DNA of 64,000 nt from Pseudomonadota bacterium (GTDB lineage: Bacteria > Pseudomonadota > Gammaproteobacteria > Xanthomonadales > SZUA-38): the NCBI GenBank assembly GCA_039033415.1, contig JBCCCR010000010.1, positions 1 to 64,000 on the forward strand. Direction: 5' to 3'. Both the position numbers and the translations under genes were made by a program. This document shows positions 1-64,000 of the stretch, piece after piece. Numbering within the stretch: position 1 is the first letter of the stretch; each line of letters begins with the position of its first letter. The notes below the pieces were generated by a model. The model ran no database searches. It saw nothing but the letters and a program-made list of their open reading frames with translations, and was not told the origin of the DNA.

Positions 1-2
1 GT

Positions 3-48
3 GGCATGGAGGCCTACCCCGAGTTCATGCATGGCGCCATGAAGTAAG
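3..48 (+). CDS. Ammonium transporter (Amt family), C-terminal end only
   Basis: An open frame runs in from the window edge and stops at TAA (46-48). It encodes only the last 14 residues, GMEAYPEFMHGAMK. The 'HGMEAYPEF'-like wording resembles the cytoplasmic tail that follows the last membrane helix of Amt ammonium channels. The next gene, 27 bp downstream on the same strand, is the PII regulator that plugs Amt channels, which supports the reading. The order amt then glnK is the reverse of E. coli glnK-amtB. With so few residues visible the call leans heavily on context. Confidence 0.5.
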
Positions 49-75
49 CGATCTGAAACTAGGAGCTATAGACCA

Positions 76-417
76 ATGAAAATGGTGACGGCGGTGATCA
101 AACCGTTCAAACTCGATGACGTACGTTCCGCCCTGTCCGAAGTCGGCGTGCAGGGCATCACGGCTACGGAAGTGCAGGGTTTTGGCCGCCAGAAGGGCCA
201 CACGGAGCTTTACCGGGGGGCCGAATACGTGGTGGATTTTCTGCCCAAGGTCAAACTGGAGATCGCCGTCACCGACGATCGGGTCGACGCTGTTGTTGAG
301 GCTATCGCCCAGGCCGCAAATTCAGACCAGATTGGCGACGGCAAGATTTTTGTGCACGCCCTGGAGCAGGTAGTTCGAATCCGAACCGGCGAAACCAACG
401 CTGAAGCGCTGAGCTGA
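76..417 (+). CDS. glnK: Nitrogen regulatory protein P-II (GlnK/GlnB type)
   Basis: This 113-residue protein has the full PII length. It starts MKMVTAVIKPFKLDDV and carries the T-loop segment GRQKGHTELYRGAEYVVDFLPK with Tyr51, the residue uridylylated in proteobacterial PII proteins. The C-terminal part, with GDGKIFVHALEQVVRIRTGE, is the second PII signature. PII trimers bind ATP/ADP and 2-oxoglutarate, report carbon/nitrogen status, and GlnK-type members block Amt ammonium channels at the inner membrane. The adjacent upstream amt tail favours GlnK over GlnB, though sequence alone does not separate them sharply. An AGGAG-like site lies about 9 bases before ATG (AGGAGCTATAGACCA). Confidence 0.93.
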   Translation: MKMVTAVIKPFKLDDVRSALSEVGVQGITATEVQGFGRQKGHTELYRGAEYVVDFLPKVKLEIAVTDDRVDAVVEAIAQAANSDQIGDGKIFVHALEQVVRIRTGETNAEALS

Positions 418-433
418 AGCACTCCTGCTTATT

Positions 434-459
434 CATTGCCGGCGGTGACGCCGGCAATG
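434..459 (+). terminator. Hairpin terminator after glnK
   Basis: A perfect 11-bp stem (434-444 pairing with 449-459) closes a GTGA tetraloop 16 bases after the glnK stop codon. The following run is AAGTTTCGG, so the U tract is weak. It is probably the transcriptional end of the amt-glnK unit. Confidence 0.6.
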
Positions 460-1656
460 AAGTTTCGGCGCTTTGCGCGGCATCCCAGTTACCCGCTGGG
501 TCGCGTTTACACCGGCGGTGGTAAGCCCACTACCGCCTCGTCTTAGTCCCGCCGAATCCTCATCCGAGGCGCGTAGCTTCCTGCGAGTGGCGTCGGCAAG
601 ATCAGCTTGAAACTGATTAACAGCAACTGCGCAGATAACGCGTTGCTTCCAGGCCACTGACCATCTCAGCTAAACCGCGACGTAAACCGCACCCAATCTC
701 GCCAGCCGGGCAACCCGCACCGCAGCCCGGTATCGGCTCCGGTTGAATGCGCCAGCCGCCCTCATGTATCCAACCCAGACGTTGTGCTGCATTGGCTGTC
801 CTGGCATGAAGGAGGGGCTGCCAAAGGCCTTGATCAGCCTAAGCACGCTGGGACGTACTTAGGTGGAATGGACCCGGGCCGGTGCAACACCCGGCGCGGC
901 GAAGACTCCAAATAAGGTTATTGGGGGAATGGTGGAGATGGCCGTGATGTCGATGAAGCGGGCGCGGATCCCTTCCGGGCCAGGCCTGTACATTTTGGCT
1001 TCAGATTGATCCCATCAGTGGTGTGAGGAGGCAGCTGAGCGAGAGGGGCCCGTCGGTACACCTGTTCCGCAGCTTCGTCGGCATACAGCCAGCTCTCCCT
1101 GTGACGCGGGCTTGATTGCGTGGCGGCTGTCGTGACGACTGGCTCTTTTGAGTCGTCAATGCCGTACTCCAGCAGAATTTGCGTTCGACCCACCCCAGAA
1201 AAGCCGGATACCAACGTGGCAGCACTGCAGCAGCTTCAGTAAATGGCGATGGCGAATCACGCCGCACCAAGGGCCGGTGCCCAGCATGGTTCACGAATGG
1301 CGCGGGCATCGCCCGTCTACTGCATCCATTCAAGCCAAGCCGCGCCCAAAATATTCAGGTATCGGCCGATATTCAATTAGCAAAAGGCTTCAAGATCCTG
1401 AGGCAAACGCCATGACCGCTTTATGCCGGGTGGCTAGCGTGTTGCTGCTAAGGCCGAACGACGCCACAAGACTCTGCCAACCCTCATCAATAAAAAATCG
1501 AGAGTCTTTTTGACGCGGATAAAAGGATTGTCCGGCCCGCTGAGAAATTGCCGAAAAACGGCGGTCAGGACTCTAACGAACAGGGGAGGCGAACAGATGT
1601 AGTGGATTCCGCGCTGACGCCCGAGTCCGCTGTCTGGTGGTTTGATAAGAAGCGGG
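460..1656. other. About 1.2 kb with no convincing gene
   Basis: Short overlapping frames exist on both strands, but none has protein-like composition with a plausible ribosome-binding site. One minus-strand frame (about 1230-918) reads ATLVSGFSGVGRTQ, which resembles a P-loop with Arg in place of the catalytic Lys. It is closed upstream by a stop and leads nowhere. The stretch looks like decayed or non-coding DNA. I see no tRNA, IS end or repeat array in it. Confidence 0.5.
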
Positions 1657-1854
1657 TTAAAAATTATTTGCCAGGTGGCGAGTGTGCGCTGCACGCTGAC
1701 GTCTCGCAAAAAAACCCAGCAGCAGGCCCATCCAGGCGACCAGCGCCAACATCATCGTGACCGCTGGCAGATGGCCCGCCTGGATCATCCACAGATCGTA
1801 AATTAGGCAAAAGACTCCGGCGAAAACGCTCATGATGGTGTGGAAGTGTTTCAT
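1657..1854 (-). CDS. Small two-helix membrane protein, unknown function
   Basis: This 65-residue protein (MKHFHTIMSVFAGVFCLIYD...) has two hydrophobic segments: residues about 5-27, and about 30-49 containing VTMMLALVAWMGLLLGFF. A basic tail follows (RRQRAAHTRHLANNF). An AGGATC element sits about 6 bases before the ATG. Composition and the positive-inside tail look like a real small inner-membrane protein. I do not recognise a family. It stands alone between the empty region and the terminator of the next gene. Confidence 0.55.
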   Translation of the reverse strand: MKHFHTIMSVFAGVFCLIYDLWMIQAGHLPAVTMMLALVAWMGLLLGFFARRQRAAHTRHLANNF

Positions 1855-2100
1855 TTCGATCCTGCCTACCTGCTGTGCTGTTATCAGTAATACGTCCCAG
1901 CCGACAAAAAGTTGCAGGAATTAGCCGGTTGATTGGCTTTTTCACGCCGCAGGCAAAAATAAACTTGTAATTCAATAATTTAAGACGCGCACAACACGCC
2001 AAGGTGTTCATCAACGCTCGAGTGATATCGGAAGCGCCCCGTTGGGAGTGTGAGCGCTCTTCGCCAGCAGCACGGCCAGCCAGGCTGAAACCCCCACCCA

Positions 2101-2129
2101 AAAAAAAGCGCGGCCGAAGCCGCGCTTTT
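2101..2129 (-). terminator. Rho-independent terminator of the 1952-residue secreted protein gene
   Basis: On the minus strand a GCGCGGC stem (2108-2114 with 2119-2125, 4-base loop) is extended by A/T pairs and followed by a run of seven U (from A2101-A2107). It lies about 25 bases after the stop codon at 2151-2153. Confidence 0.85.
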
Positions 2130-2150
2130 CTCCTTACTTGTGAGCTTCGG

Positions 2151-5100
2151 TTATTCGAAGCCGTTACGGAAGAGGCTCTCGCCAACGCTGATGACCACTT
2201 CAGCCTGGCCGGCAGCTGCACCATCGGTTACACCGTAGGTGAAGCGTTCGACGCCGGAGAAGTTGGCGTTGGGCTCGTAGGTGAACGTGCCGTCGGGGTT
2301 AACCGTCAGCGTGCCGTTCTGCACTCCTGAGAGCACCTCGTAGGCCAGCGTGTCGCCATCGATGTCGGAGTCGTTGTCGCTGAGGTTTCCAGCTACTTCG
2401 GCTCCAACCGCCGTGTCAAACGACTCACCTTGGATGACCGGGACGTCGTTCACCGCTGCGATGTTGATGTTCACCGCTGCGACGTTCGAGCTGTCCACAC
2501 CGTTGTTCACCTGGAAGGTAAATGCGTCAGCACCGTTATAGTCGGAGCCAGGCATGTAGACCAGGTTCGGCGCGGTACCCGACAGCGTTCCGCTCACCGG
2601 TTGACTCAGCAAGGTGTAGGAAAGCACCCCACCCTGCGGGTCGAAGCCGGACAGCGTAATGGCGATCGGCGAATCCTCACTCGTGGTGGTCTCCAGGGCG
2701 TTAGCAATCGGCGGTCCGTTCGGATCGCTCACGGTGATGGACACCGTGGTCTCTGCCGAAGAGTCAGTGCCGTCAAGCGCGACGAACTGGAATGAATCCG
2801 TACCGACAAAGCCCGGGTTGGACGTGTAGGTCAGCACCGGCGGAATACCCGTGAGGGCGCCGTTGCTGGGCAGATTCACCACCGCGTAATCCAGCGCTGC
2901 GGTCTCCACGTCGGTTGCCGTCAAGGTGATAGCAACAGAGGTTCCCGAGTTGGTAGCCAGATTTTGCGGATCAGCCATGGGTACATCGTTGATCGAGTTG
3001 ATCGTGATCGCCACGGTCGCTTCGTTGGAGGTGGAGGTTCCATCGCTGGCGGTGTACGTCAGCGAATCCACACCGTTGAAGTTCTCGTCTGGCGTGTAGG
3101 TCAACGTCGGCGGCGTACCGCTGATGGTGCCGTTGCTGGGACCGCTAGTCACCGTGAAGGTCAGCTGATCGCCGTCTTCGTCGGTTCCACGCAGCCTCAC
3201 GAACGTTGCCACGTCCTCATCGGTTCTCACGTTACGGTTCAGCGCAACCGGAGGCGTGTTGCCCTGGTCGACCGTCACCGAATCGCTTGACGTCTGAGTA
3301 CCCGGACCCGGAATCGGATCGCCGCCGGCATCACTCGGATCACCGCTCGCCGTTGCCTCGATGGCAGACGGCAGCCCGCTGGGCGCGGCAACCACGAAGT
3401 AGTAGGTCAGCTCACTGCCCGGTCCAAGCGGCGGTGTTCCGACCTTCAGCAGCATGTCGTCCAGCGTGATGTTGAGGGACGGCACTTCGACACTCAGGTT
3501 CGAGAAGAACGTGTCGCCGGTGTTCGCCAGATCCACACAGAAAGTGAGGGCCTGAGTCGTCTCGGCGGGGAACGTGTCGGAACCGCCACCGACGGCACAC
3601 AGGTCGCCAGTATCGGAACCCAGGTACGCGGTCAGTGACAGAGACAGACCCGGTGCACCTTCAACCGTCAGACCCAGCGGCTTGGCTTCTGCCTGGTTGA
3701 CGAAGTTACCGCCAACGTTCAGCTCAGCACTGTAGCTGCCGAAGGGCAGTGACGTTGAGTCGAAGGTTAGATCCAGCATCGCATCGCTGCCGGCGGGAAT
3801 TGTTCCAACCTCGGGCTCAGCGCTGGCCCATGGCGTTGCCAGGGTCAGGTTAGCCGGCTCGACGGCGTAGATGGCGCTGGTGGCATTACCGACCACATAC
3901 ACCACACCGTTCGGATCCAGCCTGCTGCGGACCAGGTCGTTAATGAAGTCATCCGGAATGGCCGCGAGCGGCGTGTTGACGCCGAGGCTCGTGCCGAAGA
4001 TGTCGGTGATTTCAGACTGCGTCACCTGACCGGCAGAGATCTCACCCACCAGCACATCCAGCTTGCCTTCGATGACATCCAGGCCGTTACCAAACAGGCC
4101 TGCGCCGGTGTCGAGGCTGGTCTGCGGAACCGGATAACCCGGCAGCAGATTACCCAGACGATCCACAGCGTAGATGTCGTCCGTCACGATGTCGATGTAG
4201 AAGAACGCGTCGAGCGTTGCGTCGTATTCAACACCGGTGATCAGACCACCAGGCGAGGTCGGCGGGATGAAGAAGTTCAGGAAGTTACCGTCGAGGTCGC
4301 CCTGAACCATTGCCGGGAAGTCAGCGTCCAGCCACCACAGGGTGTTGGTTGAGCTGTCGAAGGCCACACCGGTGGTCGTGCCGAAACTCGGATGCTGAAT
4401 CGTTTCTTCGATAAACAGCGAGGAGTTGTAGCGCACGGTGTTGCCGCTGAACAGGTCAGCCACCCAGATGTCTCCTTCCGGCGACATGGTGATACCGAGG
4501 GGTGAACCCTCTGGATACGGTGCTGACAGCAGGACGTCACCTGGCAGTGCCGTGAAGTCGGCAGGCCCGCGCTGATACTCAGGCGCAGTAAGGGCCGCTG
4601 ACTCACCGGCAGAACTGCGCCGGCCGACTGCGTTGTTGTTGCCCGAGGCTGACAGCGGTGCCGCCGGCAGACCGAAGTCGTAGCTGCCAATGTTCACCAG
4701 GTAGTCGAGGGCCAACGTGCCGAGGTTGCTGAGGACCAGCGGGTTGGTGACCGACTCGTTGCTGCCCAGCGTCTCAACGACCGCCGAGGAGTCAAACGCG
4801 ATGGCAGGCGCATCGACCGCAAAGTCGAATACGGTGATACCACCTTCGGTGACTTCGACGTTGATCGTCGGATCAACATCACCACCGTTGGGTACATCGA
4901 TCTCCAGCACGTAGAAGCCGGCGGTCAGGACGTCGAAGCTGTAGGAGCCATCTTCGCCGCTGAGGGCCGTAACGCTGGCACCGGCACGGGTCGCTGTGAT
5001 GAGGGCACCTTCGATCGGCAGCGAGGTTCCCGCAACCGTGACCGTACCTTCAAGCGATCCACCACCGGCACTGCCGCCGACACCACACGTGGTGACCAGG

Positions 5101-8009
5101 AACTGCTCCATTAGCGCATCCCGGTTGGGTTGCGTCGGAACAGCCGGGAACGAGAAGCCCAGGTAAGCAGCGTTGTAGACGCCGTTGCTGACGCCGGTAG
5201 CGGCGACCTGAGAGTTGTTTCCGGAATCACCCTGGTAAGTGATGGTGTCTGGACCAATCGGGTCGAGCTGGTCGCTGAAGTTGCTAAAGCCAGCAGCGCC
5301 GTAGTCCAGGGTGTAGGGACCGAGGCCGGCAAACGCGTTGTCGCCAGTGACCGTACCCTGCGCGACGTCAGACTGGCCTGCGGCAACGCCGAGGTAGTCG
5401 GTCATCAGCGGGGTCAGTCCCTTGTCGAAGAAGTAGTCTTGCGAGCTGATCAGGAAGCAGCCGCCGCCATCGAGGTAGCTGGAGATCGCTACTTCGCTGT
5501 CGGCCGAAGGACCTGAGGTGCCCGGGAAGCCAAACTCGTCACCGCTGAACCAAACCACGGCCTGGTAGTCGCCCAGAGTTGCGGCGTCAGGTTCGGTGGT
5601 GTCGCTGTTCAGAGTGTCAAAGACGTCGAAGGTCAGGCCGAGGTTCTGCAGCGAGTCTGCATAGAAATCGCTGACGTCAGGCGTGTTGTCATCGTCGTCG
5701 ACGAGCAGTACCAATGCCCCAGCCGCCGCTGCCACCGTGAAGGTGTTCACCGGCGAAGTGGCTGACTCGCCACACGGGTTGATCGCTGCGACGCGCCAGA
5801 AGTAGTCGCCAGGCTCCAGATCCATGTCTACGGTCAACGTGGTCTCGGTGGATTCCTGATCGACGACAATGGCGCCAAACTCACTCACCTGGAGGCGATA
5901 GCTGGTGGCGCCAGGTACGGCGGCCCACTCAAACGTGACGGTGCCGCCGATGTCGCGGATGCCGTTCACGGGCGCGATCAGTTCAGGTGCGTTCGCCGGT
6001 ACCCCATTAGATACGCCCACGGTAACCGGAACGGCCCCGTCTTCGAGACCTGCGGCAGAGCCGATGAGGTCGAACGTATAGCTCCCAGAAGCGACGCTGC
6101 CGTCAACGGAAATCTGCGCAACGGTAGATCCTGGCGTCGGGTCAACTGGGTTGGCGGTGAAGTCCACCGTGAAGCCAGCCGGCAGGTTAGCCGTGCTCAT
6201 GTCCACAGGATCAACAGCGCCCGTGCTCAGCGCTACGTCAAGACCGATGTCCTCGAGGTTGCCCGGAGTACAGACCAGCTGTTCGGTGTTGCCGGTGTTT
6301 TCGGTCAGCACAACGCGGTCTACGCCGCAGCTCTCAAACCGGAACGAGCACACGCGCGTGTTCCAGGTGACTGCGCTGGTGGCCGCGTAATACTCAGTCG
6401 TGTACCAGAAGGTACAGTTGTCGACCGGGTCAACGCTCATGGAGGAGTAGTCCACCCAGCGATCAGATCCGGTCTGGACGCCGCCGCCGTCGACACAGGA
6501 GGCTTCCGTTTGAAGCGTGCCTGCCGGGTCGGTGGCCTCGCGACCGGTGTAGTAAATTGAAGGCTCGGTGTTTTCGCTGCCCAGCGAGTAGCCGATGCCG
6601 ATGTTGCCGGAGATATCCATCGCGATAGACGGCAGCCAGCGATTCTCGGAATCCGGCGCAAAAACGCCTTCATCAACGATGCTTGAAGCGCCGGAGGCGT
6701 AGTCGATTTCTACCCAGCGCACGCCCGCCTGATCGCCTCCGACGTCAACCGTGTGGCTGAGAACCAAACGGGTTGAATTCGGTGCGGAAGTCGGATTAAC
6801 GCGGATTGCGGCCCGATACATCGTGAACTGACTGAGCGAATCGAGCAGCTGAGGCGTACCCGGCTGTGGGATACACGCGCCAAAACCGCAAAGTTCGGAG
6901 TCAAACTCGGCGGCAGATTCAAGCAGGGTTGGTGCCGAGAATGTTGAGTTAGCCGGCGTGTCGAAATCCGGGCAGAATTCCCAGATTCGATACCCGTCGG
7001 GTCCACCACCCACACCCCAGACTTCATCGTCAAAGGCCTGGATGATGACGTTACAGGTACCCGCGGGCGCAACGGCCGTTCCTTCAATGTGGCCTGGCTG
7101 CAGGGCAAAAGCAAAATCTGGGCTGCTGCCTGCCAGGTCCTCGAATTCGATAAAGGTTGCGGTCGGATCACCAGCCAGCATCGCGTCGCGATCGGCAGCG
7201 ATGATAGACACGCCTCCGAAAGTTCCGCCGGGGAAGTTGTTGGTGGTCAGGTAGTAACCGCTGCTAGCGCCGGTCTCGTCATCGAAGATTCCGATTTTCG
7301 GATAGTCGATGCCCGGAATGGCGTACTCGTAAAGGTTATAGGCACCCAGGGGATCGTTGGTCTGGGAGATCGCGAAGCACTGGCGGCCGTTGGCGGAAAC
7401 TGGCGCAGCAAACTGCGAGAAAAGCCAGCGATCGGCGACTTCGTCATACAGAACAATCGGGTCACCGTTGTTGTTCGATTCGCAGAGTCCGCCGAAACCT
7501 GTCCAGAAAATATTTCCTGGCAGGGGGCCTGCTGCGAGTGAACCGTCAGCCTTATTGAAGATCTTGACGCCCAGGTTCATGTACTGGATGTAGAAATTCA
7601 GACCGACGTCACCGTTCGGGTCAGGGGGCGAAATCTGGCCGCCGAAGACCTCAACGTTGTCCAGGTTGTTGTAGCCGTCGAAGCTCAGATCCAGCGTCGG
7701 AGCGCGCTTATCGGTTGGCGCTTTGCGAGTCGGATCGAAGGCCGGTGCCTGCTTGCGGCCGCGATCGAGAAAATCGGGCTTCAGAATGTTAGGCACGGTT
7801 TGCGGCTTTTGTTGCTCGCTGGGTCGGGCCGGTTGGTTGGCCTCAAATTCTCTGGCGAGCTGCCTCAGCGGCGGGGATACGCCGGTTCGCACGGCCTCGT
7901 GGACCTGTGGACCGTCTTTGGTTTGCGCCAGTGCAAGTGGCCCAAAGACCACGCTGGCGATAAGTAGTGGAACGAGGGTATAGAACCCCCTAAACGAGCG
8001 TCGTTTCAC
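2151..8009 (-). CDS. Giant multidomain secreted protein with cadherin-like repeats and C-terminal GFE motif
   Basis: A 1952-residue exported protein starting at GTG with a GGGAGG site 6 bases upstream. Residues 1-29 form a signal peptide ending PLALAQ. In order: a surface-protein propeller-like domain (about 120-570; PDPNGDVG, GDPIVLYDEVADRWLFSQF); an Ig-like domain and a fibronectin-III-like segment; a ThuA/amidotransferase-fold-like domain (LVLLVDDDDNTPDVSDFY...); a carboxypeptidase-regulatory-like domain (LEGTVTVAGTSLPIEGALI); an NHL/SMP-30-like propeller (SPEGDIWVADLFSGNTVRY); and at least four tandem cadherin-like repeats of the NxxPVA...DEDxxxF...LTYTPDENFNG type. The chain ends exactly in SLFRNGFE, a motif shared with four other exported proteins in the window. 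No catalytic site was recognised; an adhesion or surface-matrix role is inferred. Confidence 0.85.
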   Translation of the reverse strand: MKRRSFRGFYTLVPLLIASVVFGPLALAQTKDGPQVHEAVRTGVSPPLRQLAREFEANQPARPSEQQKPQTVPNILKPDFLDRGRKQAPAFDPTRKAPTDKRAPTLDLSFDGYNNLDNVEVFGGQISPPDPNGDVGLNFYIQYMNLGVKIFNKADGSLAAGPLPGNIFWTGFGGLCESNNNGDPIVLYDEVADRWLFSQFAAPVSANGRQCFAISQTNDPLGAYNLYEYAIPGIDYPKIGIFDDETGASSGYYLTTNNFPGGTFGGVSIIAADRDAMLAGDPTATFIEFEDLAGSSPDFAFALQPGHIEGTAVAPAGTCNVIIQAFDDEVWGVGGGPDGYRIWEFCPDFDTPANSTFSAPTLLESAAEFDSELCGFGACIPQPGTPQLLDSLSQFTMYRAAIRVNPTSAPNSTRLVLSHTVDVGGDQAGVRWVEIDYASGASSIVDEGVFAPDSENRWLPSIAMDISGNIGIGYSLGSENTEPSIYYTGREATDPAGTLQTEASCVDGGGVQTGSDRWVDYSSMSVDPVDNCTFWYTTEYYAATSAVTWNTRVCSFRFESCGVDRVVLTENTGNTEQLVCTPGNLEDIGLDVALSTGAVDPVDMSTANLPAGFTVDFTANPVDPTPGSTVAQISVDGSVASGSYTFDLIGSAAGLEDGAVPVTVGVSNGVPANAPELIAPVNGIRDIGGTVTFEWAAVPGATSYRLQVSEFGAIVVDQESTETTLTVDMDLEPGDYFWRVAAINPCGESATSPVNTFTVAAAAGALVLLVDDDDNTPDVSDFYADSLQNLGLTFDVFDTLNSDTTEPDAATLGDYQAVVWFSGDEFGFPGTSGPSADSEVAISSYLDGGGCFLISSQDYFFDKGLTPLMTDYLGVAAGQSDVAQGTVTGDNAFAGLGPYTLDYGAAGFSNFSDQLDPIGPDTITYQGDSGNNSQVAATGVSNGVYNAAYLGFSFPAVPTQPNRDALMEQFLVTTCGVGGSAGGGSLEGTVTVAGTSLPIEGALITATRAGASVTALSGEDGSYSFDVLTAGFYVLEIDVPNGGDVDPTINVEVTEGGITVFDFAVDAPAIAFDSSAVVETLGSNESVTNPLVLSNLGTLALDYLVNIGSYDFGLPAAPLSASGNNNAVGRRSSAGESAALTAPEYQRGPADFTALPGDVLLSAPYPEGSPLGITMSPEGDIWVADLFSGNTVRYNSSLFIEETIQHPSFGTTTGVAFDSSTNTLWWLDADFPAMVQGDLDGNFLNFFIPPTSPGGLITGVEYDATLDAFFYIDIVTDDIYAVDRLGNLLPGYPVPQTSLDTGAGLFGNGLDVIEGKLDVLVGEISAGQVTQSEITDIFGTSLGVNTPLAAIPDDFINDLVRSRLDPNGVVYVVGNATSAIYAVEPANLTLATPWASAEPEVGTIPAGSDAMLDLTFDSTSLPFGSYSAELNVGGNFVNQAEAKPLGLTVEGAPGLSLSLTAYLGSDTGDLCAVGGGSDTFPAETTQALTFCVDLANTGDTFFSNLSVEVPSLNITLDDMLLKVGTPPLGPGSELTYYFVVAAPSGLPSAIEATASGDPSDAGGDPIPGPGTQTSSDSVTVDQGNTPPVALNRNVRTDEDVATFVRLRGTDEDGDQLTFTVTSGPSNGTISGTPPTLTYTPDENFNGVDSLTYTASDGTSTSNEATVAITINSINDVPMADPQNLATNSGTSVAITLTATDVETAALDYAVVNLPSNGALTGIPPVLTYTSNPGFVGTDSFQFVALDGTDSSAETTVSITVSDPNGPPIANALETTTSEDSPIAITLSGFDPQGGVLSYTLLSQPVSGTLSGTAPNLVYMPGSDYNGADAFTFQVNNGVDSSNVAAVNINIAAVNDVPVIQGESFDTAVGAEVAGNLSDNDSDIDGDTLAYEVLSGVQNGTLTVNPDGTFTYEPNANFSGVERFTYGVTDGAAAGQAEVVISVGESLFRNGFE

Positions 8010-8066
8010 GCAGAACCTCCCAAGTTGAAATGGTCAAACGGGCTACCGTGGCTACGCCACAAGTGG

Positions 8067-9050
8067 CTACCGCTTGCTAACCCCCTGAACACGTTGTTGC
8101 AGCACCTGCCGAGCTTCAGCCGCCAAAAATGGCTGCGCCAAGGCCCGATAGATTTCCGTGAGCTCCCTCTCAGGTTGGGTTTTGCCAATGCCTCGAAGCG
8201 CTGCTTCCACAACACCCCGATGGGCAGCACCCATCCATCTGGCAAAAGCGGGTAGGTCCTTCTCCCCGGGTGAAAACTGATCCGCTAGCGCAATCAACGC
8301 TGTATAGACCAGCCCGGGCCAGTACATGTCGTTACGAACAACCGACACCGGCGTGGTATCGAGCAGCCCGCGAACCACCGTCCTGGCTCGTTCTGTGTAG
8401 CCATCGCTGGCAAATCCGATTCGCAGAGCCATTGTTCGCGCCATGGGGTCGCGGTTGACGTCTGCGGCAAAGTCCCAAACCTGACTGGTCTGGTCTGCAT
8501 TGAACTGCTCCATCAACGAGGGACGCCCGAGAATCTCGGCGGCGCTGAGGCGTTGAAGGAAGGGATCTCCGACTCGCAGCTGAGCGAGCAAGAAGTCCGC
8601 GTGGTCTGAAGGGGAGTCAGCAAACTTGCGCTGGGCGGTACCGTCCAGCATCTCAATCGCGGCGGGCGAGGAACCGCTGATGATCTCGCCGGCCAGCAGG
8701 TTGCGCACAACCCGAGGCTCGGTTCGGTGATAGCCCTCGGCGGGGAAACGCTTCTTTTCCGCGTCGGTATAGGCGACGAGGTAGCGACCTTTGCCGCCGA
8801 TGAGCGCAACCGTCGCGTCATCGAAGGCCAGCGTGATCGTCTTTTCGCCAGGCTCACCGGCAAGTTTTTGAATGACGTCAAACGTGACGGCTGCGCCGTC
8901 GATCTCGCTCGGGGTCGCAATGATTAGTCGATGGTTCGACTGATCCTGCAGGTCCCAGGAGGGCGGTTGCGTCTGGTTTGCCGCCCATGCACTGTTGGCA
9001 GCGATTATGAGGGAAAAAAGACAGACACGACGGGAGAAACGCCTGGCCAT
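8067..9050 (-). CDS. Secreted protein of unknown function, helical C-terminal half
   Basis: This 327-residue protein begins MARRFSRRVCLFSLIIAANSAWAA, a clear signal peptide, so the ATG at 9050 is preferred over an upstream TTG at 9140 that would bury it. The N-terminal half (about 25-120) is beta-rich with ITLAFDDATVALIGGKGRYLVAY. The C-terminal half (about 140-325) is helical, with a HEAT-like rhythm (LSAAEILGRPSLMEQF, MARTMALRIGFASDGYTERARTVVRGLL). I recognise no family. It lies 57 bp upstream of the giant secreted protein gene on the same strand, so co-transcription is likely. It lacks the C-terminal GFE motif. Confidence 0.65.
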   Translation of the reverse strand: MARRFSRRVCLFSLIIAANSAWAANQTQPPSWDLQDQSNHRLIIATPSEIDGAAVTFDVIQKLAGEPGEKTITLAFDDATVALIGGKGRYLVAYTDAEKKRFPAEGYHRTEPRVVRNLLAGEIISGSSPAAIEMLDGTAQRKFADSPSDHADFLLAQLRVGDPFLQRLSAAEILGRPSLMEQFNADQTSQVWDFAADVNRDPMARTMALRIGFASDGYTERARTVVRGLLDTTPVSVVRNDMYWPGLVYTALIALADQFSPGEKDLPAFARWMGAAHRGVVEAALRGIGKTQPERELTEIYRALAQPFLAAEARQVLQQRVQGVSKR

Positions 9051-9784
9051 AGGCGACAGTTGAGCAACCAAATGGTCGCATTGGCGGGGTTTTTTTGCGC
9101 TGTGAAACAACACGGACACAACGGTAACAAATTGTAACAACGCGGAGCAAGCAGTTTCTCGGGTTTGGCACCACTCGGTCCGAAGACCCGGAATTTGCGG
9201 TTGCGGGCCAACGTGAGTTCGCGTGAACGGTGGCTGACACTACGCTTTCAAGCCTGGGTGCCAGCCTTAGAAAAACGTTATTAATGAATTAGTTAAGCAA
9301 ATAATCGGCCGTTAGCAGCTGTGCCGACACGGCCGCTGACTGCGCAATTCAACCCAAGTGCGCCAAACGCTCCCCGCTGCGTGTTCGCCACCCTGACACG
9401 ACGACGGCGAGAGGAGCTAGGCTTGCCGACACGTCAGTCGAACGCAGAAAATCCGCCGGATTGTTAACCCGAAACCCACGAAGTGTCGCTGTCGAGCAAT
9501 CAGGTATTCTAGGCGTTGAAGATTTAGGGATATTTGTCATAATTGGCAGGCAAAAGTCCCGAATTTCACACCAAGCTCACGGAAAATCAGTGCCTTACCG
9601 GCTATTGCCACCAATTAACACTAACCCGAGCGCTGCCCAACGGAGTGCTAAGAGCCGAGCGGGATGTGTATGCGAGCCAATACAACGCCTCACGTCGGAA
9701 TATGGCGGCAATGGTGCCGCCGAGGGTCGTTGTTAAGGATTTTGCTGCTTGCGGATCGGACGGACGCCGAGCAGGCGCCCTGGC
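9051..9784. other. Intergenic region, no gene supported
   Basis: This 734-bp gap follows bchH and precedes the minus-strand secreted-protein gene. The part near 9270-9320 is AT-rich (TTATTAATGAATTAG) and could hold the promoter of the 9050 gene, but no clean -35/-10 pair is seen. Frames here have no protein-like composition. Confidence 0.45.
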
Positions 9785-12700
9785 TCAGTCAGCGCCTAGG
9801 GCGATGCCTTCCAGCCGATCCTCGAGCTCGTCGCCGGCCCGGTTGAGCGCTTCGAGCGTCTCCTCATCCGGGGACCAATAGTTCCGTTCGTGTGCCTCGA
9901 TCAGGCGATTGGCCAGTCGTACCGACGCTTTGGGGTTGAGCTCAGCAATACGCTTACGCATCGCTTCGTCCAGCACAAAGGTCTCGGTCACCCGCTGGTA
10001 CACCCATGGGTCGACCTGGCCGGTGGTGGCCGACCAGCCGACCGTATTGGTCAGCTGCGCTTCGATTTGCCGCACACCCTCATGGCCGTGTTCGAGCATC
10101 CCTTCAAACCACTTTGGATTCAGCGTTCGGGTGCGTGTCTCGAGCGCCACCTGCTCGGCCAGCGTTCGGATCTTGCCTTCGCCCTGGGTCTGGTCGCTGA
10201 TGTAGGTGGGCGCCGCCTCTCCTTTCGCACACTTGACGGCCCGGCCGATGCCGCCGAGGGTGTCGAAGTAGTGATCGATGGTGGTCACACCCAGCTCCAC
10301 CGACTCCAGATTTTGGTATGCCAGATCAACCTTGGACAGGACACTGTTGAGGAGCTCCGGCTGCGCGGTGGCGGTGCCCTTACGATTAAAGGCAAAACAT
10401 TTACGCTGGCTGTACGCCTCGGCGAGTTCGTCATCGTCATTCCAGCTGCCGCTATCGACCAGCATATTGACGTTGGCACCGTAAGCGCCCTCAGCATTCG
10501 AGAAAACCCGCAGAGCGGCGGTTTCCAGATCGGTACCGTTACGCGCCATAAATGCCAGCGTGTTGGCCCGCACAAAGTTCATGGGCGCCGGTTCGTCTTC
10601 GGCGCTTGCCGCCAGATACGCCGCCTCGGAAAGCAGCCGCGTTTGCAGCGGCAGCAAATCGCGGAATATACCCGACAGGGTGGTCATCACGTCGATCCGC
10701 GGTCTGCCGAGCTCCTCCAGCGAAATCAATTCGGCGCCACAGACCCGACCGTAACCATCAAAGCGGGGGCGCGCGCCCATCAGCGCCAGCGCCTGCGCGA
10801 GCGGCGCTCCTTCAGACTTCAGATTGTCAGCCCCCCAGAGCACGAGCGCGATCGTTCGGGGCATGGGAGACCCGTCTGCCATGTGGGTGTCGAGTAGACG
10901 CTGCGCCTGCCGCTCGCCGTCCTGCATGGCGAACGCGGACGGGATGCGAAACGGGTCGAAACCGTGGATGTTGCGGCCCGTCGGCAGCACCTCGGGGTTA
11001 CGAACGATATCGCCTCCGGGTGCCGGCGCCACAAAACGCCCATCCAGCGCTGCCACGAGGGCCGGCAGCTCCGCCTCGTGGGTCAGGAGTCGATCGGTCT
11101 CAGCCAGCTCGACGAGCAACGATCGGTGTTCGGTGTTGTCCGCCAGCTCGTCAGGCGTGACGCCGGCAACGAGTTGGCCAAGCGTATCCCGAGAGACCTC
11201 GCCATCATCGCGGCTCGCGGCAATGGCGGCCAGCATATCAACCCGATCCTGCTCGCTCGGCGCAACGCCGACGACGTGAAGGCCATGGGGAATTAGCGCA
11301 TATTCCATTTCCAGGATTTTCTGGCCCAGCGCTGCCGCTTCCTGTGCGGGGTTTTCCCAGGCCGGCTCAGCGGGCGCCAGATCCACAAGCGCCGCCTGTG
11401 CCTGGATCAGTTCGAGCATCTCGGCGAGCTCGTTTTTGGCCGTTGGCGGCGTGCCGCGATAGCGCTCTAGCGTCGCCTTTAGATCATTGAGCCCCTGATA
11501 CAGGCCCGCCTCCGTCAGCGGTGGCGTCATGTAGCTGATCAGCGTGGCGTTGGCTCGACGTTTGGCCAGCGCGCCTTCGGAGGGATTGTTGGCGGCATAG
11601 AGATAGTAGTTCGGCAAGTCGCCGATCAGTCGATCGGGCCAGTCGGCCTCGCCGAGGCCCGACTGTTTACCCGGCATAAACTCAAGGGCCCCGTGGGTGC
11701 CGAAGTGCAGCACCGCGTGGGCGTCGAAATCTTCCCGCAGCCATCGGTAGTAGGCGCTAAAGGCGTGAGTCGGCGCAAACCCCTTTTCAAAAAGCAGCCG
11801 CATCGGATCGCCTTCGTAGCCGAAGCTTGGCTGAATGCCGACAAACACGTTGCCAAACCGCTCTCCCAGCACAAACAGCGACGAGCCTGAGCTCAGCTGG
11901 CGCCCCGGCGCTGGGCCCCATTGCGCCTCGATCTCAGCCAGGTGGGTTTCCCGGCGAACGTAGTCATCCACCGCGATCACCTGGTGTACGTTGGCGTCCT
12001 GCCCATAGCGCGATGAGTTGCCGCCGAGCACGCGATCACGCAGCTCGTCGACTGTCTCGGGAATCTCAACGTGATAGCCCGCGACCTTCAGCGCACCCAG
12101 CGTTTGATGCAGCGACTCAAAGACCGACAGGTACGCAGCGGTGCCGGTGGCGCCGGCGTTCGGCGGAAAATTGAACAGGGTGATCGCAAGACGACGGTCG
12201 GCGCGCTCCGCGTGTTTCAGACGCACAATCTTCTGCACTCGGTCAGCCAGCCGGTCGGCCCGCTCCGTGCAAGCGATCATGTCTCTGCCGGCGGCGCCGT
12301 CTTTAAATTCACACTGGCGGGAACAGCCCTCACAATGCCCGCAGGTTGAACTCGAGCGTCCGCCAAACACCGAGGGTACGGTCGCACCGTCGATTTCTGG
12401 AATGGCGACCATGATGGTCGACTCCACCGGCGAGAGCCCGCGGTCGTCCTGGTTCCATTCCTCCAGCGTCTGAAATTCCAGCGCGTGGGCCGCCAGATAG
12501 GGCACATCCAGTCGCTTAAGTATTTCCTCCGCGGCCGCAGCATTGTTATAGGCGGGACCCCCAACCAGTGAAAAACCGGTTAGCGAGAGCACCGCGTCAA
12601 CGGTGGGTTTGCCGTCGCGCATAAAAAACCGTTCGATCGCCGGCCGCTGGTCCAGCCCGCTGGCAAACGCCGGCACAACGCGCAGGCCACGATGCTCCAG

Positions 12701-13510
12701 CGCCTCGATTACCCCATCGTAATGGCGCGCATCGCCGACCAGCACGTAAGAGCGGAGCAGCAGCAGACCAACCGTTGGCGCAGCGTTTTTCGCCGGGAGA
12801 TCTTCCAGCGATTCGGAAACCTTGTCTCGCAGGCTTGGATGATACAAACCCACTTCGGGATACTCGATGGGCGGCGGCACGTCGCCAGCGCCGGTGCCGG
12901 TCACGTACTTGGCGACAAGCAACCGGATCATGTTGGCGACGTTCTCGTCCGATCCGGACAGCCAGTACTGCATCACCAGGAAATACACGCGCAGATCTTG
13001 CGCCGTTCCCGGAATAAACTTCAGGATCTTGGGCAGGCGTCGCAACATGGCCATCTGCCCGGCGCCCGTGTGGCCGTTTTTTACACCCGTCTCTTTTTTG
13101 GGTCGAAGCTTCTTGAGCAGCGCCAGCGGACCCTTGCGCTCTCTCTTCATGTCGAGCTGGCCCATACGTGTCAGCTTGACCAGCTCTTCCGTTGATACGC
13201 AGCACACCATCGCTTTGCACTGCTCTCGTCGCTGCACGAGCGCGGGCATGATCGCTTGGACCTGATCGTCGACAAACATCATGGAGCAGACCACCAGGTC
13301 CGATGCGCTGACATCCTTGATGGCCGACGCCAGAGCGTCGGGATGGTTCGCCCACTCGGTGGCAGCATGCAGGCGGATTTCCAACCCCGGATAGTGCTTT
13401 GCAAGCGCCTTGTTGGCTCGCCCAATGGAGGCCGCCAGGTGTCGATCCAGGGTCACGATTGTCAGCAGGATCGACTGTCCAGCTTTTTTCTTATGCTTCG
13501 TTTCCCGCAC
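9785..13510 (-). CDS. bchH: Magnesium chelatase subunit H (Mg-protoporphyrin IX chelatase)
   Basis: The large subunit that binds protoporphyrin IX and receives Mg2+ from the BchI/BchD AAA+ motor, the first committed step of (bacterio)chlorophyll synthesis in the cytoplasm. The frame extends to an ATG at 13561 (1258 residues). The GTG at 13510 is preferred because GGAGA lies 9 bases before it, giving 1241 residues, normal for BchH. The N-terminal BchH-specific domain (LLTIVTLDRHLAASIGRA, GQMAMLRRLPKILKFIPG, MQYWLSGSDENVANMIRLLV) separates it from CobN. The shared CobN/BchH core has VLHFGTHGALEFMPGKQSG and NNPSEGALAKRRANATLISY. No bchI, bchD or other photosynthesis gene is in the window. Its promoter carries PpsR/CrtJ boxes and it diverges from an aerR/ppaA-like gene. 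Confidence 0.93.
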   Translation of the reverse strand: MRETKHKKKAGQSILLTIVTLDRHLAASIGRANKALAKHYPGLEIRLHAATEWANHPDALASAIKDVSASDLVVCSMMFVDDQVQAIMPALVQRREQCKAMVCCVSTEELVKLTRMGQLDMKRERKGPLALLKKLRPKKETGVKNGHTGAGQMAMLRRLPKILKFIPGTAQDLRVYFLVMQYWLSGSDENVANMIRLLVAKYVTGTGAGDVPPPIEYPEVGLYHPSLRDKVSESLEDLPAKNAAPTVGLLLLRSYVLVGDARHYDGVIEALEHRGLRVVPAFASGLDQRPAIERFFMRDGKPTVDAVLSLTGFSLVGGPAYNNAAAAEEILKRLDVPYLAAHALEFQTLEEWNQDDRGLSPVESTIMVAIPEIDGATVPSVFGGRSSSTCGHCEGCSRQCEFKDGAAGRDMIACTERADRLADRVQKIVRLKHAERADRRLAITLFNFPPNAGATGTAAYLSVFESLHQTLGALKVAGYHVEIPETVDELRDRVLGGNSSRYGQDANVHQVIAVDDYVRRETHLAEIEAQWGPAPGRQLSSGSSLFVLGERFGNVFVGIQPSFGYEGDPMRLLFEKGFAPTHAFSAYYRWLREDFDAHAVLHFGTHGALEFMPGKQSGLGEADWPDRLIGDLPNYYLYAANNPSEGALAKRRANATLISYMTPPLTEAGLYQGLNDLKATLERYRGTPPTAKNELAEMLELIQAQAALVDLAPAEPAWENPAQEAAALGQKILEMEYALIPHGLHVVGVAPSEQDRVDMLAAIAASRDDGEVSRDTLGQLVAGVTPDELADNTEHRSLLVELAETDRLLTHEAELPALVAALDGRFVAPAPGGDIVRNPEVLPTGRNIHGFDPFRIPSAFAMQDGERQAQRLLDTHMADGSPMPRTIALVLWGADNLKSEGAPLAQALALMGARPRFDGYGRVCGAELISLEELGRPRIDVMTTLSGIFRDLLPLQTRLLSEAAYLAASAEDEPAPMNFVRANTLAFMARNGTDLETAALRVFSNAEGAYGANVNMLVDSGSWNDDDELAEAYSQRKCFAFNRKGTATAQPELLNSVLSKVDLAYQNLESVELGVTTIDHYFDTLGGIGRAVKCAKGEAAPTYISDQTQGEGKIRTLAEQVALETRTRTLNPKWFEGMLEHGHEGVRQIEAQLTNTVGWSATTGQVDPWVYQRVTETFVLDEAMRKRIAELNPKASVRLANRLIEAHERNYWSPDEETLEALNRAGDELEDRLEGIALGAD

Positions 13511-13601
13511 TAAACGTTGTCTCCAATGAGGCCGCTGCAGCCCAAACACCCGTGGATGCATCCCTTAACACGCATCCGTAATGACGGGCTTCCGACGTCC
13601 C

Positions 13602-13629
13602 ATAATAGTTATTCGACAGACTGTGTCAA
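13602..13629 (-). promoter_or_regulatory. Sigma70-like promoter for bchH
   Basis: On the minus strand, TTGACA (complement of 13624-13629) and TATTAT (complement of 13602-13607) are separated by 16 bp and point into bchH. The -35 lies inside PpsR box 1, so occupancy would block RNA polymerase. Confidence 0.65.
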
Positions 13630-13641
13630 TTAATATTGACA
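13624..13641. promoter_or_regulatory. PpsR/CrtJ box 1 (TGT-N12-ACA)
   Basis: TGT at 13624 and ACA ending at 13641 are 12 bp apart. The dyad extends outward to 9-bp perfect arms (13622-13630 and 13635-13643, TGTGTCAAT/ATTGACACA). TGT-N12-ACA is the established recognition sequence of the PpsR/CrtJ photosynthesis repressors. Confidence 0.75.
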
Positions 13642-13664
13642 CACTTGTTTGTCTAACATATCTT
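13636..13664 (+). promoter_or_regulatory. Sigma70-like promoter for the aerR/ppaA-like gene
   Basis: TTGACA (13636-13641) and TATCTT (13659-13664) are separated by 17 bp, about 160 bp before the GTG at 13824. The -35 sits in PpsR box 1 and the -10 in PpsR box 2, the arrangement known for CrtJ-repressed promoters. Confidence 0.55.
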
Positions 13665-13667
13665 ACA
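13650..13667. promoter_or_regulatory. PpsR/CrtJ box 2 (TGT-N12-ACA)
   Basis: A second TGT-N12-ACA (TGT 13650-13652, ACA 13665-13667) lies exactly 8 bp after box 1. Paired boxes about 8 bp apart are the cooperative binding layout described for CrtJ at bch promoters. Confidence 0.7.
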
Positions 13668-13823
13668 AATATGGGGTAGAAAAAGCTGGCCCGGTTTTGC
13701 GTCGTCTAGCGGCGTAAATGGGGGCTCTGTGACCCTGAAGCTGACCCAGGATCACCACCCTAGTACGCGCGTCGTCGAGGCGCGCCAGTCAGCCAGCGAT
13801 GCTGAAAAGGACAAGCAGGACTC

Positions 13824-14684
13824 GTGACATCGGACTCTCTTCACGCCGGCAACGGTGAAGCCGGGCTTACAGAAGGCCCCGGCTCGATCAGCCAGCCTGG
13901 TCCGCTGCACCGCCTGCCCGAGGAGTCAATCACAGAGATTGCGGGCGACATCATTGCCAACCTGGCCGATTCGCTGGCCAGCACCCTGGCACCCAACGGG
14001 AGTGACGCCGACCGGCTTTCGCCCCTGCAGCTGGATCTGTTTTGTGAGGCGCTGACCTGCCCCGACCAGCAGCGCGCCGAGCGAGTCATCGATCAGGCGA
14101 TCTTAAGCGGCGTGTCGATGGACACGATCTATCTTGGCTACTTTGCCGGCGCCGCCGAGCGACTCGGCGAGTGCTGGCAGGAAGACACCCGAACCTTTGT
14201 AGAGATGACCATCGCCTCCGGACGGCTCCACGCCATCCTGCGGAAGCTCCGACGATCGCTGGTGCCACCGCTACCCAATAACTCACGGCACGCGTTTTTT
14301 ACCGCCGTCCCCGGTGAATACCACACGTTGGGCGTGACGATCGCCGCTGATATGTTCCGCCGGCGCGGCTGGGACATCGAGGTGGAAACCAGCAAACCGC
14401 ATAAGGAGCTCGTGTCGCTGTTCTCCCGCTCCGACCATCAGTTTCTAGGCATTTCAGCCAGCCGGCCTGACATGATCATCAGCCTGGCCAAACTCATTTT
14501 GGATTGCCGGGTGTCTAAGCCACGCGCCCACATCATGGTCAGCGGTCATATCACCGATCTGGAACCAAACCTTGGCAACCTGATCGACGTCGACTTTATT
14601 GCGCAAGACGCGCACTCCGCGATCGATCACATGGAGCAGGTCCGACTCGACTGGTTGAGCTCAGAGCCCGCCAAGCTGCTGTAA
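13824..14684 (+). CDS. AerR/PpaA-type cobalamin (SCHIC/B12-binding) photosynthesis regulator
   Basis: This 286-residue cytoplasmic protein has a helical first half (about 30-145), including DLFCEALTCPDQQRAERVIDQAI and LGECWQEDTRTFVEMTIASGRLH. A B12-binding Rossmann-like domain follows (about 150-280), with FFTAVPGEYHTLGVTIAADMFRRRGWDIEVE and a central HIMVSGHI strand. This helical-plus-B12-fold layout is that of AerR/PpaA, antirepressors of PpsR/CrtJ that use cobalamin to relieve repression in light. The strictly B12-dependent-enzyme motif DxHxxG is not evident, as expected for this regulator group. It diverges from bchH across the two PpsR boxes, which strongly supports the role. Start is GTG with AGGA close upstream. 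A generic MerR-associated B12-binding regulator is the alternative. Confidence 0.78.
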   Translation: MTSDSLHAGNGEAGLTEGPGSISQPGPLHRLPEESITEIAGDIIANLADSLASTLAPNGSDADRLSPLQLDLFCEALTCPDQQRAERVIDQAILSGVSMDTIYLGYFAGAAERLGECWQEDTRTFVEMTIASGRLHAILRKLRRSLVPPLPNNSRHAFFTAVPGEYHTLGVTIAADMFRRRGWDIEVETSKPHKELVSLFSRSDHQFLGISASRPDMIISLAKLILDCRVSKPRAHIMVSGHITDLEPNLGNLIDVDFIAQDAHSAIDHMEQVRLDWLSSEPAKLL

Positions 14685-14949
14685 GCCGCCAGGCCCTCTC
14701 ATTCTCCGGCAACCTCGGTGCCTTTCCTCCGATGGCCCCCTCCCCGTCTCGGGACCTTCCCCTCGGCGGACAAACGAAGGTCCTGACACCGCGCCTCCAT
14801 GGGTCAAAACAGACCCTTTACTAAGTTTTTTCTGTGGGTCAGACAACGGTCAACAGATGGTCACCCGGGCGTCATTACTTGCGGCCGCCAACCCTGAATA
14901 CTGCCCTCCATACGCATTCAGCAACACCCAAACACTGGAGGAACCCCTT

Positions 14950-15636
14950 ATGAAACGCACGTTGATCTTGGCCTACGGGGCCCTCAGCTATCTGCTCTTT
15001 TTGGTCGTCTTTGTATACGCGATCGGCTTCATCGGCAATTTCGGCACGCCCACCAGCCTCGATGCGGAACCCACGCGGCCGATGCTTGAGGCGCTATTCA
15101 TCAACTTTGGGCTGCTGTCGCTGTTTGCCCGGCAGTGCAGCGGCATGGCACGGCGGGGATTCGAGGCACGCTGGACAAAGATCATTCCGCAGGCCGCGGA
15201 ACGCAGCACCTATATCCTCTTTGCTTCGGTCGCGCTGGCAGCCCTGATGGCGTTATGGCAGCCGGTCGGAGGACTCTGCTGGAACGTGACCAGTGAGGCA
15301 GGTCGCATCACCCTGATCACCCTCTATGTGGTCGGTTGGGCGGTCGTGTTGGTCAGCACTTTCTTGATCAACCACTTCGATCTCTTCGGCCTGGCGCAGG
15401 TGTGGGCAAACTTCCGCGGACGCGCATACCGGCACCCAGCGTTTTGTACGCCAGGGCTTTACCGACTCGTGCGCCATCCGCTCTACGTCGGCTGGATTAT
15501 CGTCGCCTGGGCGACGCCGACGATGACCCTCGCGCATGCGGTTTTTGCTCTTGTAAGCACCGTCTATATCGTCGCGGCCATCCAGCTGGAAGAACAGGAC
15601 CTGGTGCATTACCACGGCGCCGACTACGTGCGCTAG
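14950..15636 (+). CDS. MddA/NnrU-like membrane S-methyltransferase, apparently short at the C terminus
   Basis: This 228-residue membrane protein starts at the ATG after GGAGGAA (14938-14944). It has about five hydrophobic segments. The family wording IGFIGNFGTPTSLDAEPTRP, LLSLFARQCSGMARRGFEARW, PQAAERSTYILFASVALAALM and the methyltransferase motif LYRLVRHPLYVGWIIVAWATP match methanethiol S-methyltransferase (MddA) and related isoprenylcysteine-methyltransferase-fold proteins. MddA makes dimethyl sulfide from methanethiol using SAM. The protein stops at EEQDLVHYHGADYVR with an amber codon, about 10-20 residues before family members usually end, and the frame stays open beyond it. The substrate is inferred from family resemblance only. 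It follows aerR in the same direction, so light-linked control is possible but unproven. Confidence 0.7.
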   Translation: MKRTLILAYGALSYLLFLVVFVYAIGFIGNFGTPTSLDAEPTRPMLEALFINFGLLSLFARQCSGMARRGFEARWTKIIPQAAERSTYILFASVALAALMALWQPVGGLCWNVTSEAGRITLITLYVVGWAVVLVSTFLINHFDLFGLAQVWANFRGRAYRHPAFCTPGLYRLVRHPLYVGWIIVAWATPTMTLAHAVFALVSTVYIVAAIQLEEQDLVHYHGADYVR

Positions 15637-15645
15637 CAACACCCG

Positions 15646-18600
15646 TTACCGTGGCTCGAAACCGCTCTGGAAAATGACTTCCGTTTTGACCGGTTGGCGC
15701 TCGGCCGGGGGTCCAAGGGTCGATTCCTGACCCCGAGCCGAGAAACTGGTTACACGATAGAACGCCTTCTGTTGCGAAGTTCCGGTGACGTCCAGATAAC
15801 CGTTCGTAAACGTCGTTCCGATTGGCAAATACGTTTCACCATCGGTCGACCGGTAGATCCGGTAACCCACGACACGCAAATCGTTCACCGGGGTAAAATC
15901 GATCTGCGTTGTTCGCGTTCGCGGGCTGGTTTTGACCAACGTGATCGCCGGCTCCGGGAGCTGGCCAAACAGGCGAGTGAGCTGATTGTTGCTGCCGTTG
16001 CGGTCTGAGAACTCACCCTCGGGATCGATGTTTACGTACAGACGATGAATTTCGTCGGGGAAGTCACCTTCCGCAAAGCCAATGGAGTATTGGCGCGTTG
16101 CACCGCTGAATCCAGGGTCGGGGATCGTCTCAAACCACACGCTTCGGCCGGTATCCGGCGGGCCGTCCCAGCTCAGACGGATCGGCACCTCGCCATCGAA
16201 AGGCGCCCCGCGGTTCACGAAACGAACGGTGATCGGCAGGAAAGGATCGGGCCATTCAGCGTCCGCCGTGATGCTGACAACCGCCAGATCGGGAACGTTG
16301 CCCAGGCGGTTCAGACGTGGACCTGAGCCATTGCCGAGCCGGCTTGAGCCTCCAGCAACGCGACGTTTGCTGCCGGGCAAGTTCTTGCCAGCAGCCAACC
16401 CCTCGGCCGGCGCGCTGGTCACCAGCAACTCGTCCAGCAGCGGGTCATAAGCCATTTGCGGATTGAGGTTGAGCGCGCCGTCGACCGTCAGTGGTTCCAG
16501 AAAACTCGCGTTGGTTTCCAGATCCAGGCTGACCATGGCGAGATCCCCCAAACCACTGATGGCGCCGGGGCTGTCGTCGGCGCGCGCCAGCGGCTGACCG
16601 CTCAGGCTCCCGTAACCCAGATGTCGGAAGACCATGACCGCAAAACCTTCTGGGGTGACTTCAAGCTGAGGCCGTTCCACGTAGATTCGGCGCTGGTCAT
16701 CGTCCAGAATCTCCTGCTCAGCCCAGGTGCAGGGCTGCATGGTGCAGTCAGCAACAGCGAGGCGCAGGCTGCGCCGATTACCGAGGAAAGCGGCCGGGTC
16801 TGTCGCTGCCGAGTAGGCCACGATGAGCCGGTCCAGCGAGTCACTCCGCACGGTTGGCGATGCCACCCCTTTGGACAGTTCGGTGGGAACGATGGCGGTA
16901 TCGGGGCTGTTCAAAAAGCGGTAAGCCAACTCCCGCTGGGAGAGATCGGCCAGGCTGCGACTTTGGTTACGCACCCAGACCACAACGGGATTGCCGCTGA
17001 CGTAGGTTGCGCTGGGCTGCAGTTCCTTGAAGTTGCTGCCTGGATCGACTTGTTCCGGAATGGACCAGCTACTGCCGTTAAATCTTGAAAAGAAGACGCG
17101 CTGATTGCCTGCCAGATCACCATCAAGGTCCCGGGTCCAAACGGCCAGCGCCTCACCGTCAGCGGGACAACCGGATCCTCGCACAGGGTCATCGGCACAG
17201 ACCGCCAGCTTCACCCCGCCCTCGCCGCCGTTGGGTAGCGTCAGGTCCATCGGCGCCGACCAGCCGCCGTCCTCGTAGAGCGCGTAGCGAAGATGCTGCT
17301 GGCTGCTGACCGGCTGCCAATCGCCAGCAAAGCCACGGGCGCCAAAGTCTTGCCGAAACTGTTCGAACGTCTGCTCATCGAGGCCGCTCTGTGCCCAAAC
17401 CATCAGGCCTCGAGTTCGGCTGAACCAGACCGTGTCAAGGCCGGTGACGCCTCGCGGGCTCGCAATGGCCAGCTGATCGATCAGGCTGCCGCCGGCTGAG
17501 ACTTCCTGAGAATAGATGTGCCCGTCATCACCGACCCAGGCAGCCAGCGAACTGCCACGGCCATTGCTGGCGATGCTGCTATGCCGGCCGCTGAGCTGAG
17601 GCCGGTTGATCTCATCGCCTTTACTCACATCAAGCCGGAGCGCGCTCCGCTTGGCATCGGGGCAGATGGTCCCGGGACTGCTCGACGGGCATCCGTTTCC
17701 TTCGCACAGATCAACCGGCGTAAACGTGCCGCCAGCGCCGATACATAATGGACATACACCGACCGAAACCTCATAGCTGAGACGCAGGAGGAATTTGAAC
17801 AGTTCCTCGCTGGTTTGCGGCGCACCGTCGATGACGCAAAACGGCATTTCGATGCCAATCTGCGGGCTGGCGGTCATGTCCAGGCTCACGATATCGAACA
17901 GAATTGAGACATCGATAAACAAATCGAGGCCGGCCTGAACGACCGGATTGATTTCGACCCTGCTGGTGACGCTTTCGCCGATGGTGACCTGGCCAAAATA
18001 CGTCAGCAGCAGCTTGAACCAGAAATCGACGCCCAGCGTTGCGTCAGCGATCGGCGGCACGCCCCACACATAACGAAACAGCGGGATCTTGCCGGTGTCG
18101 ATCAGCGTCTGTGGAACCGGACTACCAAACTGCATCGTGCCCACGCCGCCGCTCAGCGGCGGTGGATTCAAGCCTGACGGGACGTTTGCCGGAACCCGGT
18201 TCATCGCCTGGTTGTCGCTCATACCAAAGCGACGAATGCCCGAAAAGCCGTGCGAGTCGACCGTCTCTGTCAGGATTGCGTCATTGTGGGAGTCATTCTG
18301 CAGCGTTCCGATGTCGTATTCATTCACCGTCGCGGAAACGTCCAGCATCTGGGGTTTTTCGTTGGCGATCAGCTCCAGTCTGTCGGGCGACCAGGCGATT
18401 CTTGGATTCTCGAGGGAGTCGGCCGCGAGCCAGTCGGGTCCCGATAGGACCACCAGCTGGAAATCGCGCGAAACGGGCTTGTCGCTAGCCTGCAGCGAGG
18501 CTTCCAGCCGCAGCGTGTGGATACCAGGCTCAAGCCGATGCGCGTTCGGAATCGTCGTTGAGTATTGGTCCCCTTCGACGCTACAGGTCTCGCCGTCGGT

Positions 18601-20499
18601 TGTTACCGCTAGGGAATAACGCGAATTGCCGAACTTGAGCGTGACGTTCTGCAGCGCGCCAAATGTGAGCGCGTCGTGGACGAAGCGCACCTCCAGCTCC
18701 CGGGAAATATCGAACATGGCGTCGGGGAAACGGGAACGGTCCGGGTAGCCGTAAATCGCGCTGAATCTTAGCAAAGGCTCGGAATTCGGGCTTTCCCTCG
18801 TTGCCAACCCTACGGTTAACCCCGGCATGAACGGATCGCTATTCAGCTCGAGCTCGTCAGCGTTCACGGGCGGAAACACAAACGAGAGATTATTGCTGGC
18901 CGAGTTCCCAAACAGCACCGGATATTGGTTGGTATCTGGGTCCTCTCCGGGCGCGGGCAGCGTCAGCTCCAGGTTGCCTTCATGGAACTTGTTGGTCTGC
19001 ACGTCGTAGAAGAATGGGTATACGGCCCCCGTCGCCTGTCCGTTTGCGTTGATAAAACCGTAACTCTGCTCCTCGTCCAGCAAACTCAAGGCGTTCATCT
19101 TGAGCTGAAGCGGAAAATAGCGCGTCCAGGGTGGCATCGCCCCGGGGACGATGTCCCCAAGCTGCTCGAGAACGCTGCCCGTGGCGTTGAGCGCCTTCGC
19201 GACAAAAACCATGTGCTCAGGATCGAGCGTAAAGGTGAATTCACCGTTGGCATCGGTGAATCCCCGCGCAAGGGACAGCGGACAAGAGAACCCGGGGTTG
19301 CTGACCAGATTGCCTACATCGCTGATCCAATCCGAGAACTGGTTGACGGTTTGGAAGGCTCCGGACCCGGCCACCTGTCGAGCGAGATCGCAGTTGCCCT
19401 CGGGGCAATCCGGATCGATCAGGATGCCACCCTGAAGGTTGATGAGAGCCCCTTCCAGCGGCTCGTCATCGCTGAAGCCTTTTATCAACTTCACTGTCAG
19501 CGTTTTGGTTGGCAGAGGCGTCCCGGGGTTCAGCCTGCCCAACGGCACGCTGCCGCTGCGCTCACCTGGTGAGATGAACACCAGCCCGCCGTCAACGGTG
19601 CCTTCGTTGAAGCTGGGCCACGTAGCGTCGCCAGACAGAATGCTCACACCGCTGACATCGGCGGAAAAAGCGCCGTCCGCATCGAGCGTCGCCGGCCCAC
19701 GGTTCACCGGCAACATGATGCATTCGGTGATGTGGTCAGGCAGCGCGCCGTCTTCCGGACAGACCGAGGTGACAATCGAAACGCGTGCATCGGGGTCCTG
19801 CAGCACGCGCGGTGGCAGTTCGAGCTCTCCCGAAACGCGCGTTCGCTGCCGCCGGTTTAGCGGTTCATCGGGTAGCTCTGCCGTGACGGCCCTGGGAACC
19901 GTGTAAGGGCCCTCCCCTTCGAGGATCGAAAAGGGTTCACTCACATTCACCAGAATCAAGCGGCCGCTGCGACCTCGGAGCTGTATGTCCACCTCTGCTG
20001 GGTTGAGCGTTCGCTGAAAGGGCACGATAAACTCACCTTCCAATTCTCCCTGGGCAGCCTGCGGACCAAATAGCCGCAACCCTTCGAGAAACAGCGTGTA
20101 CTGACCAAATGGCAGATTGCTGGCCAAAAAGCTCACGCGTTCCCCCGGCGCGGCGGCCGGCGGATCAAACGACACCTGCGCCGGCGCCGCAATCGTCACC
20201 GACTGCGAGACAACCAGCGTTCTAGCGGCATACAGCTCAAGCAGGTAATTGCCGGGATCCACGCGCGGCATGGTGGCGGTAAGCGAGAGCGCGCCGATCC
20301 GGTCGGCGGTGCCGCCGGCAAGGGGCCAGTTTGTGCCTGAGCCATCGGCCAGCTCGAGCTCATAGCTGATTCCCGGCGTGAGACCACCGATATCGACCAG
20401 CACCTCAGACACAGGCGTTGGCGCCGGCGGCGAAACGGTTAGCGCTGCCGCCTGGCTTGCCATCACAAAAAAACACAAAACAATTCGAAAAGGGCGCAT
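15646..20499 (-). CDS. Giant secreted protein with CARDB-like and FN3-like C-terminal domains and GFE motif
   Basis: A 1617-residue exported protein. The ATG at 20499 is chosen because AGGA precedes it by 8 bases and it opens directly on the signal peptide MRPFRIVLCFFVMASQAAA; the frame itself extends to 20565. The N-terminal third has Ig-like strand-rich segments (PTPVSEVLVDIGGLTPG, ISYELELADGSG). The centre is cysteine-containing and unassigned. The region about 1000-1350 has repeated strands reminiscent of a propeller. Near the C terminus a CARDB-like domain (LAVVSITADAEWPDPFLPI) precedes an FN3-like domain (DLRVVGYRIYRSTDGETYLPI). The chain ends VIFQSGFEPR, a copy of the shared C-terminal motif. 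It diverges from the ECF sigma/kinase pair across 126 bp. Function unknown; likely cell-surface or extracellular. Confidence 0.82.
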   Translation of the reverse strand: MRPFRIVLCFFVMASQAAALTVSPPAPTPVSEVLVDIGGLTPGISYELELADGSGTNWPLAGGTADRIGALSLTATMPRVDPGNYLLELYAARTLVVSQSVTIAAPAQVSFDPPAAAPGERVSFLASNLPFGQYTLFLEGLRLFGPQAAQGELEGEFIVPFQRTLNPAEVDIQLRGRSGRLILVNVSEPFSILEGEGPYTVPRAVTAELPDEPLNRRQRTRVSGELELPPRVLQDPDARVSIVTSVCPEDGALPDHITECIMLPVNRGPATLDADGAFSADVSGVSILSGDATWPSFNEGTVDGGLVFISPGERSGSVPLGRLNPGTPLPTKTLTVKLIKGFSDDEPLEGALINLQGGILIDPDCPEGNCDLARQVAGSGAFQTVNQFSDWISDVGNLVSNPGFSCPLSLARGFTDANGEFTFTLDPEHMVFVAKALNATGSVLEQLGDIVPGAMPPWTRYFPLQLKMNALSLLDEEQSYGFINANGQATGAVYPFFYDVQTNKFHEGNLELTLPAPGEDPDTNQYPVLFGNSASNNLSFVFPPVNADELELNSDPFMPGLTVGLATRESPNSEPLLRFSAIYGYPDRSRFPDAMFDISRELEVRFVHDALTFGALQNVTLKFGNSRYSLAVTTDGETCSVEGDQYSTTIPNAHRLEPGIHTLRLEASLQASDKPVSRDFQLVVLSGPDWLAADSLENPRIAWSPDRLELIANEKPQMLDVSATVNEYDIGTLQNDSHNDAILTETVDSHGFSGIRRFGMSDNQAMNRVPANVPSGLNPPPLSGGVGTMQFGSPVPQTLIDTGKIPLFRYVWGVPPIADATLGVDFWFKLLLTYFGQVTIGESVTSRVEINPVVQAGLDLFIDVSILFDIVSLDMTASPQIGIEMPFCVIDGAPQTSEELFKFLLRLSYEVSVGVCPLCIGAGGTFTPVDLCEGNGCPSSSPGTICPDAKRSALRLDVSKGDEINRPQLSGRHSSIASNGRGSSLAAWVGDDGHIYSQEVSAGGSLIDQLAIASPRGVTGLDTVWFSRTRGLMVWAQSGLDEQTFEQFRQDFGARGFAGDWQPVSSQQHLRYALYEDGGWSAPMDLTLPNGGEGGVKLAVCADDPVRGSGCPADGEALAVWTRDLDGDLAGNQRVFFSRFNGSSWSIPEQVDPGSNFKELQPSATYVSGNPVVVWVRNQSRSLADLSQRELAYRFLNSPDTAIVPTELSKGVASPTVRSDSLDRLIVAYSAATDPAAFLGNRRSLRLAVADCTMQPCTWAEQEILDDDQRRIYVERPQLEVTPEGFAVMVFRHLGYGSLSGQPLARADDSPGAISGLGDLAMVSLDLETNASFLEPLTVDGALNLNPQMAYDPLLDELLVTSAPAEGLAAGKNLPGSKRRVAGGSSRLGNGSGPRLNRLGNVPDLAVVSITADAEWPDPFLPITVRFVNRGAPFDGEVPIRLSWDGPPDTGRSVWFETIPDPGFSGATRQYSIGFAEGDFPDEIHRLYVNIDPEGEFSDRNGSNNQLTRLFGQLPEPAITLVKTSPRTRTTQIDFTPVNDLRVVGYRIYRSTDGETYLPIGTTFTNGYLDVTGTSQQKAFYRVTSFSARGQESTLGPPAERQPVKTEVIFQSGFEPR

Positions 20500-20625
20500 C
20501 GCTGATCCTGATTTAGCCATTGCTCTCTTTGCAAAGGCCGAGCGCGTTGGCAACCGCACTCCCAAACCCCAACCAGCGCCAGGGATTCAAGCTAGAATCA
20601 AGGCTCACAACCGCCGAGTCGGGTC

Positions 20626-21204
20626 ATGAGCCAGCCGGATCTCAGCTCCACGCGTGAATTAATCAGCCGCAGCAACGCCGGGGACAACGCCGCTCGCGAC
20701 CACCTGGCCGAGCGCTGCCTGCCTGTGCTGTCCCGCTGGGCTCGCGGTCGCCTGCCGAAATACGGACGGGATCTGTCCGAAACCGATGACCTTGTGCAGA
20801 TAACGCTGGTCCGGGCCTTAAATAACTTAGAGAACTTTGACGCGAAGGGGCCCGGCGCCTTTCTGGCCTACCTGCGAACGGTGCTGCTGTCCTGCGTCAA
20901 AGACGAGGTGAGACGCACCAGCCGGGCGCGACAGCGCATCGTGTTGGCACAGAGCGTGAAACTCCGCACCGCCGAGGGGACCGACAGCATCGCCAACCTC
21001 GAGGACCTGGAGGCCTTTGAGGCGGCGGTCAATCGGTTGCCGGAACCGAAGCGTACCGCAGTGGTTTTGCGGGTTGAACTCGGCATGGATTTCGAATCCA
21101 TTGCGCGAGAGCTGGAATGCCCTTCCGCTAACGCGGCGAGGATGATGGTCCAGCGGGCCCTGGCAACGCTGGCCAAAGAACTGCCTGACCCAGAGGAATC
21201 GTGA
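20626..21204 (+). CDS. ECF-type RNA polymerase sigma factor
   Basis: This 192-residue protein has sigma region 2 (about 15-85; LSRWARGRLPKY, ETDDLVQITLVRALNNLENFD) and region 4 (about 125-185; FEAAVNRLPEPKRTAVVLRVELGMDFESIARELECPSANAARMMVQRAL), a helix-turn-helix recognising the -35. It redirects RNA polymerase to a small regulon. Its stop codon overlaps the GTG of the downstream Ser/Thr kinase gene, the arrangement seen in ECF groups controlled by a Hanks-type kinase rather than a classical anti-sigma factor. No anti-sigma factor is adjacent. It diverges from the giant GFE-tagged protein gene, a possible target. Confidence 0.9.
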   Translation: MSQPDLSSTRELISRSNAGDNAARDHLAERCLPVLSRWARGRLPKYGRDLSETDDLVQITLVRALNNLENFDAKGPGAFLAYLRTVLLSCVKDEVRRTSRARQRIVLAQSVKLRTAEGTDSIANLEDLEAFEAAVNRLPEPKRTAVVLRVELGMDFESIARELECPSANAARMMVQRALATLAKELPDPEES

Positions 21205-23657
21205 GCGACGACGACAAACTCAATTGGTCTGAAATCGAACAGGAGCTCGGCGACAGTTCGCCTTCGCTCGATCGTTTGCGCCGGGTCGTATCGCTGTTCG
21301 ACGACTTCAACAGCCCGGGCGCCGAGAGGCCCGCCGGCGACTTCACCTGGCGCCACCTAAACGTCTTCGAGCAGATCGGCAGCGGCAGCTTCGGCAGCGT
21401 CTACCGCGCCTATGATCGCCAGCTCCGCCGCTACGTGGCCCTCAAGCTCCTGCCCTCCGGGTCAACCGAAATCCGCGCCTGGCTCGACGAAGCGCGCCGG
21501 CTTGCCCGAGTGCGACATCCCAATGTGATCGCCATTCACGGCGCAGAAACGGAAGGCGATTACGGCGGCATCTGGATGGATCTGGTGGAAGGCATTTCGC
21601 TGGATGAATTGCTGAATGACGGCCCGTTGGCGGAAGACGCAAGCCATGAAATCGCGAGCGCTCTGGCGTCAGCGCTGTCGGCCGTGCACGAGGCTGGGCT
21701 GGTGCATGGCGACGTCAAGGGGAGCAACGTGATCGTCGAGCCCGGTGGTCGGGTGATCCTGCTGGATTTTGGTGCGGCCGTGGACCATCGCCAGGGTGAG
21801 GCGCTGAGCGCCGCGTCACCGCTGAGCGCCGCGCCGGAGACGCTAGCCGGCGACCCGGCCATCCCCGAATCGGACGTCTACTCGCTGGGCATCCTGCTCT
21901 ACCGCTGCCTTCTAGGTCGCTACCCGTTCCAGGCGGAGACGCTGGAAGATCTGCGGCAGGTCCATCATCAGCCGCCAGCACTGGAAGACGTGCCTCGAGA
22001 CTTTCGCGAACTGCTGCGGAGCACGCTGGCCTCTGACCCGGACGCACGCCCTCTCCCAGACGAAATCTCGACTCGGCTTCAAGACATACTCAAGGCACCG
22101 GAACGACGCCGACAACGCCGTTCCGTCGGTCTGGCGTTCGCGGGACTGGCCGCGGTGGTTATCGCGACAGCTGTCGGCTGGGTCGTCTCAAACCAGGCTC
22201 GCGAGACCTCGGAGCTCGCGGCAACTCGAAGCCGAGAAGCCATCTCCTTTCTCCAGGACGTAATCGGGGCATCGTTTCAAGGGGGGCGGGGCGCTGACGC
22301 AAAAGTGATTGATGTCCTGGAAGAAGCCGAACGACAGCTGGCCATCGACACCGACGAGTTCGTTCGTTCAACCGTCGAGTACACCCTCGGTGGCGCCTAC
22401 GTGCGAATCGGGCGCATCGAGGAGGGAATGAGCCTGCTCGAGACCAGCCTCGCACGACTCGAAGACATGGACTCGCCGGTTGCTTCGGAAATCGGCATGG
22501 CCTCAACGCAGCTTGGCCTGCAGCTCTGCGAAGATGAACCAGGCCGAGCGAAAGCGTACGCCGAGAAAGCGCTAGCGGCAGCCGAAAATCTGCCGAAGGG
22601 CCACTCGGTGCATCGAGCGGGCCGCAAGGTATTGGCCTGCGTCGCGGAAATACAAAGTGATTTCAGTGAGGCCGAAAAATGGCTTCGCGAGGCGCTGGAA
22701 ATCCGCCCGCCGTCCAAAACCTCAGGCCATCCCAACGACTGGGGCACCCTTATTCATCTCGGCGATAATCTGCAGCGACAGGGGCGAGTGGGGGAAGCTC
22801 GCGACGTGCTCGAGCGAGCCCATGAGGGGCTCGTCGCCTTGGTCGGCCCCGAACACGCCAACACCGAGATGGCCGCGGAAGCTTTGGCGAGTGTCTTTAT
22901 TGACCTGTCGGAGTTTTCCCGGGCAGCCGAAATGCTAGAACCCCTGCTCGCCAGTGCCCAAAAGCGTTTCGGCACGGACAGCGACGCCTGGATCTCCAAC
23001 GCGACGACGCTCGCGGTTGTTCTGTCGAAACTCGGCCACTATGAGCGGGCCATCGCGCTGAACGAGCAGGCGCTTGCGGGCACAATCAAACTTTACGCGG
23101 CCGACCATCCCTGGGCGCTGGTGTCGCGAATCAACCTCGGCGTTCGCTACAAAGAATCCGGTCAGCTCGACAGAGCAGAAGTCCGCATGGCGGATACCCA
23201 GGAGGCCCTAATGCAGAAGTGGGGCGAACGTCACCGGATGACGTTGCTGAACGGCGTGAATCTGGCGGAGGTCATGCTGATGCGGGAGCGGCCGCAGGAT
23301 GCCGAAACCCTGTCCAAGTCAGTGGCAGACAACGCCTCGGACAGCCTCGGCGAACAAAGCGCCATCACCGCCGGGGCGCGCGCCATACTCGCCCGAGCAC
23401 TCCACGAGCGCGGCGCGCTCGACGCGGCCGAACAACAGTTTCGAATGGCCATCGAATCGGCTCGCAATGCGGGCCGTGCCTCCCTGATGGCACTAGAAAC
23501 CGAAATGTTCTTTTGTGAGCTGCTGGCCGATCGGGGGCGCAACGCGGAAGCGCTGGCCGAACTGGATCCGTTACGCGCAACCATCGAAGAGAAGCTTGGC
23601 GTCGACCACAAGTTAGCGCAGCAAGGGGCCAGTCTATTCAACCGGCTTTCACGCTGA
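21201..23657 (+). CDS. Membrane Hanks-type Ser/Thr protein kinase with extracytoplasmic TPR domain
   Basis: This 818-residue protein starts at GTG overlapping the sigma factor stop by 4 bases, indicating translational coupling. The kinase domain spans about 55-300: Gly loop IGSGSFGSVY (59-68), catalytic Lys82 (VALKLL), HGDVKGSN with Asp171, and LLDFGAA with Asp189. The activation segment reads APETLAGDPAIPESDVYSLGILLY, so the kinase looks active. A single membrane helix (about 309-331; VGLAFAGLAAVVIATAVGWVV) is followed by roughly 480 residues of tetratricopeptide-like repeats (e.g. SEAEKWLREALEIRP, YERAIALNEQALAG). The kinase probably phosphorylates or gates the adjacent ECF sigma factor in response to a periplasmic ligand sensed by the TPR domain; this is inference from gene order. 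Confidence 0.9.
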   Translation: MSDDDKLNWSEIEQELGDSSPSLDRLRRVVSLFDDFNSPGAERPAGDFTWRHLNVFEQIGSGSFGSVYRAYDRQLRRYVALKLLPSGSTEIRAWLDEARRLARVRHPNVIAIHGAETEGDYGGIWMDLVEGISLDELLNDGPLAEDASHEIASALASALSAVHEAGLVHGDVKGSNVIVEPGGRVILLDFGAAVDHRQGEALSAASPLSAAPETLAGDPAIPESDVYSLGILLYRCLLGRYPFQAETLEDLRQVHHQPPALEDVPRDFRELLRSTLASDPDARPLPDEISTRLQDILKAPERRRQRRSVGLAFAGLAAVVIATAVGWVVSNQARETSELAATRSREAISFLQDVIGASFQGGRGADAKVIDVLEEAERQLAIDTDEFVRSTVEYTLGGAYVRIGRIEEGMSLLETSLARLEDMDSPVASEIGMASTQLGLQLCEDEPGRAKAYAEKALAAAENLPKGHSVHRAGRKVLACVAEIQSDFSEAEKWLREALEIRPPSKTSGHPNDWGTLIHLGDNLQRQGRVGEARDVLERAHEGLVALVGPEHANTEMAAEALASVFIDLSEFSRAAEMLEPLLASAQKRFGTDSDAWISNATTLAVVLSKLGHYERAIALNEQALAGTIKLYAADHPWALVSRINLGVRYKESGQLDRAEVRMADTQEALMQKWGERHRMTLLNGVNLAEVMLMRERPQDAETLSKSVADNASDSLGEQSAITAGARAILARALHERGALDAAEQQFRMAIESARNAGRASLMALETEMFFCELLADRGRNAEALAELDPLRATIEEKLGVDHKLAQQGASLFNRLSR

Positions 23658-23673
23658 TATCCGTCACAGCCAG

Positions 23674-23943
23674 CTAAAACCGAAACGCGAGAAAAACCGC
23701 TAGCAGCAGCAAAATCCAGCCCAGCAGCGCAATCGCCGGGCCGCTGGCTTCCGGTCGATGGCTGTCTCGCGCCCGCTGTTCCCAGAACCCGAGCGCCATC
23801 CAGAACGTCCACCAGCCGGGCCGGAAAATCATGCTTAGCGCCAGTAAGCACATGAGCGCCATCGCGATAGCGGCGTCTTGGCTTTCCTGATAGCCAAGCG
23901 ATACTGCCAGCAGCGCCAACGCCCATGGCATCCACAACGTCAT
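23674..23943 (-). CDS. Small membrane protein, unknown function
   Basis: An 89-residue protein. The ATG at 23943 is chosen because GGAGG lies 7 bases upstream (GGAGGTCCTTATG). It has three hydrophobic segments: MTLWMPWALALLAVSLGY, AIAMALMCLLALSMIFRPGWW and AIALLGWILLLLAVFLAF. No family is recognised. It is convergent with the kinase gene, 16 bp apart, with no obvious terminator between them. Confidence 0.65.
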   Translation of the reverse strand: MTLWMPWALALLAVSLGYQESQDAAIAMALMCLLALSMIFRPGWWTFWMALGFWEQRARDSHRPEASGPAIALLGWILLLLAVFLAFRF

Positions 23944-24111
23944 AAGGACCTCCTCAGTGAAGCTCGCGCTACCACTCGGCCGCAATCGGGCAACGGCTCG
24001 CCTGGCGGGCCGTGAGGAACGCAGTTACTAAAGTCACGTCGGCCAGTCTCGCGGCGATCTTTAGTGGGGTAACGCGCGACGTTTCGGGGTCCCGCCGCAT
24101 TGAGGAGTCGG

Positions 24112-24663
24112 TCAGGCGATCTGTTCGAGCTGCAGCTTGAGGCGTTTCCTCGCCTGGAACATCCAGTTTTTCACCGTGCTTAGCGGCAGGTCGAGCTTGT
24201 CGGCCGTCTCAGCGAGCGAATAACCCTCGATCAGGTGAAGAGAGACAACACGTTTCTGGGACTCCGGCAGGCGTCCCAGACCCGCTTTCAGCAGATCACC
24301 GAGTTCGCGGACGCGGCTCACCTGATTGGTGCCGTTAACGCTGTTGTTCAACGTTACCTGCGGGATCGCATGCTGGCGTCGGTTTTCTCGTTCACCCGCC
24401 CGCATCGCCTTGCGCGCCGCGATGCCGAAGAGCCACGTCGAAAGCTGACTGTTGGCAAAGAACTGATCGGCCTTGTCCCGGGCGGTCATCAGCGTGTCGG
24501 AGGCCACGCTCTCGATCGTGTGGCTGTCGCTCAGACGGCGACTCAGAAACCGCACCAGCCGGGGATGATAATCGTTGTACAGCTGCTCAAAACTCTCGTT
24601 GCAGCCCTGTCCGACCCGAACCATCAGTGACCAATCACGGATTCTCGCTGCTTTTGCGCTCAT
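24112..24663 (-). CDS. ECF-type RNA polymerase sigma factor
   Basis: This 183-residue protein has region 2 (about 22-95; FEQLYNDYHPRLVRFLSRRL, ESVASDTLMTARDKADQF, STWLFGIAARKAMRAGERENRR) and region 4 (about 125-180; LGRLPESQKRVVSLHLIEGYSLAETADKLDLPLSTVKNWMFQARKRLK). It is a classical ECF sigma factor of the RpoE-like type, distinct from the kinase-linked one at 20626. No anti-sigma gene follows it. The gene it diverges from encodes the spondin/CHRD exported protein, and the intergenic DNA holds a 17-bp palindrome, so local co-regulation is plausible. Confidence 0.9.
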   Translation of the reverse strand: MSAKAARIRDWSLMVRVGQGCNESFEQLYNDYHPRLVRFLSRRLSDSHTIESVASDTLMTARDKADQFFANSQLSTWLFGIAARKAMRAGERENRRQHAIPQVTLNNSVNGTNQVSRVRELGDLLKAGLGRLPESQKRVVSLHLIEGYSLAETADKLDLPLSTVKNWMFQARKRLKLQLEQIA

Positions 24664-24734
24664 CGTTTTGCCCGCTCCTGACGCGATGCGTGGACCCCAA
24701 CACTAAAAGGACACGAATACACCCAATTTTCTTT

Positions 24735-24751
24735 CATCGAAAAATTCGATG
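24735..24751. promoter_or_regulatory. 17-bp palindrome between ECF sigma and spondin/CHRD genes
   Basis: Perfect 7-bp arms CATCGAA/TTCGATG flank AAA. A related half-site (AATCGAA) recurs about 30 bp downstream, near 24770. The position is mid-way between two divergent starts (24663 and 24900). It is a possible operator; the binding protein is unknown. Confidence 0.4.
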
Positions 24752-24899
24752 ACCGGGATTCGCAAAATCAATCGAAGAAAAAAAAACTTTTTGCCTGTTT
24801 GGCGGGATGTACGGGCAGGCCAGGGAACGCGGCAGCGAAGCTTGGCCAAAAAATACTTCCTTTCGCCTACTTGCTGAACAGAAAAAAGAGGATCCGACC

Positions 24900-26087
24900 A
24901 TGAACCGATTTCAAACCTCCCTCGCCGCCGCCGTAACCGGCGTCCTGGCGGCGTCAGCCGTTACCGCTGAACCCGTGCGGCTGCGGGTGACGATCGAAAA
25001 CCTTGCACCCCAGAATGCAACCTTTCTGACCCCTTTCTGGGTGGGCTTTCACGACGCCACCTTCGACACCTACAACGGCGGCACGCCGGCTTCCAGCCTT
25101 CCCATCGAGGGCTCCGTAGCGATGGAACGGCTGTGCGAAGACGGCAACAACGGGCCTATTTCTGACGATTTTGCGCTGCTGGTTCCCGCGGGTGTCGACG
25201 CCACGGTGCCTGGTCCCAATGGCCCGATTGCCCCGGGCGATATTACCGCCATGGAGTTTGATCTGGACTCGGAACTGCTGGCCAACCGCTGGTTTTCGTA
25301 CGCCTCCATGATCCTGCCCAGCAACGATTTCTGTATCTCGAACGGCAACCCGCGAGCCCACCAGGTTTTCACCGCTGACGGTGAGTTTGTCGCGGAGAAC
25401 TTCTTTGTCATAGGCAGCGAAGTGCTGGATGCCGGTACCGAGGTCAACGACGAAATTCCGGCCAACACCGCGTTTTTTGGTCAGGCTGCGCCTAACACCG
25501 GTGTGGTGGAAGACGGATTGATCGGCACGATTGGCAGCGACGTTGATGGTGGCGGCTTCCTGCCGGCGGGCAGCGGCGGCATTCTCGACGATCCACGCTA
25601 TGCCATGGCGGACTTCACCCAGTTTGGCTATCCCGTCACCAAGTTCAGCTTTGAGCTGGTTGACACCAATCAGATCTTTGACGCCGTTCTGTCCGGCGAT
25701 CAGGAAGTGCCGCCGGTGGCCACCAACTCGTCCGGCGACGCGTTGCTGGAAGTGTCGGATGACGGCATGAGCCTGACCTACGACATCCAGCTGCGCAGTG
25801 GCTCAAATGGACCGCTCAGCCAGGTCACGATGGCGCACCTGCACCTTGCGCCGGCCGGTGAAAACGGCCCGGTGATCGTCAACCTGCTGCCCGGCATTGA
25901 CACCTCGCGCCTGGTACCGATCCGGGAGCTGGTCGGCGAGGTGAACGCCGCTGACCTGGTTGGACCGCTGGCCGGACAGCCGCTCACGGCGCTGCTGGAC
26001 GCGATGGACGCCGGCGATGTCTACATCAACATCCACACCCGCCGGAACCCCGCAGGAGAAATCCGCGGGCAGATCAGCGGAAACTGA
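24900..26087 (+). CDS. Exported spondin-domain and CHRD-domain protein
   Basis: This 395-residue protein starts at the ATG after AGAGGAT, opening on the signal peptide MNRFQTSLAAAVTGVLAASAVTA. Residues about 25-225 match a bacterial Spondin_N domain (VRLRVTIENLAPQNATFLTPFWVGFHD, SLPIEGSVAMERLCEDGNNG). Residues about 265-390 are a CHRD domain (FDAVLSGDQEVPPVATNSSGDALLEV, AHLHLAPAGENGPVIVNL, NIHTRRNPAGEIRGQI). Both are extracellular beta-sandwich domains of uncertain bacterial role. It lacks the GFE C-terminal motif found on other exported proteins here. A strong terminator follows 25 bp after the stop. Confidence 0.85.
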   Translation: MNRFQTSLAAAVTGVLAASAVTAEPVRLRVTIENLAPQNATFLTPFWVGFHDATFDTYNGGTPASSLPIEGSVAMERLCEDGNNGPISDDFALLVPAGVDATVPGPNGPIAPGDITAMEFDLDSELLANRWFSYASMILPSNDFCISNGNPRAHQVFTADGEFVAENFFVIGSEVLDAGTEVNDEIPANTAFFGQAAPNTGVVEDGLIGTIGSDVDGGGFLPAGSGGILDDPRYAMADFTQFGYPVTKFSFELVDTNQIFDAVLSGDQEVPPVATNSSGDALLEVSDDGMSLTYDIQLRSGSNGPLSQVTMAHLHLAPAGENGPVIVNLLPGIDTSRLVPIRELVGEVNAADLVGPLAGQPLTALLDAMDAGDVYINIHTRRNPAGEIRGQISGN

Positions 26088-26112
26088 TCCCACCCCGCTG
26101 CATCACTCCCTT

Positions 26113-26140
26113 GGCCCGCCACCTCGGCGGGCCTTTTTTT
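26113..26140 (+). terminator. Rho-independent terminator after the spondin/CHRD gene
   Basis: The 8-bp stem GGCCCGCC/GGCGGGCC (26113-26120 with 26126-26133) is followed by seven T. Confidence 0.92.
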
Positions 26141-26187
26141 GCGCCGAAAATGGCTTAGGCTGGCTAAAAACAAACAGGATCTACGAC

Positions 26188-26568
26188 ATGAAGATTCAAG
26201 CCAGCGCCCCCCATTTTTTTGTTAAGGACATACACACGTCGGTGCGTTTCTACGTTGATGTCCTGGGTTTTGACGAACCACGCTTGTGGGGTGAGCCGCC
26301 AAGTTTTGCCATGCCGTCCCGCAATGGATTCACCGTGATGCTGAAAGAGGCAAAACCCGAAAACGTTCAGCCGAACGGCACCATCGATTGCTGGGACGCC
26401 TATTTCTGGTGCGACGACATCGACGAGTTCTGGGAGACCATCAAAGAAAGCGTCAATGCTGTTCATGGCCCCGAGGACCGGCCTTATTACGGCATGCGGG
26501 AAATCGCCATTCGGGATCCCGACGGATATATGCTCGTTTTTGCCCACGATCTCGAAGACCAGGACTAA
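26188..26568 (+). CDS. VOC-superfamily (glyoxalase/bleomycin-resistance/dioxygenase fold) protein
   Basis: This 126-residue protein starts MKIQASAPHFFVKDIHTSVRFYVDVLGF at an ATG preceded by CAGGAT; the longer frame upstream overlaps a terminator and is not used. The two beta-alpha-beta-beta-beta units of the vicinal-oxygen-chelate fold are visible (first 5-60, second about 65-120), with the closing motif REIAIRDPDGYMLVFAHDLED. Possible metal ligands are His9 and Glu in the 'IRDPDGYML' module, but the set is incomplete, so enzymatic activity and substrate cannot be assigned. Confidence 0.82.
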   Translation: MKIQASAPHFFVKDIHTSVRFYVDVLGFDEPRLWGEPPSFAMPSRNGFTVMLKEAKPENVQPNGTIDCWDAYFWCDDIDEFWETIKESVNAVHGPEDRPYYGMREIAIRDPDGYMLVFAHDLEDQD

Positions 26569-26598
26569 GCCGATTCCGACAAGCGTCGGTTCGACTGC

Positions 26599-27069
26599 CT
26601 ACGAAGCTCTACGGATCTCTGCTGAAAAGCAGCCGTGGGCCGCGTTGTGGGCATGCAGGTACGACACACCCGGGCGCTCGAGCGCGTCGACGATTTTCTG
26701 CTCCAGGCCCTCCTTCAAACAAAGGTCGGCCCCGCAAAGCGCCCCGTCGGAGCCAAACAGCCGCAGGGCGATCGGTCGCCCCTGCATCACCAGCGGTAAC
26801 TCATCGACAAACGTCGCCACTTGGTTCGCGTTTTCCCTTACGTAAATGGCGAAGCTCGATCGATACGGGCTGTTAACCCGATGGCTGACATAGTTAAGCA
26901 GCAGCACGGGCTCCCCCACCTCCGCATCCTCCAGCGTGACGCGGCAAGGGAATCCGGGGTTGCAGGTCGCCGTCTGGCGCACAACACCTTTGGCCTCAAG
27001 CTGGGCGTCGGTGAGATCGACTAGATGCTGAAAACGGGACACGGGTATTCCAGAAATCACGAACGACAT
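26599..27069 (-). CDS. DUF1203 domain protein
   Basis: This 156-residue protein spans the whole family: MSFVISGIPVSRFQHLVDLTDAQLEAKG, then PGFPCRVTLEDAEVGEPVLLLNYVSH, then YRSSFAIYVREN, and a C-terminal YLHAHNAAHGCFSAEIRRAS. These are conserved blocks of DUF1203, a cytoplasmic family of unknown function. Conserved Cys and His (PGFPC, HAHNAAHGC) hint at metal or redox chemistry, but this is not established. Confidence 0.82.
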   Translation of the reverse strand: MSFVISGIPVSRFQHLVDLTDAQLEAKGVVRQTATCNPGFPCRVTLEDAEVGEPVLLLNYVSHRVNSPYRSSFAIYVRENANQVATFVDELPLVMQGRPIALRLFGSDGALCGADLCLKEGLEQKIVDALERPGVSYLHAHNAAHGCFSAEIRRAS

Positions 27070-27176
27070 GGCGACAGGCCTCGGTAGCTGATGGTGGGGT
27101 CAGCTTAGGTTCGCGACCGGGGTAGATCACCCCGTTTTTTGCGCTTCTCGCGAGGTCTCAGATCGCCGACAGGACA

Positions 27177-27449
27177 CTAGCCACCTTCTCGGCGGCGCTG
27201 TTCCTGCGTGAGCTTGCTGATATTCATAACGTTCAGGGCCAGTACCACGTTGATCCCCACCAGCGGAACCAGCCCCAGCACGTGGCGGTCCGCGTCGAAG
27301 CTACCGTTCACAAAGAGATACGCGTAGTACGCCAGATACAGCCCCTCGATGATCATCAGCACCACCAGGAGGCCAGTGAGCGCTTTCTTTTTTTCGGCAA
27401 GCTCCGTGTCTGAGAAACGCTGCAGCTTCACGTCCGCACCTGATGCCAT
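27177..27449 (-). CDS. Small two-helix membrane protein, unknown function
   Basis: This 90-residue protein has a hydrophilic start (MASGADVKLQRFSDTELAEKKK), a first helix (ALTGLLVVLMIIEGLYLAYYAYLF), a short loop, a second helix (VLGLVPLVGINVVLALNVMNI) and a charged tail (LTQEQRRREGG). It lies 107 bp downstream of the DUF1203 gene start, on the same strand and upstream of it in transcription. No family is recognised. Confidence 0.6.
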   Translation of the reverse strand: MASGADVKLQRFSDTELAEKKKALTGLLVVLMIIEGLYLAYYAYLFVNGSFDADRHVLGLVPLVGINVVLALNVMNISKLTQEQRRREGG

Positions 27450-27596
27450 GGTTTTTGTCCGCGCCTAAAACGCCTAGACTACGGCATTTCGCGCTGAGCG
27501 TCCGCGACCGGTCTTCCCGGGAAAGATCTTGGTGCGAAAAAATACTGAAACATGTCGCCGCTAGGGTGGCTGCCTCAATCTAAGGAACGCTCACCG

Positions 27597-30500
27597 ATGC
27601 CGAAGTATGCCTGCTGTTTTCTGCTATTTGTCTCTGTTTCCGTACAGGCGGCGATCGTCTCGCAGGAAAGTTTTGAAACTGACGGGGAAGGAACCCGGTA
27701 CACCTCAAGCAACACTTGCAACGATGGGTCCGCCGACTTCTTTACCCGCACCGACGGCAGCGACATCGGCTCTTTCTACGAGGTCACGGGTCAGGACGGC
27801 AGCTTCTATTGGGCGGCTCAAGACACGAATGGTGATGCAATCTGCGGGCCCAGCGAAAGCCTGACGCTCAGCGCCATAGACGTCACCGGGTTGACGAATC
27901 TCTCCCTGGAAATTCTTGTCGCGGAAGATCAATCGAGCGATGGCAATGAGGATTGGGACGGTGATTCAGCCCTTATCGTCGAATACGCCTACGACGGCGC
28001 GACGTTTGTCCCGTTCGTGTGCTTCGCCGACTCCTCGGGCACCAACACCGAACCGCTGCTGGACAGCGACTGCGACGGCACCGGCGATGGTGCGGCCCTG
28101 TCGCCCACCTTCCAAAATTTCAGCGGCGCCATCCCGGACGATCCGTCCGATAGCCTGACTATCCGCCTGCGCGCCGTCGCGCTGGAAGCCGGCGACGAGG
28201 ATGTGGCTTTCGACAACATCATTGTCAACGGCGATGCCGTGATCGATACCCCACCCCAGGTGATGTCTACGGTACCGGAGGACCTGGCGCCAGGCGTTCA
28301 AGTGACCGCCACCCTCACCCTATCGTTTGATGAGATTGTTGCTGCGACGGCCGCGGCGGTGACGCTCGACTGCGGCGGCGGTGCGCTGACCTTTTCCGGC
28401 CTGCCCGCAACCGCCGACACTATTGTTCTGACGCCGGACGCTGATCTGCCCGCCGGCAGCAGCTGTGATGTAACCCTCGTGGCTGACGAAATCACGGACC
28501 AGGACGGAACGGCAGATACACTGGACGGTAACAGTAACGGTACGGCCGACGGCTCACCGGCCGACGATTTTGTTTTTAGCTTCAACACCCTGACGGATCC
28601 ACCGCCCCAGGTTGCCACCACCGATCCGTTGGCAGACGCAACCGGGGTGGCCACGAACACCACAATTACGCTCGATTTCAACGAGAACGTCTCCCTGACT
28701 CAAAACGCCGTCGCGCTAGACTGCGGCACAGCCATCTCGCTCACCGGGCTTCCGGCAACCGACGTCGCAGATATCCAGCTCACCTCAGCCAGCAGTCTTC
28801 CAGCACTGACGCAGTGTACGGTCAACGTGCTGGCCAGCGGGGTTACCGACGTGGACGGCGGTGACGACCCGCTCGACGGCAACGCGGACGGCACGGGCGG
28901 CGACGATTTTTCCTTTAGCTTCACCACCACCGAGGGCGTCTGCGGTGACGGCGCGACTCTGATCAGCGCAATTCAAGGGAACATGGGAACCCCCAATCTT
29001 TTGAACGAAACCGTGGTGGTCGAAGGGATTGTAGTGGGCGACTACCAAGACGACACCGGGAACGCGGCCACCGACACCAGCCTGCTCGACGGTTTTTTTA
29101 TTCAGGAAGAAGACGGTGACGCGGACGGTGATGCGGCAACCTCTGAAGGAATCTTTATCTTTGAAGGGGGCCCCACGGCCACCGACGTCTCCCCCGGAGA
29201 CCGCGTCCGCGTGATAGGCACCGTCTCGGATAGTTTCGCTCAGACTCAGCTCTCGGCACCGACCATCACGATCTGCGACGGCGGCAACTCGGTGAGCCCC
29301 GCGCAGGTTCTGCTGCCCCGACAAAGTGCGGTCGAATACGAGGCCGTAGAGGGCATGCTGGTGCAGTTCAGCCAGGAGCTGACCGTCAGCGAGATATTCA
29401 ATGCGGTACGCTTCGGTGAGCTGACGGTCTCCGACGGACGGCTGATCGCGCCGACCCAGGCGACCATGCCGGGCGTGGACGCCAACAATCAGCTTGCGCT
29501 CAACGAACTCAACCAGCTGCTGCTGGATGACGGCCGTGACGGCTCGAACAATGAACCCCTCGCCTATGGGTTCACGGCGGACAACCCGCAGCGCGCCGGA
29601 GACACCTTCACCGACGTCCGCGGCGTGATGGGTTTTGCGTTCGGCGCTTTCCGACTTCGGCCCGTCGACAGCGAGTTTTTTGTTGCCGACGGTACCAACG
29701 CCCGGACCGCCCAGCCCGACGACGTGGGGGGCAGCCTGAAGGCCGCGGCCTTCAACGTTCTCAACTACTTCACGACGATCGACACGGGCGGCGCAGCGTG
29801 CGGGCCAGGCCTGGTGGGCTGTCGTGGGGCCGACTCGACGTCCGAGTTTACGCGCCAGGAAGCCAAGATCGTCTCGGCCCTGCTGGCGCTCGACGCTCAG
29901 CTTGTAGGGTTGGTGGAGCTGGAGAACAACGCGAGCCAGTCGCTGGCTGATCTGGTAGACGCGCTCAACACCGCTGCGGGTGAGCCGGGGCGGTACGCGT
30001 TTGTTGACACCGGTCTGATTGGCGCGGACGTCATCAAGGTCGGTCTGATCTACCAGCCGGCGGCGGTCACGCCAACCGGCAGCTTTGCGGTTTTGGATGC
30101 CACGGTGGATCCGCTCTTCGATTCGTTCCTCAACCGTCCAGCGCTGGCGCAGACGTTCACTGCCAACGGTGAGTCTTTCACGGTTGTGGTCAATCACCTC
30201 AAATCGAAGAGCTGCTCGAATGCCACGGGAGACAACCTCGGACAGGGAGATGGCCAGGGGTGTTTCAACGCGGCCAGAACCGACGCAGCGTCAGCGCTGG
30301 CAACCTGGCTTGCGACCGATCCCACCGGCAGCGGCGACCCGGATGTCCTGATCCTGGGCGACCTGAACGCCTATGCGATGGAAGACCCCATCACGGCACT
30401 CCGCGACGGCGGGTTCATCGATCTGATCGCCCGAGACCTGGGTAGCAACGCCTATTCGTTCCGCTTCAATCGACAGGCCGGCTACCTGGATTACGCATTG

Positions 30501-30746
30501 GCCTCGGGGACGCTAGCGCTGCAGGTCACCGGTGTGACCGCGTGGCCGATCAATGCCGATGAGAGTCGGCTGCTGGACTACAACGAAGAGTCGGTAAGCG
30601 GCTTGGTGAAGCCGGCGAGCTTTTTCTCCGATTCCGCGTTCCGCTCTTCAGACCATGACCCGATTGTCGTCGGCCTGGAGCTCGCCCCGTTGCCAGACGA
30701 AATCTTCAGCAACAGCTTCGAGGAAAGCGCGCCGATTATGCGCTGA
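27597..30746 (+). CDS. ExeM/NucH-family extracellular endonuclease with Ig-like domains and C-terminal GFE-type motif
   Basis: This 1049-residue protein starts at the ATG after AAGGAACG and opens on MPKYACCFLLFVSVSVQA. Residues about 18-215 form a beta-rich surface domain. Two Big_5/SbsA-type Ig domains follow (PPQVMSTVPEDLAPGVQV; PPQVATTDPLADATGVATN). About 455-620 is an OB-like domain typical of ExeM/NucH (LNETVVVEGIVVGDYQDD). About 700-1030 is an endonuclease/exonuclease/phosphatase domain with FNVLNYFTT, LVGLVELENN (metal-binding Glu), VVNHLKSK, ILGDLNAYAMEDPI and SSDHDPIVVGL (catalytic His). It should degrade extracellular DNA for nutrients or biofilm turnover. The tail EIFSNSFEESAPIMR contains a variant of the shared motif, with Ser for Gly and 8 trailing residues. 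Confidence 0.9.
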   Translation: MPKYACCFLLFVSVSVQAAIVSQESFETDGEGTRYTSSNTCNDGSADFFTRTDGSDIGSFYEVTGQDGSFYWAAQDTNGDAICGPSESLTLSAIDVTGLTNLSLEILVAEDQSSDGNEDWDGDSALIVEYAYDGATFVPFVCFADSSGTNTEPLLDSDCDGTGDGAALSPTFQNFSGAIPDDPSDSLTIRLRAVALEAGDEDVAFDNIIVNGDAVIDTPPQVMSTVPEDLAPGVQVTATLTLSFDEIVAATAAAVTLDCGGGALTFSGLPATADTIVLTPDADLPAGSSCDVTLVADEITDQDGTADTLDGNSNGTADGSPADDFVFSFNTLTDPPPQVATTDPLADATGVATNTTITLDFNENVSLTQNAVALDCGTAISLTGLPATDVADIQLTSASSLPALTQCTVNVLASGVTDVDGGDDPLDGNADGTGGDDFSFSFTTTEGVCGDGATLISAIQGNMGTPNLLNETVVVEGIVVGDYQDDTGNAATDTSLLDGFFIQEEDGDADGDAATSEGIFIFEGGPTATDVSPGDRVRVIGTVSDSFAQTQLSAPTITICDGGNSVSPAQVLLPRQSAVEYEAVEGMLVQFSQELTVSEIFNAVRFGELTVSDGRLIAPTQATMPGVDANNQLALNELNQLLLDDGRDGSNNEPLAYGFTADNPQRAGDTFTDVRGVMGFAFGAFRLRPVDSEFFVADGTNARTAQPDDVGGSLKAAAFNVLNYFTTIDTGGAACGPGLVGCRGADSTSEFTRQEAKIVSALLALDAQLVGLVELENNASQSLADLVDALNTAAGEPGRYAFVDTGLIGADVIKVGLIYQPAAVTPTGSFAVLDATVDPLFDSFLNRPALAQTFTANGESFTVVVNHLKSKSCSNATGDNLGQGDGQGCFNAARTDAASALATWLATDPTGSGDPDVLILGDLNAYAMEDPITALRDGGFIDLIARDLGSNAYSFRFNRQAGYLDYALASGTLALQVTGVTAWPINADESRLLDYNEESVSGLVKPASFFSDSAFRSSDHDPIVVGLELAPLPDEIFSNSFEESAPIMR

Positions 30747-30810
30747 CCGAACTTAAGCAGCACATTCCCGAACAGTTAGGCCCTGCCCGGCTTAGCTGAC
30801 ATCAGTATTG

Positions 30811-30834
30811 AGCGGCCGCCCTCGGGTGGCCGCT
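30811..30834. terminator. Bidirectional hairpin terminator between convergent genes
   Basis: AGCGGCC (30811-30817) pairs with GGCCGCT (30828-30834), extended by GCC/GGT around a CTCG loop. It lies between the nuclease gene and the minus-strand gene ending at 30840. The T-run is short (CTTA), so efficiency is uncertain. Confidence 0.6.
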
Positions 30835-30839
30835 CTTAG

Positions 30840-31709
30840 CTACTCAAAGCCAGCAAAAAAGATGAGCCCCGCCGGCGCGGCACCCAACGATATGTTGGAG
30901 ATTGTATCGGCAGGGCCCACGGGCCCGATGTCGACCGGCCCGGTGGAGTCGAGACCAGGCGCCAGGAAATCCAGGACGATGCTGGGCGCGTTAACGGTTG
31001 CAAACCGCCACAGACCGGTATCCGGGTCCCCGAAAGTGATGTCGTTGACCTGAGTAAAGACCGCAGCGCCCGGCACGGCTTGCCCGTTGCGAATATCTCT
31101 CACCGTTCCCGATAATTTGGCCACCAGCGCCGGCGCCCGCTCTCGATCGTTCACCTCAAACTCAAAGTCGTAAGGCTGTTTTTCCACGCCGGCCTGCTCG
31201 GCGGCCCGCAAAAAACCCGGACAGCCGCGGACCCGATAGAACGCCAGGAAGTCCGCTTCGCCCAGGTTGACCACCGACTCTCCAACGGGTGATTCGAAAC
31301 ACGACTGGAGAATGCTCGGAACAATCGTGAAGTTGAGCAGCGAGTCGCGGCTCAGGGTCGCCACTTCTACCCGAAGATTGTTTTGCGAAAATGTGGAGGT
31401 CGGGATGATGCGAATCTGCCCCGCCAGCGGCCGAAACAGGTATTGGTCGATGTAGAAAACGAACCAATCGATATCTAGCGGCGTGGCCAAATCACGCCCT
31501 TGGATCAGCCAGCGCTCGATCTCGGGCAGCTCGAGGTTGATATCGATATCCGGCGGGAAAACAAAGTCGGGTGAAGCGCCGTTGATCAGCGCGCCGGCCA
31601 GCGGCACCAAATCATCGGGCTCGAACGGATCATCAAAGATCTGCGCTTCGACAGGAACAGTGAGCAGCACAGCGAAAGCCAGCCCACTCAGATATTTCAG
31701 ATAACGCAC
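30840..31709 (-). CDS. Secreted protein of unknown function with terminal GFE motif
   Basis: This 289-residue protein opens on the signal peptide MRYLKYLSGLAFAVLLTVPVEAQ. Residues about 25-185 have no recognised domain. Residues about 195-270 resemble a carboxypeptidase-regulatory-like beta-sandwich (LSGTVRDIRNGQAVPGAAVFTQ). The chain ends exactly in LIFFAGFE, the shortest clean example here of the shared C-terminal motif. It has four Cys, consistent with an oxidising compartment. Role unknown. Confidence 0.75.
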   Translation of the reverse strand: MRYLKYLSGLAFAVLLTVPVEAQIFDDPFEPDDLVPLAGALINGASPDFVFPPDIDINLELPEIERWLIQGRDLATPLDIDWFVFYIDQYLFRPLAGQIRIIPTSTFSQNNLRVEVATLSRDSLLNFTIVPSILQSCFESPVGESVVNLGEADFLAFYRVRGCPGFLRAAEQAGVEKQPYDFEFEVNDRERAPALVAKLSGTVRDIRNGQAVPGAAVFTQVNDITFGDPDTGLWRFATVNAPSIVLDFLAPGLDSTGPVDIGPVGPADTISNISLGAAPAGLIFFAGFE

Positions 31710-31865
31710 GGTTTAGGCTTTTTGCCTCCGATGATGCTGTACCTGAGTCTAGCCCATTGCGAGACAACGGCTTGGACCCGTATAGGAATAGCGGGTTTGA
31801 GCTGCCGGAATTCCACCTGCCGAAGCTGAGTCACCGCCTCGACCGATGACAAGAAGAGTCGTTTT

Positions 31866-32597
31866 TCAGGGATCGAAACGGTCGTCTAACACCACTTCGC
31901 AGGCGGGAATCAGCGAGCCGTCTCCCGGAATGAATTTTTCGGTGCGGTGGATGACACCAAACTCAATGTACTGTGTCTTGGGCGGCTTGCCCTGGAAGCC
32001 ATAGTGCTGCTTGCAGAGATTTCGCTCGAAGGCGAAAGCAGAGCGGCAAGGCACGGCGCGGTCTTCGTAGATCACACAGGCCTGAGACGCACGACCGAGA
32101 AACGGACAGGGCAGGCCCGCGGTTCTGGCGGCGTCACCCAGCTGCACCATCTTCTGCTGATTCTTCCAATCCTGGCTGCCTTGATAACCGGCCCGCCGCA
32201 GCGTTTTCTTCTGCGCCTTGGCCTGCTGCTCGATCTCACGACGTGCGGGGCGACGGAGCTTTTTCATTGCTCGGCGCATGGTCAGCGCTTCACCTACCTT
32301 CACCAGAAGCAGCTGATGACAGCAAAAGCCGCACCCTTTTCGGCATTCAATCGCGCCGTTGATCGGCGCCGTTGCGGCATCGTTGACGGTCTCCACCGCG
32401 TCCAAGACACGCTTGGTTCGCTCGATGGTTTCCTCGGCACCCTGTGCCGGAAGCAGTGCCTCCAGCTCCGGCGCCAGGCGAACGGCAACCTTATCCGCCC
32501 TCCCCTGTGCCTCCTGGGTGCGAGCCTGGTAGCCCTTGAGACGATCGACGATAGCCGGATCGATGGGCGGAGGATTCTGCTTGGTTGTTTGTGACAT
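31866..32597 (-). CDS. YkgJ-family cysteine-cluster protein
   Basis: This 243-residue protein starts at ATG 32597 (MSQTTKQNPPPIDPAIVDRL). A helical N-terminal part is followed by the cluster CRKGCGFCCHQ (about residue 90), then CPFLGRASQACVIYEDRAVPCRSAFAFERNLC (about 170-200). The spaced CxxxCxxCC and later Cys are the signature of the YkgJ/UPF0153 family, thought to bind zinc or an Fe-S cluster; function is not established. It is 31 bp downstream of the membrane-protein gene at 33015 on the same strand, probably one operon. Confidence 0.85.
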   Translation of the reverse strand: MSQTTKQNPPPIDPAIVDRLKGYQARTQEAQGRADKVAVRLAPELEALLPAQGAEETIERTKRVLDAVETVNDAATAPINGAIECRKGCGFCCHQLLLVKVGEALTMRRAMKKLRRPARREIEQQAKAQKKTLRRAGYQGSQDWKNQQKMVQLGDAARTAGLPCPFLGRASQACVIYEDRAVPCRSAFAFERNLCKQHYGFQGKPPKTQYIEFGVIHRTEKFIPGDGSLIPACEVVLDDRFDP

Positions 32598-32628
32598 CAG
32601 CGGAGACGGTTGTGAGGTGAGATTAGGG

Positions 32629-33015
32629 CTAATCCTTATCGACGAACGCCGCCCAAAGCACCAGCGCCAGACCGCCATAGAAGACGATCATCGCCGGCAG
32701 CAGGTGCTGAAGCTGCCAGATCGCGAACGATGCTCCGATCATAGATCCCGGGCCCAGCAGGAGGGCCAACGACAAATGGTCGGACGCCGCTCGCCCGAGG
32801 CGCCACCAGCTCAAGCCCATTGCTCCCAGAGCGGTCGCCGCTTTGATCGTCGCCATAAACGTCATCAGCGCTAAGAGGTCCGGGTCGACCACCGGCTTGC
32901 GGTCCGGAAAAGCGAGCGCAACTACCACCAGCGAGAGGACCGCGCCGCTGACCAGCAGCGCTCGAGCGGCGGGGACGCTGTTTCGGATCGACTTTTCGGT
33001 TAACGCTGTTTGCAT
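32629..33015 (-). CDS. Four-helix membrane protein, unknown function
   Basis: This 128-residue protein starts MQTALTEKSIRNSVPAARALLV. Its four hydrophobic segments are ALLVSGAVLSLVVVALAF, LLALMTFMATIKAATALGAMGLSWW, LALLLGPGSMIGASFAIWQL and LLPAMIVFYGGLALVLWAAF. The ATG at 33015 was chosen because the longer frame to 33183 would add a non-hydrophobic tail overlapping the divergent kinase gene. No family recognised; likely co-transcribed with the YkgJ-type gene. Confidence 0.65.
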   Translation of the reverse strand: MQTALTEKSIRNSVPAARALLVSGAVLSLVVVALAFPDRKPVVDPDLLALMTFMATIKAATALGAMGLSWWRLGRAASDHLSLALLLGPGSMIGASFAIWQLQHLLPAMIVFYGGLALVLWAAFVDKD

Positions 33016-33127
33016 GGCTTCAGTATCCAACGCCGGCCGCGAATCGTCTACCCAGGAGGCTCGAGGGTGAAGGGTACCCCCGTCGTTCACCCCTTCAGTA
33101 TATATATGCGCGGCCGATCTATCACTG

Positions 33128-34993
33128 ATGGAGCAGATTTCGACAGCAGCGTCAGAGGCCAGCGTGTCCCAGGGGGATACCAAAGACGGGGCAGAACCCG
33201 TGAAGCGCCTGAGCAGTCGTCGCTACAGCGTACTGGAGGCCGGCGCACATTTTGTCGCTTCGGGCCTTGTGATCTTGCTGTTTGCGCTTGTCGGCGCCAA
33301 CGTTTCGCTCTGGACCGGACCTGCGTTCGCGGCCGTTGGCGTTGCGTACTACGCCCTGGCGTATGCAACCTTGTCCCATCCATGGCTTAGAGGCTTGAGC
33401 AACGCCGAGACGCAGGTTCCCTTCAACATTGCGTTGGCCGCGCTGGTGATCTTCCTTCAGCCAGAGCTCACCTTCTATCTGGGCATGACCTTTTTCTTCA
33501 TCTTTTCGTTTGGTGCCGTTGTGATGTCATGGCGTCAGACGGTGCTGAACGCGTCGATGGCGGGATCGGCATTTGGTCTGATCGTTGCGACTCACGGGCT
33601 AACCATGCCACCGACAGATACGCCGGCCCAGGTGACCGTCGTCGTGATTGCGGCCCTGTTTATTTTGGTCTGCAACGCGCGTGTCGGACTTCATTCCAAT
33701 GCCATCCAGCGCAAGCTCTACCGATCCAGGAGCGAATTGGCAGACGCCGTGGAACGCCTTTCCGCACAGGAACGGGTGCTGCTGGACCACCGGGAGGCGC
33801 TTGAACGGGAAGTTGATCGACGAACGCAGGAGCTGAAGGCCGCGAAGGAAACCGCCGAGGCCGCCAACGACGCCAAGAGCCGCTTTCTGGCCAACATGTC
33901 CCACGAGATTCGGACACCGCTGAACGGGGTGTTAGGCATGAGTGAATTGTTAGGCCAGACGTCGCTGGCCCAGAAACAGAAAAAGATGGTGGCGACCATC
34001 CGGGAGAGCGGGCAATCGCTGCTCGCCATCGTTAACGACGTGCTCGATTTGTCCAAGGTGCAGGCCGGCCAGCTGCGGGTGGAATCAGAACCGGTGGATC
34101 TCGGCTATCTGGCCAAAAGCACGCTGCATGCTTTTGAGGGACAGGCGCAGCAACGCAACGTTCAGCTCAGGCTGGAGATCGCCGGCGCGCTGCCGCCCTT
34201 CGTCAAAATCGACGGCACAAGGCTGCGGCAAATTCTGTCGAACCTCATCAGCAACGCGGTGAAGTTCACCCAAAACGGCAGCGTGACCCTCAAGATCACG
34301 CCGTCTGAGGAGACCGACGTTTGGTTGATCCAGGTGGTCGACACGGGTATCGGAATCCCTGGGGAACATCTCCAAACAATCTTCGAGTCTTTTCGGCAGG
34401 TGGAAGATGGAGCCAATCGGCGTTTTGGTGGCACCGGACTCGGTCTGGCAATCTGCCGCGAGATGGCGCTGCTGCTCGGCGGTGAGATAACCGTCCAGAG
34501 TGACTACGGGATAGGCAGCACGTTCTGCCTGAGACTTCGGTTGCCGGAATCCTCGCCGGCAACCGGGCTAGTAAAGTCGGCTGACCACGAGATCAGCGTG
34601 CCTGAAGCGGTTGTGCTGATCATCGAGGACAACCCGGTCAACGCCGTGGTAGCCACCGAGATGGTATCGGGCTTTGGCTGCCAGGCGTTTTGCGCCGAAA
34701 GCGCTGAGGATGGCTTAAAGCTCCTCCAGGCCGAGTCGATCGATTTGGTTTTGATGGACTGTCAAATGCCGGGGATGGATGGTTTCGAGGCAACGGAGCA
34801 GGTGAGAAAGCTCGGCCTGACCATCCCAGTGATCGGGTTAACCGGTAACGCCATGCCCGAAGACCGTGAGCGGTGCCTTGCCGCCGGCATGGACGACCAC
34901 CAGGCGAAGCCCTATACACGGCAGCAGCTGGCCGCGGTGATGCGCCGCCATCTGGTGAGGGAGTCCGCGCCGCTTGTCAGTGAGGCCTTGTAG
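33128..34993 (+). CDS. Hybrid sensor histidine kinase with receiver domain
   Basis: This 621-residue inner-membrane protein has about six hydrophobic segments (residues 40-205), forming an integral-membrane sensor without a large periplasmic domain. Then comes a coiled coil (about 205-250; [22 protein letters not shown]), HisKA with [23 protein letters not shown] (phospho-acceptor His259), HATPase ([49 protein letters not shown]) and a receiver (about 500-610; [31 protein letters not shown] with Asp544, [24 protein letters not shown]). All catalytic motifs are intact. No separate response regulator or HPt is adjacent. Signal unknown. It is followed by the GGDEF gene in the same direction. Confidence 0.92.
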
Positions 34994-35048
34994 CGAGGCG
35001 GGCCATTCGTGTTATGGTGATCTTATCGCGTCAAAGGAGCTGATGCTG

Positions 35049-37214
35049 ATGGGGGATTTCACAAGGAACGTTTTCTTAAGCCTGCTGCTGGTTTCTGCGC
35101 CGGCCCTCGCGCTTGGTCAAGTCAACGACCCTTCGTTTGAACAAGTGGAGCTGTTGCTGGATTCGGACGCGCGGCGCGCCCTGAGCCTGAGCCTTCAGCT
35201 TCGGGATACAGCCCAAAAGACCGGATTACCTGGCCCCTTAGTGGATGTGCTCGGGCTTGTGATGCGGGCGCAAAACGCTGTCGGCAACCACGTTGAGGCG
35301 CTGAACACAGGCCAGGAGGCGCTGCAGGTGGCGCGTTCCGCCGGCGACCCCGGCCGACAGAGCGACATCCATCGCCGCATGGCCGGCATCTACGTCGACC
35401 GAAATGACTACCGCAACGCCGAGCGGCATCTAGAGCCTGCATTGACCCTTGCAACCAGCGCTGAAGATCTCCTGCGCAGGGCGCACGGGCTGGCGCTGCT
35501 CGGCCGGGTCCGCCGCTATCAGGTTCGCTACCAGGATGCCCTGGAGCTCATGGATGCCGCCATGGCGATCTATCAGCGACTGGAAAACATGGATGGTGTC
35601 GCCGGCCAGATTTCCAACCGGGGCGTTGTGCTGGAGCTGATGGGCCAGTTTGAACCGGCGCTGGAGGCGCATATGCAGGCATTGGAGCTGGCGCAGCTAA
35701 CCAATGATCTGAGCGCTTCGGCGACGGCGCTATATAACCTGGGCGAGATTCACCGGGAGCTCGGTGACCATGAGCTTTCGCTGAGCTATCTACAGGATGC
35801 GCTGGCCCTGGATCAGCAGGTCGGCAACCTGACCGACATCGCCTACAGCCACAATATGCTTGGGCAGGCGTTGCTCGAGGCGGGCGATATCGACAGTGCT
35901 CGCCAGCAAGCGCAGAAGGCAGTGAAGCTCTTTGATCAGCTCGACGCGCCGCGAGATCGGGCGTGGGCCAAAACGATTCTTGCCAAGGTGGAACTCACCG
36001 CGGGAAACTTGCCGGAAGCTCGAGTGCTGCTCGATCAGGCGCTGGCAACCGCCATCGAGCGCGAGTCCTGGAGCCTGCTGCCAAAGATCCGCATGCGGCG
36101 GGTCACGCTGGAAATCGCTGACGGGAACTTCGCAGAAGCGGAGGCACAAGCCCTTCTTGGAATCGAAATGACCCGGGGCAACGGAGAAAGCGACCGGGAA
36201 GAGGAGCTCACCGGACTGCTCGCTGAGGCCCGGGAAGCGGCCGGAGATCTGCCCGGCGCCCTGGCGGCCATCAAGCGGCAGCGGCAGCTCAAGAGCGAGA
36301 TTCTGCGTAGCGACCGCCAGCAAAACCTGGCGGCGATGCAATCGCAGGCGGAGTTTTTGCGGCGGGGCCAGCGGATCGAGCTGCTGGAGGCGAATCAGAC
36401 CTTACAGCAAGAGCGAATGGCCCGAGAGGTGCTGCTTCGCAAGGTTTGGGTTGCAGGCGTTTTCATCCTATTGGTGGTGCTCGCGCTCAGCTACGCGCGC
36501 GTCAGCCAGCTACGGTCCAACAGACGCCTGAGCCGCGAGGTTGCCAACCGCACCCAGGAGCTGGAATCGGCTTACGCAGCCGTCGAGGAAGCCAGCCTGA
36601 CCGACGCGCTTACGGGGCTGCGCAATCGGCGGTTTCTTGAGCAGCTTGCTCCCCACTCCCACGCGGGATCGGCAGGACTGGTTGTCATGCTGCTGGATCT
36701 AGACCATTTCAAAAACATCAACGACTCCCAGGGCCATGAGGCGGGAGACGGCGTGCTCGTGCAGGTTGCCGAGCGGCTTCGAGACGAGCTTGGGTCGACC
36801 GACACCATCGTGCGCTGGGGCGGCGAAGAGTTTCTTGTGGCCTGCAGCGTCGAAGCGAGTGGTGATGGCGCCCTGCGGGCGGAGAAGTTGCGCCAGAAGA
36901 TCGCCAGCAACCTGTTCCTCATAGAGGGTGGTGGGGCACTGCGCGTGACCTGTTCAGCGGGTTTTGTCGAACTCCCGCTTACGGGCGACGAAACCGCAGA
37001 TCTGCGGTGGATCGACCTGCTCAATTTGGCCGACAGCTGCCTTTATGCCGCCAAGGCCAGCGGCCGTAACGCCTGGGTGGGGATGCGGGCAAGCGCTCTG
37101 GCGGAAGCAACGCTGCGCACCGAGCTTCGTCGGCCCGTTACAGAACTCGCTGAGTCCGCGCACTGGGAGCTCGAGTCGTCTTTAGGCTCTCGCGCAAAGC
37201 TGCGCTGGGGCTAG
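35049..37214 (+). CDS. Diguanylate cyclase (GGDEF) with exported TPR sensor domain
   Basis: This 721-residue protein starts at ATG 35049, 9 bases after AAGGAG; the frame reaches back to 34974, overlapping the kinase gene. A signal peptide (MGDFTRNVFLSLLLVSAPALALG) is followed by about 400 residues of tetratricopeptide repeats (DYRNAERHLEPALTLATSAE; TALYNLGEIHRELGDHELSLSYLQDAL) in the periplasm. One membrane helix follows (about 450-470; VWVAGVFILLVVLALSYARV), then a coiled coil and the GGDEF domain (about 520-690; LTDALTGLRNRRFLEQL, DLDHFKNINDSQGHEAGD, WGGEEFLVA). The intact GGEEF predicts c-di-GMP synthesis. There is no EAL domain. The upstream hybrid kinase may belong to the same signalling route. 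The topology matches the TPR-kinase at 57064. Confidence 0.9.
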   Translation: MGDFTRNVFLSLLLVSAPALALGQVNDPSFEQVELLLDSDARRALSLSLQLRDTAQKTGLPGPLVDVLGLVMRAQNAVGNHVEALNTGQEALQVARSAGDPGRQSDIHRRMAGIYVDRNDYRNAERHLEPALTLATSAEDLLRRAHGLALLGRVRRYQVRYQDALELMDAAMAIYQRLENMDGVAGQISNRGVVLELMGQFEPALEAHMQALELAQLTNDLSASATALYNLGEIHRELGDHELSLSYLQDALALDQQVGNLTDIAYSHNMLGQALLEAGDIDSARQQAQKAVKLFDQLDAPRDRAWAKTILAKVELTAGNLPEARVLLDQALATAIERESWSLLPKIRMRRVTLEIADGNFAEAEAQALLGIEMTRGNGESDREEELTGLLAEAREAAGDLPGALAAIKRQRQLKSEILRSDRQQNLAAMQSQAEFLRRGQRIELLEANQTLQQERMAREVLLRKVWVAGVFILLVVLALSYARVSQLRSNRRLSREVANRTQELESAYAAVEEASLTDALTGLRNRRFLEQLAPHSHAGSAGLVVMLLDLDHFKNINDSQGHEAGDGVLVQVAERLRDELGSTDTIVRWGGEEFLVACSVEASGDGALRAEKLRQKIASNLFLIEGGGALRVTCSAGFVELPLTGDETADLRWIDLLNLADSCLYAAKASGRNAWVGMRASALAEATLRTELRRPVTELAESAHWELESSLGSRAKLRWG

Positions 37215-37224
37215 CGGGCCGTCG

Positions 37225-38412
37225 TCAGCCTACGCCCCAGCCGCCGCAGCGCGGCCAGCGCGCCTCAACGGTATCACCCTGGCGCCCGAGCACCAGATAG
37301 GCGTCGTAGGCGGCGGCCGTCATGCAGGCGTGGTTGGGAAGGATTCTCAGCTGAGAACCGATTGGCCAGGCAGCAAAGTCGAGCGTGCTGCCATCGGCGC
37401 TGGTCACCAGACCGTGCTCCTGGTTGACCGTCTCCACAAGCAGCCGGCCACAAACCGTTCCGTCCAGGCCGCACACCAGGCCGAACCCCCGGTCGATCTC
37501 CTGAGCCCCGGTGCCTCGATCTTTTGATAACGCCAGCGCGCCTGCATCAACCAGCAAACGATTGAAACGCGGCTTGTGACCGATCACGGTGGCCAGGACC
37601 GACAGCGCGATATCCTCAGGCTCGCAGAGGCCGAGCCCCGCCTGATAGAGATCCATAAACGGATAGACGCCCGCCCGGATCTCCGTTGCGGGGGCCAGCG
37701 ACGGCGCGTTGAGCGCCGTTGGCGTGGAGCCAACGCTGATCATGTCGCAGCTGATGTTCGCTTGCGCCAGCTGCTCCGCGCTGACCAACACCGCGTCGCG
37801 TTCCTGCACGGCCATCGCCTGCAAGGCGGCCTTGCCTCGACAGTCGTAGGAGCCTCCAGCGTGGGTCATCACGCCGGCAAAGTGCGTGAACTCGCACCCA
37901 TGCAGAATCCGTGCGGCCTCCAGTAACTCTGCCGAACCCGGGTCGAAGCCGCCGCGGTGGCCGTCCGCATCGATTTCCGCCAGCACGCTCAGCGGCACGC
38001 GCTGCGCCATCGACCAATCTCGGACGGCGGTGGCCGCCTCGGGGCTATCGAGGATAATTTTGAGATCGATACCCTGCCGGCGCAGGTCAGCCACCTCCGG
38101 CAGCTTGGCGGGCGCGATACCAACCGCGTAAAGGATGTCGGTGTAGCCGGCGGTGCCAAAGTAGCGCGCCTCGGCGAGCGTCGACACCGTAATCCCGCCC
38201 GGGTGACTCGCCGTCATCAGCTTGGCAAGCTCGATACTTTTGACGGTTTTGACGTGCGGGCGCAGCGGCGCGCCGGCCTTGGCCGCCGACGCGTTCATCT
38301 TCCGCACGTTCTTCTCTACCAAAGAGACATCGATCAGCGCACAGGGCGTCACCAGATCGGCGAGCCGTCGAGGCTCAAAACGCGAGAGGACGCTAGCCGA
38401 ACTTGCGGCCAT
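37225..38412 (-). CDS. DSD1-type PLP-dependent enzyme (D-serine/D-threonine metabolism family)
   Basis: This 395-residue protein starts at ATG 38412 with GAGG 9 bases upstream. It has the fold-type III PLP enzyme layout of alanine-racemase-like barrels: DLVTPCALIDVSLVEKNVRKM, then LRPHVKTVKSIELA with the PLP-binding lysine, then IDADGHRGGFDP and ISVGSTPT. The C-terminal PNHACMTAAAYDAYLV carries the HxC metal-binding pair typical of D-serine dehydratase and D-threonine aldolase. Likely reaction: PLP- and metal-dependent breakdown of a beta-hydroxy D-amino acid. The exact substrate cannot be told from sequence. Confidence 0.87.
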   Translation of the reverse strand: MAASSASVLSRFEPRRLADLVTPCALIDVSLVEKNVRKMNASAAKAGAPLRPHVKTVKSIELAKLMTASHPGGITVSTLAEARYFGTAGYTDILYAVGIAPAKLPEVADLRRQGIDLKIILDSPEAATAVRDWSMAQRVPLSVLAEIDADGHRGGFDPGSAELLEAARILHGCEFTHFAGVMTHAGGSYDCRGKAALQAMAVQERDAVLVSAEQLAQANISCDMISVGSTPTALNAPSLAPATEIRAGVYPFMDLYQAGLGLCEPEDIALSVLATVIGHKPRFNRLLVDAGALALSKDRGTGAQEIDRGFGLVCGLDGTVCGRLLVETVNQEHGLVTSADGSTLDFAAWPIGSQLRILPNHACMTAAAYDAYLVLGRQGDTVEARWPRCGGWGVG

Positions 38413-38513
38413 AGCGCTCAGCCTCAAAACCGTCAGAATTCATGCGGCCTATCTTAGGAGGTCACGGCAAAGCCGGGAAGAGAGAACCGTCGTCAGGTTG
38501 CGGAGGCACTCCG

Positions 38514-38861
38514 CTAGACAATCTCCAGCAAACGGTCGTTAGGTCGGCCCACCACGGCCCGCTTGCCGTTGATGCCGATCGGGCGCTGAATCAGTTTGGG
38601 GTTTTCGGCCATGGCGGCAAATACCTCGTCGTCGCTGGCCGTCTCCGCCAGCCCGACGCGCTCCGCATCCTTCGCGCGCAGAAACTCCCGGGGGCTCACC
38701 TCGCCCATCTTGGCCGCAATGTCTCGCAGCTCTTCCTCGCTCAGCCGCTCAGTCTTGTTCGCATATTTGCGAACCTCCGGCTCCACACCGTTTTCCTGGA
38801 GCAGAGCCAGCCCCTTTTTTGATGAGCCGCAGCCCGGATTATGAATCAGAATGTAAGCCAT
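38514..38861 (-). CDS. ArsC-family (YfgD-like) thioredoxin-fold protein
   Basis: This 115-residue protein has family-normal length. It opens MAYILIHNPGCGSSKKGLALL, with catalytic Cys11 in a variant of the usual NPRCSKSR loop (here NPGCGSSKK, losing the first Arg). Later blocks EFLRAKDAER, MAENPKLIQRPIGINGKRAVVGRP and RLLEIV match the ArsC/YfgD fold. It may reduce arsenate with glutaredoxin. The altered active loop and the lack of an ars operon make a different redox role equally possible. Confidence 0.85.
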   Translation of the reverse strand: MAYILIHNPGCGSSKKGLALLQENGVEPEVRKYANKTERLSEEELRDIAAKMGEVSPREFLRAKDAERVGLAETASDDEVFAAMAENPKLIQRPIGINGKRAVVGRPNDRLLEIV

Positions 38862-39025
38862 GGTCTTAAGTCACGTGTTGAAAAAATGGGAACGTGCCAG
38901 CCGGCATGTCAACGACGCGCGAACACGCGGTCGACACTCGCTTAAACTGCGGCGATGACACTGCAGTATCGTACCGGATCTTACCCTTTCACTGCCCGAC
39001 TCAGCCGGCTCGGAGGCTTATGGCC

Positions 39026-39931
39026 ATGCTGAGCAGTCCTGAAATCACGCTGCTGGACGGCGCAGTCGGCACCGAACTGCGGGCCCGTGGCGTCCAGGTG
39101 CGCGACTATCAGTCGTCACTCTGGTCAGCGCTTGCTTGCGTCGAGGCACCGGAAGCCGTCACCCAGCTTCACCTCGACTATATCCACGCGGGCGCCGACG
39201 TGGTCACACTGAATAACTACGCGATAACGCCGGTGCTCCTCGCGCGGGAGGGCCGGGTAGACGATCTCGAGCCCTTAATCCGCGCAACCGCCCGCTGCGC
39301 CGCGGAGGCGCGCGACCGCGCTGATCGGAACGTCCAGCTCGCAGGTTCGTTACCGCCGCTGAATACGTCTTACGCGGCCGATCTGGTCGACAGCTTTTCG
39401 AACAACCTGGCAACCTATCGCCGGCTTGTGGCGATCCTCAACCCCCTGGTTGACTGCTATCTCTGTGAGACCCTATCAACCGCCGAGGAGGCCAGGGCCG
39501 CCGCGACTGCGGCGGAAGAGTCCGGAAAACCGTTTATGGTGAGCTGGACGATCGAACGAACCGGCCGAGGGCTTCGCGGCGGCGATAGCTTCGCGGCCGC
39601 AGTCGATGCGCTGAAGGGGCTGACGCCGCAGGCGCTGCTCGTGAACTGTTCGAGCACCAGCGCCATCACGGCAGCGCTCCCACGCCTCCGCCAGCTCAGT
39701 GACCTGCCGATCGGCGGCTACGCCAATCCCATTCGGGACGAGCCGGCCGGTGGCGAGCCGCTGCGGGTTATCCGAAATCCGCTCACGCCTGATCAATACG
39801 CCCATATCGCTCGGGACTGGTTCAGCGCGGGAGCCACAATCGTTGGCGGGTGCTGCGATACCAGCCCCGCCTATACCGCTGCGCTAGCGCGGATGGCGCG
39901 GGACGCCAAACGCCGGACTGCTCCGAAATGA
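39026..39931 (+). CDS. Homocysteine S-methyltransferase family protein
   Basis: This 301-residue protein starts MLSSPEITLLDGAVGTELRARGVQV. The ATG at 39026 fits GGAGG 9 bases upstream; an ATG at 39020 is too close. The barrel carries the three zinc cysteines of the family: LLVNCSS (about residue 210) and IVGGCCDTSPAYTAAL (about 280). Family members transfer a methyl group from S-methylmethionine, betaine or methyl-THF to homocysteine (or a related selenol). At about 300 residues it is the short stand-alone MmuM/HMT type, not the full MetH. No other methionine gene is adjacent. Confidence 0.88.
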   Translation: MLSSPEITLLDGAVGTELRARGVQVRDYQSSLWSALACVEAPEAVTQLHLDYIHAGADVVTLNNYAITPVLLAREGRVDDLEPLIRATARCAAEARDRADRNVQLAGSLPPLNTSYAADLVDSFSNNLATYRRLVAILNPLVDCYLCETLSTAEEARAAATAAEESGKPFMVSWTIERTGRGLRGGDSFAAAVDALKGLTPQALLVNCSSTSAITAALPRLRQLSDLPIGGYANPIRDEPAGGEPLRVIRNPLTPDQYAHIARDWFSAGATIVGGCCDTSPAYTAALARMARDAKRRTAPK

Positions 39932-40055
39932 AGGTCCTGGTCGAGCGACCATGGCCACAGCCGATTCGCCGGTCCTGACACTTCTTGTCAAAAAGCGGGC
40001 ACACCTTTACAGGCCGCTTTGTATCCTGGGGGCCAACCTTAAGGAGTCAGCCTTT

Positions 40056-40475
40056 ATGAAGTTCACCAATACGGTTTTTATGGCCCTGCTGCTGCAGGCC
40101 TTTGTCGGCGTCACTGCGCAGGCCGCAGAGGACCCAGCCGAAGCGTTCCGCGAGTCGTATGCTCAGACTCAGGAGCGACTGCAGCTTACCGACGAGCAAA
40201 AGCAGCAGGTTGAGCCAATTCTGCGGGCTAGATTCGACGCCTCACGGAGCGTGATGGAGAAATACGGCATGAGCCCGGATGGCGCAGGTCAAGGAAAGCC
40301 GAGCCGTCGGGAGATGCGGTCCATGGCCAAAGAGCTTAAGCCGATTCGAGAAAAGGCCGACCAGGAGCTGGCCGAGATACTGACCGATGAGCAGCTCGAC
40401 GAGTACCGCGAGATTCAGGAGGAAAGCCGCACTCAGATGCGCGAGCGCATGAAATCGCGCCGCGGCGGTCGCTAG
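40056..40475 (+). CDS. Spy/CpxP-like periplasmic protein
   Basis: This 139-residue protein starts at ATG 40056 with AAGGAG 9 bases upstream. The signal peptide MKFTNTVFMALLLQAFVGVTAQA is followed by an all-helical, highly charged chain with two LTxEQ-type motifs: RLQLTDEQKQQVEPIL and EILTDEQLDEYREIQ. This is the LTXXQ hallmark of the Spy/CpxP chaperone and stress-sensor family. The basic tail MRERMKSRRGGR is longer than usual. Probable role: periplasmic chaperone or envelope-stress component. No cognate two-component system lies next to it. Confidence 0.75.
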   Translation: MKFTNTVFMALLLQAFVGVTAQAAEDPAEAFRESYAQTQERLQLTDEQKQQVEPILRARFDASRSVMEKYGMSPDGAGQGKPSRREMRSMAKELKPIREKADQELAEILTDEQLDEYREIQEESRTQMRERMKSRRGGR

Positions 40476-40504
40476 CGTCAGTAAGGACCTAAGGAGGCGG
40501 TCAA

Positions 40505-41326
40505 ATGGATGTTGAGAGGATTCTCGTCGCGGTCTTTCTGGTGCTGGTTATCTGCGAGCTGCTTTGGTCGAAGAGGCTTGGTCGAAAGGTCTACAGCGCT
40601 GGCGACACGCTCGCGAACTTCTCGGTGGCGGTGGTCGGGGCGTTGTTAAAGCCCCTGGCGTTGGCCTGGACCTATACATTCCTAACGTTCGTCGAGCCCT
40701 ATCAGCTGTTCCGGCTGGAAGCGTCCGCCCTCAATATTGTCGGCACGTTCATCCTCGTGGAGTTTGCGTATTACTGGTATCACCGCATGCTCCACGAGGT
40801 GCCGGCGATGTGGACGTTACACCACACCCACCACTCCAGCCCCTGGTTTAACTTCACCACGGCGGTGCGTCTGAACTGGATCAGCAAGTTTGTAAGCCCC
40901 CTTTATTTTATGCCGTTGACACTGCTGGGCTTTTCCCCGTTATGGATTGCACTTTCGCTGGGCCTCGGACTGCTTTATCAGCTGTTTCTTCACACCGAGT
41001 CGTTGCCAAAACTGGGCTGGTTTGAGGGCAAGCTGCTTAACACGCCGTCAGCCCACCGCGTGCATCATGGCAGCAATTCGGCCTACATCGATAAGAATTA
41101 CGGTGGCGCACTCATTATCTGGGACCGTCTCTTCGGAACCTACCAGCCTGAAACGGAGCCAGTGCGCTATGGGGTGACCACCGGATTTATGGGACACAAC
41201 CCCTTGGCGATCCAGCTGCAACCGCTGTTTCGCCTGCTCCGCGGGGAGCTGCGCCGAGAGCGCCAGCTCGCTGAGCAGCGGGAGCCGGCGACGGTAAACA
41301 CGCGAGATGCGGGCGAACCTGCCTGA
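40505..41326 (+). CDS. Sterol desaturase / fatty acid hydroxylase family membrane enzyme
   Basis: This 273-residue membrane protein is preceded by AGGAGG (40493-40498). The three histidine clusters that bind the di-iron centre are clear: HRMLHEVP (about 95), HHTHHSS (about 111) and HRVHHGSNSAYIDKNYGG (about 182-199), plus a fourth His region near ATGFMGHNP. Four hydrophobic segments surround them. Family enzymes hydroxylate or desaturate lipids or carotenoids using O2; the substrate here is unknown. It has a paralogue at 47052 with the same HRVHHGSNxxYxDKNYGG block. It follows the Spy-like gene by 29 bp, probably one operon. Confidence 0.88.
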   Translation: MDVERILVAVFLVLVICELLWSKRLGRKVYSAGDTLANFSVAVVGALLKPLALAWTYTFLTFVEPYQLFRLEASALNIVGTFILVEFAYYWYHRMLHEVPAMWTLHHTHHSSPWFNFTTAVRLNWISKFVSPLYFMPLTLLGFSPLWIALSLGLGLLYQLFLHTESLPKLGWFEGKLLNTPSAHRVHHGSNSAYIDKNYGGALIIWDRLFGTYQPETEPVRYGVTTGFMGHNPLAIQLQPLFRLLRGELRRERQLAEQREPATVNTRDAGEPA

Positions 41327-41355
41327 ATTGGAGCGGCTGCGGCTTGGAATGAGGG

Positions 41356-43011
41356 TCAGAAGGTGCTTCTGGCCCGAAACAGCACCTGCACCGAATCGAT
41401 AGACGAGTCACCGTCCAGCGGGAACGAGAAGTCGATATGCACAATCCGCCGGCTCGCTCTGACTGGCGCGATGCGCAGCCCGAAGCCAACGTCTCGCAGC
41501 CAACCCTGGTTTTCTTCGCCGATCGGATTTTCGCCCCAGGCCCGACCGACATCGGCAAAAACGGCCCCCCCTAGCCGGAACAGGCGGAACGGGTATTTGT
41601 TGGTAAACCAGCGCTGTTCAACCGACAGCACAGCTTTGGAGTCTCCGCCCTGATAGCGAAGCGGATAGCCCCGCAGACCGGTTCGGCCACCCAGCTCGAT
41701 CGGATCATCGAGGTCGAGGTTGTCACCGGCGGTGCCGGAGACCTCAACAAAAAACGTGCGCCGATCGGACTGACGCCGATAGTAACGTGCGTCGAAGCGA
41801 AGTCGGGCGTTGCGCAGGTCCCCGTCTTCCAGACGGGCCTGGCCGTTAAAACCCAGCAGCAGCGCTTTGGAGTTAAGCGACCCAAAGCCGACGCTGCCCT
41901 GGGCGGAAGCCACCCAGGCATTGCGGTCTGCGCCGAGCGTTGTGCTTGAGTATCCCAGGGTTGCGGCGAGCCGCGCGCCGAGCAGCACGTCTTCAGTTCG
42001 GCCCATGACGTTGACGTTTTCTGCCTTTTCGAAGTTGTCCTCGAGGATCTCCAGACCGATAAACGGATAACGTAGGTTCCGATCGGTGGGAATTACGGTG
42101 ACGCGACCCGGGTCAGGCTCCAGGGGGGCCGAGAAGCGGTTGTCATCGTGGATGTAGCCGGCCGTCCAGCGGCGTACCCATCCGCTTTTGAGACCCATGG
42201 ACCAGCCGCCATAGATTCGGTGGAAGTCGCGCTCGTGACGAAATTCAGCGTTCTCGTCCCCCAGACTGTAAAGCGGCGTGACACGGTCATCGGTGGTGAA
42301 TCGAAGGCCAGCCGACCAGCGAGCGTCGAGCGCCGGAAACGGTCGCTCGAGTGAAATCAGGGCCGAGTCGCCGTCCGAGTTGTCCGCCGCTCTCACCAGC
42401 AGCCCCCACCAGCCGTGATTGAGCGTCCGGTCCTCAAACTCCAGCTGAGTTGAATCGCGATCCACATTGCTCAGATACCGGGCGCGCAGGAACTGCCCAT
42501 TGCCAAGCAGGTTGACCTCTTCGGCGCCTAGACTCACCCGGTTTTCGCCTCCGCTTCGCGAAAACGACGCCTTGGGTGTCAGCGACCAGACGTCTTCGGT
42601 TACAACCTCGATATCGACCATGCCGCCTTCGAAGGCAATGGGCCTAACCGTTGCGTCGATAAAAAACTCGTTGCGGCGCAGGATGCGCTCGGTCTCTTCC
42701 AGAAGTCTTGCGTCGAACCGATCGCCAGGCTGAAACAGCAGTTGCCCCCGGATGACCTCTTCGCGCGTCACCACATGCAGCCGATTGGCCAGACGATACA
42801 GGCGCCGATCTTCTTTTGGATCGCCAAGGTTGAACACATTCTGCCGGTCCAGCACCACGTCACGAATGACGGCACCGGCAGCCTCAATGGCTTCGGGGTC
42901 CAGCACGGAGGGTTTGGCGATCGCTTGAGGAGACGCGATCGTCAGGCCGAGCAAAAGCGCTGACACCAGCCGAAGGACAACTGACAGGCTGAACTGTGCT
43001 TTTACTGCCAC
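41356..43011 (-). CDS. Omp85/BamA-type outer membrane protein with short POTRA region
   Basis: This 551-residue protein has a signal peptide (LVSALLLGLTIASPQAIAKP). Residues about 55-150 form a POTRA-like domain (EVIRGQLLFQPGDRFDARLLEETERILRRNEFFIDATV). Residues about 170-551 are a strand-rich barrel ending in Phe (VQVLFRARSTF), the outer-membrane insertion signal. ELGGRTGLRGYPLRYQGG contains the RGY-type L6 motif of Omp85 proteins. With one POTRA it is nearer TamA/ShlB or surface-antigen Bac_surface_Ag members than BamA. The start is GTG; no strong RBS is seen. Role: outer-membrane translocation or assembly, with client unknown. It could serve export of the large tagged proteins here, but nothing shows this directly. 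Confidence 0.82.
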   Translation of the reverse strand: MAVKAQFSLSVVLRLVSALLLGLTIASPQAIAKPSVLDPEAIEAAGAVIRDVVLDRQNVFNLGDPKEDRRLYRLANRLHVVTREEVIRGQLLFQPGDRFDARLLEETERILRRNEFFIDATVRPIAFEGGMVDIEVVTEDVWSLTPKASFSRSGGENRVSLGAEEVNLLGNGQFLRARYLSNVDRDSTQLEFEDRTLNHGWWGLLVRAADNSDGDSALISLERPFPALDARWSAGLRFTTDDRVTPLYSLGDENAEFRHERDFHRIYGGWSMGLKSGWVRRWTAGYIHDDNRFSAPLEPDPGRVTVIPTDRNLRYPFIGLEILEDNFEKAENVNVMGRTEDVLLGARLAATLGYSSTTLGADRNAWVASAQGSVGFGSLNSKALLLGFNGQARLEDGDLRNARLRFDARYYRRQSDRRTFFVEVSGTAGDNLDLDDPIELGGRTGLRGYPLRYQGGDSKAVLSVEQRWFTNKYPFRLFRLGGAVFADVGRAWGENPIGEENQGWLRDVGFGLRIAPVRASRRIVHIDFSFPLDGDSSIDSVQVLFRARSTF

Positions 43012-43238
43012 AAGCGCAAGCTACAACGTAACACGTGAAATGAAGGTTAACCGACCAAAGCTGACCGGCACCTGAACCGCCGCGCCCGGTGCTTTTAGTC
43101 CTCTTCGTCGCGGTCAAGTTTCAATCACCTGACCTGGGTGCTGACCCATCGAAGGGTCTCATGCGGTGAACGCTGCTCAGTAAATGTTAAGGTATTCTGC
43201 GGACTGCTAGAGTCTCAGTTTTTAACGGGTGGTCGGTT

Positions 43239-44054
43239 ATGACGAGCAGATTTTTGCGAATCGTTTTGCTGGTTCTTTTTGTGGGCCCGGCCTTCGGTTC
43301 GCCCACGGTGCTGGTAACCGGCTCCAACCGGGGTATTGGTCTGGAGTTTGTCAGGCAATACGCTGAGCAGGGGGCAACGGTGCTCGCAACCTGTCGAACG
43401 CCAGCGTCCGCCGGCGAACTCAATGACCTGGCCAAAGCGCACAGCAATATTCAAATTCTGCAGCTCGACGTCACCAGCGCGGAGCAGATGGCGGCGCTTA
43501 AGCAATCGCTCGATGGCCAGCCGATCGATATCCTGATTAACAATGCGGCGCTGGTGGAGTTCAGCCCGCGGCAGGAATTCGGCCAGCTGGACTATGAGTT
43601 TGTCAGCGCGATGATCAACGTGAACGCCCTGGGGCCGCTGAGAGTGGCGGAGGCGCTGGTGGAAAACGTCGCCGCGAGTGAGCAGAAAAAGCTCATCAAC
43701 ATCACCAGCAGCGCCGGCTCGATCGGTCGAACCCGGCCAGGCTTTCTCGGCTATCGGGCCAGCAAGGCAACGCTCAACAGCATCATGTACAACCTGTCGC
43801 TGCAGCTCGCCCAGCGCGACGTTCTGGTGGGGCTGATCAATCCGGGGAACGTGGATACGCGGGGAATTCTGGATATGACCCCGGAGACCGCCCCGCCCGA
43901 GTTTCAGATGGCGGTAAAAATGGTTGCCGAGGGCAAGCTGAAGCCCCAGCGCACGCCGGATGCGGTGAAAAACCTGATCGGCATCATCGACGGGATGTCG
44001 ATGCAAGACTCCGGCCGCTTTATCGACTACACCGGCGAAACGCTGCCCTGGTAG
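43239..44054 (+). CDS. Short-chain dehydrogenase/reductase with N-terminal signal-like segment
   Basis: This 271-residue protein has the classical SDR elements: TGSNRGIG cofactor loop (about 27-34), NNAA (about 102-105), ITSSAGS with the catalytic Ser, and YRASKATLN with the Tyr/Lys pair. It should be NAD(P)-dependent with an alcohol or carbonyl substrate. It is unusual because MTSRFLRIVLLVLFVGPAFGSP precedes the Rossmann fold and looks like a cleavable signal peptide. Export of an NAD(P)-binding enzyme would be unexpected; a membrane-anchored cytoplasmic enzyme is the alternative. It is convergent with the GH16 gene (17 bp gap). Confidence 0.87.
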   Translation: MTSRFLRIVLLVLFVGPAFGSPTVLVTGSNRGIGLEFVRQYAEQGATVLATCRTPASAGELNDLAKAHSNIQILQLDVTSAEQMAALKQSLDGQPIDILINNAALVEFSPRQEFGQLDYEFVSAMINVNALGPLRVAEALVENVAASEQKKLINITSSAGSIGRTRPGFLGYRASKATLNSIMYNLSLQLAQRDVLVGLINPGNVDTRGILDMTPETAPPEFQMAVKMVAEGKLKPQRTPDAVKNLIGIIDGMSMQDSGRFIDYTGETLPW

Positions 44055-44071
44055 GCAGCTGACTTGAGGGC

Positions 44072-44920
44072 CTAGGGCTCTCCGACCCAGCGTTCATGTT
44101 TGACCCAGTCAACCTCCATTTCCCATCGCCTGACGGCCATGGCTGAGATATTGATCTTGGCAAAATTGAGTACCGCAAACATCGGTTCGGGGAGGTTGGC
44201 CGCCTCGCCGGCCAGCCGGTAAACCTCTTTACCATCCAAGCGAAACACCAGGTCCTCGCCTAACCATTCCACTGAGTACTCGTGGAACTCATTCAGGTCC
44301 GCGCTTTGGACCAGCATCTTTGACTGCCAGTCTCCACCCCCGCAATACCCGAGGCTCTTGATCGCTCGCGCCGCGTAGTGGTCAGGACCGCCATCCGAAT
44401 GATGTTCGAAGATATCGATTTCCCCGGAGCCTCTCACCGGCCAGCAAACCGTTTCATCGGGTTCATCGACGGGCGGCTCGTTGTTTAGCGCGCCGAGGAG
44501 CCACCACGCCGGAAACATGCCCGGCTGGCCGCTGCCCTTGACCCGAAGGCGGGCCGTCCAACGCCCGCGGGCAAATTCAACTCGGTTCTTTGAGGCGATT
44601 CGACCGGCCACGTATCGGCTGGGCGGATGCTGAGTACCCCGTTTGTTCCAGTTGAAGCAGGTCCTCGGCTCTCCCAAATCCACGACGCGCAGAATCATCA
44701 TCCCGTTGCTAACTTCGCGTGTGCCGAACTGCCCTTCGCGAACATAGCACTGGTCTTCGTCATTCACCCACAGCAGCTGGTCCTGCCAATGCTCGTGATT
44801 GAACGTTTCGAACTCATCCAAGAAATCGACTTCCCAGGCGGCAGCGGCAGGTTGCGCGGACGCAAAACCCAGTGGGAGCACGAGCAGCAAAAAAAGTGTG
44901 GCCAGCTTTGAGCGGATCAT
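44072..44920 (-). CDS. Secreted glycoside hydrolase family 16 protein
   Basis: This 282-residue protein starts at ATG 44920, with AAGG 8 bases upstream, and opens on the signal peptide MIRSKLATLFLLLVLPLGFASA. A full GH16 jelly-roll follows: FLDEFETFNHEHWQ, ARGRWTARLRVKGSGQPGMFPAWWLLG and the catalytic signature GEIDIFEHH with Glu167 (nucleophile), Asp169 and Glu172 (acid/base). The substrate is a beta-1,3/1,4-linked glycan such as laminarin, lichenan or agar; the exact choice cannot be read. It lies 46 bp downstream of the FkbM methyltransferase gene. It lacks the GFE motif. Confidence 0.9.
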   Translation of the reverse strand: MIRSKLATLFLLLVLPLGFASAQPAAAAWEVDFLDEFETFNHEHWQDQLLWVNDEDQCYVREGQFGTREVSNGMMILRVVDLGEPRTCFNWNKRGTQHPPSRYVAGRIASKNRVEFARGRWTARLRVKGSGQPGMFPAWWLLGALNNEPPVDEPDETVCWPVRGSGEIDIFEHHSDGGPDHYAARAIKSLGYCGGGDWQSKMLVQSADLNEFHEYSVEWLGEDLVFRLDGKEVYRLAGEAANLPEPMFAVLNFAKINISAMAVRRWEMEVDWVKHERWVGEP

Positions 44921-44966
44921 AGTTTTGCCTTGACTGATATCGGGTACGAGATGACGTCGGCGCGAG

Positions 44967-46325
44967 TCACGCCTGGGCGACCGCTTGCTGAAGACGCTCC
45001 AGAGCTGACGCCCGGCGCAGCAGCGCCGCGTCAGCAAAACCCAGCTCGGTCAGGTAACGCAGGATGGCGGCAGACTTGTTGCGAGAGAAATAGGCTGAGA
45101 ACGCGTGTTCCTTCAGATATCGCTCCAGGGCGCTAGCGACGAACCAGTCTCGAAGGTTCTCGGGTACGGGAATCGCGTCAAAGCGCTTCGTGGCGGGAAA
45201 GAAGCGATACCTGGGCACAAACGGCTCACCACCCTGGATGCGCTGAATGAGCGCCGCCAGCAGATCCACGCCCAGGGCCCGCTCTCCAGAGGCAAACGCC
45301 ACCCGCGCAGCGGTCGAGAGAAGCTCCAGTGGCGCTGCTCGGTCCCCGAGCCTTTGCACGACTGCGGCACGCACGCCGTGAAGGCTTGCCCAGCGGTCAG
45401 CAGCATCCGCTGTTGGATCAGCATCCACCTGGCAAGCTCGAAAGATGGCTTGGTCAACGCCCGCGGGTTCCGGGAGATCCTTTACCCAGGGAAGCGCCGG
45501 CGGCGGATCGGGCAAGTTCGGCGGCGGGTTCTCGTCGAGCAGGAGGCCAGAGGCCCGAAGCGCGTCAGCACGCGGCGCCTTACAGCAGAAAAGGTTGAGC
45601 TGAAACCGATCCAGCGGGCGGCTCTGATCAAACGGCGTCAGTGCGCCCAGCTCGGGGATCAGTCGATAGCAGACATAGCCCCAGTCGCCCAGCAGATCGA
45701 TCAGCGGCGTATTCAGGTTGCCGCCATGTTTGAGTTCAAAAAGCAGCAGCGGGTCGGTCGCCTCAAGCGTCTGGCGCCCGCCTTCGGCGATTCGTTGCTC
45801 TTCACCCTCCGCATCGAGCTTCAGAAAGTCGAGGCGCGACCATCCGAGCTCAGCATAGACGTCGTCCAGCGTACGAACCTTCACCGTCTGCACTACCGCG
45901 CCCGGTTTAACGCCTGCGCCACCCAACGTGTTGAGCTCTGAATTTGGGTAGGTGTGCAGCTGAGTCTGGCCTGATTCCTTCGACAGCGCCATTTCCCATA
46001 CGGTCGTCCCAGTTAGCTGATTGGCATCGACCGTTGCGCGCAGACACGCCGCCGTTGCGGGTGTAGGTTCGATAGCAGCAACCTGACCGTCAGGCCGGCT
46101 GTGGTGTGCCAACGCGAGGGTATAGAGACCATAGTTAGCACCGACATCGATGCTGCAAGAATCGTCAGCCAAGATGCTCGGAAGCAACGACAGCTCCGGC
46201 TCGAACCACTCGCCTTGCTCCTGCAGCACAAAACGTGTCATGCCGCTGGGCGTGGCCGGAACCACCACCTTCGCGCCAGAGTCGAGCGTCAGAGTCTCCC
46301 GATCGCGTGTATTTTCAGCCGTCAA
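44967..46325 (-). CDS. FkbM-family SAM methyltransferase with C-terminal extension
   Basis: This 452-residue cytoplasmic protein has an FkbM domain at about 40-255: SIDVGANYGLYTLALAHH (SAM-binding loop), VAAIEPTPATAACLRATVDANQL, VRTLDDVYAELGWSRLDFLKLDAEGEE and LLLFELKHGG. FkbM enzymes O-methylate sugars, polyketides or lipids. Residues about 290-450 form an extra helical domain without a recognised family (LHGVRAAVVQRLGDRAAPLELLSTAARVAFASGERALGVDLLAALIQRIQ), which may bind the substrate. It overlaps no neighbour and probably shares a transcript with the GH16 gene, suggesting polysaccharide work. Confidence 0.85.
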   Translation of the reverse strand: MTAENTRDRETLTLDSGAKVVVPATPSGMTRFVLQEQGEWFEPELSLLPSILADDSCSIDVGANYGLYTLALAHHSRPDGQVAAIEPTPATAACLRATVDANQLTGTTVWEMALSKESGQTQLHTYPNSELNTLGGAGVKPGAVVQTVKVRTLDDVYAELGWSRLDFLKLDAEGEEQRIAEGGRQTLEATDPLLLFELKHGGNLNTPLIDLLGDWGYVCYRLIPELGALTPFDQSRPLDRFQLNLFCCKAPRADALRASGLLLDENPPPNLPDPPPALPWVKDLPEPAGVDQAIFRACQVDADPTADAADRWASLHGVRAAVVQRLGDRAAPLELLSTAARVAFASGERALGVDLLAALIQRIQGGEPFVPRYRFFPATKRFDAIPVPENLRDWFVASALERYLKEHAFSAYFSRNKSAAILRYLTELGFADAALLRRASALERLQQAVAQA

Positions 46326-46386
46326 TGGGGGTTCAGTTCACACCGCTGCCCAGACGGGAGTGTAAAACAGAACGTGTTGGCAAGGA

Positions 46387-46962
46387 TCAAAGCGTCGAAG
46401 CGAGCAGGTGAGCCGAACGGACCAGCTCCGAGTGAACGCCGGACGAGGCACCGACAGACGCCATCGTTTCCACATGAAAACACGCTGCGGCGATACCGTT
46501 GGCGACAGCGGCTCTTTGCTGGCTGGGAGCCTGGGGGTGAGCCCTCTCGACCTCATCGGCAATCCGGCCGATGAACTTATCGATCCATTCGCGAAGCTGC
46601 GTTGCCAGCCTGGGGCGCTCGGACGCCGCAAACCACAGCGCGTTGGTGATGCGAACCTCCTGCGGGTCGAAGTACTCCGGGTCGAACAGCCAGTCGATCA
46701 GAGTCTCAAGGCGATCGCTCTGCGGCAGTTCGTCAAAAAGCTCATCGACGCCCGCTGTGGCACTGTCGAGAAACCGATCCACAAACGCCGCCAGCAGGTC
46801 CTCTTTGTTGCCGACATTGTGTCGTATCAGCGCTCTCGCAAGGCCGGCGATCTCGGCGGTTTTTTCCAGTGTTGCCCCCTCCACGCCGTAGCGCGCCACG
46901 CACACACCGTAAGCGCTCAGAATCTCAGAACGTCTCGCCTCCTTGAGGCTGGGTCGCGCCAT
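46387..46962 (-). CDS. TetR/AcrR-family transcriptional regulator
   Basis: This 191-residue protein has an N-terminal helix-turn-helix (about 8-55; RRSEILSAYGVCVARYGVEGATLEKTAEIAGLARALIRHNVGNKEDLLAAF) and a C-terminal ligand-binding domain of the BetI-like type (about 70-190; LIDWLFDPEYFDPQEVRITNALWFAASERPRLATQLREWIDKF). It diverges from a fatty-acid-hydroxylase-type gene with 89 bp between the starts. That gap contains two copies of a 22-bp palindrome with TetR-operator geometry, so autoregulation and control of the neighbour are likely. Confidence 0.9.
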   Translation of the reverse strand: MARPSLKEARRSEILSAYGVCVARYGVEGATLEKTAEIAGLARALIRHNVGNKEDLLAAFVDRFLDSATAGVDELFDELPQSDRLETLIDWLFDPEYFDPQEVRITNALWFAASERPRLATQLREWIDKFIGRIADEVERAHPQAPSQQRAAVANGIAAACFHVETMASVGASSGVHSELVRSAHLLASTL

Positions 46963-46977
46963 TTCAGGATCACCTTT

Positions 46978-46999
46978 AAATTATCATTATTGACAATAT
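46978..46999. promoter_or_regulatory. Candidate TetR operator 1 (22-bp palindrome)
   Basis: AAATTATC (46978-46985), 6-bp spacer, then GACAATAT, two mismatches from the ideal GATAATTT. A TTGACA (46990-46995) overlaps it. It lies 16 bp upstream of the divergent TetR start. Confidence 0.55.
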
Positions 47000-47013
47000 A
47001 CATCAGTTCACGT

Positions 47014-47035
47014 AATTTATCGATTCTGATAATTT
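47014..47035. promoter_or_regulatory. Candidate TetR operator 2 (22-bp palindrome)
   Basis: AATTTATC (47014-47021), 6-bp spacer, then GATAATTT (47028-47035); one mismatch between arms. Same arm length and spacer as operator 1, centre-to-centre distance 36 bp. It ends 17 bp before the start of the hydroxylase gene. Confidence 0.6.
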
Positions 47036-47051
47036 ATTTTCTGGAGCAGAA

Positions 47052-47987
47052 GTGGAACATCTTTTTGCCCCGGTCAGCGTCGATTTGCTGACCCAACTGG
47101 AGGTTTGGCTGAGCGAGTGGTTTCTCGTCCTGTCGCTGCTATTCCTGGCGTTTGAATTCATGCGGTATGCGCTGAGAAAAAGCCTGAACGGACGACTGGC
47201 GGCGGACACCGCCACCAACTTTCTTACCACGGTCTTGTCTTACGGAATCACCTACCTGTTGCTCGGCGTGGTTTATCTGAGCGGCTACGCCTTTTTGCAC
47301 CAGTTTGCGCTGGTGGACATACCCATCACCTGGGCAACCGTTGCGCTGTGTATCGTGGTCGCCGACTTTGCCTACTACTGGGAGCACCGCTTTTCCCACC
47401 ACGTTGGGATCGCCTGGGCAACCCATACGGTCCACCACTCGTCGCCCCACTACAACCTGTCGGTGGCCTACCGGTTCGGTCCGATGGATGGTCTCTGGCC
47501 ACTGTTCTTTCACGCACCATTGGTGCTCTTGGGCTTCGATCCATTCCTGGTCTTTTTCTCGGAAGCCATGGTGCAGCTTTACCAGACGTTTCTGCATACC
47601 GAAACCATCAAGAAGCTGCCTAAACCCATCGAGGCGGTATTTAATACGCCGTCACACCACCGCGTGCACCACGGCTCCAACGCGGGCTACATGGACAAAA
47701 ACTACGGAGGAATTTTCATTTTCTGGGACCGCCTGTTCGGCACGTTCGCCGAGGAGCAAGAGAAAGTCGTCTTCGGCATCACGCAACCCATCAACTCGGT
47801 CAATCCGCTTGTGGTCTTCTTTCACGGCCTGACACGCCTGGCGGCCAAAGTTCGTGCGACGCCAGGGATAGGCGGCAAGCTTGCTGTGCTCTTCATGCCA
47901 CCCGACCACGAAACGGCCCCAAAAGCCGCGGCGCAGACTGTCGATACCCAAAGCGGGCCGCAAGCCCCGGCAGAAGTTCAAGGTTGA
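47052..47987 (+). CDS. Sterol desaturase / fatty acid hydroxylase family membrane enzyme
   Basis: This 311-residue protein begins at GTG with GGAG 5 bases upstream (MEHLFAPVSVDLLTQLEVWLSEW). Histidine clusters are HRFSHHVG (about 116), HTVHHSSPHYN (about 127) and HRVHHGSNAGYMDKNYGG (about 198), with four membrane segments. The family uses a non-haem di-iron centre and O2 to hydroxylate or desaturate lipids. It is related to the enzyme at 40505. The C-terminal tail is hydrophilic (KAAAQTVDTQSGPQAPAEVQG). A TetR regulator diverges from it, so induction by a lipid-like or other small molecule is plausible. Confidence 0.88.
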   Translation: MEHLFAPVSVDLLTQLEVWLSEWFLVLSLLFLAFEFMRYALRKSLNGRLAADTATNFLTTVLSYGITYLLLGVVYLSGYAFLHQFALVDIPITWATVALCIVVADFAYYWEHRFSHHVGIAWATHTVHHSSPHYNLSVAYRFGPMDGLWPLFFHAPLVLLGFDPFLVFFSEAMVQLYQTFLHTETIKKLPKPIEAVFNTPSHHRVHHGSNAGYMDKNYGGIFIFWDRLFGTFAEEQEKVVFGITQPINSVNPLVVFFHGLTRLAAKVRATPGIGGKLAVLFMPPDHETAPKAAAQTVDTQSGPQAPAEVQG

Positions 47988-48175
47988 CCAGAATCGCGAG
48001 TGAATTACGAACGCTTTGACCGCGGAGTCAATGCGTGATGCATGCACGGAAAAATTTCATGCTTATTTCGAGGAGTTGCCTTAATATCGTCGCGTTGGTG
48101 GATAACGGCGAGGCAACCCGCTTCGCCGGATGGAACCAAATGCGCGAGTCGGCTGATCTCATTGGCGCCAACCCC

Positions 48176-48192
48176 GGCGTCGCGCCGACGCC
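48176..48192 (+). promoter_or_regulatory. Hairpin just upstream of the RBS of the CSLREA-domain giant gene
   Basis: GGCGTCG (48176-48182) pairs perfectly with CGACGCC (48186-48192) around CGC. It ends 4-5 bases before the AGGGAGG site and TTG start, so it may tune translation. There is no terminator U tract. Confidence 0.45.
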
Positions 48193-48209
48193 GATAGGGA
48201 GGTCGCGTC

Positions 48210-51200
48210 TTGAAAATTTTGAAGCTCTCGGCGGCAGTGTCCGCCAGCCTAGCGGCCTTTACCGCGGAGGCGGCTACGATCAGCGTCACTTCGTCGAACG
48301 GCGGGACGGGCGCGGTTGGAGACTGCACGCTGAATGAAGCAATCGAGTCTGCCAATAACAACGTCGGTACCGATGGCTGCGTAGTTGATACCGGCGTCGA
48401 CGCGATCGACGCGACTGCCTTCGACATCAATCTGGACGGGAACAATAACGTTTCTGGCGACCTCATTGATCTCTCCGGCATCGCTGGTGCCACTGTCACA
48501 CTTACCGGTGCGCTGCCCACGATCGACAGCAATATCACGATCCAGGGCGCCGGGACGATTATCGATGGGAACAACAGCTTTCGCGTCTTAAGAGTCGGCA
48601 ACAGCAACGCTTTGGCAATCTCGTCGCTGACGCTCAGAAATGGAGCAGCCAACCGAGGGGGCGGACTCTACGGCGCCAATTTTTCCCAGCTTGCGGTTGA
48701 CCGCAGTACGATCACCGGCAACACCGTCACCATCGAAGGCGGCGGCATCCATGGGAGATTTCAGTCACGAGTTTCACTACGAAACTCAACGCTCTACGCA
48801 AATTCGGCGAACAATCGTGGCGGCGCAATCTCGGTCGCTGAGGAAAGCACGCTGAATCTCAGTCACGTAACGATCACCGGGAACAACGCAGGAACGATGA
48901 TGTCGGGTGGCAGCGGCGGCGGTATTTACAGCAGTTCCACGACCACCCTAACGGTTGATAACAGCATTCTCACTGGTAACACCGTCGTCTACGACAACAT
49001 CGACTGTACCGGCGCGGGCGTTCGAGGCTACTTCACCAACTCGATTGTAGGCACCTCACTGGCGTGCGACTTTCAGGGCGGCGTCGACGGCAACCTTTCG
49101 ATTGACCCCGAGCTTGGGACGCTCGCTGACAACGGCGGAGCAACCCAGACGATGAAGCCCCTAGTGGGTTCACCCGCTATTGACCTCGCCGAAGCGGTCA
49201 ACGGAAGCTGTGACGGCACCTCTATCGACCAGCGAGGGGGAGTCCGACCTCGCAACGGACGCTGTGACGTTGGCGCAGTCGAAACCGAGTTCCAGGTGGA
49301 CAACGCAATTGTTGTAAACACGCTGGCCGTCGATAACGACGGCACGTGTGGGGACGACGGCAGCGACGCTACGGAGGACTGTAGCCTGCGCGAAGCCATC
49401 ACGCTGGCCAAACTGGAAGACAGCCCTTCTTCCATTTCTTTTGCCGACGCAGCAACCCTGGGAATTGTCCCTGGCAACACGGCGCGCATGGAATTTACGG
49501 AGAACGACAACGCCGCATCCTCAGGCTCAAACGCGCTGCCGCGCTTCACGGGGGAGATTTCGGTGGACGGCCCAACCGACTTTAACCTGGTCCTCGATCC
49601 GGCAACGAGCTGCACCATCAACGGTGTAGCAGAAGCCGGCGAGCGCAGGCTCGGCATGGTGGATCTCGGCGCCAGCCTGACGATCAGCAATGTGACGGTG
49701 GAAGGCGGCTGCGCCGACGGGACCGGGACCGCCACCCTCGGCGGAGGCATGTTCGTCGACCTGGCCACCCTGATGGCAAGCAACGCCACCTTCTCCGGCA
49801 ACACGGCGGACTTTGGCGGCGGGATCTATGGATACAACTCAACGATCGCACTGACCGCCAGCACCATTTCGGGAAACAGCGCGACCTTTGGAGGTGGCGC
49901 TAGCAGTGAGGTGAGCTCAGTGCTCGACCTCGAGCGAAGTACGTTTTACGGCAACACGGCGGGAACCAGCGGCGGTGCCTTGTTTTGGCGCAACGGCGGC
50001 ACGGTGACGATTAACAACAGCACAATCGCTGGCAATACCAGCTCGACGGCTGGGGATGGACTCTATGCCGGGTCCGGCGTAACGCTCTCGCTGTCCGGCG
50101 CAATTGTGGCCAACGGCGGTAGCAACGGTGACTGTTTTACCAGCGGGGCTCCAACGGTTAACGTCACCGACAGCCTGCTCGAGGACGGATCGTGCGGCGT
50201 CACCAACGGCGTTGACGGGAATCTAATCGACAGCCCTCTGCTTGGCACGCTTCAAGACAATGGCGGGCCCACGCTAACGCTGCTCCCTCAGGGCGATTCG
50301 CCGGCAGTCGATAGCGTGACGTCGAGCAACGGAATGTGCGGCGGCGATTCGGCCGATCAGCGTGGCCTGACCAGACCGGTTGATGCCAACGGGCTGGGCG
50401 ACCCAGACTGCGACCTTGGTGCGGTCGAGGTGCTAAACGACCCGGTGACACCGCAAAACGACCCGTTCATCGTCAGTGAGGATTCCGCGATTGTCTCCGG
50501 CACCGATACCGACGGCCAAACCACGCCGGGCGACAGCAGCGATGACGGCGTGCTGGTGAACGACGATGCCACCGACGACGAGGACCAGGGAACAACGGTC
50601 ACAGGTTTCGCGGGAATTTCGGCAGGTCAGACGCTGAATCTGACCTCCGGCGCCAACGTGACCATCAACGCAGACGGCAGCTTCAATTTCGACGGGGCTG
50701 GACAGTACGAGGCGCTCGGCGACGGTGACAACGACGTTGAAGTGATCGAGTACACCGCCAGCGACGGCTTCTCCAGCGAGACAGGCTCCTTGATAGTCCG
50801 CGTTACGGGCGTCAACGATGCCCCAGCCGCGAGCGCCGGCGCTTTCAGCGTGGCCGAAGGAAGCCTTGCGAGCGCCACGTTTCCGGCGTCGGACGTAGAC
50901 CAGGGCGACTCGCTCTCGTTTAGCTTTGACAGTATCGACCTGCGCTTTACCGACAACACAAATGGAACCTTCTCCTTCGACGCAAGCGGTGCTGAGTTTG
51001 AGTCGCTCGGGGCTGGCGAGTCGACGGACGTCGTCATCGGATTCACCGCGACTGATGGGGCCAACGCCAGCGATACGGGCGCCATCACGATGTCCGTCAA
51101 CGGCATCAATGATGCACCCGTTGCCTCGCCGGTGGCCGAACTTGCCGCCAACGAAGACGGACCGAATAACGGCAGCTTTAACGCCACAGACGTTGACGAC

Positions 51201-53321
51201 ACGGTGCTAGGCTACACCGTCACAACGCAGCCGGCCCAGGGTATCGTTACTCCGACTGGACCCGGCGCCACGTTTAGCTTTGACCCGCAGGGACAGTTTG
51301 AATCCCTGGATACCGGCGAGGACCAGCTGGTTACCTACACCTACCGTGTCGAAGACCCCGACGGACTGTCCGATACTGCCGACGGTACGGTTCGCGTCGC
51401 CGGGGCAAACGACGCGCCGGTCGCCGGTGACGATAGCTACGGCGCCGAGAGAAACCAGCCCCTGCTGGTCGACGCCGCTTCGGGCCTCCTGGCCAACGAT
51501 ACGGATATCGATACCAGCGATGCGACCAGCCTCGCGGTGCTGCCGGCCACCGTGGTCAACACGGGCGGCATCGGCGGGTCACTGACGGCCAGCGCCGATG
51601 GATCTTTCGCCTATACACCGCCAACTGATACCGCAGGCGAGGACCGATTTGGCTACGAAGTCAGCGATGGAAATGAGCAGACCTCCGGCGAGGTTACAAT
51701 CCGCGTCGGCCTCGACAACCTTCCACCTCAGGCGGTTGACGACACATTCTCTCTAGACGAAAACGGATCGTTGAGCGTCCCGGCACCAGGCGTGCTCGAT
51801 AACGATTCGGACCCGGAAACCAATCCGCTGACCGTCACCTCAACCGGTACGTTTTCCGCTCAGGGTATTGGCGGTACGGTCTTGCTGCAGGCTGACGGCA
51901 GCGTCGACTACACGCCGCCGCCGGCCACGGTCGGGCAGGCCACACTGCTTTACACCATCACCGACGGATTTGGCGGCGAAGCCTCGGCGATCGCCACCTT
52001 CAACGTCAATAATGTTGACGACGCGCCCAACGCGGTCGACGACCTGCTGGCGCCAATTGCCGAGGACTCGGGAACGGTGACGATTCCGTTCTCAACCCTA
52101 CTGACAAATGACGATGCGGGCGCCGGAGATTCTGGCGACAGCATAGAGATCGTCAGCGTGCAGAGTCTGCAGGGCGGGCAGACAACGCTCCAGGCAGGCG
52201 CCGTCGAGTTTGCGCCTGAAAACAATTTTTTTGGCGATGCGAGTTTTAGCTACACCATTGAAGACGACGCCGGAGCGCAAGCCAACGCGACGGTAACCAT
52301 CCCCGTGACGGGCATCAATGACCCGCCGTCATTTTCGGCGGCGGGCGATCAGAATTTTGCCCCGGGGGCTTCGGGCGTTCGGACCATCGACGCTTTTGTC
52401 ACCGACATCAGCCCCGGCATGGGCGAAGACGATCAGGACATCATCCGTTTATCCGTCGAGGAAACCAGCGATCCCGGCGGCGTTGTTCAGGCCGCCAGCC
52501 TGGATGCTAGCGGACGTTTAGAACTGGTCCTGTCCGGAGCCAGCGGCACCGCCGAACTCCAGGCCGTGCTTCAGGACAGCGGCGGGACGGCAAACGGCGG
52601 TGCCGATACGTCCGAGCCGAGAGGATTCCGGGTCACCGTTGGCAACGGCGCTGACCTGATCATTCGCAAAACCACTTTTCAGACCAACGTGGCTGCCGGT
52701 GACGCGCTCGACTACGTGATCACTGTCAGCAATGAAGGGCCTGCAGACGTTGTCGGCGCTCGGGTTGCTGACCAACTTCCACCAGAGGTCATCAACGCCG
52801 AATGGGCCTGCGTTGCTGACGGCCAGGCGACCTGCAACTCGGCTGGCACCGGGTCGATCGATGAAAGCATCAACCTGGCCCAGGGGAGCAGCGTCACTTT
52901 CCTCTTGATGGCCGAGGTAGCGCAAGGGGAAAACTCAGGCTCCATCGAAAATACGGCAACGGTGGTTGCACCCGCTGGGACCCCAGACTTCGATCTTTCC
53001 AGCAACAGCGCTACCGCGAGCACCGCTGGCCCCGTCATTTTTCAGGACGGGTTTGAAGCTCCTATGACGGCCAAGCGGTTTAGCTCACGTCGCTCAGTGA
53101 TCATGCAGAGCGAGATTCGAGCGCGGCTTGGCGAACACGGCGCCGGTAGGGCCGTCTTTTTTGCCCGAGACCCGGGTTCAACTACCCTGGCGCTGGTGGT
53201 CGCACATGCGAGGCTAAGAGACGGAGAGCTGGAGGTCCGCCTGAGCCGCCTAGAAGGCGATACCTGGACGCTCGGTAGCTGGTCTGCAGTCACCCAGGAG
53301 CTTCTCTACCTCGAGTGGTAG
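48210..53321 (+). CDS. Giant secreted protein with CSLREA, cadherin-like repeats, DUF11 and internal GFE motif
   Basis: A 1703-residue protein that starts at TTG, 7-8 bases after AGGGAGGT, on the signal peptide MKILKLSAAVSASLAAFTAEAA. The N-terminal half has two parallel-beta-helix (CSLREA/choice-of-anchor Q) modules, marked by GDCTLNEAIESANNN, EDCSLREAITLAK, LGTLADNGGATQTMKPLVGSPAIDLA and LGTLQDNGGPTLTLLPQGDSPAVD. About eight cadherin-like repeats follow from residue 770 (VNDAPAASAG..., GINDAPVASPV..., ANDAPVAGDDSYGAE...). Then comes a DUF11 domain (about 1480-1600; LIIRKTTFQTNVAAGDALDYVI). The motif VIFQDGFE (near 1609-1616) is not terminal: 87 further residues follow, starting APMTAKRFSSRR. 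Function inferred as surface or matrix protein. Confidence 0.85.
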   Translation: MKILKLSAAVSASLAAFTAEAATISVTSSNGGTGAVGDCTLNEAIESANNNVGTDGCVVDTGVDAIDATAFDINLDGNNNVSGDLIDLSGIAGATVTLTGALPTIDSNITIQGAGTIIDGNNSFRVLRVGNSNALAISSLTLRNGAANRGGGLYGANFSQLAVDRSTITGNTVTIEGGGIHGRFQSRVSLRNSTLYANSANNRGGAISVAEESTLNLSHVTITGNNAGTMMSGGSGGGIYSSSTTTLTVDNSILTGNTVVYDNIDCTGAGVRGYFTNSIVGTSLACDFQGGVDGNLSIDPELGTLADNGGATQTMKPLVGSPAIDLAEAVNGSCDGTSIDQRGGVRPRNGRCDVGAVETEFQVDNAIVVNTLAVDNDGTCGDDGSDATEDCSLREAITLAKLEDSPSSISFADAATLGIVPGNTARMEFTENDNAASSGSNALPRFTGEISVDGPTDFNLVLDPATSCTINGVAEAGERRLGMVDLGASLTISNVTVEGGCADGTGTATLGGGMFVDLATLMASNATFSGNTADFGGGIYGYNSTIALTASTISGNSATFGGGASSEVSSVLDLERSTFYGNTAGTSGGALFWRNGGTVTINNSTIAGNTSSTAGDGLYAGSGVTLSLSGAIVANGGSNGDCFTSGAPTVNVTDSLLEDGSCGVTNGVDGNLIDSPLLGTLQDNGGPTLTLLPQGDSPAVDSVTSSNGMCGGDSADQRGLTRPVDANGLGDPDCDLGAVEVLNDPVTPQNDPFIVSEDSAIVSGTDTDGQTTPGDSSDDGVLVNDDATDDEDQGTTVTGFAGISAGQTLNLTSGANVTINADGSFNFDGAGQYEALGDGDNDVEVIEYTASDGFSSETGSLIVRVTGVNDAPAASAGAFSVAEGSLASATFPASDVDQGDSLSFSFDSIDLRFTDNTNGTFSFDASGAEFESLGAGESTDVVIGFTATDGANASDTGAITMSVNGINDAPVASPVAELAANEDGPNNGSFNATDVDDTVLGYTVTTQPAQGIVTPTGPGATFSFDPQGQFESLDTGEDQLVTYTYRVEDPDGLSDTADGTVRVAGANDAPVAGDDSYGAERNQPLLVDAASGLLANDTDIDTSDATSLAVLPATVVNTGGIGGSLTASADGSFAYTPPTDTAGEDRFGYEVSDGNEQTSGEVTIRVGLDNLPPQAVDDTFSLDENGSLSVPAPGVLDNDSDPETNPLTVTSTGTFSAQGIGGTVLLQADGSVDYTPPPATVGQATLLYTITDGFGGEASAIATFNVNNVDDAPNAVDDLLAPIAEDSGTVTIPFSTLLTNDDAGAGDSGDSIEIVSVQSLQGGQTTLQAGAVEFAPENNFFGDASFSYTIEDDAGAQANATVTIPVTGINDPPSFSAAGDQNFAPGASGVRTIDAFVTDISPGMGEDDQDIIRLSVEETSDPGGVVQAASLDASGRLELVLSGASGTAELQAVLQDSGGTANGGADTSEPRGFRVTVGNGADLIIRKTTFQTNVAAGDALDYVITVSNEGPADVVGARVADQLPPEVINAEWACVADGQATCNSAGTGSIDESINLAQGSSVTFLLMAEVAQGENSGSIENTATVVAPAGTPDFDLSSNSATASTAGPVIFQDGFEAPMTAKRFSSRRSVIMQSEIRARLGEHGAGRAVFFARDPGSTTLALVVAHARLRDGELEVRLSRLEGDTWTLGSWSAVTQELLYLEW

Positions 53322-53420
53322 TACAGGCATTAAGCGTGTGCTCCCGCCACGCCGCTCAGAAAGCAGCAGGCTGACTAGACTTCGTCGACGCCAACTGACT
53401 TCTGGGCTCAATGAGTTTGG

Positions 53421-53656
53421 ATGCTCTCACGACATTCGCTGGCCGACCCGGTGGGTCTCGAGACACCCGAGTACTACGCGTCGGGTACAGAAGCGATCCA
53501 AACGCTGCAGGCAATGCGTGCCGGTCTCGATCCGTAAGGCCTGGAGCTCTTCATCCGGAATAATATCGACAGGGAATCGCTATCCAGTTCTACCCAGGCA
53601 CTGAGTCTGATCCTCTCCACCGTCGAAAAGCGACCCGCCAAAGCACGGATTCACTG
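53421..53656 (+). pseudogene. Possible remnant of a small DUF3310-like gene
   Basis: The frame from ATG 53421 reads MLSRHSLADPVGLETPEYYASGTEAI...; an in-frame TAA comes after 38 codons and the frame then stays open to 53656. The block ETPEYYASGTEAIQTLQAM followed by GLELFIRNNID loosely resembles DUF3310 (phage-associated small proteins with an HY...GGIEAID...GNxIKY pattern). With a stop codon and weak similarity it is at best a decayed gene. Confidence is low. Confidence 0.2.
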
Positions 53657-53667
53657 AACGGCGTACG

Positions 53668-56430
53668 CTAATGCGCCGGCGGCGCGTATTGCGTGAGATT
53701 GATGCCGTCGACGGCGTCGATGTATTCATCGATGCTCGGCGTCCTGCCGAGGATTGATGACAGCACCACAACTGGCGTTGACGCGAGCAGCGATTCCCCT
53801 TTTTTCTCATCGGAGTCCTCGACGACTCGCCCCTGGAACAAGCGAGTGGAAGTGGCCATCACGGTATCTCCCTTTTCCGCTTTTTCCTGGTTACCCATAC
53901 ACAGATTGCAGCCGGGGCGCTCCAGATACATCATGTTGTCGTACTTGAGCCGCGCGGCGCTTTTTGGCGCGTCGTCGTCAAACTCGAACCCCGAATACTT
54001 CTGCAGTACGCTCCAGTCGCCCTCTTCCTTGAGCTCATCGACGATGTTGTAGGTGGGCGGTGCAACCACCAGCGGCGCCTTGAACTCGATCTTGCCTTCC
54101 TGCGCCTCGAGGTTTTTCAGCATCTGGGAAATGATCTTCATATCGCCCTTGTGCACCATGCAGGACCCGACAAAACCCAGGTCTACCTTCTTTTCTCCCT
54201 TGTAGTAGGAAATCGGGCGGATCGTATCGTGCGTGTAGCGCTTCGATACGTCGTCGTTGTTGACATCCGGGTCCGCGATCATCGGCTCGTTAATCACGTC
54301 GAGATCAACGACAAATTCCGCTGAATAGCTGGCATTGGCATCCGGCGCTAGCGCTGGATTCTCGCCCGACTGGATCTCGACAATCCGCTGATCGGCGCGG
54401 TCTACCAGGCCCTGCAAAACGCCGCGATCGTTGTCCATCCCCTTATCGATCATGATCTGAATCCGACTCTTTGCGATCTCCAGCGACTCGATCAGGGTGT
54501 CGTTTTCGGAAATACAGATCGACGCTTTGGCCTTCATTTCCGCCGTCCAGTCGGTGAACGTAAACGCCTGGTCCGCGAGCAGCGTACCGATATGAACCTC
54601 AATGATTTTCCCCTGGAAAACGTTTTCACCGAACTCCTGGAGCATTTGCGCTTGAGTCGCGTGGACCACATCACGGAAATCCATATGCGGCTTCAGGCTC
54701 CCTTTGAACGTGACCTTCACCGACTCGGGGACCGGCATGGTGGCCTCGCCGGTGGCCAGCGCCAGCGCAACGGTTCCCGAGTCGGCGCCGAAGGCCACAC
54801 CCTTAGACATCCGGGTATGGGAGTCACCGCCGATAATGACCGCCCAATCGTCCACCGTGATGTCGTTGAGCACCTTGTGGATCACGTCGGTCATCGGGTG
54901 GTAAACCTCATTGGGGTCCCGACCCGTGATCAAACCAAAGCTGTTCATGAAGCGCATCAGCTTAGGGATGTTTTTCTGCGCCTTGAGATCCCATACCGAG
55001 GCCGTGTGGCAGCCCGACTGATAGGCGCCGTCCACTGTGGGCGAGATGACGGTCGCCGCCATCATTTCCAGCTCCTGGGAGGTCATGAGCCCGGTGGTGT
55101 CCTGAGATCCCACGATGTTGACCTTCACCCGCACATCGGATCCAGCGTGTAGCACCGTGCCCGGCGCCACGCCAACCGCGTTTTTGTTGAAGATTTTTTC
55201 GACGGCGGTGAGGCCCTGCCCTTCGTGAGAAATCTCCTTGGCCGCGGCGTAAACCGGAGTCGGCTCGACGCCGAGGATGCCAGCCGCCACGCTCTGCAGC
55301 TTCTTCCCGAACACCACGGCGTAGGAGCCGCCGGCCTTGATGAACTCGAGCTTCTGCGGGGTCAGCGCGGTTGAGATATCGGCCAGGACTTCGCTTCGAT
55401 CTTCGTTTAAGAGCTTTTTCTCGTTCAGATCGATTGTCAGCACGGTGCCCGTGTCGACGGAAAACACCTGCTCGAGCACCGGCTCGTTGTCCTCGTCCAT
55501 GATCGGTTCGCCGTTGGCAGCGAGTTTCTTGACCCAGTTCTTCAGATCGATACCGATGCCTCCGGTCACGCCCACCGTGGTCAGGAAAATCGGTGAGATC
55601 CCGTTGGTGCCGCCGACAATCGGGGCAATGTTGATGAACGGAACGTATGGGCTGGCCTGCACACCGGTCCAGAGCGCCACGTTGTTGACCCCGGACATTC
55701 GCGAGGAGCCCACACCCATCGTGCCCTTTTCGGCCACCAGCATGACGCGCTTATCCGGGTGCTCCTTCTGCAGCGAGAGGATGGTTTCCTGCGCGCCCGG
55801 ATCCATCAAACACTTTCCGTGCAGCTCACGGTCGGATCGGGAGTGCGCCTGGTTGCCGGGCGAAAGGAGGTCGGTCGACACGTCGCCGGTCGCCGCAACG
55901 TAGGTGACCACCTGGATTTGATCCACCACGGGCGGCAGCTTCGTAAAGAACTCTGCCTTCGCGTAGCTCTCCAGCAGATCGGTGGCGAGCGCGTGCCCAG
56001 CCTTGTGAGCCTCCTCCAGCCGATCCGTGTCGGTCTCGTAGAGGAACACCTGCGTTTTCAGTACCTCAGCGGCGGTCTTTGCAATCGCCGCATCGTCGCC
56101 CAGCGCCAGGTCGAGTAGCGCGTCGATCGACGGGCCACCCTTCATGTGAGAGAGCAGCTCAAACGCGAAATCAGCGGTAATTTCGTCAACGAGCGCCGCC
56201 CCCAGAACGATTTCCTTCAGGAAGCGCGCCTTTTCCCCGGCCGCCCCCGTGGTGCCCGGCAACGTGTTGTAGATAAAAAACTTCAGCGAATCGTCGCGAT
56301 GCTCGTTGGCAGTGTCTTTGATTTGCTCGATCAGCTCGGCAACGAGGGCGGCGTCTTCGATTGGCTTCGGGTGCAGACCCTGTGCTTTCCGGGTCTCAAT
56401 TTCAGCGAGGTAGTCTGTGTATAAGCTCAT
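53668..56430 (-). CDS. acnB: Aconitate hydratase B (bifunctional aconitase/2-methylisocitrate dehydratase)
   Basis: A 920-residue enzyme of the TCA cycle that interconverts citrate and isocitrate using a 4Fe-4S cluster. It opens with the AcnB-specific HEAT-like domain (MSLYTDYLAEIETRKAQGLHP), followed by the swivel domain and then the aconitase core (HTASVWDLKAQKNIPKLMRFM, GGDSHTRMSKGVAFGADSGTVALALATG). Cluster ligands are Cys757 (GFVGSCM), Cys841 and Cys844 (PGCNLCMGN). In E. coli AcnB (865 residues) the first two are about 59 residues apart; here 84, so there is an extra segment of about 25 residues (near GFEFDDDAPKSAARLKYDNMM) before the CxxC pair. The protein is the long 920-930-residue AcnB form. 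Confidence 0.95.
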   Translation of the reverse strand: MSLYTDYLAEIETRKAQGLHPKPIEDAALVAELIEQIKDTANEHRDDSLKFFIYNTLPGTTGAAGEKARFLKEIVLGAALVDEITADFAFELLSHMKGGPSIDALLDLALGDDAAIAKTAAEVLKTQVFLYETDTDRLEEAHKAGHALATDLLESYAKAEFFTKLPPVVDQIQVVTYVAATGDVSTDLLSPGNQAHSRSDRELHGKCLMDPGAQETILSLQKEHPDKRVMLVAEKGTMGVGSSRMSGVNNVALWTGVQASPYVPFINIAPIVGGTNGISPIFLTTVGVTGGIGIDLKNWVKKLAANGEPIMDEDNEPVLEQVFSVDTGTVLTIDLNEKKLLNEDRSEVLADISTALTPQKLEFIKAGGSYAVVFGKKLQSVAAGILGVEPTPVYAAAKEISHEGQGLTAVEKIFNKNAVGVAPGTVLHAGSDVRVKVNIVGSQDTTGLMTSQELEMMAATVISPTVDGAYQSGCHTASVWDLKAQKNIPKLMRFMNSFGLITGRDPNEVYHPMTDVIHKVLNDITVDDWAVIIGGDSHTRMSKGVAFGADSGTVALALATGEATMPVPESVKVTFKGSLKPHMDFRDVVHATQAQMLQEFGENVFQGKIIEVHIGTLLADQAFTFTDWTAEMKAKASICISENDTLIESLEIAKSRIQIMIDKGMDNDRGVLQGLVDRADQRIVEIQSGENPALAPDANASYSAEFVVDLDVINEPMIADPDVNNDDVSKRYTHDTIRPISYYKGEKKVDLGFVGSCMVHKGDMKIISQMLKNLEAQEGKIEFKAPLVVAPPTYNIVDELKEEGDWSVLQKYSGFEFDDDAPKSAARLKYDNMMYLERPGCNLCMGNQEKAEKGDTVMATSTRLFQGRVVEDSDEKKGESLLASTPVVVLSSILGRTPSIDEYIDAVDGINLTQYAPPAH

Positions 56431-56663
56431 GGATTTACGAATAATTTGGTTGATACTGCTGGGATGCTGGGCAGACGCAGCGTACGGCGTGCCCGCCTGA
56501 ACCAGTTGCTAAGGTGATTATACAGGGCTGGGCAAGTCGAGCGCTGATCACAAGACCTTGGTCGAACGCCCGCCGAATACGCTAGCTAGCTCTCCAGCCG
56601 GAGGCGAACGATCTCGTGCGGCAGATTGAACAGCAGTAGGTTGAGCCATCGGGCGCCATATTA

Positions 56664-56939
56664 ATGTGCGCCCTGAGCGAGGCCGTCGATGCAGACGGGC
56701 CCGTCATCGAAGCCGGGTCCCCGGAGCTGCTGCTGATGGACGCTGCTCAGGGGATTGAGCTCATTAAGCTTGCCAACCGCTACAACCCAAACGTGCAGGT
56801 CATTGCGGTACATATGGATTCGCTGGACCACTGCTTTTCGACGCGCGAAGACCTGCTCAACCTGGTGGAGACCTTGCCTGCAGACCTGCCAAACCGGGTG
56901 TTTGTGCCGCAGGATGGCGAGCGAATTACCCTCGGTTAG
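56664..56939 (+). pseudogene. C-terminal fragment of a metallo-beta-lactamase-fold hydrolase
   Basis: This 91-codon frame (MCALSEAVDADGPVIEAG...) contains LIKLANRYNPNVQVIAVHMDSLDHCFSTREDLLNLV and ends RVFVPQDGERITLG. 'VIAVHMDSLDHC' and the end match the last third of UlaG-like MBL-fold hydrolases. The N-terminal part with the HxHxDH metal site is absent, and a stop codon lies 25 bases before the ATG. It is either a truncated remnant or, less likely, a short stand-alone protein. It sits alone in a 633-bp gap between acnB and the TPR kinase. Confidence 0.6.
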
Positions 56940-57063
56940 CTGAGCTCATTCCTGCGACAGGTCATTGGCCAACCGTTACGAACCATTACACATCGCTATA
57001 GCTTTAACCGGCCGCCATAGCCCGAATCGGCTACAATAACGTCGATTCCTGAGATGCAGTCCT

Positions 57064-59718
57064 ATGCCACTTCGGTGTTTTGCGTTCTGGCTCGGCCTAA
57101 ACCTATGTCTGTCGTTTGCGACGGTTCAGGCTCAGCCACAGGAAACGTTTGTCGCCCTGCGCGCCCTACCAAGCCCGGAACTCGAGCGGCTCCTCGACGA
57201 ATCCACCACGCCCGACCCTGCGCAGCGCGGACTGATCAATCTCGTGCTAGCCGACCGCGCGATCAATCGATCGACGCTCATCGCCGAAACCTTTTTGAAT
57301 GACGCTGAGCCCCTGCTGGAAGAAGGTTCACCTGCAGCCCAGTGGGCAGCAATTGTTCGCTGTCAGCTTGAGCACCGCCTGAACCGCCCGACCAAAGCCG
57401 AATCCTGTCAGCCCCTTCGCCAGGGCAATCTCAACGCGAACCGTTTTGTACAAGGGGCCGCAGAGGCGACGCTGGGATACCTCTACTACCGCGAAGGAGA
57501 CCATAACCAGTCGCTTTACCACGCGGAACAAACGCTGGTTATGGCCGAGCAAATCGACGACCCGGGCCTTCGCGCATGGGCTCACAACGCGATGGGCATC
57601 CACTTCAGCACCCGCCTGCTGCCGCGTCGATCGGTACATCACCTGGAGGCTGCCTGGCGGGAAGCGGAGCGCATGCCGTTCCCAGACTTCAAGGGCGTCA
57701 TTCAGCTCAATCTGGCGGGTGACTATACGTTCCTGGGCCGCCCCCAGGAGGCCCTCGCCATGCTGGAGGAAGTTAAGGCAACCCCACTGGTGGATCTCTA
57801 TCCGGCCCGCAGGCTGCTGGTGCAATCGATGATCGCTCAAGCGCAGGCAGCGCTCGGCCGCACCGAGGGTGTCGAGGACGAGCTGCTGCGGGTTTGGGAG
57901 GACGTCAAAGATGAGGTGCTGCCCGACGCCGAAACCTTTGCTTATACCGGCCAGGGCTACGTGCGGCTCGCCGCCGGTGATGCCGCCGGGGCTCAGCAAA
58001 GTTTCGATCAGATTTTCCGGCTCACCGGGCAGAATCTGGAAGACGATCTGACTCATCCGAGAGTCCAGCCGATTCTCGTCCCCTACGCTCAAACGCTTCG
58101 CATTGCCGGAGACCTCGCGGGCGCACAGACGCTGTTGAGTCGGATTATCGAGAGCATCCCGGTCGACCAGCCCGATCAGCGACAGCTGGACGCCACTCGG
58201 GAACTGGCCAACATTCTCGAACAGATGGGCGACCTCGACGGCGCCCAGGAAACTCGTGAGGAAGCCGCTCGGCTGGAGACCGCGCTGTGGGACGGCAGCT
58301 TCGAATACCAGATTGCTCGATTGAACGCCTCCATGGAAACCGACCGCCGCAACGTCGAGCTAGCGCGATCGGCGGAACGAGAGTCGGCGCTACGCGAAAA
58401 AGCGGAACGGGAACAAACGCTGCGCTATCAGTCCTGGGTCATCGGCACGCTGCTGGTACTTCTGCTCCTGGGCCTGCAGTTCTGGCGAACCGAAAAGCGA
58501 CTGGCCCGTACTGAACGCGAGGCCAACGAGCGGCTGGAAGAGCTAGTGGCGGTAAGGACCCAGGAACTCAAAAATGAAATGGCCGAGCGAACCCGGATTG
58601 AAGATGAGCGGCGTCAGCTCATGGAAAAGCTGTCCGAAGGTGACAAGCTCCGAGCGCTGGGTGAGCTCACCGCTGGCATTGCCCACGATTTCAACAACCT
58701 GATGACGGTCATCACGCTCACCACCGAACACCTGAAGGCATCCGACGAGCCCCGCTCAGACGAAGACGGTGAGATGCTCAGCTACATCAGCAGCGCCGCT
58801 GATACCGGCGCACGAATCACCAACCGTCTGATGGCCTATGTACGCAAGCAGCCACTTCGTCCGGAGCCGGTCGAGCTCGGCGCCTTTCTCTCCGAGTCGC
58901 TGCCCATCTTCCAGAAAACACTGGGGGAACGGATTAATCTGACCACCGATCTGGACACGTGCCAGGTCATGGTCGATAAAGGCCAGCTCACCACAGCGCT
59001 TCTGAACCTTTTTGTGAACGCGAGAGACGCGCTCGGCGACACGGGCGTTGCTTCGCTGTCGCTCAAGGCAGACGCAGGCAACGCAAAAATTACCGTTTCT
59101 GATACTGGTATTGGAATGAATGAGGAGACGATAAGGAAAGCCTGCGATCCGTTTTTCACCACCAAAAAGACGGGTGAAGGAACCGGTCTGGGCCTGTCTA
59201 TGGTCTTCGGCTTCGCCCGGCAGTCGGGCGGCGATTTCCTGATCCGATCCGAACCTGGAGCAGGCACCGACGCCATTTTGCTGCTGCCCCTGTGTGATAC
59301 GCAGCCCGGCGACGCTCCAGATGAGTCACAGGCGCCGGCCACACTGCCAACTGACGCCAACGTGCTCGTCGTGGAGGATCAGCAGGTCGTTCGCGACATG
59401 CTGTCCCGCACGCTCAAATCCATCGGATTGGACGTACTCTTGGCCAAAAGCGCTGACGAAGCGCTGCGACTCATTGATCCTCAAGACTTGCCCGATCTGA
59501 TCATCTCGGATGTCCTGATGCCCGGTTCGATGGACGGAGCCGAGCTGGCGGCCCGGCTTCGCGAGCAGCACCCCTCATTGCCGGTGATTCTGATATCGGG
59601 AAACGCCCAGATCGAGACTCACGAATGGGCCTTTCTCCGAAAGCCGTTTTCGGTAGAGGAGCTGAAGCAAGCGGTCTCAGAGGCCCTTAGCGCCAAGAGT
59701 CGCGTGGCAACCGCCTAA
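57064..59718 (+). CDS. Sensor histidine kinase with exported TPR domain and C-terminal receiver
   Basis: This 884-residue protein has a signal peptide (MPLRCFAFWLGLNLCLSFATVQAQ) and about 400 residues of periplasmic tetratricopeptide-like repeats (AEATLGYLYYREGDHNQSLYHAEQTLVMAE). A membrane helix follows (about 459-480; WVIGTLLVLLLLGLQFW), then a coiled coil and the kinase: GELTAGIAHDFNNLMTVITL with phospho-acceptor His541, DKGQLTTALLNLFVNARDAL, VSDTGIGMNEETI and GEGTGLGLSMVFGFA. A receiver domain ends the chain (about 760-878; NVLVVEDQQVVRDML, Asp about 815 in LIISDVLMPG, AFLRKPFS). The NtrB-like HDFNNL kinase subtype is used. It is topologically a twin of the GGDEF protein at 35049, with a different output. 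The signal is unknown. Confidence 0.9.
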   Translation: MPLRCFAFWLGLNLCLSFATVQAQPQETFVALRALPSPELERLLDESTTPDPAQRGLINLVLADRAINRSTLIAETFLNDAEPLLEEGSPAAQWAAIVRCQLEHRLNRPTKAESCQPLRQGNLNANRFVQGAAEATLGYLYYREGDHNQSLYHAEQTLVMAEQIDDPGLRAWAHNAMGIHFSTRLLPRRSVHHLEAAWREAERMPFPDFKGVIQLNLAGDYTFLGRPQEALAMLEEVKATPLVDLYPARRLLVQSMIAQAQAALGRTEGVEDELLRVWEDVKDEVLPDAETFAYTGQGYVRLAAGDAAGAQQSFDQIFRLTGQNLEDDLTHPRVQPILVPYAQTLRIAGDLAGAQTLLSRIIESIPVDQPDQRQLDATRELANILEQMGDLDGAQETREEAARLETALWDGSFEYQIARLNASMETDRRNVELARSAERESALREKAEREQTLRYQSWVIGTLLVLLLLGLQFWRTEKRLARTEREANERLEELVAVRTQELKNEMAERTRIEDERRQLMEKLSEGDKLRALGELTAGIAHDFNNLMTVITLTTEHLKASDEPRSDEDGEMLSYISSAADTGARITNRLMAYVRKQPLRPEPVELGAFLSESLPIFQKTLGERINLTTDLDTCQVMVDKGQLTTALLNLFVNARDALGDTGVASLSLKADAGNAKITVSDTGIGMNEETIRKACDPFFTTKKTGEGTGLGLSMVFGFARQSGGDFLIRSEPGAGTDAILLLPLCDTQPGDAPDESQAPATLPTDANVLVVEDQQVVRDMLSRTLKSIGLDVLLAKSADEALRLIDPQDLPDLIISDVLMPGSMDGAELAARLREQHPSLPVILISGNAQIETHEWAFLRKPFSVEELKQAVSEALSAKSRVATA

Positions 59719-59901
59719 AGCTGGAAAGCACCCGGCCCGATCGGGCAAAGCGGCTCGTTCCCGCAACCGTCTCACAATAAAGGTCGAGCAAGTCTCACCC
59801 ATTTCGAAGGAAACGCTGGGACCGGGCCTGAAGCCGGTGACTGGAAATCTAGACAAATCGCCCTTATATCTTTGACATGTGAAGGTGCGCCGCCCGCACA
59901 A

Positions 59902-59930
59902 TTGCTGACGAAACAGACAGTTGCTATGCT
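59902..59930 (+). promoter_or_regulatory. Sigma70-like promoter upstream of folE
   Basis: TTGCTG (59902-59907), 17-bp spacer, TATGCT (59925-59930). The predicted start near 59937 would give a leader of about 160 bases before the folE ATG at 60097. Confidence 0.6.
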
Positions 59931-60096
59931 TTCTGACGCACCTACACAGGTTGGTCACAAGCCATTGACGGCGGCCTCACCGCCCCAAACGCACGCTGTA
60001 ACCTCCTAAACGCCCCGCGTCTCAACCGTCCGCACCCAGTTGCCGCGACGGTTCGTCCGGACGGCGAGGCCTACGAACTTGACCGGAGAAAACGCC

Positions 60097-60786
60097 ATGA
60101 GCACTGCTGCGCTAACCCTGTCCGACGCTGCCACCGCAGACGCGCACCTGACCCCTGAGGCCATTTTGGTCCGCGACGCGCTCGTGGCCGCCGGTCTGGA
60201 AACTCCGATGCGAGAAACCGGCTTGAGCCCGAAGCAAAAGTACGAACGCATCCAGCGCCTGATGGGCGACGTGGTGGAGACGCTGGGCCTGGACCTCACC
60301 GACGACAGTCTGGCCGAAACCCCCCACCGGATCGCCAAAATGTATGTGCACGAGATCTTTTCCGGTCTTGACTACCGTCACTTCCCCAAGCTGTCGCTGA
60401 TCGACAACAAAATGGGCGCTGATGAGATGGTTAAGGTGCGCGACATCGACCTGACCAGCACCTGTGAGCACCACTTCGTGACGATCGACGGCACGGCCAA
60501 GGTAGCCTACATTCCGGCAGACAAGATCATCGGCCTGAGTAAAATCAACCGCATTGTGCAGTTCTTTGGACAACGCCCCCAGGTGCAGGAGCGCCTGACG
60601 CGGCAGATCCTGGTTGCGCTTCAGACGCTGCTTGGCACGGAAAACGTCGGCGTGAGCATCGACGCAGTGCACTACTGCGTGAAGTCGCGCGGCATCAAAG
60701 ACAGCAACTCACAGACGAGCACCACCGCCCTGGGCGGCTGCTTCCGCGAGAACATCCACACCCGCGCCGAGTTTCTGAATCCTTAA
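60097..60786 (+). CDS. folE: GTP cyclohydrolase I (FolE type I)
   Basis: This 229-residue enzyme converts GTP to 7,8-dihydroneopterin triphosphate, the entry to tetrahydrofolate. The start is ATG 60097 after CGGAGAAAACGCC. The E. coli-type body shows [38 protein letters not shown], with the zinc ligands Cys and His in CEHH, and the third ligand in [24 protein letters not shown] and [13 protein letters not shown] are further family blocks. Length matches the 222-residue E. coli enzyme. It is unrelated to the type IB enzyme FolE2. It is convergent with the serine-hydrolase gene. Confidence 0.97.
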
Positions 60787-60800
60787 AGAACCTTCAACGT

Positions 60801-60830
60801 GCCGTTGCGACGCTAGTTCGTTGCGACGGC
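60801..60830. terminator. Hairpin between convergent folE and serine-hydrolase genes
   Basis: GCCGTTGCGACG pairs with CGTTGCGACGGC (12 bp, two G-U pairs) around CTAGTT. It covers the stop codon of the minus-strand gene. No long T-run follows, so terminator function is uncertain. Confidence 0.35.
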
Positions 60831-62003
60831 GCGGCTCAGGGCCCGAAACAGCGAAAGCTGCAGGATCATATCTTCGGTAGTAAAGGCGGCGTCACGTGCG
60901 CTGTGCTGAGCGATCACCACCTTCCTTTGGGTATCGATGTAAATGGCTTGGCCGAAGATGCCAGAGGCACGGAAAACCCCCTCTCGCTCGAGCCACCAGA
61001 AATAGCCATAACCCGGAAACGCTTTCGACGGAGACGTCGATTCCTGCATCCAGCCTTCGGGCAAGACACGAGTCCCATCCGGCAACCGACCGTCATTCAT
61101 CGCAAACACGCCCAGCCTCGCGTAGTCGCGAAGCGTCGCGTTGATGCAGCAGCCGCCAAACTCTCCGCCGCCGGGCTCCGTGAGATTCCAGCTAGCGTCG
61201 AACTCCATCCCCATCGGGATCCAGATCCTCTCAGACAGATACGTTGCCAGGTTGTTACCGATAGCCGAGCGCAGCAGCGTACCAGCGAGATTGGTTTCCG
61301 CCGTGTTGTAGTTGAACCGCTGGCCAGGAGGCGCCGCATTCAGCTTGCTCCCTAGGAACTCATAGAGCGCCAGCGTTTCCCAGTTGGCGGTACTGACGTC
61401 GGAAGTCGGGTCGTCGTAATCTTCGTTCCACTCGACACCGGAGGCCATCTGAAGCAGATTGCGTATGGTGGACTGTTCGTAGGACGAGCCTTTGAGACGC
61501 GGCAGATAATCAGTCACACGTTCGTCGACGCTCTCGATGTATCCATCCTGTATGGCGGCCCCGATCAGCATCGACACCACCGACTTGGCAACGGAAAACG
61601 AAACCCAGGGTGTGTCCTTGGCGTTGCCCAGCGCGTAGCGCTCATAGCGGATTGTCCCGTCCTTTAGCACCAACAGGCCGGCCACGTTTTTGCGTTTCAT
61701 GTACTCCCGAGTGGTCAACACACCTCCACCCGCATCAAACTCGAGCTCATCCAAGTCGACTTCCGCCACGGGGAACGGTCGGGGCTTCGCGGCCGCTGCA
61801 ATCCGACGAGTCGGGAGGATGCGCGTCATATTGCGGAATCCGGCGACCTTCTGGGCAGAGTTCCAGAACAGCAACCGCTCGGGGGGCCCAAAATGCGACG
61901 AGTCATCCGCCGGATCAATGGACGGCGCTTCCGCGCCACACCAGACAGGCATGGCGAGCAGGAGAGCCAGAAAGGGTTTAGCAACGCCACGGCGTGTCTT
62001 CAT
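60813..62003 (-). CDS. Exported serine hydrolase of the beta-lactamase/NylB family
   Basis: This 396-residue protein opens MKTRRGVAKPFLALLLAMPVWCGAEA at ATG 62003, with GGGAG about 10 bases upstream, a signal peptide and a likely periplasmic location. The family nucleophile motif SVAK is in SFSVAKSVVSMLIGAAI, and the second motif YNT in RFNYNTAETNLAGTLL. RIWIPMGME and GYGYFWWLE complete the class-C-like/6-aminohexanoate hydrolase (NylB) signature. Substrate unknown: esters, amides or peptidoglycan-derived peptides are all possible. It diverges from a second serine hydrolase gene with 167 bp between them. Confidence 0.87.
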   Translation of the reverse strand: MKTRRGVAKPFLALLLAMPVWCGAEAPSIDPADDSSHFGPPERLLFWNSAQKVAGFRNMTRILPTRRIAAAAKPRPFPVAEVDLDELEFDAGGGVLTTREYMKRKNVAGLLVLKDGTIRYERYALGNAKDTPWVSFSVAKSVVSMLIGAAIQDGYIESVDERVTDYLPRLKGSSYEQSTIRNLLQMASGVEWNEDYDDPTSDVSTANWETLALYEFLGSKLNAAPPGQRFNYNTAETNLAGTLLRSAIGNNLATYLSERIWIPMGMEFDASWNLTEPGGGEFGGCCINATLRDYARLGVFAMNDGRLPDGTRVLPEGWMQESTSPSKAFPGYGYFWWLEREGVFRASGIFGQAIYIDTQRKVVIAQHSARDAAFTTEDMILQLSLFRALSRAVATN

Positions 62004-62170
62004 CAACTTGAGTCTCCCGTTGCGAGCGACAATGGTTGGGGACCACATGTTACGAGACACGGCTCGCTAGGACTATGTGTTGTGGCCTGTACTTCAGCAG
62101 CGGTGGCGTCGAGAATTGGCGGATTGTGGCAGCCAGACGGTGATCGGCAACCCATGAGCAGGAAGTGATT

Positions 62171-63337
62171 GTGGACTCAGAAAATTGGAAGATTGGGATA
62201 TCACTCGGGTGGTGGCGGCATCTATGCTGGGTCCTGGTGGCGGCCTCAGTGATCAGTTGCTCGGGGGAGAGCACCGATAAGGCCCCGGACCCGTCGATAA
62301 GCGACGCCGTGCTCAAGAAACGATTGGAGGCGCTTCAACAGAGCCGACCAGAAATCCCGGGGTTTGCCGTTGCCGTGGTCACCTTCGACGGTGCTGCTGC
62401 TTCAGCGGCAACCGGTAAAGCCGATCCTGACGGCAGGCCTATGACCGCCGATACGCCTGCGCGCATCGCTTCGATCACCAAAACATTTGTCGCGGCCACA
62501 GCCTTACGGCTTTGGGAACAGGGTTTGATCGACCTGGATGCCCCCATCAGTGCCCTCATCAGCAGTGCCCACAATGCGCTGCTCACAGGCGACGGTTATG
62601 ACACAAACGCCATAACGCTACGCCAGCTGTTGATGCATGCCAGCGGGATGGACGATCACTTCGCCAGCGATGCCTTTAGAGATATGGCACTGGCTGATCC
62701 GCAGCGTGTCTGGACCCGTACCGATCAACTTGAGGTGCTGGTTGAAACCAGCGATCCGCTAGGGCCACCAGGTGAGCGCTTCTCGTATTCCGACTCAGGC
62801 TACCTGCTGATCGGCGAGATCATCGAAAGAACAACCGGCAAAACGTTGTCCGCGAGCATCTGGGAGCTGTTAAAGCTAAATGATATCGGGCTAAAGAACA
62901 GCTGGTGGGACGAAGAAAGGCCTTCATCGGCATCAGGCCCTGATCGCGCTCATCAGTGGCTGAGCGGCCTCGACAGCTATCCCATTCACGGCAGTGTTGA
63001 TGCCTTTGGGGGTGGTGGAATCGTCGCGAGCGTTGAAGACGTAGCGCGCTTTTTTGCTGCGCTGTTCAACGGGAAGATCTTCGACGATCCCGCCACGCTC
63101 CAGCTCATGATGGAAGCGCCAGGCCACCCTTCGGGGAGCCCTTATCGCATCGGCTTATTTGCCGGCGAGATTGACGGCAACCCAAGCTACGGTCACGGCG
63201 GTTTCTGGGGCACGGACGCGCAGGTTGTGCCATCGCTTGGAATTGCGGTAGCGAGCGTCAGCCTAGACCAAAGCGGAATGCCGGATATTCAGGAGCTAGA
63301 CAGTAATATTGCTCGCGTCGCGATAACACAGCCATAG
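62171..63337 (+). CDS. Serine hydrolase of the beta-lactamase family, probable lipoprotein
   Basis: This 388-residue protein is called from GTG 62171, 5 bases after AGGAAG; the frame can start two codons earlier at GTG 62165. The N-terminal hydrophobic stretch WWRHLCWVLVAASVISCSGE ends in a lipobox-like VISC, so a lipid-anchored periplasmic protein is likely. The catalytic SITK lies in ARIASITKTFVAATAL and the YSDSGYLLIGEIIERTTGK block gives the second motif. HGGFWG is the third (HxG-type) motif. The substrate is unknown. It diverges from the homologous but unanchored enzyme at 62003. Confidence 0.85.
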   Translation: MDSENWKIGISLGWWRHLCWVLVAASVISCSGESTDKAPDPSISDAVLKKRLEALQQSRPEIPGFAVAVVTFDGAAASAATGKADPDGRPMTADTPARIASITKTFVAATALRLWEQGLIDLDAPISALISSAHNALLTGDGYDTNAITLRQLLMHASGMDDHFASDAFRDMALADPQRVWTRTDQLEVLVETSDPLGPPGERFSYSDSGYLLIGEIIERTTGKTLSASIWELLKLNDIGLKNSWWDEERPSSASGPDRAHQWLSGLDSYPIHGSVDAFGGGGIVASVEDVARFFAALFNGKIFDDPATLQLMMEAPGHPSGSPYRIGLFAGEIDGNPSYGHGGFWGTDAQVVPSLGIAVASVSLDQSGMPDIQELDSNIARVAITQP

Positions 63338-63513
63338 ATGCAGAGTCGTGTTCGAGGGAAACCATCGCCAGAGAAAGCTGACTGGGTTCTGAAATCTCAG
63401 GTTTGGTTCGCAGCTTTGGCGTAGCCGCCTCTGGTGCTAAGAGCAGCATCAGCATTGGGAGGCCCGTCGACAAAATTGTTTTGTGCACTGCACTGAGAGC
63501 TATTGACCAAGCT

Positions 63514-64000
63514 TCAGTACGGCAGGTTCTCCTCGGAAAACAGCGCCCGAATCACGCTTTCAGAGCGTCGCTTTGGCTGCGTGTAGGGTTGGGATTCCAG
63601 CGACAGCCGGACGCGGACGTACGTCAGCCCCTCCCACATAGAAATCAGATAATCCGCCAGGTCGCTGGCTCGGCTCTTATGCTGAATAAACCCGGACTGT
63701 TTGCCGTGCTCGATCAGTCGAGTCATCTCCTCGTGAGATCGACCGTACGCGTTCTGGTAGAAGAGTTTGGCGATATCCGGATGCTGCCGCGCTTCCTCGT
63801 GCATCGTTTGATCGAGCTGCGCGCAAAAGTCTGAGTTCAGCAGCCGCAGCAGCTGTGCCCCGTAATCGCGGAGGGCGAGCCAGAACGCTTCGGGGGTGGC
63901 GGGCAGCGGCTGGTTGTCGATGGAAAAAGCATCACCCTCAGTCTTGACGAGCGCCTTGAGCACGCCCGCCATATCGCCGAAGTAACGATAGAGCGTGGTT
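63514..64000 (-). CDS. TetR/AcrR-family regulator, partial (N terminus beyond the window)
   Basis: The frame runs off the window edge. Its first visible residues, TTLYRYFGDMAGVLKALV, are the end of a TetR helix-turn-helix (YRYFGD is diagnostic). The remaining about 145 residues form the helical ligand-binding domain (FWLALRDYGAQLLRLLNSDFCAQLDQTMHEEARQHPDIAKLFYQNAYGR, ADYLISMWEGLTYVRVRLSLE). The stop is at 63514. The genes it controls may lie outside the window. Confidence 0.88.
   Translation of the reverse strand, partial: TTLYRYFGDMAGVLKALVKTEGDAFSIDNQPLPATPEAFWLALRDYGAQLLRLLNSDFCAQLDQTMHEEARQHPDIAKLFYQNAYGRSHEEMTRLIEHGKQSGFIQHKSRASDLADYLISMWEGLTYVRVRLSLESQPYTQPKRRSESVIRALFSEENLPY

Follow-up and report, generated by a model that had tools for sequence, protein, structure and literature searches.

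In R. capsulatus, the bchC promoter carries two TGT-N12-ACA boxes separated by 8 bp, which lie at -47/-30 and -21/-4 and cover the -35 and -10 elements; CrtJ alone represses this promoter aerobically, and AerR changes the action of CrtJ (PMC5362033). In R. sphaeroides, PpsR sites lie between the AerR-family gene ppaA and bchFNBHLM, the bch operon that contains bchH (PMC4344238). PpsR-type TGT-N12-ACA motifs are also found over the -10 and -35 of bchF in Dinoroseobacter shibae (PMC10890935), and the crtI gene of Rubrivivax gelatinosus is preceded by a pair of PpsR boxes with the 8-bp spacing (PMC4452267). In a survey of ten AAP clusters, bchFNBHLM was conserved in every one (PMC3176799).

The locus described here lies in a 64-kb stretch (the window) of contig C10 of a draft genome of 62 contigs (G000), that of an uncultured photosynthetic bacterium, and combines elements of these systems. 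The second species of the genus is represented by a metagenome-assembled genome (G001, Lysobacterales bacterium IP29b_bin.149); both genomes show the same junction, and direct comparisons of conservation are between these two congeners, which share approximately 93% protein identity. The favored reading, to which we assign a probability of roughly 0.78, is that a double PpsR/CrtJ operator overlies two back-to-back sigma-70 promoters and controls bchH together with an AerR-like gene, here called aerR2. The product of bchH carries out the first committed step of bacteriochlorophyll synthesis.

Twin boxes and divergent promoters

The sequence-only reading had placed two TGT-N12-ACA sites exactly 8 bp apart at 13624-13641 and 13650-13667, which is right to the base. 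Predicted box 1 (TGTCAATTAATATTGACA; no strand assigned), the 8-bp spacer (CACTTGTT, 13642-13649), and predicted box 2 (TGTCTAACATATCTTACA) form a complete element of 44 bp. Box 1 is a near-perfect palindrome whose two arms form TTGACA -35 hexamers on opposite strands, and box 2 holds the plus-strand -10 hexamer. On the plus strand, the aerR2 promoter consists of TTGACA at 13636-13641 and TATCTT at 13659-13664 with an N17 spacer (10 of 12 consensus matches), and its -10 is kept in G001. The bchH promoter on the minus strand consists of TTGACA at 13624-13629 and TATTAT at 13602-13607 with an N16 spacer (11 of 12 matches); its -10 reads TATGAT in G001, and both forms are good. Shuffled sequence contained 0.3 promoters, compared with the 2 seen. 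The plus-strand -35 in box 1 and -10 in box 2, as well as the minus-strand -35 in box 1, had all been claimed in exactly this form. Since the two -35 hexamers are separated by only 6 bp, RNA polymerase probably serves one promoter at a time.

Transcription is predicted to start at approximately 13671 for aerR2 and approximately 13595 for bchH. With a plus-strand start at 13671, the boxes would occupy -47/-30 and -21/-4, whereas a bchH start near 13595 would put box 1 at -46/-29 and box 2 upstream at about -72/-55. The description of the element as the published CrtJ architecture thus fits the aerR2 promoter, which has the bchC register, and does not fit bchH, where only box 1 lies on the -35. 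The predicted aerR2 leader of approximately 153 nt (13671-13823, plus strand) gave no Rfam match to a cobalamin riboswitch, or to any other riboswitch, at gathering scores. A 32-codon open reading frame in the leader (GTG 13730), overlapping the aerR2 start, is broken in G001 and was discarded.

bchH outside the photosynthesis gene cluster

The bchH gene, encoding magnesium chelatase subunit H, occupies 9785-13510 on the minus strand (NF009942, 2087 bits against a cut-off of 1166). CobN models scored below their own cut-offs for this protein, and no other bchH in the genome exceeded the family cut-off. The ATG at 13561 given as the start in a mechanical list of open reading frames is lost in G001, while the GTG at 13510 and an upstream GGAGAC are kept, and the start was therefore placed at GTG 13510.

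The photosynthesis gene cluster (PGC) is located on contig C8 and includes ppsR, pufLM, bchCXYZ, crtE/B/C, bchI/D, acsF, puhA, bchM, L, B, N, F, and bchP. There is no bchH between its bchB and bchL genes. As bchH is in its usual place in four genomes of the same order (G003, G026, G078, and G064), as well as in the ten AAP clusters, the gene stands apart in this genus, where it has left the bchFNBHLM operon. Trees of BchN, BchB, and BchF join the genus with G078 (98/97), and the BchH tree does not; the AU test gave a P value of 0.039 for holding the two together in the BchH tree, in which the branches are long. A separate origin of bchH is possible, with the caveat of those long branches. No other divergent bchH-aerR pair turned up when BchH loci were fetched from sampled genomes (398 from the order and 369 from the class) or when AerR loci were taken from 398 genomes of the phylum and 369 of the class. 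The separation of bchH from bchFNB recurs in another gammaproteobacterial family, f117 (L131 = G716:C23; L132 = G502:C1), where G716 carries one exact TGT-N12-ACA approximately 140 bp upstream of its bchH match.

The sequence-only reading depended on the presence of a ppsR gene, and a PpsR/CrtJ homologue was found in the PGC (G000:C8:55393-56697; 404.6 bits, cut-off 275.4). The protein has an intact FIS-type helix-turn-helix (HTH), NNRASAADMLGLSRQSLYVKLRRYG, along with the universal HTH cysteine C426. Its second redox cysteine is replaced by isoleucine; the cysteine is present in most of the alphaproteobacterial PpsR proteins aligned and is absent from the other gammaproteobacteria aligned. 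Between G000 and G001, protein identity is 97% for PpsR, 94% for BchH, 92% for AerR2, and 73% for the ppsR-linked AerR (locus L023:1183-2172). The ppsR-linked AerR thus diverges fast between the sister species, which PpsR and AerR2 do not.

Downstream of aerR2, 14857-15636 encodes an MddA-type methanethiol S-methyltransferase (287.7 bits; cut-off, 270), with the same gene order in G001. The window also contains two very large secreted-looking proteins (2151-8009 and 15646-20565) that end in FRNGFE and FQSGFEPR, possibly a C-terminal sorting-type tail.

AerR2 and the solo AerR clade

Homology and phylogeny assign the product of aerR2 (13824-14684, plus strand) to the AerR/PpaA-like B12-binding proteins. 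The best match in the PDB is R. capsulatus AerR (7te2; E value, 2e-11). AerR2 has both the helical cap and the B12-binding domain: the motif containing the cobalt-ligand histidine reads PGEYHTLG, compared with PGEQHTLG in 7te2, and the Trp/Phe cap is kept in the aligned segment GECWQEDTRTF (residue roles are taken from PMC9144470). The gene does not lie beside ppsR and instead adjoins bchH. Three AerR-like genes are present in the genome, namely, aerR2, a paralogue on contig C48 (AerR3), and the aerR of the PGC, which sits directly before ppsR (C8:54631) and whose product is 27% identical to AerR2. Because ppsR has its own aerR, AerR2 is considered an AerR-like protein of a solo clade rather than the AerR orthologue, and the suggestion that PpsR would here control its own antirepressor went too far.

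In a tree of 36 proteins, all of the ppsR-linked proteins fell on one side and all of the unlinked proteins on the other (94/82). AerR2 and AerR3 form one cluster (100/98) within the unlinked side, the rest of which comprises the alphaproteobacterial family f233 and one Sulfitobacter sequence; PpsR was present in all ten of the solo-AerR f233 genomes tested. Among the 15 unlinked aerR genes, 9 had an exact box in the 450 bp upstream (0.94 expected), with 15 box sites in total (0.98 expected), compared with 1 of 10 ppsR-linked aerR genes (0.57 expected). Because this test set out from the window aerR2, the count is also given without it (8 of 14). AerR3 (G000:C48:27733-28470, L022/L044; G001 L045:7817-8758) is 44% identical to AerR2, and its gene is preceded by two TGT-N12-ACA boxes approximately 218 bp apart, both kept in G001. 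The proximal box is identical between the species at 18 of 18 positions, and the distal box retains the TGT, the ACA, and a few other letters, the rest of the stretch having diverged.

No account of a "solo" AerR was found in the literature searched. We tentatively suggest, at slightly under even odds, that the solo clade represents a second, distinct branch of PpsR co-regulators that depend on B12, and that its genes are themselves PpsR targets, forming a feedback loop, in one family of alphaproteobacterial phototrophs and in this Lysobacterales genus, where the loop would have been wired directly onto the relocated bchH by way of a single operator shared between two promoters that exclude each other. 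It may instead be that the boxes are PpsR operators and that the neighboring B12 protein works independently, as a sensor of B12/light or heme, and is merely co-regulated with bchH, as the separation of its clade from the ppsR-linked proteins, its low identity to the PGC AerR, and the coexistence of three AerR-like genes could suggest. We regard an independent sensor as unlikely, about one chance in four, since the closest solved relative of AerR2 is AerR itself, with the ligand histidine and Trp/Phe cap kept, and since the solo genes occur with PpsR in every genome tested and are enriched in PpsR boxes.

Operator identity, proposed control, and known systems

The features of a PpsR operator coincide at 13624-13667: paired, closely spaced TGT-N12-ACA palindromes that overlap the -35 and -10 of a photosynthesis promoter, as judged from sequence, in a genome that encodes a cognate PpsR. 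Single TGT-N12-ACA sites are common (717 in the genome, compared with 702 for a reversed control pattern), so a lone box carries little meaning. The exact twin with an 8-bp gap occurs once in the 6.4-Mb genome and the control twin not at all. When one mismatch was allowed, six 8-bp twins were found in G000 against one for the control, and three of the six lie at photosynthesis promoters: the window pair, the divergent crtE/crtC region inside the PGC (C8:37957), and crtI on contig C5 (C5:55727), where G001 has the same TGT/ACA letters. The PGC of G003 contains exact twins as well, with a 7-bp gap at crtE and an 8-bp gap at bchC. With the crtE/crtC, crtI, and G003 twins taken into account, the window pair is the best example of a type of operator that recurs at several photosynthesis promoters in this lineage. 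The near-perfect crtI twin (L161:3727 = G000:C5:55727; L162:3403) precedes a crtI-like phytoene desaturase gene; another desaturase-like gene is adjacent, and the contig is separate from that of the PGC.

The looseness of the TGT-N12-ACA pattern and its many genomic copies leave some room for another regulator of TGT/ACA palindromes, of the LysR type or RegA/FIS-like, to use the element in place of PpsR. The twin spacing, the register, the targets (bchH, crtE/C, and crtI), and the resident PpsR with its conserved HTH favor PpsR and make such a regulator improbable. FNR is also unlikely, because box 1 has CAAT..ATTG and not TTGAT..ATCAA. PpsR control of the twin element is well supported by these sequence features.

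G001 shares the divergent bchH/aerR pair, both boxes, their spacing, and the promoters. Identity between the two species is 17/18 in box 1, 8/8 in the gap, 16/18 in box 2, and 21/23 in the next 23 bases, so that the block at 13624-13690 is almost unchanged, compared with 92/133 in the aerR leader and 74/91 in the bchH leader. All 12 of the TGT/ACA letters are kept, and the three changes within the boxes all fall in the N12 segments. The boxes could have arisen by chance upstream of a constitutive bchH, as the A+T content of the stretch is high and TTGACA hexamers alone favor TGTCAA/TTGACA boxes; the confinement of the changes to N12, the absence of twins from 20,000 composition-matched Markov shuffles of the bchH/aerR intergenic region, and the frequency of 0.003 twins per shuffled 64 kb make chance very improbable. 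That the hairpin at 13622-13643, listed as terminator-like, is a transcription terminator is least credible of all, as it simply is the box 1 palindrome, has only three G-C pairs, and lies between two divergent starts where no gene reads into it.

From the sequence, we infer the following scheme for PpsR acting at the double operator. PpsR dimers bound side by side on both boxes would block RNA polymerase at bchH and aerR2. Because the arms of the palindrome supply TTGACA on each strand, a single dimer bound to box 1 would cover the -35 elements of both promoters, which would most likely switch off the two genes together. Conversion or countering of PpsR by an AerR-type protein would release both genes at once, with the closely spaced promoters probably used in exclusion of each other. 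AerR2 itself most likely binds cobalamin, contacts PpsR, and modulates it, which would provide feedback. The element would stand in for the operon control that was lost when bchH left bchFNBHLM. A key bacteriochlorophyll gene outside the PGC would thereby be controlled by PpsR through a self-contained double operator, which it shares with the gene of a B12-type co-regulator. The locus also points to an AerR-like clade that has been overlooked and is controlled by PpsR; this would give a well-studied light/oxygen switch an additional feedback arm.

The known systems resemble this locus in part. The aerR2 side would have the same register as R. capsulatus bchC if transcription starts at 13671, but the window pair also serves a divergent bchH promoter through the shared box 1. 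D. shibae differs in having four motifs, at bchF and within the PGC. The Rubrivivax crtI pair has its counterpart in the 8-bp pair at crtI in the window genome, although the Rubrivivax boxes are degenerate and binding at the 8-bp spacing was not redox dependent (PMC4452267); for that reason, and because the second redox cysteine is absent, oxygen control is not assured here. The principle of shared control is not new, as R. sphaeroides ppaA and bchFNBHLM are already known to be arranged in this way (PMC4344238). R. sphaeroides, however, has a ppsR-linked ppaA and the whole bchFNBHLM operon, whereas in the window bchH stands alone outside the PGC, its partner is a solo aerR paralogue, and a single box holds both -35 hexamers. 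The novelty lies in the relocation of bchH as a single gene, in the solo paralogue, and in the way that the two promoters overlap within one box.
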